Source: Akkermansiaceae bacterium (GTDB lineage: Bacteria > Verrucomicrobiota > Verrucomicrobiia > Verrucomicrobiales > Akkermansiaceae). Taken from it: a stretch of 32,020 nucleotides of DNA. Positions 1 to 32,020 of the stretch are shown here, piece by piece. Each line of letters begins with the position of its first letter. The first letter of the stretch is position 1. The translations under genes were made by a program, and so were the position numbers. The stretch spans positions 1-32,020 of the forward strand of contig JAQWZU010000126.1 of NCBI GenBank assembly GCA_029253285.1, read 5' to 3'. A model generated the notes under the pieces. It ran no database searches and had not been told where the DNA came from. It saw nothing but the letters and a program-made list of their open reading frames with translations.

Positions 1-699
1 AAGTCGGTGCCTGTGGTTACGGTGAGCGGGCAGGGCGAGGTGGCACCGGATGCCCTTCTTGGACGATTACTGAATCTTCCGGCCAATTTGCGACCTTATG
101 GCTGGATTGGCGAAGATGAGGGGTTCTTGGGAGCCACCCCCGAAGTGCTATTCCGATATTTCGATGGGCGAATCTACACCATGGCGCTGGCTGGAACGGC
201 GCGGAGTGATGAGGGCGCCTTGTTTGCGATTGATGATAAGGAAATCCGCGAACATGAGTTCGTGGCACAGACCTTGATTGCGAAGCTCTCGGATCTGGGA
301 ATGGTGACCCGTCAGGAGCGGGGGATTTTGGATCTGGGCAAGTTGCTCCATTTTCAAACGCTCATTAAAGTGGAGCTTTATCGCTACGAGTTGATTCAAA
401 CATTGATTGATCGGCTTCATCCGACTCCTGCATTGGGTCCGTTACCCCGCACGCCGGAGACGATGGCCTTATTGAATGATTGGCGGAAACGATTGGACTG
501 TCCGCCGGAATTTGGGGCGCCCTTTGGATTGTATCGGGATGGAGATTTCGAGGCGCTGGTCGCGATTCGCATGACAGCCTGGAAGGGGGATCAATTTCAA
601 TTGCCGAGTGGTTGCGGCGTGATTCAGGAATCGCGCCTGATGAGCGAATGGCGCGAACTTGCATTGAAACGCGCGGCGGTGAAAGAGCTCTTTTCGTAG
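1..699 (+). CDS. menF: Isochorismate synthase (MenF-like), 3' part
   Basis: Chorismate-binding enzyme cut by the left window edge; the frame is open from base 1, and the GTG at 7 is internal rather than a true start. About 230 residues of a family that is usually 400-500 long are visible. Motifs seen are FLGATPEVLF, an ALAGT segment, a KEIREHEFV stretch, a HFQTLIKVEL strand and LHPTPALGPLPRTPE. These resemble isochorismate synthases (EALAGT, HPTPAVGG, PE.EW near the C-terminus) more than anthranilate or aminodeoxychorismate synthases. The C-terminal part has the AIRM strand and a GCGVIQES/EW segment. The family converts chorismate to isochorismate, the entry step of menaquinone or siderophore synthesis in the cytoplasm. 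The usual RG.YAGP.G segment is replaced by CPPEFGAPFG. The stop lies one base before the next start, suggesting an operon. Which pathway it serves cannot be told from the window. Confidence 0.8.
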   Translation, partial: KSVPVVTVSGQGEVAPDALLGRLLNLPANLRPYGWIGEDEGFLGATPEVLFRYFDGRIYTMALAGTARSDEGALFAIDDKEIREHEFVAQTLIAKLSDLGMVTRQERGILDLGKLLHFQTLIKVELYRYELIQTLIDRLHPTPALGPLPRTPETMALLNDWRKRLDCPPEFGAPFGLYRDGDFEALVAIRMTAWKGDQFQLPSGCGVIQESRLMSEWRELALKRAAVKELFS

Positions 700-700
700 G

Positions 701-1207
701 ATGAATTTTTCGGCCTTGGTATGTCTTGGGGAATTGTTGGATGAGGCGGCTCATCTTGTGATTTGCGATGAGGAATCTTCGCTCGTTGAAGTCATCGCGA
801 TGAAGCAGGGAAATGAATTGCTCGATGCCTTTCCGCTCCCGATGGAGGTGCAAGGCGCGGCTGTTGAAGTGGCGCAGAAGTTTTCAATGGAGCCCAATTG
901 GTTGAACATCACGACGGCCGGCCGATTGGAGTTGGATCAGTTGCCAGAAGATTTTTGGGAGGGCGTTGAAGAGCGCCCGGTTGGTGAGAATCTTACCGTG
1001 ACCTTTTTGGGTCGGGCCGGGAGAAAGTATCTTCATTTCTATCGGGCGGTGCGGGAAGAAGGGAAAGGTAACTTGGATGATTTGAATCGCCTTGCTTTGA
1101 AGCCGCTGGAGTTGGCGCAAGTCACGCAGTGGATTCGGGTTGAAGGTCTTTTTGATCACCGGAGCGGTGAGACGATTATGGAAATTCTTACTGAGTTGAA
1201 TTCGTAG
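701..1207 (+). CDS. DUF6036-like (degenerate nucleotidyltransferase fold) protein
   Basis: A 168-residue cytoplasmic protein without a signal peptide or membrane segment, starting one base after the menF-like stop, so probably co-transcribed. The middle and C-terminus (FPLP..VQGAA..VA, PNWLN, YLHFYRA, then LDDLNRLALKPLELAQVTQWI) look like the DUF6036 nucleotidyltransferase-like family, where an LP..A..VA...LP.DWLN segment is followed by a D(L/I)..LKP....W motif. The N-terminal GG...T.D.D catalytic signature expected for an active nucleotidyltransferase is not recognisable (LVICDEESSLVEV instead), so if the assignment is right the protein is probably non-catalytic. The assignment rests on motif resemblance only. 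Its role next to menF and a GNAT gene is unknown. Confidence 0.5.
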   Translation: MNFSALVCLGELLDEAAHLVICDEESSLVEVIAMKQGNELLDAFPLPMEVQGAAVEVAQKFSMEPNWLNITTAGRLELDQLPEDFWEGVEERPVGENLTVTFLGRAGRKYLHFYRAVREEGKGNLDDLNRLALKPLELAQVTQWIRVEGLFDHRSGETIMEILTELNS

Positions 1208-1216
1208 AAAATAGTC

Positions 1217-1705
1217 ATGCCGTCGATTGTCTCCTATCTTGAAATGAAATCCCGGGAGGAATTCTCCCCGGTGGATGCGCCAGCTGGGTTTGAGGGGAGA
1301 AAAGTGGATGAGCCAGATGGTTTGGTGAACCAGAGAATGTATCGTGAGGTCGGAGGTGATTGGGATTGGACGGATCGTTTGGTTTGGAGCGAGGAACAGT
1401 GGAGAGCGTTTGCGGTGCAGGAGGGCTTGGAAACCTGGCTGGCCTATTGGGAGGGAGAAGTGGCGGGATACTTTGAGTTGGAAGTTCAGGATGGTGGTCA
1501 CGTTGAGATTGCCCTTTTTGGTTTACTGCCACAGATGTTTGGAAAAGGGCTGGGGTCGGCGATGTTGAGTTTGGCCGTAGCGCAGGCCTGGTCGCGAGCG
1601 GACACGAAGCGGGTGTGGCTTCATACCTGCACCGAAGATCATCCGCATGCCTTGGCGAATTACCAGAAGCGGGGATTTCGTTTGTTTAAGACAGTAGAAG
1701 AATAG
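1217..1705 (+). CDS. GNAT family N-acetyltransferase
   Basis: A 162-residue GNAT-fold acetyltransferase. The acetyl-CoA pyrophosphate loop is visible as QMFGKGLGS (family pattern Q/R-x-x-G-x-G/A), preceded by the beta-4 strand [10 protein letters not shown] and followed by the beta-5/alpha-4 region [22 protein letters not shown], which ends in the typical YQKRGF. The length is normal for the family. The enzyme transfers an acetyl group from acetyl-CoA to an amine; the substrate cannot be deduced. It starts 9 bases after the previous stop, on the same strand, consistent with one transcript running through from the menF-like gene. No strong Shine-Dalgarno is seen. Confidence 0.85.
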
Positions 1706-1749
1706 CCGAGGGCTTTACATGTTACGGCACTCCTTCAGGGTCTCCGGGC

Positions 1750-3861
1750 ATGGCTGATCTCGATCCCGGTGTCATCTCCGATCCCTCTGATAGTAGCGAG
1801 GTCTTGGATGCCTTTCTGGAGTATCTTATTGAGGCGGGAATTGAACCCTATGATCATCAGGAAGAGGCGATCCTGGAATTGTTCGAAGGGAAGAATGTTA
1901 TTCTTAATACGCCGACCGGTTCGGGGAAATCCCTCGTGGCGCTGGCTTTGCACTTTCGCGCCATTTGCCAGAAGCGGCGATCTTTTTATACTGTGCCGAT
2001 CAAGGCCCTGGCGAATGAGAAGTTTCTCTCGCTTTGCGCAACCTTTGGCGCGGACAATGTCGGCATGATCACCGGCGATGCCACCGTGAATGCCGGGGCG
2101 CCGGTGATATGCTGTACTGCGGAGATTCTCTCGAACCTGGCGCTCCGTGAAGGATCGAAGGCCCGGGTCGATGAGGTGATCATGGACGAGTTTCATTACT
2201 ACTCCGATCATGAACGTGGGGTAGCGTGGCAGGTACCATTGCTGACGATGCCACAGGCGCGATTTTTGTTAATGTCGGCGACTCTGGGAGACACTGAGTT
2301 TTTTCAGAGGGAAATCACGGACCTCACCGGATCGGAAACAGTTTTGGTGAAGTCGGAGGACCGGCCAGTGCCTTTGGAATTCGAATACAGCACGACGGCG
2401 CTGGAGGACAAAGTGGAGGAGCTCGTGGAGTCCGGCCGGGCGCCGATTTACCTCGTCCATTTCACGCAACTGGCCTGTGCGCGGACGGCGCAGAATTTGA
2501 TGAGTCGTAATTTCTGCACCAAGGGCGAGAAAGCGGAAATTGCGAAGGTGTTGGAAGATGCCGATTTCAAAAGTCCTTATGGTAAGGAGGTGAAGAAGCT
2601 CCTTCGGCACGGCCTGGGAATTCACCATGCCGGACTCTTGCCAAAGTATCGTGTGCTGGTCGAGAAGTTGGCGCAGCGCGGATTGTTGAAGGTGATCTGC
2701 GGAACGGATACTTTGGGCGTGGGAGTGAATGTCCCTATCACGACTGTTTTGTTCACCCAGCTTTTCAAATACGGTGGGCAGACTACCAAGATCCTCGCGG
2801 TGCGTGACTTTCGTCAGATCAGCGGGCGAGCCGGGAGGCGGGGCTTTGACGAGATAGGATACGTCGTGGCGCAGGCTCCGGAATATGTCATTGAGAATAT
2901 CAAAGCCGAGGAAAAGGCGGCGGCGAAGGGGAAGAAAAGCAAGGCTCAAAAGAAGCGTCCGCCGGAGAAGGGGTTTGTGAATTGGGATGAGAAAACCTTT
3001 CTTAAATTACAGACCGCACCGCCGGAGAAGCTCACGTCGAGTTTTAATCTCCGGCATGGCACCTTGCTTAATGTGCTTTCACGTGAACATGAAGACGGCT
3101 GTGCCGAATTGAGGCGACTGATCAGGGTGTGTCATGAAACGCCGGTGAAGAAGAAAGGATTGCGGAAGAAAGCCTTCGCGCTTTTCAAGGGACTGGTCGA
3201 AGGAAAAGTGCTTACGATTATTCCGGAGGAGGAACGCACTGGGCCAGCCAAAGTGGAGTTGAATGTTGAACTGCAGGACGATTTCACGATGAACCAGGCT
3301 CTTGGGCTTTACTTGATCGAGACTGTTTTAAAACTTGATCCCGAGGAACCGAAATACGTCTTGAACATGCTCTCGTTGATTGAAGCAATTGTCGAGGATC
3401 CCACTGCGGTGCTGCGTAAGCAAACCGATAAAATCAAGACCGCCTTGATGGCGCAGTTGAAAGAAGAGGGGATGGATTACGAGGATCGGCTGGAGGCTTT
3501 GGAAGAGGTCGAGCATCCAAAGCCCGGGAAGGATTTTATCTACGCAACCTACAATGAGTTTGTTTTGGCAAACCCTTGGGCAAAGGAAGCGGGGGTGCGG
3601 CCGAAATCGATCGTGCGGGAAATGGTGGAAGACTGGACTTCCTTCGAAGACTACGTGAAGTCGTATCAACTCGAACGAAGCGAAGCTGTGCTGCTGCGTC
3701 ACCTGTCGGAGGTCTACAAAGTCCTCGTGCAGACCGTTCCCCCGACAGCGAAGACCGAAGAGGTCGCCGAAGCCGAAGAGTTTCTGAGCGGCATGATCAG
3801 GCAGATTGATTCCAGCTTGATTGATGAATGGGAGAAGTTGCGGGAGATGGAGAATTCATGA
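1750..3861 (+). CDS. Ski2-like DEAD/DEAH RNA helicase (DUF3516 type)
   Basis: A 703-residue superfamily 2 helicase. Motif I is TPTGSGKS with the Walker lysine at residue 60. Motif II is DEFH (residues 146-149), a variant of DEAH. Motif III is the SAT of LLMSATLGD. Motif VI is [10 protein letters not shown] (from residue 356), the Ski2/Mtr4-type signature. A helicase C-terminal segment with [12 protein letters not shown] and [10 protein letters not shown] lies between. Residues about 380-400 are a lysine/alanine-rich linker. The remaining 300 residues match in style the DUF3516 C-terminal region that accompanies this bacterial group. Such proteins are ATP-dependent RNA helicases, presumably in RNA turnover or ribosome-associated processes. 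It begins 44 bases after the GNAT gene, and its TGA overlaps the ATG of a possible small ORF (ATGA). Confidence 0.9.
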
Positions 3862-4034
3862 GGCTTGAGGGTGCTGTGGTGTCGAATAGACGATTGAGCA
3901 AAAAGGAATTATTGGGGACAGGGTTTGAATTGATGGACGAGGGCTCCGGTCCAATAGGAAAACTTTCGGCTGCTATTTTATTCGTTGAAACTGAAGCTTG
4001 CTTGATGGGGGGGAGTTGGGAAACTCGGGGGTGA
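3858..4034 (+). CDS. Candidate 58-codon small ORF coupled to both neighbours
   Basis: A 58-codon reading frame that exactly fills the gap between the helicase and the Tat-exported isomerase. Its ATG overlaps the helicase stop (ATGA at 3858-3861), and its TGA (4032-4034) overlaps the next gene's ATG (TGATG). GGAG at 3849-3852 sits five bases before the start, a well placed Shine-Dalgarno. The peptide begins [20 protein letters not shown], is mixed and soluble-looking, and has no family I recognise. The next gene has no well-placed Shine-Dalgarno of its own, so translation through this ORF could drive it. Coding by chance cannot be excluded. The argument is architecture, not homology. Confidence 0.4.
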
Positions 4035-5077
4035 TGAATCGGCGTCAGTTTATTGGGAGTTCGTTGGCGGCTTCGGCCGGGGTTGCCTTGGCGGATGAGG
4101 TGAGGAACCCTCTTCTTTTAGGGTATGACAATTTCGCGGTGCGCGCGATGGGATGGAAGGCCAAGGAGTTGATTGACTACGCGGTGAAGCTGAAGGTCGA
4201 TACGGTGTTTATTACCGATCTCGACGCCTTTGAGACTTTGGACCTGAAGGCGCTGGGCCGGATCAAGAAGTATGCTGACGACAAAGGGATTAAGATTTTC
4301 CTGGGAACCTGGAGTGTCTGCCCGACCTCGGTTTCTTTCCGCGACAACCGGGGCACGGCCGACGAGCATTTGCAGTTGGGTCTTCGTGCGGCGAAGGCCT
4401 TGGGCTCGCCGGTTTTGAGAGTGGTGCTCGGAAATAGTCGGGATCGCCAGACCGAGGGCGGGATTGAAGCGCGCATCGATGACACGGTCAAAGTGCTGAA
4501 GAGAAACAAGAGTTTGTGCCAGGACCTGGGAGTGAAAGTGGCGATGGAGAATCATGCCGGCGACATGCATTCACTGGAGGTGAAGAGCCTGGTCGAAATG
4601 GCCGGGCCGGATTTTGTAGGTGTGAATCTCGATGCCGGGAATGCGGTGTGGACGTTCGAAACTCCGCTCGAGAATCTCGAGAATCTTGGAAAGTATACCC
4701 TGACGACGAGCCTTCGTGATTCCCGGATTTGGGAAAGCGAGAAAGGCGTGACCGTGCAGTGGACCGCGATGGGCGAAGGGATGGTGGATTGGAAAACTTA
4801 CTTCAAGCGATTCGCCGAGCTGTGCCCCGATGCGCCGGTGCAGATCGAAACGATTTCGGGATTCAATAAGGAGTTCGCGATTAAGGACGAGGAAATGTGG
4901 AAGAAGTGGGGCAAGAAGCCTGCGAGTCTGGAGGCCTTCAAAAAGTGGGCCGTCGGCGGGAAGAAGAAGGCTCCCTTCAAAGGGAAGTCGAAGGAGGAAA
5001 CCCAGAAGTATCAGTTGGGTGACATCGAGCGAAGTATCGCCTATTGTAAGAAGATCGGTCTGGGTAAGAAGAAATGA
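4034..5077 (+). CDS. Tat-exported sugar phosphate isomerase/epimerase-like TIM-barrel protein
   Basis: A 347-residue protein of the xylose-isomerase-like TIM barrel group (AP_endonuc_2 superfamily). The start at 4034 is preferred over an in-frame ATG at 3998 because it puts a twin-arginine signal, [20 protein letters not shown], at the N-terminus. Barrel strands with acidic and His residues expected to bind metal are seen, for example VAMENHAGD, VGVNLDAGNA and VQIETISGF. The related proteins interconvert ketoses or inositols; many planctomycete and verrucomicrobial members are exported and uncharacterised. The C-terminal 60 residues are lysine-rich. It overlaps the next gene by four bases (ATGA), so it is probably translationally coupled to the cytochrome peroxidase. 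Confidence 0.8.
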   Translation: MNRRQFIGSSLAASAGVALADEVRNPLLLGYDNFAVRAMGWKAKELIDYAVKLKVDTVFITDLDAFETLDLKALGRIKKYADDKGIKIFLGTWSVCPTSVSFRDNRGTADEHLQLGLRAAKALGSPVLRVVLGNSRDRQTEGGIEARIDDTVKVLKRNKSLCQDLGVKVAMENHAGDMHSLEVKSLVEMAGPDFVGVNLDAGNAVWTFETPLENLENLGKYTLTTSLRDSRIWESEKGVTVQWTAMGEGMVDWKTYFKRFAELCPDAPVQIETISGFNKEFAIKDEEMWKKWGKKPASLEAFKKWAVGGKKKAPFKGKSKEETQKYQLGDIERSIAYCKKIGLGKKK

Positions 5078-6252
5078 AATGGTTTGCGTTCGTTATGATG
5101 GTCGTCGGGTGTCTTGCCCGGGCGGAGGAGGTCTCTCCGGTGGTGATTGGGCGGAAGATTTTCATGGATACCAGTTTGTCCCAGCCGGTCGGGCAGGGGT
5201 GTGTGTCCTGTCATGATCCGAAGGCGGCCTTCGCGGATGCGCGCCGGGTGTCGCCGGGAGCGGTGAATGAACGGAAAGGCCGACGGAATGCGCCGACCTT
5301 AATGTATGCCGCGCTCATTCCGCCGATAGCGGCGGAGGATTTTTATGATGAGGAAGGGGAGTTGATTTATGTTCTGGAGGGAGGCTTGTTCCTTGATGGA
5401 CGGGCGCACGATCAGTTCGAGCAAGTGCAGATGCCGTTCTTTAATAAGGATGAAATGAACCTGTCCGGCCCGGCGGATTTGGCGGACCGGATTCGTAAAT
5501 CGGAATATGCCTCGGATTTCAAGAAGTTGGTTGGCGGGAAGGTCTGGGGGAATGACGGGAAGTTGGTGGATCAGGTGTATCATTCACTGGTGGCCTTTTT
5601 GCGGGAGCCCATGTTTCGTCCTTTCAATGCGCGGATTGATGATTTCTGGAAAGGTGATGTGAAGGCGCTGAATGACTCCGAATTGCGGGGGCTTGCGCTT
5701 TTTCAAAGCAAGGCGGGCTGTGCGCAGTGCCATCCCCTCGGGGTGGGAACCTGGCCGGAGCCGCTTTTGAGTGACTTTGGGTATGATAATCTCGGCGCGC
5801 CTTCGCTCGGAGAAGAGGATCCGGGCCTCGGAGGGGTTTCGGGACGAAAGAATGAGATGGGTCAATTTCGCTCACCGACTTTGCGGAACATCGCGCTGAC
5901 AGCGCCTTATCTGCACAATGGTTCAATCAAGACGCTGAAAGAGGTGATGGAGTTTTATAACAAACGCGATGTCGAGCCGGAGCGTTGGGGCAAGACTGAT
6001 TTTCCCGAGACAGTGAATCACGACGATATGGGGGATTTAAAGCTGACGGATCAGGAGGTTGATGACTTGGTGGCCCTGATGCACACCTTTACCGATAAGA
6101 ATCTCCTGGAGATGAAAGAGGGCGATGAGCTTCCAAAGACACCGGAGGGAGTGCCTTCGACGGAGTCGCGGAAGGCCTTTTTCCAGAATCGGCCACGGCT
6201 CGTCGATCCCAAGGCGAAACAGCGGGTGCCGGAGGAGAAGGTGGATGAATGA
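5074..6252 (+). CDS. Di-heme cytochrome c peroxidase family protein
   Basis: A 392-residue periplasmic protein of the CcpA/MauG di-heme group. A signal peptide of about 17 residues (MKWFAFVMMVVGCLARA) precedes the mature chain. Two c-heme motifs are present, CVSCH (residues 43-47) and CAQCH (216-220). Family landmarks are IGRKIFMDTSLS, RNAPTLMYAAL, FLDGRAHDQFEQVQMPF and, after the second heme, FRSPTLRNIALTAPYLHNGS with TLKEVMEFYN. Canonical members reduce hydrogen peroxide; MauG-like members oxidise protein or small-molecule substrates, and the sequence alone does not settle which. About 50 residues after the domain form a charged, proline-rich tail. It is coupled by ATGA overlap to the Tat-exported sugar isomerase-like gene, which suggests a shared periplasmic task. 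Confidence 0.9.
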   Translation: MKWFAFVMMVVGCLARAEEVSPVVIGRKIFMDTSLSQPVGQGCVSCHDPKAAFADARRVSPGAVNERKGRRNAPTLMYAALIPPIAAEDFYDEEGELIYVLEGGLFLDGRAHDQFEQVQMPFFNKDEMNLSGPADLADRIRKSEYASDFKKLVGGKVWGNDGKLVDQVYHSLVAFLREPMFRPFNARIDDFWKGDVKALNDSELRGLALFQSKAGCAQCHPLGVGTWPEPLLSDFGYDNLGAPSLGEEDPGLGGVSGRKNEMGQFRSPTLRNIALTAPYLHNGSIKTLKEVMEFYNKRDVEPERWGKTDFPETVNHDDMGDLKLTDQEVDDLVALMHTFTDKNLLEMKEGDELPKTPEGVPSTESRKAFFQNRPRLVDPKAKQRVPEEKVDE

Positions 6253-6431
6253 TTCTCGGGCTGCGGCCCCGCTCTATATCAGAGGGCGATGTCTAATTTT
6301 GAGGGCGCGTCGTTGAGATTGTTAGGTTAGTTAATGAGCCAAATCATTAGTGGAGGGGCATGTTGATCGATTTGAGGTAAAAATACTTGTAGTGCCTGCA
6401 TGTTTTTGGTAAACAAAAAAGTGCTATAATT

Positions 6432-7103
6432 ATGAAAAACACAAAAACGATGATTTTAGGGGCCTTTGCCGGGTCTCTGATGACCACTCAGGCGGCGGTA
6501 GTCTCTTGGGGTGCCGTTGGTTCAGGGATCCAGTCTACCGATCTTATCGAGAGTGGAAGCCCTTATGCCGCTATTAATGGAGGTGCAGACCCCGCAAGTA
6601 GTTTCACGATCGGGACCAATGCCTTTACGGGCGGGGGATTTGTGGCTGGGGCACCTGGCGGTGTAAGTAATACTGCCGGTACGTTTTACGCTCCGGTCAC
6701 TGATAACAGTAATCTTGACATTCTCATGGACAGTCACACTTACATTACGGGTGCGAATCCCAATGGAGTCGGCGTAGTGGCTATACCGGTGACTGTAGGA
6801 AATGCCTACGACGTTCAGTTCATTGGCGTTGGTGATAGTCGTGGTTGCTGTTCAGGCAGGGCTCAAAACGTTAACGATGGCAATGGAAACATCAGTGGAG
6901 ATTTGATCCGGGGGAATGGTAATTGGGTCGTTGGGAATTTTGTTGCAGACACTGAGCTCCAGCAGTTCTTCGTGGCCGGTGAAACTGATCCGGGTCTCAG
7001 TGGCTTGATCGTTCGCGATCTTGGTCCTGCTATTCCCGAGCCCGGTTCAGCTTTGCTTTCGCTGGTTGGACTTCTTGGATTGACCGCTCGCCGTCGCCGA
7101 TAG
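6432..7103 (+). CDS. PEP-CTERM exported protein with RGCC domain
   Basis: A 223-residue exported protein. Residues 1-21 form a signal peptide (MKNTKTMILGAFAGSLMTTQ then A). The C-terminus is a tripartite PEP-CTERM signal: PEP at 202-204, a hydrophobic helix, then four arginines. It is therefore expected to be processed by an exosortase, which is not in the window. The body, residues 22-200, is one domain shared with the N-termini of the two large proteins encoded at 7167-12308 and 12386-14611. Shared marks are LDILMDSHTY, VQFIGVGDSRGCC (Cys139-Cys140) and, near the end, DPGLSGLIVRDL. I do not recognise a named family for it. No good Shine-Dalgarno is visible; ATG at 6432 is chosen because it gives the signal peptide. 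A strong terminator follows at 7120-7155. Confidence 0.85.
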   Translation: MKNTKTMILGAFAGSLMTTQAAVVSWGAVGSGIQSTDLIESGSPYAAINGGADPASSFTIGTNAFTGGGFVAGAPGGVSNTAGTFYAPVTDNSNLDILMDSHTYITGANPNGVGVVAIPVTVGNAYDVQFIGVGDSRGCCSGRAQNVNDGNGNISGDLIRGNGNWVVGNFVADTELQQFFVAGETDPGLSGLIVRDLGPAIPEPGSALLSLVGLLGLTARRRR

Positions 7104-7119
7104 CCTTTCCCAAATTCTC

Positions 7120-7155
7120 AAACCGTGGTGCTGTGAATGGCACCACGGTTTTTTT
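7120..7155 (+). terminator. Rho-independent terminator after the PEP-CTERM gene
   Basis: A perfect 12-base-pair stem, AAACCGTGGTGC (7120-7131) with GCACCACGGTTT (7140-7151), has an 8-base loop and runs into seven T residues (7149-7155). It begins 17 bases after the PEP-CTERM stop. In the opposite direction the stem is not followed by a T tract, so it should act mainly on + transcripts and would also separate this gene from the convergent CotH gene, which ends at 7167. Confidence 0.9.
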
Positions 7156-7166
7156 GTGCTGTCGTT

Positions 7167-10100
7167 CTACTGCTGGGTTGCCATGAGTCTGACGAAGGCC
7201 TGAATCTTAATGCTCATGGGCGAGGCGCTGCGGTAGGAGACGGTCGCGGTGCCATCGAGGTTGTCGCTTTCGGAGAGGAAGACCAACTCGGTTTCGGTAT
7301 CCCAGGTGACCAGGTCGTATGAGAGTTGTGGAATCAGGGTAACGGCATTTTGCGTGTAGAGGTTTCTCTCGAAGGTGATCACGTAATAGTCATCGGTCTC
7401 TTCGCCTACGGTGAGTGAGGTGGCGGAGGTGTCGATTTTTGTCTGCGCATCTCCAAAGAGGAGGTCGCTGGTTCCGAGTCCGTACTCAAAAAGGGCGGAA
7501 TAGCGATCGCCGTCATCGTCTGCGGTGCTGTCACCGACAAAGCCGGCTTCGGTTTCTGATCCGGGAGCTCCATTGGGATTGTTGGAGCCGATCCAACTGG
7601 TAGCGAGACCGTGATCCGGTATGGGCAATGCCGGGGATTTCAGCACGAGAGTAAACGAACTACCGTCGGCCAGAGGCCAGGGGAGATCGTCGTCGTAGGT
7701 GAAGTTGTGGATCGCGATATCATTGGCATCAAGGAGGATGAGCTGTTCGCCCTCGTTGGCGAGGCGTCCGCTGTAGTCATTGCTGCCGAGAACATCGTTG
7801 GCGATATTGACAGTGCCTGAGAGTCCGGGATAGCGGGCGTCGAAGGCGGCTTTGTTTTTCACCAGAACCAGACGCCCTCCGGGAGCAATCAGGGTGTTGT
7901 CGGCGAAGGCGAAGGTGATGCCGAGGGTAAAGCGGACATTGGTTAGATCAATGGTCGACGTGCTGACGTTCATGAGTTCGATAAACTCGTAGTCATCGCG
8001 ATCGGTCGAGGTTGCCAGTTCCCCTGGAGTGGAGGGCTCACCGGGATGATAGTTTATTTCGGAGATAACCAGGTTGCTCGCGTCAGCTGGCACGGTATCC
8101 GGAGTGAAGAAAGCGGTATTGAGCGCACTCCATTCCGCGGTGGCGCTATTGTAAGAACGAGAGAAGAGCCAGCCGGGTTCGGTGAGAGAGAGAGGGTCTG
8201 ATGAGTGGGTGTCACCACCGCCCACGCCGGGAGGGAAGCCGGTGAGGTCGAGATCGAAGCTGATGTCCGAACTGCTAGAGGAGGCTTGGTGAATTTCGAC
8301 GGCAATTGTGTTGGAGCCGCTGACGAAGGTGTTAGGAGACAAGCTGATTGAATCTGTGTCGTTATCATCACTGGTGGTTCCAGCGTATTCATCAAAGGAG
8401 GGATTGTTTCCCAGGTTCTGACCATCGACGCGGTTGCCGTTGACATAGACGACAATGCCATCGTCGTAGACATAATTTAGAGTGAAGGTTTCAAAGACGG
8501 AAGGGTCGCCGATATTGATGGTGGTGCGGAAGTAGGTAGTGGCATTTTTTTGATCTCCATTTGTGCCGGGATCGATATCGATAAAATCGACCTCGGTGGT
8601 TTCATCACCATCACCGTATCCCAAGGGAGAAGCTCCGGAATCCCATGAGGCATCATTGAATCCTACTCCCCGCCAGGCGGTGCCTTGGTCGGAACCGTCG
8701 TCGAGGTAACTCCAAGTGTGGCCGCTTTCAATATAGCGGGTGGTGGTGGGGCCACCGACTCCACCGCCGTCACCCAGAGTGACCAAAGTGGCAGAGGGAC
8801 TTATTCCTCCGCCGACAAGGCGTGGGTCGAGGGAGTGTGCGTAGTCGGTGAGGTCATTGTCACCATCTCCGAAGATGTAGTAGACTTTGTCTACGGTGGT
8901 CGGGGTGATGAAGGAAGGACCGGAGCCGGCAGGGATGGAGCCACCATGCTGACTGTAGGTCGGTGCGGCAAGATCAGGGTAGAGGTTGGCCGAGCGGAGG
9001 CTGCTTAAGAAGAAATCTGGTCGGTCGGGGAACCAGTCACTGACGATGCGATTGTATTCGCCCTCCCAGTCGCTGAGGGAGCGGTTGCCGCCATGTTGAT
9101 CTCCCCAGCGTGCTGCTTCGGGGTTGAGGATGCTCCGGTGATCGGCGGTGACTTCTTGGTAGCGGGCCAGGGCCGCGGCGGGAGTGAGAGCGCCGTTGTT
9201 GAAAAAGGCGCGGTGGACCCGGTCACCGAAGCGGAGACGGAATTCCGGGCTGTCTTGTAGTCGGTCGTTGGCGGCGGCGATGCCGCTGTAGTTGGTAATG
9301 CGGTTGTAGTTTGTGTTGGAACGAAGGAAGAGGGACCATTCGGAATCCCACATGAAGTATTTGTAGCCGTGACGCGGAGCCTGGGACTGAATACCGCCGT
9401 AGTAGTTTTTGTTGGGCCAGTCGCTGTTGCCGCCATACCAGTTGGTGATGAAGTAATCGGCATTGTTGGAAGGATCACACCAGACGGGGAAGCCGGCATT
9501 GCGGGTGCCATCGGGGTTGAATCCGCAGGCTTTTAAGAAAGCGGCGTCGCGTTGAAGGTTGGTGCCGGAAATCTCATCGACGGCAGAGCGGAGGCTATTC
9601 CAGTTATTGAGATTGGTAGAGCTGTTAATGGGAGTGCCTGAATTTTGACCTTCCCATTCATCGCGGACGGCATCCTCGATATAGCTTTCGGCGAAGCTGG
9701 AATCGGGACGCTCGACGACGTTGTAGAGTCCCCAATACACGCCGTTGATGTAGAGATGGAGGTAGCGGCCGTGAGGGGCTGGTTGGCCAAGGGCGAGCTG
9801 GGTGCGGCGGCCAAATTCATCGCGGGCGTATTGCGGTTGGCTTCCTGCGCCGGACCATTGCCAGCCGTCGTTTGATTCCATACGGAAAACGAGAGTTTGG
9901 AATTCCCGGGCGACTCCGGGTTCGGTGCCGAAGAGAGGGAACTTGAGCGATCCAGGACCGTCGGTGGGTTGGTTGCTGGTGCCGTATTCCGATTTGAAGA
10001 GGACGCGGAAGGACTTCTTGCGAGTGAGGCCGAAGCTTCGGAAGGCACCGCCTTGGATTCTGATGGCGCAGTTTTGTTGGAAGTTGCTGTCTCCAGTGGG

Positions 10101-12308
10101 GTCGTCGGGATCGACGAGTTCGAGAGATGTTTTGCGCTCCCACGAGGAGCCGGATGAACCAGGATTGGAGTAGATCCCGGAGGAGCCGAACATGTCGTCA
10201 ACATCCATCGCGATCGAAAGGCTGGGGACAGTGGTGAGGTCATCCTCCATGGTGGGATGGGTATCGGGGTTGGCATTGGAATTGTTGTTCATGCCGTAGT
10301 AGGGAGATTGTCCGTCCCAACTTGCAGGGAGACCGTAGAGGCTCTGCGTGTTGGCGTTCGTTTGATCGAGCACCGTGCTGGGGATGATGTAGGTGTGGGT
10401 GTCAGTGTTAGTCGAGACGTAGCCGGAGCGATAGCCGATGGCCTTGACGGCCATGGAGCGGTTGACCGTGATCGGGCCGGTGTAAATTGTGCCGCTGGTT
10501 TCGCTGGGCCAGCTTCCGTCGGTAGTGTAACGGATGGAGGCGCCAGGAGTGGCGGTTGAGATGGTGAGTGAGAAAGTGCTCCCGAAAATTCCGCGGGAGA
10601 CGTTGAAGATGGTGTCGGCGACAAATCCCGAAACGCCATTTCCGCTTGCGTTGGATCCATCAGGGGTGGGATTGAGAAGAAAGCCCACCTGAAGAGGATC
10701 GCCGAAGAAGCCATAAGAGATGTTTCCTTTCTGGTCTGGGTAGTCCGTGGTGCCAAATTCCGAAAGGACGGTGGTGCCATCCGGGCTGACGAGAGCAAGG
10801 TATTCCCCATTGGCGGAGAGTTTGAAGTTGGTGTGGAGTTCGTCGCCATTGGTGGGGCGGCGATCCTTACTGGAGGCGAAGATGAGAAGGTAGCCGTTTC
10901 CGGAAATCGAGACGTTTGGGAATTGCCACTTGGTGAGCTGGTCCGGGTCATCGGTGAGGTAGTATCCATTGAGGCTGATCGACCCTCCGTCGGGATTGTG
11001 AAGTTCGACCCAGTCCGAGGTTTCGCCATCTTCATCCTGAAGGCTGGAGGCGTTGGGGTTGGCGAGGAATTCGTTAATGCGAAGTGAGTTTCCCACGACG
11101 GTGAGCGAGAAGGTCTGCTCGATGGACAGCCCGGAGAGATCGCTACTGCGGACGCGGAAATTGAGCGTAGAACCGAGGCCGGGTAAGGCGGCGGCGGTTT
11201 GGAGAGTGTTGCCGGAGATCGTGAAGGAGGCGTTGTCGATATCACCTGCACCGGAGACAAGCTGATAGCTGTGAGCGTCGGCGGTATTGGGGTCCTCGGT
11301 GGCGAAGTCGGCGACGGTTGATCCGGAAGGAGTGCCGAGGAGAACGGTATTTGAGGGGAAGGAGAGTGCGGTGGGTGCCATGGCCGCTTCGACACTGAGG
11401 GTGAGCGTCTCCTCGTAAGTAAGGGTGTCGGCGTCGGTCGTGCGGAGACGGAGAGAGTAGCTGGCACCGAAGCTACCGAGAGAGGAATCGGCACGGAGCT
11501 CATCACCGTTGGTGATGGTGAAGAGGTTGTTGTCAGGGAAGTTTCCGTTGTCGACGAAGCTATAGGTATGGTCGTTGTCACCGTTGGGGTCGGAAGTAGT
11601 TAGCGTTCCGATGAAGGTGCCTGCGGCAGAGTCTGGTGCGAGGTCGGTATTGCTGAGTGCGATGTCGGTGGGTGGCTGGGGAGTGGGTGGTGCGGTAGCG
11701 CGGAGAATGTAGGCGCTGAGGCCGGGATCTACTCCGTCATTGACCCCGCCGAGGATGTTGATCGTTTGAGTGGTGCCGCCGGCCGTGAAGGCTCCGATGA
11801 CCGAGCCTACTCCGCTGCGGGAGAAATCGTCGCTGATATTCTCGGGTGATTCGTCGTCTCCGGCCCGTTGATTCCGGGAGGAACAACAGCCCCGGGTGTC
11901 GGCTGCCCCAATGAGTTGAATTTGATAGTCTGCACCTCCGGTGAGTCCGGTAAGTTGGAAAGTCCATCCCCCTCCGGCATAGGAGTGGCTGTTGAGGACG
12001 GTGTTGAGTTGGGGATTGCCAGAGTCGCCTCCTCCTCCGGTGAAGAAAGTTCCCGTGTTGGTATTGCTGGGAGCGATTGCCTCGGCTGCAAAGAGGATGT
12101 TTTCTCCACCAATGTTTACGGTTGTGCTGTCTCCGTCGCTCGTTGCGTTGACTGCTTTGACGAGAGTTCCGTTGGTATCCACCTGATTGGCATTGGTAAG
12201 ATTGAAAGTGGGTTGCCAGGCGATTTCAGCGGCAGATAGTAACAAGGCGCTGGAGTTCAAAGAGGCGATGAGAACCAGTGGAAGGTGGCGCCGATGGAGT
12301 TTTTTCAT
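7167..12308 (-). CDS. Giant exported multidomain CotH-kinase protein with RGCC domain
   Basis: A 1713-residue exported protein. Reading from the N-terminus: signal peptide (about 1-27); RGCC domain (about 28-205, with DTRGCC at 137-142); two cadherin-like repeats (about 210-305 and 312-405); a lamin-tail domain starting LRINEFLANP (about 408-520); a chitobiase/hexosaminidase C-terminal-like module (about 565-640, RYTTDGSWPS); a CotH kinase-like domain (about 690-1110, with YLHLYINGVYWGLYNVVERP and YKYFMWDSEWSL); a jelly-roll beta domain (about 1215-1355, TYFRTTINIGD then VYVNGNRV); a second lamin-tail domain (about 1408-1545, NLVISEINYHPG); and a C-terminal beta region. CotH proteins in spore formers phosphorylate coat proteins; the activity of this exported version is inferred. 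No PEP-CTERM or other anchor is seen. It lies 77 bases downstream of the 741-residue gene on the same strand, with a hairpin between. Confidence 0.88.
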   Translation of the reverse strand: MKKLHRRHLPLVLIASLNSSALLLSAAEIAWQPTFNLTNANQVDTNGTLVKAVNATSDGDSTTVNIGGENILFAAEAIAPSNTNTGTFFTGGGGDSGNPQLNTVLNSHSYAGGGWTFQLTGLTGGADYQIQLIGAADTRGCCSSRNQRAGDDESPENISDDFSRSGVGSVIGAFTAGGTTQTINILGGVNDGVDPGLSAYILRATAPPTPQPPTDIALSNTDLAPDSAAGTFIGTLTTSDPNGDNDHTYSFVDNGNFPDNNLFTITNGDELRADSSLGSFGASYSLRLRTTDADTLTYEETLTLSVEAAMAPTALSFPSNTVLLGTPSGSTVADFATEDPNTADAHSYQLVSGAGDIDNASFTISGNTLQTAAALPGLGSTLNFRVRSSDLSGLSIEQTFSLTVVGNSLRINEFLANPNASSLQDEDGETSDWVELHNPDGGSISLNGYYLTDDPDQLTKWQFPNVSISGNGYLLIFASSKDRRPTNGDELHTNFKLSANGEYLALVSPDGTTVLSEFGTTDYPDQKGNISYGFFGDPLQVGFLLNPTPDGSNASGNGVSGFVADTIFNVSRGIFGSTFSLTISTATPGASIRYTTDGSWPSETSGTIYTGPITVNRSMAVKAIGYRSGYVSTNTDTHTYIIPSTVLDQTNANTQSLYGLPASWDGQSPYYGMNNNSNANPDTHPTMEDDLTTVPSLSIAMDVDDMFGSSGIYSNPGSSGSSWERKTSLELVDPDDPTGDSNFQQNCAIRIQGGAFRSFGLTRKKSFRVLFKSEYGTSNQPTDGPGSLKFPLFGTEPGVAREFQTLVFRMESNDGWQWSGAGSQPQYARDEFGRRTQLALGQPAPHGRYLHLYINGVYWGLYNVVERPDSSFAESYIEDAVRDEWEGQNSGTPINSSTNLNNWNSLRSAVDEISGTNLQRDAAFLKACGFNPDGTRNAGFPVWCDPSNNADYFITNWYGGNSDWPNKNYYGGIQSQAPRHGYKYFMWDSEWSLFLRSNTNYNRITNYSGIAAANDRLQDSPEFRLRFGDRVHRAFFNNGALTPAAALARYQEVTADHRSILNPEAARWGDQHGGNRSLSDWEGEYNRIVSDWFPDRPDFFLSSLRSANLYPDLAAPTYSQHGGSIPAGSGPSFITPTTVDKVYYIFGDGDNDLTDYAHSLDPRLVGGGISPSATLVTLGDGGGVGGPTTTRYIESGHTWSYLDDGSDQGTAWRGVGFNDASWDSGASPLGYGDGDETTEVDFIDIDPGTNGDQKNATTYFRTTINIGDPSVFETFTLNYVYDDGIVVYVNGNRVDGQNLGNNPSFDEYAGTTSDDNDTDSISLSPNTFVSGSNTIAVEIHQASSSSSDISFDLDLTGFPPGVGGGDTHSSDPLSLTEPGWLFSRSYNSATAEWSALNTAFFTPDTVPADASNLVISEINYHPGEPSTPGELATSTDRDDYEFIELMNVSTSTIDLTNVRFTLGITFAFADNTLIAPGGRLVLVKNKAAFDARYPGLSGTVNIANDVLGSNDYSGRLANEGEQLILLDANDIAIHNFTYDDDLPWPLADGSSFTLVLKSPALPIPDHGLATSWIGSNNPNGAPGSETEAGFVGDSTADDDGDRYSALFEYGLGTSDLLFGDAQTKIDTSATSLTVGEETDDYYVITFERNLYTQNAVTLIPQLSYDLVTWDTETELVFLSESDNLDGTATVSYRSASPMSIKIQAFVRLMATQQ

Positions 12309-12320
12309 GATGGAAAAGAG

Positions 12321-12351
12321 AAAATCAGCCCTCTCTATGAGAGGGCTGATT
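12321..12351 (-). terminator. Hairpin between the two large RGCC-domain genes (terminator or leader element)
   Basis: A perfect 13-base-pair inverted repeat pairs 12323-12335 with 12339-12351, with only three bases in the loop. Read on the - strand it is followed by TTTT and then a pyrimidine-rich stretch, so it could end transcription of the 741-residue gene. It also sits about 14 bases upstream of the CotH gene's ATG (12308), where it could instead act as a leader hairpin or attenuator controlling read-through. Confidence 0.6.
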
Positions 12352-12385
12352 GGTTGATATTGGGAAAAGGAGGTGAAAACCGTAA

Positions 12386-14611
12386 TTAGTTTTCGAAGAC
12401 CTTGAAGAATTGTTGGTCAGCCCCGGGGTTGGGATTCGGGAATTCATAGGTGGTGAGATCTCCGCCAGAGGGAACGGAATCGTTTACATCAGCATCGAAG
12501 ACACCCAGGTCGGTATTCGTGAAGACAGTGTAGGTCCTTCCAGGCTTGGAGGTCCAAACGAGGGTCACTCGATTCGTGTCTGTATTGTAACTGATGTCCG
12601 TGACTTTCAGCGGAGTGGTGCCGGCGTCGCCGAAGTACTCGATTTCACCCAGAGCGTGCAGTGTGCCGTCGCCCGTGGTGTTGACCTGGTAACGAATAAA
12701 CTTGTAACTTACCGCTGGTGTTTCGAGGAGAAAGAGGGCGGTTTGATTACGGGCAGTCCAAATTGCCGGGTTCGTGCTGCGATAAATAGTGGTGAAAGCT
12801 ACACCGTCGTCAGATCCCTGAATTTCCCATTCGACTGGGTCGCGAAGCGGGGAGTCGTTGCTGGAAGTCAGGGTAAAGTGAGTGATAGAGATGGGATCTT
12901 CGAATTCTACCGTGAGGTCCTGAGGCGGAGCGTCGCAGCACCACTTGAAGTGGCCTCCTCCAACATTGTTGTCGAAGACATCGAAGGCTCCTTCGTTCAA
13001 GCCACCCGCAGTCGCATCGGTAAAGAAGGATTTCGAACTGGAAGTGATGCTGACCCAGTTGAAGTTGGTGCCAGCGGTGCCTTCGGTATCAATGCCGTCG
13101 TTTTCAGGGTCGGTCAAGTCGCCTCCGAGAAGTTCGGGGAGGAAAGAGACCTCGGGAAGAGCGGTGAAGCTGCCTGGGTCGGTGGGGTCTGAGTTATTGG
13201 TGATTTCAAACCCGTCGCCGCGGAGGTCTTCATCAGTATCTCGGAGATGTGGATTGGTGCCAGTTTGGGTGGCGTTTAGAAAGGGAAGGTCGGGATTTTC
13301 CGCACCGTCGAGAAGCCCGTCGTTATCGGTGTCATTGTCGAGAGGATTTGTTCCGGTATTGGTCGCACTCACCCAAGCTCCAGTGTTGCTTTCGACACCG
13401 TCGAGGTAGCCATCATCGTCGGAGTCGTCGTCGGCAATGTCGGTGCCATTGGCGAGTTCGCTGCCGTTGGTAGAACCATCAGAGTCGAAGTCCTCATCCC
13501 TGTCGAGGGTCAGGTTGCCGTCTGTATCATCGTCGTTTGGATTGTAGCCAATGCCAACTTCCACGTCGTCGGGAAGGTTATCGCTATCAGTATCGGTAAC
13601 GTTAGGGTTAGAGCCTGTCTGGTTTTCATCGACGAAGGGAAGGTCAGGATTTTCGACGCCATCGGAGAGGCTGTCGCCATCGGAATCTCCAATGAGAGGA
13701 TGGGTGCCGGTGTCTGAGGTGCTATTCCAGATTCCGGTCTTTGTTTCGTCACCATCCAGAAGGGTGTCATTATCGGTGTCCTCGTCTGCTGGATCGGTCC
13801 CGGCAGCCTGTTCCCCAAGGTTGTCGAGGCCATCATTGTCTTCGTCTTCGTCACCATCAAGGATCAGATCCCCGTCGGAGTCATTGCTGTTGGGATTCAG
13901 GCCGTGAAGATTTTCCCAGCTGTTCGTGAGTCCGTCCAAATCGCCGTCCTCGGAATCGGGCAGTTCGATCACGACGATCCCGGAAAACCCGGCGTCGCTG
14001 TTGCCCGTTACGCCGCCAAGAGATCTCCAGAGGATGTTTTGGTTAACGGCGTCGGCAGTGAAGGTCCCTAAAACGCTGGCAAAATCGCCTCGCGGCATTT
14101 CAATTCCGGTGGTGTAGTTTCCCAACCCGTCATCGGGTTCGTAGGTCCGGCCTGCGCAGCAGCCCCGTGCGTCGGCGACTCCGATGAGCTGCACCTGGTA
14201 ATTTGTTCCCGCTTCCAAACCATTGATGGTCAGAGTGATTTCAGCAGGGTTCGCTCCGGTGTAGGCATGGCTGTCGAGAAGGGTGTCTAAATCGGCATCG
14301 CCCGTCGCTCCCGTGAAGAAACCGCTCCCGTGAGTCGGTCCAGTGGTCATGCTGGTGAGAATATTTCCGGTCCCTGCCGCTGCTGAGATTGTGAAGGTGA
14401 TGCCGTTGATCATGAGATCGTCTCCCGCACCTGCTCCCGTGGCATTGTTGAAGTCGAGTGCCTCGTGAATGATACTTCCCGGGGGATTCGAAATGTCTTC
14501 CGGAGCGGCGATTGAGAAGGCTGTGCCCCAAGTGATTTGAGAGCCCTGGGTTGCTATGGGCAGTGTTGCTAAGAACCCGAGTGAGAGGATTTTATATCGA
14601 GTGTTTTTCAT
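12386..14611 (-). CDS. Exported TSP3-repeat/discoidin protein with RGCC domain
   Basis: A 741-residue exported protein. A signal peptide (about 1-23, MKNTRYKILSLGFLATLPIA) is followed by the RGCC domain shared with two neighbours (about 24-212; ADARGCC with Cys151-Cys152; LDTLLDSHAYTG). Residues about 217-480 are thrombospondin type-3-like calcium-binding repeats, rich in D-x-D-x-D-G motifs such as DGDLDGLTNSWE and GTDPADEDTDND. Residues about 505-665 look like a discoidin (F5/8 type C) carbohydrate-binding fold with a second Cys-Cys pair (558-559). The last 70 residues form a beta domain with GRTYTVFTNTDL and a terminal QFFKVFEN. It is probably a surface or matrix protein that binds calcium and glycans. 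It lies directly upstream of the CotH gene, so the two may share a transcript. Confidence 0.85.
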   Translation of the reverse strand: MKNTRYKILSLGFLATLPIATQGSQITWGTAFSIAAPEDISNPPGSIIHEALDFNNATGAGAGDDLMINGITFTISAAAGTGNILTSMTTGPTHGSGFFTGATGDADLDTLLDSHAYTGANPAEITLTINGLEAGTNYQVQLIGVADARGCCAGRTYEPDDGLGNYTTGIEMPRGDFASVLGTFTADAVNQNILWRSLGGVTGNSDAGFSGIVVIELPDSEDGDLDGLTNSWENLHGLNPNSNDSDGDLILDGDEDEDNDGLDNLGEQAAGTDPADEDTDNDTLLDGDETKTGIWNSTSDTGTHPLIGDSDGDSLSDGVENPDLPFVDENQTGSNPNVTDTDSDNLPDDVEVGIGYNPNDDDTDGNLTLDRDEDFDSDGSTNGSELANGTDIADDDSDDDGYLDGVESNTGAWVSATNTGTNPLDNDTDNDGLLDGAENPDLPFLNATQTGTNPHLRDTDEDLRGDGFEITNNSDPTDPGSFTALPEVSFLPELLGGDLTDPENDGIDTEGTAGTNFNWVSITSSSKSFFTDATAGGLNEGAFDVFDNNVGGGHFKWCCDAPPQDLTVEFEDPISITHFTLTSSNDSPLRDPVEWEIQGSDDGVAFTTIYRSTNPAIWTARNQTALFLLETPAVSYKFIRYQVNTTGDGTLHALGEIEYFGDAGTTPLKVTDISYNTDTNRVTLVWTSKPGRTYTVFTNTDLGVFDADVNDSVPSGGDLTTYEFPNPNPGADQQFFKVFEN

Positions 14612-14774
14612 GACCGGAAAGATAACAAAACACCTTTGTGGCTATCTCACAAGATGGAACTCAAGTGATTAGGGTTTTCTTTTAGTGAAGATCGCAACGA
14701 TATAGAGATGTCTGACAGCTGGTGAGATTCTGGCTTATCCAGTGGTCGGAAAGGATTGTTGCGCCTTTTCCCGA
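14612..14774 (-). promoter_or_regulatory. Upstream region of the two RGCC genes
   Basis: These 163 bases separate the end of the PQQ-like propeller gene from the start of the 741-residue gene, both on the - strand. The region is AT-richer than its surroundings and should contain the promoter for the TSP3/CotH pair. I could not pick a convincing -35/-10 pair, and no strong terminator for the propeller gene was found. Confidence 0.3.
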
Positions 14775-15986
14775 TCAGTTGCCGACACAAAATAGATGCT
14801 CCTTTCCCCGGAGAAACCATTGGCCGTTGACGATTACGGGGGAGGCGGAGAGGTCTTCGCCGAGAGACATTTGTGCGGTTTGTTTGTATTCCGCGCCGGG
14901 TTTGACAACGGTGATGATACCCTTTTCGGAGCCAAAGATGACGTGGTCTTGCATCACGACGAGGGAGGCGGAGTGTTCGCGGCCGATCTTTTGTTTCCAG
15001 AGGCGCTCGCCTTTTTGGGCCTGGTAACAGGAGCCGGTTCCTTTGTCGGAGACCACGAGGTAGTAGCCGTTGGTGACGACGGGGCTGGGGACGTAGGAGG
15101 GGTCCTTGCGAGTGTGCCAGACGACGTGGGTGTCGGTGACATTACCGCTGCCGGTGGGATCAATGGCCATCATGTGGAGGGTCGGAAAGCCGCAGGTCAT
15201 GTAGATGTATTTCCCGTCGTAAACCGGGGAGGCGACGTATTGATCGGTGGGGCCGTCGATGATCCAGTGCTGTTTGCCGGTATCGGGATCGTAGGAGGCG
15301 ACGCATTTGCTCCCGGAAATGACCAATTGGTTTCGGCCTTCAATAGTGCGGATGATGGGTGTGCAGTAGCTGCGGGTTTTGTTGGGGCGCGGTGTTTTCC
15401 AAATCGTCTTGCCGGTCTTTTTGTTGAGACCGACGAGGTAGGCGTCGCCGTCGTGATCGCCATTGACGATGACTTTGTCTTTCCAAAGAATCGGGCTGGA
15501 GCAATAGCCGTGGCGGCTTGAGAAGATACCGGGACGAACTTCCCAGACTTTTTTGCCCTCGAAGTCGTAGGCGGCGACGAACATGTCCTCTTTATCGAGG
15601 AAGGAAACATAGACCAGCTTTCCATCGGTGGCGGGAGTGCTGGAAGCGCGGCTGTTTTTGCGGTGGATCTTTTCGATGGGAGATTTGAGGACTGTTTGCT
15701 GCCAAAGCGATTTCCCGGTCTTGCGATCGAGCTTGAGGAGGAGGCGCTCGCCGGAGTCTTCATCGGCGGAGACGAGAAAAATGGCGTCGTCCCAAATGAT
15801 GGGCGAGGCGTGGCCGATACCGGGGATCTCGGTTTTCCATTTGAGATCTTTTTCGAGTGTCCAAGAGAGAGGCGCTTTCTTATCGGGGCAAATGCCATCG
15901 CCGCTTGGGCCACGCCAGCCGGGCCAATTGTCGGCGAGGAGGGATGTCGTGAAGCAGGCGAAGAGGAGAGTAATTTTTAGGTTCAT
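14775..15986 (-). CDS. Exported PQQ-like beta-propeller protein
   Basis: A 403-residue secreted protein. A signal peptide (MNLKITLLFACFTTSLLA) is followed by the NWPGWRGPSGDGIC opening typical of planctomycete and verrucomicrobial PQQ-like propellers. Repeats of the form D..TGK.LW are visible (DRKTGKSLWQQ, NKKTGKTIWKT, DPDTGKQHWII), each marking one blade. No heme motif or recognisable dehydrogenase catalytic site is seen, so it may be a structural or binding propeller rather than a quinoprotein enzyme. Its start overlaps the stop of the NHL-repeat gene by four bases, so the pair is translationally coupled. A paralogous propeller is encoded at 20477-21730. Confidence 0.85.
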   Translation of the reverse strand: MNLKITLLFACFTTSLLADNWPGWRGPSGDGICPDKKAPLSWTLEKDLKWKTEIPGIGHASPIIWDDAIFLVSADEDSGERLLLKLDRKTGKSLWQQTVLKSPIEKIHRKNSRASSTPATDGKLVYVSFLDKEDMFVAAYDFEGKKVWEVRPGIFSSRHGYCSSPILWKDKVIVNGDHDGDAYLVGLNKKTGKTIWKTPRPNKTRSYCTPIIRTIEGRNQLVISGSKCVASYDPDTGKQHWIIDGPTDQYVASPVYDGKYIYMTCGFPTLHMMAIDPTGSGNVTDTHVVWHTRKDPSYVPSPVVTNGYYLVVSDKGTGSCYQAQKGERLWKQKIGREHSASLVVMQDHVIFGSEKGIITVVKPGAEYKQTAQMSLGEDLSASPVIVNGQWFLRGKEHLFCVGN

Positions 15987-16978
15987 TTTGGAAAGTGGAG
16001 AAGACGGTGGTTCATGGAATCGGCGATCCAGAGTCCGCCTTTGGAATCGTAGCGGGCGCCGTGAGGGCGGTTGATCTTTGTGGTGAGAGGTGAGTCGCCG
16101 AGGGTCTTTCCGGCTTTGCCGGGAGAGCCGGCGAGGAGGTGGATCGTTTTCTCCTTCACTTTGTAGAGGCGGAGGCAGTGGTTATTGTCGTCGCTGATGA
16201 CGATGTTGCCTTCGGGGTCGAGAGCGAGATGCTTGGGGCCCTTGAGTTTGGCTTGCGGTCCGGGGCCGTTGTCGCCGGAGTAGCCTTTTTTTCCTGAGGT
16301 GTTGACGAGAGTGTGGATGCGACCCTTGAGGTCAACGTGGCGGAGGGCATGGCCTTCGCGGGAGGCGATGTAGACCGAGCCATCGACTCCGTAGACGGCG
16401 GCCCGAGGTCCGTAGAGGGGCGACTTGGTGGCCCTCTCACCGTCGGTAGGCTTGCCCCGCTTGCCATTCCCGGCGACGGTACGGATAAGCTTGGACTTAA
16501 GATTGATTTCGCGGATTTGGTAGTTCTTGAGATCGGCGATGAGGAGATGGGTTCCTTTGGGATTGATGGAGAGGGTATAGGGGCTTTTGAGCGGTGGGCC
16601 GGTAAATAAGAGGGTGGAGAGTTTGCCGGTTTTGGTGTCGATGACGCGGATTCGCCGGTTAAAGGTGTCGGCTAGGAAAAGGCGCCCGTCGGGATGGATG
16701 GCGAGGTCGTGCATGCCGTTGAAGCGACCTTTGGTGGCGGGTTCGCCATCGCCTTCGGAGACGTCGCCGAGTTTTTGTCCGCCGGGTGATTGGGAGCCCG
16801 CGATGAAGGTGAGCTTGCCATCCTGGTAGCGGAAGACGCGGTTGCCTTTTTGGTATTCCACTCCGAGGGCAGCTTCGTCTTTGTCAAAGACCACGGAGAA
16901 TGGTTCGGTGGTGCCGGTGATCTCGAGAGGTTTGGCGAAGGCTGGGGCTAAAAATAACAAGGGGAGAAAGAATTTCAT
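15983..16978 (-). CDS. Exported NHL/SMP-30-like beta-propeller protein
   Basis: About 331 residues. ATG at 16978 is chosen over an in-frame GTG at 16987 because it begins a clean signal peptide (MKFFLPLLFLAPAFA). The mature chain has repeated NHL-type blades: GRFNGMHDLAIHPDGRLFLAD, then VIDTKTGKLSTL, GPRAAVYGVDGSVYIAS, GPKHLALDPEGNIVISDDNN and, last, RPHGARYDSKGGLWIADSMN. Such propellers act as binding scaffolds or lactonase/esterase-like enzymes; nothing here decides between them. The stop overlaps the downstream PQQ-like gene (ATGA type), so the two propellers are probably made together. Confidence 0.85.
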   Translation of the reverse strand: MKFFLPLLFLAPAFAKPLEITGTTEPFSVVFDKDEAALGVEYQKGNRVFRYQDGKLTFIAGSQSPGGQKLGDVSEGDGEPATKGRFNGMHDLAIHPDGRLFLADTFNRRIRVIDTKTGKLSTLLFTGPPLKSPYTLSINPKGTHLLIADLKNYQIREINLKSKLIRTVAGNGKRGKPTDGERATKSPLYGPRAAVYGVDGSVYIASREGHALRHVDLKGRIHTLVNTSGKKGYSGDNGPGPQAKLKGPKHLALDPEGNIVISDDNNHCLRLYKVKEKTIHLLAGSPGKAGKTLGDSPLTTKINRPHGARYDSKGGLWIADSMNHRLLHFPK

Positions 16979-17036
16979 CAAGCTCACAGAACGGAGTTTG
17001 AGAATGGGATCTTTCTTTTCGGCAGAGAAGAGATGA

Positions 17037-17162
17037 GCTGGTAGGATCCCCCCTGCATTGAAGCTTGTTCAGGATGATGTGACCGATCCGGTCAGCAAAG
17101 ATGAGTTACAAGGATTGCGTAATGCGCACAAATCGTGGATTGAGAGTTGGACGGTGGAATAA
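17037..17162 (+). pseudogene. Possible C-terminal gene remnant upstream of the GH13 gene
   Basis: An ATG-less open frame ending in TAA at 17160-17162 reads as ordinary soluble protein; from a possible TTG at 17058 it gives LKLVQDDVTDPVSKDEL and continues to KSWIESWTVE. Codon choice looks coding-like. It could be the degraded tail of a lost gene or a very short real gene starting at TTG 17058 or GTG 17079. It is too short to assign, and chance is a fair alternative. Confidence 0.2.
17080..17094. promoter_or_regulatory. Palindrome, possible operator, in divergent region
   Basis: TGACCGATCCGGTCA is a perfect palindrome with 6-base arms and a 3-base centre. It lies between the divergent NHL-propeller gene (-) and the GH13 gene (+), about 90 bases from the GH13 start, a usual place for a repressor or activator site. 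Only one copy is seen, and the site also lies within the possible coding remnant, so the assignment is weak. Confidence 0.25.
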
Positions 17163-17168
17163 TTAAAA
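17140..17168 (+). promoter_or_regulatory. Possible sigma70-like promoter for the GH13 gene
   Basis: TTGAGA (17140-17145) and TTAAAA (17163-17168) are separated by 17 bases and end 18 bases before the ATG of the GH13 gene. The match to the -10 consensus is partial, so this is a tentative call. Confidence 0.25.
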
Positions 17169-17186
17169 GAGTAGAGTGAATTTCAG

Positions 17187-20100
17187 ATGACGATTCGACG
17201 AGCTTCTTTGCTGGCCACCGCTCTGGTGTCCCGAGTAATGGCTGATGGTGATTTGACGGTGGAGGCACCGGGGTATCCGGTGCGGAGCGGAGAATACACC
17301 ACGTCACATGTCTACATTGATGAAGTGCAGGAGGAGAGTGTCGATCTGACGTTTTACTTCGACCCTCCCGGCGGGGGCACGGTTTATGAGGTGGAGGTCT
17401 TCACCAATCTGAATCGCCGGGATCTTGCCCGGATGGACAAGAATAGCGACGGGGTCCCCGATGGCATCGTGGCGGTGAATGGAAACACGATTAGCTCAGG
17501 CGCGGCTGATGCCAATCCGGTGACGGGGCATTATTATGCGGGATTTACAATGACTTATGATGCGGGTGAGGATCGCTACGAATTAACGATTCCCGCAAAT
17601 CGCACGGGTGCGTATCGCGTGACTACGCGCTATCGGACTTCGGCGGGAGGAGCGTGGATTTGGTATGGCTTGCGGGATCATTGCGTGGTGGTTTCGCCCA
17701 GCTCGTCGCGGAAAATTAACCTCTATGAGGTGAATGTGTTTAATATTGAGGCCGATGGCGATGGGATGGGTGACCGGTCGACTTTGGAGGATCTGCATAA
17801 CGCTCCGGGAGCTCCGCACAATGCGAACAATCGCTGGGATCTCGATTATTTGACTGGCTTGGGATGCAATTGGTTGTGGTTTCAGCCAATTCACCCCAAT
17901 GGCATCGACGGTCGTGAGCCGGTGGCGGGGTATGGCAATGGCGGACCGCTCTACGAGCCAGGAAGCCCGTATGCCGTGAAAAATTTCTTCGAAGTCAACG
18001 AGTTGATGACGAAGGACTACAGTGCGGGAAAAAGCGTGGCCGCCAATCGGGCGTCGGCGATGACGGCGTGGCAGAATTTTGTATCGGCCGCGGATGCCAA
18101 GGAGGTGGGAATTATGCTCGATGCTCCCTTTAATCATACTTCCTTTGATGTCGAATTCGCGCAGCAGGGGGTTGATCTCTTCCAGCCCGATGGGTCGACC
18201 TGGCAGCCGACGGATGAGATTCGGAATCGCGAGGCACGTTTCTTTTCGCGGGAGGGAAACTATGGCAATCGTGCCAGTAGCGCGGGAACGATTGCGCCGG
18301 GTCCTGATCGTTTCGATTTTGGAAAATGGAATGACGTCAAGGATGTCTTCTTTGGTCGGTATGACGCCTTGGTGGAATTTAATTCAGCTCCGGAAAACAC
18401 CAGTCACACCAGTGAAGGGGATTGGTTCGATGCCAGTGATTCGGATTGGACCTCCATCGATTTCACTCAAGGAGGAGAGGGGAGAAATGTAACTCACCGG
18501 GTGTGGGATTACTTTGCGGAGTATGCCTTGCATTGGTTGGAGCAGACGAGGGCGGTTAACCGGAATTCAACGGCGGCGGACGGAGATGCGGCGGCACGTT
18601 ATCTCATTGATGATGCGGGAATCGATGGATTGCGGTGTGACTTTGGGCAAGGGCTGCCGCCGAGGGCCTGGGAATACATCATCAATGTGGCGCGGGGCAC
18701 GAAGTGGAATTTTGTGATGATGGCTGAGTCGCTCGATGGAGGCACGGTGACTTATCGGTCAGCGCGGCACTTTGATATCCTGAATGAGAACATCGTTTTC
18801 CCCCTTCAGAGTGCCACGAATAAGTATTCCTATCGTAATATTTTTGAGGCACGTCGTGGCGCTTACGGGCAGTCTTTGGTCTTGATGAATACTACCTCAC
18901 ACGATGAAGAGAATTACGCCGATCCCTGGGAAGCCTTGGTAAGGACTTCGGTGGCTTGCACCAATGATGGCTTGCCGATGGTTTTTCCGGGGCAGGAATT
19001 GGGAGTGAGTCGTATTACCGGTTACCAGCATTACGAAACGAATTTTGGAAAGGAGATCGCGCATTTCAAGCGGTGGAATTCCATGATGCCGATTTGGAAT
19101 GATACCGACTTTGGGAATGATCAGCTTTATCCGGTTTATTCGGGAATGTTGAGCGCGCGTCGTGAAAGCCCGGCCTTGGGGAGTAGCCTGAGGTGGTTTC
19201 TTGATGGCAATGGCAACAACGATCAGATCCATGCTGTAGCGAAGTATGTGGAAGCAGGAGCTTCTCCGGCGTATCAGGATGTCGTGATCGCTTTTGCGAA
19301 CCTGGATCGGAACAATGACCAAAGTGACCGCTTTAAGATCCCTTCGGGATTGAGTGGCCTGTTGGGGATTGCGGGCGGAAGGATCTACAATGTGAAAAAT
19401 ATCGCGGCCTATAATCGCCCTCCGACGGTGGTGGGTCGCGATGAGCTTTGGTTGTGGGGTAGCGGAATCAGCGGCGGAGATTTGTTGTCTTCGGGTTTCG
19501 ATGTTTTTCTGAAAAAAGTTCCCCTGAGTGTTGGGGCCTGGGATAGCGCGCCTTTTGAGGCACAGTATTTGAAACTTTATGATGTCACGCCGCCGCCCTC
19601 GCCGATTCCCTTGACCGGGGCCTACCAGTTGGGTGCTGAGGTTGTTTTCAACTGGGTTCCCAATGGTGGTCCTGATGATTACATTACGAGTTTTGAGATC
19701 ACGGTTAGTGACGGGGGTGGAGCGGTCGTTTCTTCAGGGGAGGTGACGGATGGCTCGAATCAATATTCCTTTGCGGGAGTTCCCGGGACTCATTACGAGG
19801 CGACGGTGACGGCAGTCAGTGTCGCCGGAGTGGCTTCGACTTCGCCGAAAACTTCATCGAGTGTGATACTCCTGGCGTTGGGGGGAGATGAAGATGGAGA
19901 CGGCCGCTCGAATGGAGATGAAGATATTGCGGGCACCGATCCTTTGGCTGGGTCGTCCGCGTTTCAGGTGACCTCGGTGATGGTCGTTGACGGAGATAGC
20001 GAGGTGACGTTCTCATCGGTCACCGGGCGCTATTACCATCTCGAAGTCAGTGATGACCTTGGGGTGACAGATGCGTGGACTTCGGTAGCTGGGAATTATC

Positions 20101-20198
20101 AGGCAGTCGGGAATTTCTCTACTCTCACCCACCAGGGGGGAGGGGGAGGCGACGAGCGATTCTATCGAGTGACGGTGACTAAGGATCCGCAGCCATAG
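17187..20198 (+). CDS. Exported multidomain GH13 (alpha-amylase family) glycoside hydrolase
   Basis: A 1003-residue protein: short signal peptide (MTIRRASLLATALVSRVMA), N-terminal beta-sandwich (about 25-165), GH13 barrel (about 176-700), C-terminal beta domain, a fibronectin-III-like domain (about 810-895), a short DEDGDGRSNGDE calcium-binding-like stretch, and a terminal beta domain with RYYHLEVSDDLG. The four GH13 regions are visible: DAPFNHT (Asp312), GLRCDFGQG (nucleophile Asp485), MAESLDG (acid/base Glu514) and SHDEE (Asp573, after His572). All three catalytic acids are therefore present. The Lys-His often found at the end of region II in alpha-amylases is missing. It should act on alpha-glucans outside the cytoplasm; the precise specificity is open. 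Divergent from the NHL/PQQ pair. Confidence 0.9.
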   Translation: MTIRRASLLATALVSRVMADGDLTVEAPGYPVRSGEYTTSHVYIDEVQEESVDLTFYFDPPGGGTVYEVEVFTNLNRRDLARMDKNSDGVPDGIVAVNGNTISSGAADANPVTGHYYAGFTMTYDAGEDRYELTIPANRTGAYRVTTRYRTSAGGAWIWYGLRDHCVVVSPSSSRKINLYEVNVFNIEADGDGMGDRSTLEDLHNAPGAPHNANNRWDLDYLTGLGCNWLWFQPIHPNGIDGREPVAGYGNGGPLYEPGSPYAVKNFFEVNELMTKDYSAGKSVAANRASAMTAWQNFVSAADAKEVGIMLDAPFNHTSFDVEFAQQGVDLFQPDGSTWQPTDEIRNREARFFSREGNYGNRASSAGTIAPGPDRFDFGKWNDVKDVFFGRYDALVEFNSAPENTSHTSEGDWFDASDSDWTSIDFTQGGEGRNVTHRVWDYFAEYALHWLEQTRAVNRNSTAADGDAAARYLIDDAGIDGLRCDFGQGLPPRAWEYIINVARGTKWNFVMMAESLDGGTVTYRSARHFDILNENIVFPLQSATNKYSYRNIFEARRGAYGQSLVLMNTTSHDEENYADPWEALVRTSVACTNDGLPMVFPGQELGVSRITGYQHYETNFGKEIAHFKRWNSMMPIWNDTDFGNDQLYPVYSGMLSARRESPALGSSLRWFLDGNGNNDQIHAVAKYVEAGASPAYQDVVIAFANLDRNNDQSDRFKIPSGLSGLLGIAGGRIYNVKNIAAYNRPPTVVGRDELWLWGSGISGGDLLSSGFDVFLKKVPLSVGAWDSAPFEAQYLKLYDVTPPPSPIPLTGAYQLGAEVVFNWVPNGGPDDYITSFEITVSDGGGAVVSSGEVTDGSNQYSFAGVPGTHYEATVTAVSVAGVASTSPKTSSSVILLALGGDEDGDGRSNGDEDIAGTDPLAGSSAFQVTSVMVVDGDSEVTFSSVTGRYYHLEVSDDLGVTDAWTSVAGNYQAVGNFSTLTHQGGGGGDERFYRVTVTKDPQP

Positions 20199-20207
20199 TC
20201 CATTATT

Positions 20208-20393
20208 TTATTCGAGAGGCTTGATCATATCGCGCAGATTTGCGGTGAGGGTGCTGTGATTTTCTTTTTTGTATTCTTCGATGGCTTCCTTAAAGCCCTT
20301 TTCGATAGGGTTTTTCTTGGGAGGCTCAGCGACAGCGAGAGGGAGGCTCAGGCCAAAGGCCACCGGGGCGAGGGTGGAGAATGGTTTCATCAT
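20208..20393 (-). CDS. Small exported hypothetical protein
   Basis: A 61-residue frame with a convincing signal peptide: MMKPFSTLAPVAFGLSLPLA, then VA and a likely cut before EPPKKNPIEK. The mature part is only about 38 residues, lysine/glutamate-rich and probably helical (KGFKEAIEEYKKEN). Either of two adjacent ATGs (20393 or 20390) may start it. It is convergent with the GH13 gene (10-base gap) and divergent from the next propeller. I recognise no family. The signal peptide is the main reason to believe it. Confidence 0.5.
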   Translation of the reverse strand: MMKPFSTLAPVAFGLSLPLAVAEPPKKNPIEKGFKEAIEEYKKENHSTLTANLRDMIKPLE

Positions 20394-20476
20394 TGGGATG
20401 GATGCGATGGGCTAAGAAATGGTTGTAATGATACTTTTTGATCACCTTTTTTGAAGATCCTGCTAGGAAATCCCTA

Positions 20477-21730
20477 ATGAAATTGTGCCTGCCTCTTTTA
20501 CTTTCTGCATTTCTTGCTGGATCGATCTGCGCCCAGGAAAATTGGCCCCGTTTTCGGGGTGTCGATGGACGTGGCGTCTCTGAAGCGAAGTTACCTGAGG
20601 AGATTGGGAAGCAAAACCTTCGTTGGTCGGTCCCATTGCCGGGGCCGGGATCCAGTTCGCCAGTGATTTGGGGAGATTCCTTGTTTGTCACCGGAGAGGA
20701 TCGCAAAAAGGGTGAGGTCACCCTCACCTGCCTTGATGCGATGAGTGGAAAGAAGCGTTGGGCGAAGAACCTCGATGTGGGGGAATATCACCTGCATCGA
20801 TTCAACAACACGGCGGCGGCCAGTCCGGCAGTGAACGAGGACATGGTGGTTGTGTGTTGGTATAGTGCGAAGAAGGAGTCGGCTATGATGTCCGCTTATG
20901 ATCACAAAGGAAATAGTCTGTGGATTCATGAAATTGGCCCTGGAAAGAGTCAACATGGTCTCAATATTCACCCCGAGATCCATGGAGATAAAATCCTGGT
21001 GTGTCACTTGCACATGAATGTCGGATATGTGGGTGCGGTTGGTGCGAAAGATGGCAAGTCGATTTGGAAGACCGAGTTTCCAGGAGGTAAGACAAGTTAT
21101 GTGACTCCTCTTGTTCGAGAATTTCCTGACGGCGGGAAGGAAGTGGTCGTGGCAAGTCAGAGCGTTGGTGTTGTTGGATTGGACCTCAAGGACGGGAAGG
21201 TTCGCTGGGAGGTTTCCGGGTCGATGAAGCAGCGAACGATTGTTTCGCCGATCAATGTTCTTGCCGGGTCGAATTCGAAAGACGTGCAGATAGCGGTTGG
21301 TTGTAAAAGTGGCGTTTACTTCACGGTGCGTCCTCCGGCGAGAGCGGGTGGGGAGGCGAAGATTGTCTGGAGGATGAAGGGCAACACGCCTTACGTGCCG
21401 ACGCCTGTTTCCGACGGGAAGATGTTTTACTCCGTTTCAGATGGAGGAGTGCTCGTCGCGCTCGAGGCCTCCAGCGGTGAGAAGAAGTGGGAGGAAAAGC
21501 TCATGGCGAATTTTTATGCCTCGCCACTGATCGTGGGCGGGCGCCTGATTTGCCTGTCCCGGGAAGGCGAATTGATCGTCGCGGAAATTGGTGCCTCCTA
21601 CAAAGAGATCTCACGCACCAGCCTGGAGCTGGGGGAAGGAATCGAGTGGGCCGATGTGACTCCGGCCGTGGCCCACGACCGTCTCTATGTGCGCATCGGC
21701 GCGCGCCTCGATTGTTTTGGCGAGAAGTAA
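20477..21730 (+). CDS. Exported PQQ-like beta-propeller protein (second copy)
   Basis: A 417-residue protein. Start 20477 is preferred over 20438: it has AGGAAA at 20465-20470, six bases upstream, and begins a signal peptide (MKLCLPLLLSAFLAGSICAQ). The mature chain opens with NWPRFRGVDGRGVSEA, the same WP.(W/F)RG...G family opening as the propeller encoded at 14775-15986. Blade motifs are LDAMSGKKRWAKNL, GAKDGKSIWKTEF, DLKDGKVRWEVSG and EASSGEKKWEEKL. No heme motif. Probably a periplasmic binding or structural propeller; the substrate is unknown. It is convergent with the FKBP gene, with a hairpin covering both stop codons. Confidence 0.85.
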   Translation: MKLCLPLLLSAFLAGSICAQENWPRFRGVDGRGVSEAKLPEEIGKQNLRWSVPLPGPGSSSPVIWGDSLFVTGEDRKKGEVTLTCLDAMSGKKRWAKNLDVGEYHLHRFNNTAAASPAVNEDMVVVCWYSAKKESAMMSAYDHKGNSLWIHEIGPGKSQHGLNIHPEIHGDKILVCHLHMNVGYVGAVGAKDGKSIWKTEFPGGKTSYVTPLVREFPDGGKEVVVASQSVGVVGLDLKDGKVRWEVSGSMKQRTIVSPINVLAGSNSKDVQIAVGCKSGVYFTVRPPARAGGEAKIVWRMKGNTPYVPTPVSDGKMFYSVSDGGVLVALEASSGEKKWEEKLMANFYASPLIVGGRLICLSREGELIVAEIGASYKEISRTSLELGEGIEWADVTPAVAHDRLYVRIGARLDCFGEK

Positions 21731-21743
21731 GCCGTGCTTACTT
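21725..21743. terminator. Compact hairpin over two convergent stop codons
   Basis: AAGTAAGC (21725-21732) pairs perfectly with GCTTACTT (21736-21743) around a CGT loop. Each arm contains the TAA stop codon of one of the two convergent genes (21728-21730 on +, 21738-21740 on -). There is no T tract, so a terminator role is only possible; the symmetry may also help separate the two transcripts. Confidence 0.35.
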
Positions 21744-22187
21744 GATCTCGAAAAGCTCCACGTCAAAGACGAGGAGTCCGCCCGGACGTCCACCGCCGGG
21801 GTTGTTGCCGTAGGCGAGTTCGGCGGGGATCCAGAAGCGACGCTTTTCGCCCACGACCATGAGCTGAAGTCCTTCGGTCCAGCCTGGGATCACGCGGTTG
21901 AGGGGGAAACTGGCTTTCTTGTTCCGCTTGTGGGAGCTATCGAACAATTTTCCGTCGGTGGTCCAACCGGAATAGTGCACGGTTATGGTATCAGTGGCTG
22001 CAGGATTGTTTTTGCCGGTGCCTTTTTTGATCACTTTTGATTTCAAGCCTGAAGCGGTGGCTTTGGCATCAGCAGGAGCTGCGGCGACGTCGGTGGGTGC
22101 TTTGAGCGGATCTACCTTTTCTTCTCCGAAAGCGGTGAGAAAGGAGAGGGCGATGCCAACGGCGAGGAGTGTCGGTTTGATTTTCAT
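21738..22187 (-). CDS. Exported FKBP-type peptidyl-prolyl isomerase
   Basis: A 149-residue protein with a signal peptide (MKIKPTLLAVGIALSFLTAFG), an alanine/proline-rich linker of about 25 residues and one FKBP domain. Domain marks are GLKSKVIKKGTG, TVHYSGWTTDGKLFDSS, FPLNRVIPGWTEGLQLM, VGEKRRFWIPAELAYGN and LLVFDVELFEI, in the standard order and spacing. It would catalyse proline cis-trans isomerisation during folding of exported proteins, fitting a region full of large secreted proteins. The active pocket (Tyr, Phe-Asp, Val-Ile-Pro-Gly-Trp) is intact. Confidence 0.93.
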   Translation of the reverse strand: MKIKPTLLAVGIALSFLTAFGEEKVDPLKAPTDVAAAPADAKATASGLKSKVIKKGTGKNNPAATDTITVHYSGWTTDGKLFDSSHKRNKKASFPLNRVIPGWTEGLQLMVVGEKRRFWIPAELAYGNNPGGGRPGGLLVFDVELFEIK

Positions 22188-22308
22188 AAGTGGCGGAGTT
22201 TAGAGAGAGTGATTTCGATTGGGTGATCACAAAAAGACGGAGATGCTGTTTCCGCTTGTGAGCTTTGGCATTGATCCGTTCCGAGGTTCCGATTATCCTT
22301 CTCTGACT

Positions 22309-23202
22309 GTGAGACTACCACTTCTCCTGCCCCAGTCGGCGCTCGCAATATTATTTTGCGGGTCGTTGATCTCGGCCCCGATCGTGGCGGACGATTTTGA
22401 GTATATCGTTCTCAGTAATGATTGGGATAATCCTGTCGTGAATACGGATCTCGAATCGGGAGTGGGTGCCCAGGGCTCACCAAAGTTTGCCAGAATCAAG
22501 CCCGCTACCGGTATTCTGGGAGCGATATTTGAAGGAGGTGCGAGTGACTTTTTTGTCGATTTTTTTCTGCGGATCCATCCCGGGGAACGACAGTTCAATT
22601 TCATGGTAATGACCGGGGAAGAGGTGGTCTACGAGGGTGCGACGATCAATCTTCGTCATCAGGGGGATACCTGGTGGGCGTATAGTGGAGGGTGGCAGGA
22701 GCTGTCCCTTCCCGGGTTGGCTGTTGATGCTTGGTATCATCTAAGAATCACCTGCAATGGCTGGGGGGCGAGCGGGGCGAGTTATGATCTTGAATTGTCC
22801 GATGCCGGGGGAACCGAATTCACCAGTTCGGTGATGGATCTTGGTTTGTTTGAGGAAGGTGACCCAAGTGCGACAACTGCGGGGGCATTTAGTTTCAGTG
22901 CCCACTGGGGAAACAGTCCGGGATTTGATCTCGATAACGTGACTGTTGAAACCATCGAGCCAGTCGTTGGTGGCCCCCCGTTGGTCATCACGAACCTCGA
23001 ATATGATCCGGCGGCGTTGACTTCAGCGATTAGCTGGAATGCCGTTCCGGGAACGCGCTATTTTGTTTATGCTTCTTCTGATTTGGTCAATTGGGAAGAG
23101 ATTGGAATGCGCATTGCTTCCGGCTCCGAGGAAACATTGATGGAAGAGGAGGTTTCGGCAGGATTCCGGTCCTACCGTGTGCAGGATTACCCCGAGCCCT
23201 AA
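22309..23202 (+). CDS. Exported lectin/LamG-like hypothetical protein
   Basis: The open frame extends upstream to a TTG at 22219 and an ATG at 22243. GTG 22309 is chosen because it begins a signal-like segment (VRLPLLLPQSALAILFCGSL) cut near APIVA before DDFEY; the start remains uncertain. The mature part, about 270 residues, opens with DDFEY, a common opening of concanavalin-A/LamG-like exported beta proteins in this group. It has a DAWYHLRITCNGWG strand typical of those sandwiches and ends with a DFDLDNVTVETIEP-like strand. The last 70 residues form the recurrent C-terminal beta domain (GTRYFVYASSDLVNWEEI, ending FRSYRVQDYPEP). It is probably a secreted carbohydrate-binding or matrix protein; function otherwise unknown. 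Confidence 0.7.
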   Translation: MRLPLLLPQSALAILFCGSLISAPIVADDFEYIVLSNDWDNPVVNTDLESGVGAQGSPKFARIKPATGILGAIFEGGASDFFVDFFLRIHPGERQFNFMVMTGEEVVYEGATINLRHQGDTWWAYSGGWQELSLPGLAVDAWYHLRITCNGWGASGASYDLELSDAGGTEFTSSVMDLGLFEEGDPSATTAGAFSFSAHWGNSPGFDLDNVTVETIEPVVGGPPLVITNLEYDPAALTSAISWNAVPGTRYFVYASSDLVNWEEIGMRIASGSEETLMEEEVSAGFRSYRVQDYPEP

Positions 23203-23249
23203 AAGCGGAGTCTTTACCCCGGGCGGGGAACACGCTAGGGATGTTCCTG

Positions 23250-23906
23250 ATGAGAGTGCTCCTTGCGATAGTATGTTTGGTGACTTGTGCCCAGGCCTTG
23301 GATTACAAGCGCGACGTGATGCCGATTTTCAAGGTGAAGTGCTACGATTGTCACAGCGAAGAGGGGGACAAGATCAAGGGTGGTCTTCGTTTGGATGACG
23401 AGGAGCATTTCTTGAAGCGTTTCAGCAAAAACGAGGTCGTCGTTCCTGGAGATTGGGATGCCAGTTATTTATTTGTTACCCTTGTCCGCCCGCAGCATGA
23501 GAAGGGGGCAATGCCTCCGAAGAACAAGGGTGAGCGATTAACCGAGGAGGAGATTATGACGGTAGCGCAGTGGATTCACGAAGGGGCGAAAATTGATGGG
23601 AAGACGGGAAAGAAAGGACCGGACAAGTGGGATCCCAAGAAGCTCCTCAAGTTTAAAGAAGGACGTATTGTCACGGAGCAATTTGGACCCGCTCCGGTTG
23701 TGGTGGAGCCTGCCTGGGAAAAATGGACGAATGCCAAGGGGGTCGAAATCGTTGCTCGTTTTCATGGGCTTTCCAAAGGGAAGGTGAGCTTCGAATTGAA
23801 AAGTGGAAAGAAGGTGGCTTATCCGCTCGAGCAGCTTTCCAAGGAGAGCCAGTCCAAGGTGAAAAATCTCGCCGCTCCCTCGATGATGGAAATGGAAGGC
23901 AAGTAA
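23250..23906 (+). CDS. Exported mono-heme cytochrome c with SHD1-like tail
   Basis: About 218 residues. Start 23250 is favoured: AGGG at 23237-23240 sits nine bases upstream, and it begins the signal peptide MRVLLAIVCLVTCAQA; an ATG at 23241 is an alternative. The mature chain opens DYKRDVMPIFKVKCYDCH (heme motif Cys31-Cys34-His35), then GGLRLDDEE and PQHEKGAMPPK. This is the planctomycete-type PSCyt1 cytochrome pattern. The last 60 residues (WTNAKGVEIVARFHGLSKG, then FELKSGKKVAYPLEQLS) resemble the SHD1-like domain often fused to exported proteins in these phyla. Most PSCyt1 proteins are much larger and carry PSD1 domains; this is a short stand-alone version. Probably a periplasmic electron carrier. 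Confidence 0.8.
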   Translation: MRVLLAIVCLVTCAQALDYKRDVMPIFKVKCYDCHSEEGDKIKGGLRLDDEEHFLKRFSKNEVVVPGDWDASYLFVTLVRPQHEKGAMPPKNKGERLTEEEIMTVAQWIHEGAKIDGKTGKKGPDKWDPKKLLKFKEGRIVTEQFGPAPVVVEPAWEKWTNAKGVEIVARFHGLSKGKVSFELKSGKKVAYPLEQLSKESQSKVKNLAAPSMMEMEGK

Positions 23907-23954
23907 TCCTGTCGCCCGCTGCCTGCCAGAGACAGTCAAAAGAAGAGCCTTTGA

Positions 23955-24521
23955 CTACGGAGTTAGAGTCACTCTCTCGAGTCGGAGGAGTTCTTCTCCG
24001 ATGAGTTTTGTTCCTTTCAGGGTGAGGGTGTGAGTTCCGGCGGGAAGCTCCACTTCACCAAGGTCGAGGTTTCTCCATGAGTTGGGGCCTTCAGTGTTTT
24101 CTAGAGTTCCGAGGAAGGTGCCTTTGTCGAGGGTGGCTTGAATTTGACCACCCGCTGAATCGGAGGAATAGGTGAACGAGAGTTGGTATTTCTGTGGGGA
24201 ATCAGTGGCGAAGGTCCAGGTGAGTGAGTCTTTCAGGCCCATCCATTTTCCGGCCTTGCGGCTTTGTTGCTCTTCGAGAATCTTATTGCCGTGCTTGTAG
24301 GAGAAATCCTCTTTCTGGTCCTCAACGGTGGTGGGATAGAGTTGAATATCTCCCTCAATGGTTGCGTCGATGGGCAGGAGGTCGATGGTGGAATCTTTTG
24401 CGTAGATGAGGGGTGGCTTCGCGTAGGTTTGGGCCCAGTAGGTGAGGCCGCCGATGATGGCTCCCACAAAAATGAGGGAAGCGAGGAGTTCGAAGAGATC
24501 AGAGAGTTTGAATAGTTTCAT
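23955..24521 (-). CDS. Membrane-anchored beta-sandwich (CBM-like) protein
   Basis: A 188-residue protein with one membrane segment near the N-terminus (about residues 9-30, LFELLASLIFVGAIIGGLTY), then an extracytoplasmic domain. The domain ends with strands such as SLTWTFATDSPQKYQLSFTY, GTFLGTLENTEGPNSWRNLD and VELPAGTHTLTLKG, the pattern of carbohydrate-binding-like sandwiches appended to glycosidases, such as the C-terminal domain of alpha-L-fucosidases. It starts three bases after the stop of the DUF5009-type acyltransferase, so the two are almost certainly one operon, and it may bind the glycan the acyltransferase modifies. Stand-alone members of this kind are not familiar to me. Confidence 0.7.
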   Translation of the reverse strand: MKLFKLSDLFELLASLIFVGAIIGGLTYWAQTYAKPPLIYAKDSTIDLLPIDATIEGDIQLYPTTVEDQKEDFSYKHGNKILEEQQSRKAGKWMGLKDSLTWTFATDSPQKYQLSFTYSSDSAGGQIQATLDKGTFLGTLENTEGPNSWRNLDLGEVELPAGTHTLTLKGTKLIGEELLRLERVTLTP

Positions 24522-24524
24522 TGC

Positions 24525-26264
24525 TTAGGCGCGGAGGAAGGTTTTCTTGCGGAAGAGATAGAGGAGGAGGATCCATTCGATGATGATCGTTCCCAGTGCG
24601 AGAGTGAATTCGGCGGGGTGATCCGAAAGGGTGCCGGCGTAGCCTCCGAGGATATTTTCGGAAATGGTGCGGAAGCTCACGAAGCGTGAGAGGACGTAAA
24701 TCGTGATAGCATTCATGCCGATCGGGAGCCAAATGTAGCCGAGCCAGCGTTGCTTCCAGACATCGATGACGAGGTAGAAAAGGAAGAGTAAAACGAGGCT
24801 GCATCCGGTGCAGAAAAGAACGTAGGAGCTGGTCCAGAGCGGCTTGATGATGGGGAAGGTCATTCCCCAGGCCCAGCCGAGCCCAAGGGCGGCGGCACCT
24901 GCGAGGAGGAGTTTGAAGGCGGTGGCGTGATTGGCTTTTTCCTGGGATTTCAGAAGTGATCCGGTAGCCGACCCCAAGAGGGCCATGGCGGCAGCGGGGA
25001 GGAAGCGCACGGGGCCTTCGGGATCGAAGACGCCCATGTAGAGTTTGCCTGGAAGAAGGCGATCAAGGTAGGCGGCGAGGTTTCCAGACGGAGTGAGTTG
25101 TCCTGCATCGCCTCCCGGAACGGGAATGAAGGTGAGGGCGAGCCAGTATCCCACGAGGATACCGAGAGCCCAGATGAATTGGGGCCGGGCTGGTCGATGG
25201 ATCGCGATGATGGCGGCGATTAAGTAACCGCCGGCGATGAGTTGAAGGACGCCCGGGATTCGGAATTGTCCGGGATCGAAGCTGAGGAAGGTGAAGGAAA
25301 GTCCCAGCGCAGTGAGAAGAACAAATCGACGGATGACGCGAAAATAAGCACGTGGTTTCGAAATGGTGCCATTGGCGATCTTCGAGGTGATGGCGTAGGG
25401 GATAGTGACCCCGGACATGAAGATGAAGAGCGGGAAGATGAGATCGTAGGCGGTGAATCCGATCCAGGGAGTGTGCGTGGTTTGCTCGGTGGCGTGCTTG
25501 ATGAATTCCTCGGAGCCAGACCAATTGGCGATGGCGCGAAGGAGGGCGGCTCCGCCGATAATCCAGAACATGTCGAAGCCGCGGAGGGCATCGAGGGAAA
25601 TGAGGCGGGCGGGTTTGGCTGGTGCTTCCGCGGAAGCATCTGCAGCGACCTCTGCAGGAGCTTTCGGAATTTCGGCAGCGGGTGGTGTTGAGGTTATACG
25701 AGGTTGACTGGGGACTACTGGAGCGATGGATCCTCCGACGGGTTTATTCAAGGTCGAGGATGCGGAGGGAGGCTGGGTAGCTTGCGGGTTGCTTTTCGGT
25801 GAGGTGGGCGGTTCCAGAGCGGCTGGTTGTTTGCTCGAGACCGGATCGCCCGAGAGTTTCGATTGTTTCGTGCTGGGAGTCTTGGGGGAGTCTGTTTCCC
25901 CGATCTCACTGACCTCGTCGGAGAGGGGAAGTTTGACACACGCGGTTTCTTTTTTGACAGGCGTACCGGAAGGGTTAGCGGATTCTTCCAGTTGGTTGGC
26001 CCGCGGAAGTTTGACGCGGGAGGACTCTTTTCTCACGGGAGGCTCGGAAGCTTTTGGAAGTTGAACTTTGTTTGAGGCGTTTTGAGGGGAAGGTTGAACG
26101 GTAGCCGGTGAGCTTGGCAGAGGAGAGAGAGGGGTGGGTTGCTTTGGAGGAGTCTGCGAGGCGTATTTGACCGGGGGAAGACCAGGGTTCTTGCCAATCA
26201 TCCGGGGAGTCGGGAGTTTTCTGGCGCCGGAGGCAGATTTTTTTGGTGGAAGATCTGAGTTCAT
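24525..26264 (-). CDS. DUF5009/HGSNAT-like membrane acyltransferase with long proline-rich N-terminal tail
   Basis: A 579-residue protein in two parts. Residues 1 to about 218 are disordered, rich in Pro, Ser, Lys and Thr, with short repeats (VRKESSRVKLP at 77-87, VKKETACVKLP at 103-113, NKVQLP at 65-70). Residues about 219-579 are a polytopic membrane domain of the DUF5009/NagX/heparan-alpha-glucosaminide N-acetyltransferase-like group: RLISLDALRGFDMFW (from 220), TPWIGFTAYDLIFPLFIFMSG, and roughly ten hydrophobic segments to the end. The human relative moves an acetyl group from cytoplasmic acetyl-CoA across the membrane to glucosamine of heparan sulfate; bacterial members are presumed to acylate exported sugars. 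Bacterial proteins are usually about 370-400 residues, so the tail is unusual. Operon with the following membrane-anchored gene. Confidence 0.85.
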   Translation of the reverse strand: MNSDLPPKKSASGARKLPTPRMIGKNPGLPPVKYASQTPPKQPTPLSPLPSSPATVQPSPQNASNKVQLPKASEPPVRKESSRVKLPRANQLEESANPSGTPVKKETACVKLPLSDEVSEIGETDSPKTPSTKQSKLSGDPVSSKQPAALEPPTSPKSNPQATQPPSASSTLNKPVGGSIAPVVPSQPRITSTPPAAEIPKAPAEVAADASAEAPAKPARLISLDALRGFDMFWIIGGAALLRAIANWSGSEEFIKHATEQTTHTPWIGFTAYDLIFPLFIFMSGVTIPYAITSKIANGTISKPRAYFRVIRRFVLLTALGLSFTFLSFDPGQFRIPGVLQLIAGGYLIAAIIAIHRPARPQFIWALGILVGYWLALTFIPVPGGDAGQLTPSGNLAAYLDRLLPGKLYMGVFDPEGPVRFLPAAAMALLGSATGSLLKSQEKANHATAFKLLLAGAAALGLGWAWGMTFPIIKPLWTSSYVLFCTGCSLVLLFLFYLVIDVWKQRWLGYIWLPIGMNAITIYVLSRFVSFRTISENILGGYAGTLSDHPAEFTLALGTIIIEWILLLYLFRKKTFLRA

Positions 26265-26610
26265 TTGGAATTTTTTGGAGGGCCACCGTAGTAGCGATAA
26301 TGGTCGAAGCTATTTTCGAGAGGATTTTGAGCACGTGGATCGTTGGTTTTACTCATCCATTTTTTCACGTGAGCCCCAATTTTTTAGAGAGTCTGACCGA
26401 ATTTCGGGTCGGACGCAACATTGCGGATTCGATCGAGGTCGTAGGGGAGATAGAAGAAAGGGTGGATTTCTGGGTCATTGGCATTGGCGAGGGCCTGAAT
26501 AGACTTTGAAGAGGACGGGGTCGAAGCCCGAGCCCCGGCTCGGACGCACTTATCGCGACAAGTGAAAATTTTAGGGCGAGTCCTTGCAGGGGGCATGATA
26601 GAGGTAACCC
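26265..26610. other. Divergent intergenic region (346 bases)
   Basis: This separates the acyltransferase gene (-) from the first sulfatase gene (+) and must hold both promoters, but I could not pick convincing -35/-10 pairs. It contains an uncharacterised + frame at 26300-26509 (listed separately) and a small GC-rich hairpin, CCGAGC/GCTCGG, at 26528-26543 with no T tract. GAGG at 26601-26604 is a well-placed ribosome binding site six bases before the sulfatase ATG. No RNA gene or mobile element was seen. Confidence 0.5.
26300..26509 (+). CDS. Candidate small orphan ORF
   Basis: A 69-codon frame starting ATG at 26300 in the region between the acyltransferase and the sulfatase. The peptide (MVEAIFERILSTWIVGFTHP onward to GIGEGLNRL) is rich in Val, Ile and Glu, and codon choice shows a coding-like purine-first pattern. 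There is no Shine-Dalgarno, no signal peptide and no family I recognise. It would lie upstream of, and on the same strand as, the sulfatase. It is kept as a weak candidate only. Confidence 0.22.
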   Translation: MVEAIFERILSTWIVGFTHPFFHVSPNFLESLTEFRVGRNIADSIEVVGEIEERVDFWVIGIGEGLNRL

Positions 26611-28125
26611 ATGAGAATTTTCAACTGCCTGGCTGCTTCCCTGTTGTTCGTTCAGAGCGCCTTGGCGGACATCCCGCCGAATATCGTCTTCATCCTCGCC
26701 GATGATTTGGGCTATGGGGATGTCGGGTGTTACAATCCGACCTCTCAAGTCCCGACTCCGAATTTGGATCGTCTGGCGAAGGAGGGAATGCGCTTCACCG
26801 ATGCGCACAGTCCGGCGACGGTGTGCACGCCGACTCGTTATAGTTTACTGACCGGAAGAATGTGTTTTCGGACAGGGCGCTCGCGGGTCTTTTCGGGAGT
26901 GGGTGGTCCTTGTTTGATCGAAGATGGTCGTTTGACTCTACCGCAAATGTTGAAGAACAAAGGCTACGCCACCGCGATGTTCGGAAAGTGGCATGTCGGG
27001 ATGAGTTTTTTCGACAAGGAGGGAAAGCGAATTGAGAACCAGGGGCTGGAGGGGGCGAGGATGATCGATTTCACGAGGAAAGTGGGGGGCTCGCCGATTG
27101 AGTATGGTTTTGAGCAATTTTATGGGACCGCTTGTTGTCCGACCACGGACTGGCTCTATGCCTATATCGAGGGAGATCGCATTCCGGTGCCGCCGGTGAA
27201 GCAGATTGATAAAAGTCATTTGCCTAAACATCCTTACGCCAATGATTGTCGTCCGGGGATGATCGCGCCGGATTTTAATTTGGAGGAAGTTGACCTGGTG
27301 TTCTTGAAGAAGAGTCAGGAATTCTTGAAGAAGCAGCAAAAAGGAAAGCCCTTCTTCTTGTTTCATTCGATGCAGGCGGTTCACTTGCCGTCATTTCCGG
27401 CGAAACAATTTCAAGGGAAGTCAGGTCAAGGCCCGCACGGAGATTTCATCTATCAGATGGATTGGACGGTGGGAGAGTTGATGAAAACTCTCGAAGAACA
27501 GGGGTTTGCCGAAAATACCATCGTGATGTTTGGTTCAGACAACGGGCCGGAAGTTCCGACGATCATCGCGATGCGCCGGGATCACAAACATGATGGCGCG
27601 AGGCCTTGGCGGGGGGTGAAACGCGACCAGTGGGAGGGCGGACATCGGACACCCTTTATCGTGAAGTGGCCCGGAGTGGCGAAGCCGGGTTCGGAGAGCG
27701 ATGAGCTTGTTAGCCTGACTGATGTTTTTGCGACCTGCGCGGCGATCAATGGAGTGAAGTTCCCCAAGGATGCCGGTGAGGATAGTTTTGATCTCACGGG
27801 AACGTTGAAGGGGGATGTGCGGAATGCACCCGTGCGGCCTTACCTTCTTCAGCAAACCTTCGCGATGAAGTTGTCGATTCGGAAAGGCAATTGGAAATAT
27901 ATCGATCACAAAGGGTCGGGCGGGAATAACTACGAAAAACCCGGTGAGTGGGGGATGAAGCAATACGCCCTTCCTGATACTGATCCCGATGCGCCGGGGC
28001 AGTTGTATAATCTCGCCAGAGATCCCGGTGAGACGACGAATCTCTACTCCAAGAATCCCGAAAAAGTCGCGGAGCTGAAGGGGTTGTTAGAGAGGTCGAA
28101 GGCCTCGGGGCGAACGGCGAATTGA
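26611..28125 (+). CDS. Exported sulfatase (S1 family, formylglycine type)
   Basis: A 504-residue protein with a signal peptide (MRIFNCLAASLLFVQSALA) and the full alkaline-phosphatase-like sulfatase fold. The metal-binding start NIVFILADDLGYGDVG is intact. The active-site signature is CTPTRYSLLTGR with the cysteine at residue 72, to be converted to formylglycine. Later marks are FGKWHVG, MQAVHLPSFP, FGSDNGPEVP, a GGHRTPFIVKWPG substrate loop and the usual C-terminal YNLARDPGETTNLYS. It hydrolyses sulfate esters, presumably of a sulfated glycan, in the periplasm or outside the cell. The maturing enzyme (FGE or anSME) is not in the window. The spacing of GAGG before the ATG is good. It is convergent with a second sulfatase. 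Confidence 0.93.
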   Translation: MRIFNCLAASLLFVQSALADIPPNIVFILADDLGYGDVGCYNPTSQVPTPNLDRLAKEGMRFTDAHSPATVCTPTRYSLLTGRMCFRTGRSRVFSGVGGPCLIEDGRLTLPQMLKNKGYATAMFGKWHVGMSFFDKEGKRIENQGLEGARMIDFTRKVGGSPIEYGFEQFYGTACCPTTDWLYAYIEGDRIPVPPVKQIDKSHLPKHPYANDCRPGMIAPDFNLEEVDLVFLKKSQEFLKKQQKGKPFFLFHSMQAVHLPSFPAKQFQGKSGQGPHGDFIYQMDWTVGELMKTLEEQGFAENTIVMFGSDNGPEVPTIIAMRRDHKHDGARPWRGVKRDQWEGGHRTPFIVKWPGVAKPGSESDELVSLTDVFATCAAINGVKFPKDAGEDSFDLTGTLKGDVRNAPVRPYLLQQTFAMKLSIRKGNWKYIDHKGSGGNNYEKPGEWGMKQYALPDTDPDAPGQLYNLARDPGETTNLYSKNPEKVAELKGLLERSKASGRTAN

Positions 28126-28195
28126 GATTACGAGAGGAGCTTGAATTCGCCGAAGTTCTGCGAATGCCCTTTTGGGGTAGAAGTCCGAAGCAGGT

Positions 28196-29653
28196 TCAGG
28201 GCTTGATGCCGGAGCCCGAGGCTTTGGCGAGTTTGGAGAGCTTTTTAATGAGCTCGGCATGGGCGGGGTCGGCAGCGACGTTTTTGTGGGGATTGCCCTG
28301 AAAGTCGATGAGGGTGATGTCTTCGAGTGATCCGGTGTGATCGTTCTTGCGCCACTCGGTGTAGCGGTAGCGGTCGGTGCGGAGGCTGGTGCCAAGGACT
28401 TTTCCAACGCCGGGCTTAGTTTTGAAGTATTGGCTGAAAGCACCTTCCTTCCAGGGGATTTCTGGTTTTAAGAGGAGGGGTTTTAAGGAAACGCCGTGGA
28501 GGTTTTTAGGAGTCGGGATTCCCGTAAGATCGCAGAGAGTGGGGAAGAGATCGACGAGTTCGGCGAGGGCCTTGGTGCGTTGTCCTTTCTTTTGGCCGGG
28601 GGCAGTAATGACGAGAGGGACTTTCGCAGCTACTTCGTAGGTGGTGTGCTTACACCATTCGCCGTAGTCGCCGAGGTAGTATCCGTGATCTCCCCAGAGA
28701 ACGACGATGGTGTTCTTGGTAAGACCGTTTTCTTCGAGGCCTTTTATTAGCCGTCCGACTTGCGCATCCATGTAGCTGACGCTGGCGCGGTAGCCATGAA
28801 TGAGTTCGCGCGTTTTGGCATCGTTGAGTCTCTTGGTCTTTTTGGAAATGTCGGAATAGTTTTTCAATTCACCCCAGCTGGAACCATCATAGGGAAGACC
28901 GTTGATGGCCTTATTGCGTGAGGGGACTTTGATCTTCGAGCGATCGTAGAGGTCCCAGTATTTTTTTGGGGCGTTGAAAGGGAGGTGGGGTTTGCTGAAT
29001 CCGACGGCGAGGAAGAAGGACGCGTTGGAGCTTGCGAGTTTCTTCATGCGTTCAACGGCGGTCTTGGCAACCATGCCGTCGTTGTAGGCGTCGTCGCTGA
29101 CGTCGCCGCCGTTCTCACTCGCGGGGCCATTGGTGCGAACTCCGGTTTCCCGTTGAATGCGGCGGGCTTTGGTCGAGGCGGCCATCCCTGCGGGAGAAGC
29201 GTATGCCGGACCGAGTCCACGGAGGGGCTTTTCGGACCAGCCTTGGGGGAAGTCGTCGTTGGAGGCGTGATAGATTTTTCCGATGGAGAGAGTGGTATAG
29301 CCTTGGGCTTTGAAATATTGGGGCATGGAAAGCGCGTCGGGGTTTTTCTCACGCATGGGCGTTTTGTAATTCCAGCACCGCGTGGTCTGGGGGCGGAGTC
29401 CGGTCATGAGGCTGGCGCGGGAGGCTCCGCAGACCGCGACCTGGCAATAGGTTCGCTCGAAGAGAGTCCCCTTTGCGGCGAGCGCGTCGATGTTGGGTGA
29501 TTTGATCTCCGTGCGGCCGTAACAGTTGAGCTCCGGGCGGAGATCATCGATCGCGATGAAGAGGACGTTCAATCGCTCTGCGGTGAATCCTGAATTCGAA
29601 AAGAGGAGAAGTCCGGTGCCGGAAAGGAGGAGTTTTTTCAAGGAAAGGGTCAT
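28196..29653 (-). CDS. Exported iduronate-2-sulfatase-like sulfatase
   Basis: The ATG at 29653 is chosen over a longer in-frame start at 29860, which would overlap the upstream gene; 29653 begins a signal peptide (MTLSLKKLLLSGTGLLLFSN). The mature protein, 486 residues in all with its signal, has LNVLFIAIDDLRPELNCYG, active site VCGASRASLMTGLRP (Cys75), HASNDDFPQGW, GFSKPHLPFNAPKKYWDLY, VVLWGDHGYYLGDYGEW and the VPLVITAPGQKKG loop. This set is the iduronate-2-sulfatase-like branch common in planctomycetes and verrucomicrobia. The signature is C-x-A-S-R instead of the canonical C-x-P-S-R; such variants are known but less common. It starts 16 bases after the CNNM-type transporter gene on the same strand, so they probably share an operon. 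Confidence 0.9.
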   Translation of the reverse strand: MTLSLKKLLLSGTGLLLFSNSGFTAERLNVLFIAIDDLRPELNCYGRTEIKSPNIDALAAKGTLFERTYCQVAVCGASRASLMTGLRPQTTRCWNYKTPMREKNPDALSMPQYFKAQGYTTLSIGKIYHASNDDFPQGWSEKPLRGLGPAYASPAGMAASTKARRIQRETGVRTNGPASENGGDVSDDAYNDGMVAKTAVERMKKLASSNASFFLAVGFSKPHLPFNAPKKYWDLYDRSKIKVPSRNKAINGLPYDGSSWGELKNYSDISKKTKRLNDAKTRELIHGYRASVSYMDAQVGRLIKGLEENGLTKNTIVVLWGDHGYYLGDYGEWCKHTTYEVAAKVPLVITAPGQKKGQRTKALAELVDLFPTLCDLTGIPTPKNLHGVSLKPLLLKPEIPWKEGAFSQYFKTKPGVGKVLGTSLRTDRYRYTEWRKNDHTGSLEDITLIDFQGNPHKNVAADPAHAELIKKLSKLAKASGSGIKP

Positions 29654-29669
29654 TGCTGGAAGCAAAGAT

Positions 29670-30740
29670 CTAACTACTTTGCTCCGGTGGGGGAATCCCC
29701 ATTTTCTCGGCGCGCTTTTTCCAAAGTTCCCTGGCCATCTGTTGCATGTCCTCGATGTCGTCGACTTCATCGACAATTTCGGTTCCCAGGAGAGTCTCGA
29801 TGACGTCTTCCAGAGTGATAATTCCCGAAAAGGAGCCGTATTCATCGAGAGTGGCTGCAATGTGAATCCGGTCTGCGATCATGTCATTGAAAAGGATCGA
29901 GAGGCTTTGCGTTCGCGGAACGGTGTGGATGGTGCGTCTGAAGTCAGAAAGCGGCTTGTCTCCCTCGCCTTGGGCGTGGGCCTGAAGGAGTTCGATTTGC
30001 AGGACGAAACCATCGAGGTCATCAAGGGTCTCTTTGTAGATGGGAATTCGTGAGAAGGGACGCTCCGAGTGCTCTTCCATGAATTCATTGATGGTGCAGC
30101 TGGCCGGAAGGGCGAAGACCACAGTGCGTGGGGTGGCGGCATGGCGTGCCATGGTGTCGCGGAGGCCGAAGAGGTTCTTCACGATGCGGCCTTCGTTTTC
30201 TTCAATCGAGCCTTCCTTCTCACCGATGTCGGCCATCGCGACAAATTCCGCGCGGCTGAAGGCGCCTTTCTTTTGACCGTGGGAAATTCCGCTGGTGATT
30301 TTCTCCGTGATCCAAATGAGGGGAGACATAATCCGGGTCAGCGAGGTCAGCATGACGCCGGTGGCGGGAGCGAGTTGCTTCCAGAAGACTGCGCCGAGGG
30401 TCTTTGGAATGATCTCCGAGAGGATGAGAATAAGTAAAGTAAGAATGCCGGAGATGATTCCGGTGGTGAGTGCTCCGTCGCCAAAAACTTTCATGGCCTG
30501 CGCTCCTACTCCGGCGGCTCCGACGGTGTGAGCCACGGTGTTGAGGATCAGGATGGCCGAGAGGGGACGGTTGATGTCGGCGGAAAGCTTCTGCCAGACC
30601 TCGGCATTTTTCGGTTTCGTTTCCTTCTGGGTGAGAATGTAGGGTTGACGAATACTCAGGAGGACGGCTTCAAAGACCGAGCAGAGGAATGAAAAAACCA
30701 GCGCGATGAGGAGATAGACAATGAGTAAGGTGACGCCCAC
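29670..30740 (-). CDS. CNNM/DUF21-CBS family transporter (CorC/HlyC-like)
   Basis: A 356-residue membrane protein beginning at GTG 30740. Residues 1 to about 150 are the DUF21/CNNM membrane domain with about four hydrophobic segments (LLIVYLLIALVFSFLCSVFE, then LSAILILNTVAHTVGAAGVG, LLILILSEIIPKTLGAVFW). An acidic helical linker with FSRAEFVAMADIGEKEGSIEE follows, then a CBS pair, recognised by FMEEHSERPFSRIPIY and AATLDEYGSFSGIITLEDVI. The protein ends with a short charged tail and lacks the CorC_HlyC domain often found. The family exports or regulates Mg2+ and other divalent ions. The next gene is a sulfatase 16 bases downstream, an interesting pairing because sulfatases need a bound divalent cation. 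Confidence 0.9.
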   Translation of the reverse strand: MGVTLLIVYLLIALVFSFLCSVFEAVLLSIRQPYILTQKETKPKNAEVWQKLSADINRPLSAILILNTVAHTVGAAGVGAQAMKVFGDGALTTGIISGILTLLILILSEIIPKTLGAVFWKQLAPATGVMLTSLTRIMSPLIWITEKITSGISHGQKKGAFSRAEFVAMADIGEKEGSIEENEGRIVKNLFGLRDTMARHAATPRTVVFALPASCTINEFMEEHSERPFSRIPIYKETLDDLDGFVLQIELLQAHAQGEGDKPLSDFRRTIHTVPRTQSLSILFNDMIADRIHIAATLDEYGSFSGIITLEDVIETLLGTEIVDEVDDIEDMQQMARELWKKRAEKMGIPPPEQSS

Positions 30741-30786
30741 GGAGGATCACCAAACGCTAGATTTTCGGAAACGAAAGGAAAAAGTT

Positions 30787-30804
30787 TTTAGAGGATGATC
30801 CTCA
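30787..30804 (-). terminator. Weak hairpin terminator candidate
   Basis: GAGGA (30791-30795) pairs with TCCTC (30799-30803) at the end of the gene encoded at 30802-31239. On the - strand it is followed, a few bases later, by a T-rich stretch. The stem is only five pairs, so this is a weak call, but it would separate the small membrane protein gene from the downstream transporter. Confidence 0.3.
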
Positions 30805-31239
30805 GTCGTTGGAGTAGGTCTTTTTTACAACGACGCCATCTTTCATTTTCAGAAAAATGCCTTCACAATTTGGCTCACGGTAGTCTTCGGGATTCATGAA
30901 AAAGCCCAGTTGATCTTCGTCGTCGCTCCTGACGGTGGGACGGTCCCGGGCTCCGTCTCTGGGATAGTGTTGGATCAAGATCTCGATAACTTGTTGTCGG
31001 GTCATGCCTTCCTCGATCTCGTAATAGAAGCTGCGATAGGTTCGGAATCGTGGATCAATGATCCAGGGATTGAGAGCGAGGAAAAAGAAGACCGAAGAGA
31101 TGAGGACTCCACTTCCGGTGAGGATGAGTAGGATGCGGGGCCATCCGTATTTCCGAATTCCAAATACGAAAAGGAAGAAGGCGACAAGGACTCCGAAGAG
31201 GCAGAGACAGGAGAGTGGGGCACTGAGAGAAGTTTCCAT
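30802..31239 (-). CDS. Small membrane protein with BamE-like C-terminal region
   Basis: A 145-residue protein with two hydrophobic segments near the N-terminus (about 9-28, CLCLFGVLVAFFLFVFG, and about 34-56, ILLILTGSGVLISSVFFF), then a roughly 90-residue domain. The latter contains YYEIEEGMTRQQVIEIL, the EGMTR..V..IL motif typical of SmpA/OmlA (BamE)-type folds, and ends GIFLKMKDGVVVKKTYSND. BamE itself is a lipoprotein; this one lacks a lipobox, so a role in the BAM complex is not claimed. It could be a membrane-anchored member of that fold family. No close family is recognised. Confidence 0.6.
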   Translation of the reverse strand: METSLSAPLSCLCLFGVLVAFFLFVFGIRKYGWPRILLILTGSGVLISSVFFFLALNPWIIDPRFRTYRSFYYEIEEGMTRQQVIEILIQHYPRDGARDRPTVRSDDEDQLGFFMNPEDYREPNCEGIFLKMKDGVVVKKTYSND

Positions 31240-31307
31240 CTCGATGGGAGCCTGCTTTTCAGGCGAGTGGGTTTTTGCTGAAGAATACCTTGCCGGGGGG
31301 GACTTAA

Positions 31308-32018
31308 TTACTTGGTCTTCTTGTTGACCAGTTCAATTGATTTTTCGGCGAGGCGTTTCCCAAAGGTTTCGTAGCCTTTGATCGAGTAGTGGAGGTCGTT
31401 TTTGATTTCCTTGCCGCGCTTATTTTTTCCGTCGTTGAGATCATCGGTGTCGACCCAGGCTCCCCGTGGGCTGGCCTCGGCGGCGGCGATCTGGGCTTTG
31501 CGGACGGTCGTCCAGTGCGGGTAGCGCTTGTTGGTCATGTCAAAATCACTGAGGCGGCCGATGACGAAGTTGATGTCATTGCGGCCGAGGTCTTTGGCGA
31601 GTTGATCGAGCAAGCCCTTCATGCTGGCCTGGTAGACAGATCCGTGTTTTTCCTTGGCATCCCGTTCGCCCTGCATCCAGAGGAAGGTGACCGAAGTCAG
31701 CTTTTCTCCTTTGATCGCGGCGTTGACCGATTTCATCAGGACATCATAGAGATCGCCGGTGGCTTTTGGTTCATCGCCATTTTCGGGTTTCCATTGTTTA
31801 TACCAACGTCTGATCGGCTGACCGCCTTGAGCGCTCTTGACCACGATGACTTTGTCTTTGCCAAAGGCGGTTTCGACAGCGGGCGTGAAAGAAATTTTGG
31901 GATCCAATCCCGCCATATTCGATTGGCCGGAGAGGATGAAGAGGTGTTTTCCATCCTCCGCGGCGTGAGCTGAGAGCGAGAGTAGAGAGAGCAGAAGGGT
32001 AAAAGTGAATTTTTTCAT
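31308..32018 (-). CDS. SASA-family sialate O-acetylesterase-like protein (SGNH type)
   Basis: A 236-residue complete gene; the start codon is at 32018, two bases from the window edge. It has a signal peptide (MKKFTFTLLLSLLSLSAHAA) and the SASA/SGNH esterase motifs: FILSGQSNMAG with nucleophile Ser33, SAQGGQPIRRW (block II-like), WMQGERDA (block III) and DLHYSIKGYETFG with the catalytic Asp208-His210 pair. These enzymes remove O-acetyl groups from sugars; the plant/planctomycete relatives act on varied acetylated glycans, so sialic acid is not implied. This makes a periplasmic deacetylase paired, at the level of the window, with an acyltransferase and two sulfatases. Confidence 0.9.
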   Translation of the reverse strand: MKKFTFTLLLSLLSLSAHAAEDGKHLFILSGQSNMAGLDPKISFTPAVETAFGKDKVIVVKSAQGGQPIRRWYKQWKPENGDEPKATGDLYDVLMKSVNAAIKGEKLTSVTFLWMQGERDAKEKHGSVYQASMKGLLDQLAKDLGRNDINFVIGRLSDFDMTNKRYPHWTTVRKAQIAAAEASPRGAWVDTDDLNDGKNKRGKEIKNDLHYSIKGYETFGKRLAEKSIELVNKKTK

Positions 32019-32020
32019 TT

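Follow-up and report, generated by a model that had tools for sequence, protein, structure and literature searches.

A predicted malectin-like domain shared by three neighbouring exported proteins of an Akkermansiaceae bacterium, including a variable PEP-CTERM cassette

Three neighbouring genes of an Akkermansiaceae bacterium encode exported proteins with a common N-terminal domain of about 180 residues, whose predicted fold is malectin-like, and among close relatives the smallest of them, a stand-alone PEP-CTERM gene, varies in the manner of a cassette. The window analysed is a 32,020-nucleotide stretch of contig JAQWZU010000126.1. Our favoured reading, held with somewhat better than even confidence, is that these domains are surface glycan-binding malectin-like modules with a vicinal disulfide, diversified by recombination. 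A family outside Pfam and NCBIfam thus gains a predicted fold and a testable putative binding site.

As the first-pass annotation of the window had claimed, open reading frames of 223, 1713 and 741 residues lie side by side. The small gene (6432..7103, forward strand) encodes a stand-alone exported PEP-CTERM protein with one malectin-like RGCC domain (6492..7025, 178 residues modelled) and a sorting tail located by profile matches (7029..7097). On the reverse strand, the CotH gene (7167..12308) encodes an exported protein with the RGCC domain (11700..12233, placed by sequence alignment and structure model), lamin-tail domains, a chitobiase-C-like domain and a CotH kinase domain (residues 749-1089, 9042..10064), the last identified by its profile match (PF08757, 63.4 bits, cut-off 23.8). 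The TSP3/discoidin gene, also on the reverse strand (12386..14611), specifies an exported protein with the RGCC domain (13961..14545, from sequence comparison only), Asp-rich TSP3-like repeats, which were assigned by reading the sequence and have no Pfam TSP3 match, and an F5/8-type-C (discoidin) domain (residues 522-648, 12668..13048). These two large genes run in the same direction 77 bp apart, whereas the small gene is convergent to them, which means that the three do not form a single operon. The cysteine pairs also lie where they had been placed, at Cys139-Cys140 of the small protein in a D-x-R-G-C-C-x-x-R loop (6846..6851, forward), Cys141-Cys142 of the CotH protein (11883..11888, reverse) and Cys151-Cys152 of the TSP3/discoidin protein (14156..14161, reverse). 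The F5/8-type-C domain of the latter contains a second conserved adjacent pair, Cys558-Cys559 (KWCC; 12935..12940, reverse), found in 6 of 6 copies examined, its own included.

The three domains, about 30-39 % identical, are much more alike than chance would allow. When the small protein was searched against the whole genome, the other two were recovered at E-values of 7.5e-18 and 1.2e-13 along 198-200 residues, and the copies align well past the short motif, with 31 invariant columns in an alignment of about 180-195 residues. Profile scans of the window proteins and of the domain alone found no Pfam or NCBIfam model covering the domain; NF038129 and other PEP-CTERM models matched the small protein weakly, below their cut-offs except for the tail model, and were absent when the domain alone was scanned. 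The domain is thus an unnamed but coherent sequence family, as had been proposed. In one pattern-based scan of genome contigs, all 20 loci belonged to Verrucomicrobiota; among viral contigs, none of 51 pattern matches was confirmed as family. The domain often has PEP-CTERM or CotH partners, and the cluster was found again within the genus. No title or opening of an abstract returned by our literature queries concerned the RGCC domain or its variation, one query being too broad to exclude a paper.

AlphaFold models of the small domain (pLDDT 88.0) and of the CotH-protein domain (pLDDT 93.6) both form a predicted malectin-type beta-sandwich. The human malectin crystal structure matches these predicted models with Z-scores of 12.3 (small, 144 residues) and 12.7 (CotH copy, 147 residues), C-terminal domains of bacterial GH2 beta-glucuronidases reach 13.1 and 12.4, respectively, and the malectin-like domains of ANXUR/FERONIA 10.4-12.7 across the two. 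With the small-domain model, the malectin NMR structures score 10.2 and 9.5 and CBM22 up to 10.1, so that CBM22 is no worse than these; Foldseek E-values are 1.3e-3 at best. Bacillus YXIM (2o14) is a good structural match as well (Z 11.6 for the small domain, 11.5 for the CotH copy).

At the sequence level the relation is indirect. None of the three window proteins matches Malectin (PF11721) at the Pfam cut-off and neither do any of the 18 family members in alignment A5, while bridging members at two other loci (L090 and L032) reach it as whole proteins, one narrowly (23.1 and 26.7 against 23 bits). In hhalign comparisons the RGCC profile finds the bridge (alignment A7) with a probability of 96 % (E 3e-9), and the bridge finds malectins of the same phylum with 95 % (E 2e-8). 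Direct comparison with malectins is weak (E 0.002-0.02 and 2.5-13.5 % for A5; E 0.007 and 5 % for A3), its score being 20.2 versus at most 13.7 among 20 shuffled controls; a 69-row alignment, which includes the bridge, gives E 1e-4 and 58 %. Searching solved structures by sequence with A3, A5 and A7 returned only weak hits, to fibronectin and to a single surface protein of a streptococcus, none better than E 0.012. Since the best structural matches are malectin-type and the family bridges to Pfam Malectin, the domain is, as far as models and profiles indicate, a distant malectin-like subfamily and not an orphan fold, which the malectin-type neighbours of both models rule out. The first-pass annotation had itself named a structural match to a described domain family as grounds for refutation, and the malectin-type neighbours are such a match.

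Such a beta-sandwich would be exposed at the cell surface. The tail of the small protein has a PEP motif, a hydrophobic stretch and a basic end, and matches TIGR02595 (17.5 bits, cut-off 16); PF07589 scores 18.9 bits in the protein scan, below its cut-off of 20.7, and 23.2 bits in the genome search. The same genome (G000) encodes an exosortase on contig C188 (PF09721, E 1.6e-35) and 38 PEP-CTERM tails over cut-off. PEP-CTERM proteins are described as required for floc formation in Zoogloea resiniphila (PMC9012009).

What surprises most, and lay beyond the reach of the first-pass annotation, is the swapping of alleles and the conversion of domains. The small gene has about 50 % DNA identity to two close relatives (G017 and G002), and a forward-strand cassette around it (6250..7072, with ends that are approximate because identity was scanned in 100-base steps) is 45-71 % identical to theirs between flanks of about 95 %. 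Both relatives carry at this place an allele of a second class, class B, and their domains are 93 % identical to each other; the allele tree shows the two classes across more divergent genomes. In one relative the domain of the small protein has been copied into the neighbouring TSP3 protein, partly via a recent conversion tract. The cassette pattern recurs at two unrelated PEP-CTERM loci. Three genomes (G020, G021 and G010) have a different gene after CotH in place of the small gene. Between G021 and G003 the CotH protein is 95 % identical in its body and 80 % in its domain, which suggests exchange there too.

Among alleles of a single class, the replacements that separate one genome pair cluster in two segments that include the RGCC loop (0 of 5000 window permutations, a test of clustering and not of selection). 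For the same pair, the excess of N over S gives p 0.017 and 0.020 in these segments, which were chosen after seeing the data, and p 0.12 over the whole domain. No excess of replacements was seen in the domain of the class B pair (pN/pS 0.29), nor a significant difference between loop and strand for the replacements between G000 and G005 (24 in loops, 17 elsewhere, p 0.29). Over the whole gene, dN/dS comes to 1.2-1.3 (bootstrap interval 0.74-2.07); frames were read from the preceding stop, so whole-gene counts, those of class B included, take in some pre-start codons. Across the allele classes dN/dS is about 0.3, with dS saturated.

Wholesale swapping between close relatives is as expected for a surface recognition protein, and it points to strong selection on the surface display of these little-cultured bacteria. 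In the reading that we favour, the small PEP-CTERM copy would vary fastest: close relatives would trade whole ectodomain alleles by way of conserved flanking DNA and a conserved tail, and neighbouring genes would also copy domain sequence from one another. Selection most likely acts on a shift in what is recognized, be it a ligand, a phage or a neighbour. A rival reading makes the small protein a polymorphic self/non-self or phage-facing receptor in which the allele carried would count for more than any soluble sugar, as in myxobacterial TraA. An ectodomain replaced between conserved flanks, two allele classes across more divergent genomes, the clustered replacements and the two further PEP-CTERM loci would all suit such a receptor, which we nevertheless regard as a tentative proposal, given the handful of draft genomes and CotH and TSP3 copies that are hardly polymorphic among close relatives (93-99 % domain identity). 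It is conceivable, though we would not lean on it, that Verrucomicrobiota of this genus have a surface-variation system. PEP-CTERM ectodomains, among them a malectin-like lectin with a vicinal disulfide, would then be traded as cassettes framed by a conserved leader or flank on one side and the sorting tail on the other, and gene conversion would act on them between neighbours; each lineage would in this way acquire a recognition type of its own, directed against phages, grazers or non-kin.

It is unlikely that the domain is a mere structural spacer and the apparent swaps the product of relaxed constraint or metagenome assembly error. All genomes are drafts and PEP-CTERM proteins may vary in general, but class B stands at the same place in two genomes with 93 % domain identity, dN/dS across classes is about 0.3 even if dS is saturated, and the cysteines and core are conserved. 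Moreover, when 19 PEP-CTERM pairs were compared between G000 and G002, 13 had an identity of 82 % or more. For this control the 38 tails of G000 gave 33 stretches plus the window gene, with 32 proteins recovered from the 33; G002 gave 30 proteins (31 of 35 places, in 30 stretches), and G005 gave 9 plus the known small gene (10 of 20 places). The six G005 pairs comprise two clear orthologues (89 and 94 %), the small gene (81 %) and three pairs of doubtful orthology (37-54 %), and are too thin to use.

The first-pass annotation had defined a roughly 190-residue domain by its RGCC motif. The shared domain stands; the definition does not, RGCC being one variant of a wider family that often lacks the cysteine pair and whose hallmark is a D-x-R...R loop. 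Our census retained near-identical copies, removed exact repeats and substrings and required at least 110 model positions covered. RGCC as family signature is ruled out by the 53 of 105 domain copies that have no CC. The other 52 carry the pair, 51 of them in the D-x-R...R loop, where it occurs in several subgroups, and one outside it (L105, 469-643). No cysteine at all is present in 36 of the 53, and in 50 of the 51 loop copies the domain has no cysteines besides the pair. A vicinal disulfide, one of the readings suggested earlier, is still the best: judging from the cysteine pattern, the pair most likely forms one in the loop that corresponds to the sugar-contact loop of malectin.

The conserved D-x-R-(G)-C-C-x-x-R loop would lie where malectin has its Tyr-Phe ligand loop, and the disulfide would form a flat, rigid surface against which a sugar ring could rest; the most likely ligands are glycans from exopolysaccharide, from adjacent cells or from algal detritus. 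Malectin binds glucose oligosaccharides. Among the ligand residues compared (Y67, Y89, Y116, F117 and D186), Y116 and F117 are included in the proposed sugar contacts (PMC7783096). The RGCC loop aligns to the F-A-E-x-aromatic-aromatic loop of malectin in a weak alignment, the sole source of the loop equivalence, with CC about two positions past the aromatic pair, which is not conserved in the window domains. Vicinal disulfides that touch sugar are described in the arabinofuranosidase 1wd4 (PMC12102755) and in the levan-oligosaccharide-binding SusD Bt1762 (PMC7782687).

A redox or metal site, also raised earlier, has gained no support and seems improbable: H82, C119 and C120 are invariant in 27 of 27 rows of the RGCC subgroup, but in an alignment of the 69 matches of at least 50 bits the DLRSCC subgroup retains CC without the His, a third cysteine is absent as a rule, and in the close homologues L027 and L029 the cysteines are lost as a pair with shortening of the loop. 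Inter-chain disulfides linking proteins in a surface layer would suit a domain that as a rule has no other cysteines and a motif repeated on three exported neighbours, but are improbable too, as the cysteines are always adjacent and never single and the four of the TSP3 protein, its only ones, fall into two adjacent pairs, each in a domain of its own, an arrangement better suited to vicinal disulfides.

Among known systems, the small protein resembles PEP-CTERM/exosortase surface proteins in its tail, in the exosortase and in the 38 tails of its genome, and differs in an ectodomain family that has no NCBIfam model. TraA of myxobacteria is described as a polymorphic surface receptor; the likeness, a hypothesis about how the two work, would lie in a C-terminal sorting tag and strong polymorphism. 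TraA-type recognition is allele-specific between cells and involves the partner TraB. The C-terminal domains of Bacteroides GH2 beta-glucuronidases (6d8g, 5uj6, 6ed1) are bacterial and include the structure that fits the small domain best (Z 13.1 with an rmsd of 2.8 over 137 residues), but are attached to an enzyme, whereas the window domains sit on CotH, on TSP3/discoidin or alone with a sorting tail. Malectin (PF11721, CBM57) and the plant ANXUR and FERONIA domains are alike in predicted fold and, as far as the weak alignment shows, in the position of a D/E...R loop after a strand G-x-x-Y-x-(I/V)-Q; unlike malectin, the window domains have no PF11721 match and carry a Cys-Cys pair where malectin has an aromatic pair, which suggests that a bacterial malectin-like domain may have swapped the aromatic sugar platform for adjacent cysteines.

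Three adjacent genes of the window, encoding proteins of 223, 741 and 1713 amino acids, lie where the first-pass annotation had placed them, and the N-terminal domain that it had seen in all three (about 180 residues in the present alignment; here the RGCC domain, after its Cys-Cys loop) is a case of real homology. A search of the genome with the 223-aa protein retrieves the 741-aa protein at E 7.5e-18 and the 1713-aa protein at E 1.2e-13, and 31 columns of the trimmed three-copy alignment are invariant, among them W, SHxY, Y-x-x-Q-x-IG-x-x-D-x-RGCC-x-x-R and DxGxS. One further clear copy exists in this genome (contig C173, E 1.3e-15); its homologue at locus L076 is a CotH protein. The small gene, encoding a stand-alone PEP-CTERM protein (6432-7103), lies on the + strand and converges on the genes for the CotH protein (1713 aa, 7167-12308) and the TSP3/discoidin protein (741 aa, 12386-14611), both of them on the - strand. 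Genes for a PQQ-type propeller and an NHL-repeat protein (14775-16987) are located upstream of the latter two and co-directed with them, making a four-gene operon possible.

In profile scans, the RGCC domain is covered by no Pfam or NCBIfam model. A search started from the three window copies gave matches at E <= 0.001 in 30 of 58 related genomes, and a broader profile gave such matches in 22 genomes of a phylum-wide sample of 240. Two short alignment patterns, one of them containing RGCC, led to 20 loci among genome contigs, 19 being Verrucomicrobiota by title. The domain was seen in combination with PEP-CTERM tails, with CotH plus lamin-tail domains, and with TSP3 repeats, CBM9 or laminin-G. 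The wider family retains a constant core, G-x-x-Y-x-(I/V)-Q followed by D-x-R...R, and RGCC, RSCC, ERCC and CC-free variants alternate at one loop position. Two loci (L090, L032) encode proteins that each combine several malectin-like domains with many TSP3 repeats, some of these domains having ERCC or ESCC in that loop.

Within the genus, 11 of the 27 genomes searched, including the window's own (G000), possess a copy at E < 1e-50, and the CotH protein body is 65-97% identical. As far as the contigs extend, several of them ending early, the TSP3 gene adjoins the CotH gene in G000, G017, G002, G005, G003, G020, G013 and G007, and the small gene is present at the cluster in G000, G017, G002, G005, G003, G026 and G007. 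In G020, G021 and G010, the place after CotH expected for the small gene is taken by a different gene. Beside the cluster, the di-haem peroxidase gene of L064 (G005:C127, about 250-600) is without some 700 bp of the window (5285-6000), either through deletion or through an assembly fault.

DNA of the window is about 95% identical to that of G017 and G002 on both sides of a segment between about 6250 and 7072, within which identity is 45-71%. The encoded small domains are 43-46% identical in these comparisons and the TSP3 and CotH neighbours 93-97%, and the G005 allele resembles that of the window (76%). The small genes of G000, G005 and G003, one of G007, and NP75 constitute class A, a starred clade in the domain tree; those of G017, G002, G026 and the second of G007 constitute class B, grouped with lower support (84/67). 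Since G007 carries both classes, with its class B copy at another place, they may be paralogues that alternate at the small-gene locus. In G003, the domain of the TSP3 protein is 88% identical to the small domain of G003 itself, whereas its identity to the TSP3 domains from five further genomes in the comparison is 35-39%, and the protein outside the domain is 64-89% identical to its orthologues; the domain tree joins the two G003 domains with support 100/97. This is a recent conversion overlying an older transfer, because the two domains share 28 successive codons without any difference and their DNA is 87-98% identical over 180 columns versus 55-77% beyond. In the CotH proteins of G021 and G003 (L067, L061), the body is 95% and the RGCC domain 80% identical; domain exchange is possible in this gene as well.

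Other PEP-CTERM loci served as a control. Among 19 reciprocal pairs between G000 and G002, identity is at least 82% in 13, one colinear pair is at 71%, and two share no DNA match within the stretches compared. The cassette pattern appears in three, that of the RGCC gene and two further loci whose ectodomains are unrelated, and swapping is therefore neither universal among PEP-CTERM proteins nor peculiar to the RGCC domain. These two loci, L156/L185 (G000:C59, G002:C26; protein identity 40%) and L161/L187 (G000:C45, G002:C58; 55%), have flanks and tails mostly 83-100% identical and middles 30-75% identical, and the RGCC family profiles find no match in their ectodomains.

For the small gene, the comparison of G000 with G005 yields dN 0.122 and dS 0.095, a ratio of 1.29; the corresponding CotH ratio is 0.12. 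The contrast of replacement and silent changes gives p 1.4e-12 and the ratio's bootstrap interval of 0.74-2.07 includes 1, both from a frame that takes in some codons before the start. Residues 44-82 and 114-134, including the RGCC loop, hold 28 of the 41 replaced domain codons, and none of 5000 shuffles produced a 40-codon window equally dense in replacements. Of the nucleotide changes in these two segments, 41 are replacements and 2 are silent; in the remaining domain the numbers are 14 and 10. For these segments, chosen post hoc, the replacement excess over neutral expectation has p values of 0.017 and 0.020; for the whole domain p is 0.12. No such excess is seen in the class B pair (domain pN/pS 0.29).

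Confident AlphaFold2 models were obtained for two of the three copies, the small domain (pLDDT 88.0) and the CotH-protein domain (pLDDT 93.6). The solved structures closest to the former are malectin-type domains of bacterial beta-glucuronidases (Z 13.1), followed by plant malectin-like receptors (up to Z 12.7) and human malectin (Z 12.3); CBM22 reaches up to Z 10.1, and the malectin NMR structures Z 10.2 and 9.5. For the CotH-protein domain, human malectin comes first (Z 12.7), with CBM22/35 down at about 7.5. Foldseek by itself is weak, with a best E of 1.3e-3 and malectin second in the list. In related genomes, TSP3 proteins contain copies that match the RGCC family and reach the Pfam Malectin cut-off (23.1 and 26.7 versus 23 bits). 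Profile comparisons are strong on either side of this bridge and weak between the RGCC family and malectin directly, and the link suggested at the sequence level would be an indirect one via the bridging TSP3 proteins.

In weak alignments, the RGCC loop occupies the place of malectin's F-A-E-x-aromatic-aromatic loop. PMC7783096 gives Y67, Y89, Y116, F117 and D186 as malectin's proposed sugar contacts. With these numbers mapped onto the Xenopus chain by counting (offset 27), Y116 and F117 would fall in the equivalent of the RGCC loop; Y89, which belongs to the TERY strand before it, would align with the Y of SHxY. Since 50 of the 51 domain copies with CC in the loop have no other cysteine, the pair can bond just to itself within the domain; a bond to another chain is possible. 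The 741-aa protein has four cysteines in all, arranged as two adjacent pairs, the second of which (KWCC, 12935-12940, in the discoidin domain) is kept in all six copies, its own included.

These findings are explained most economically by a module at the cell surface that binds glycans, has a Cys-Cys platform and is diversified by recombination, an account in which binding, disulfide and selective agent are all putative. Recombination would diversify this module at the surface because, as we propose, the target that it recognises changes, or else whatever recognises the module. Vicinal disulfides that contact sugar are described for the arabinofuranosidase 1wd4 (PMC12102755) and the SusD protein Bt1762 (PMC7782687).
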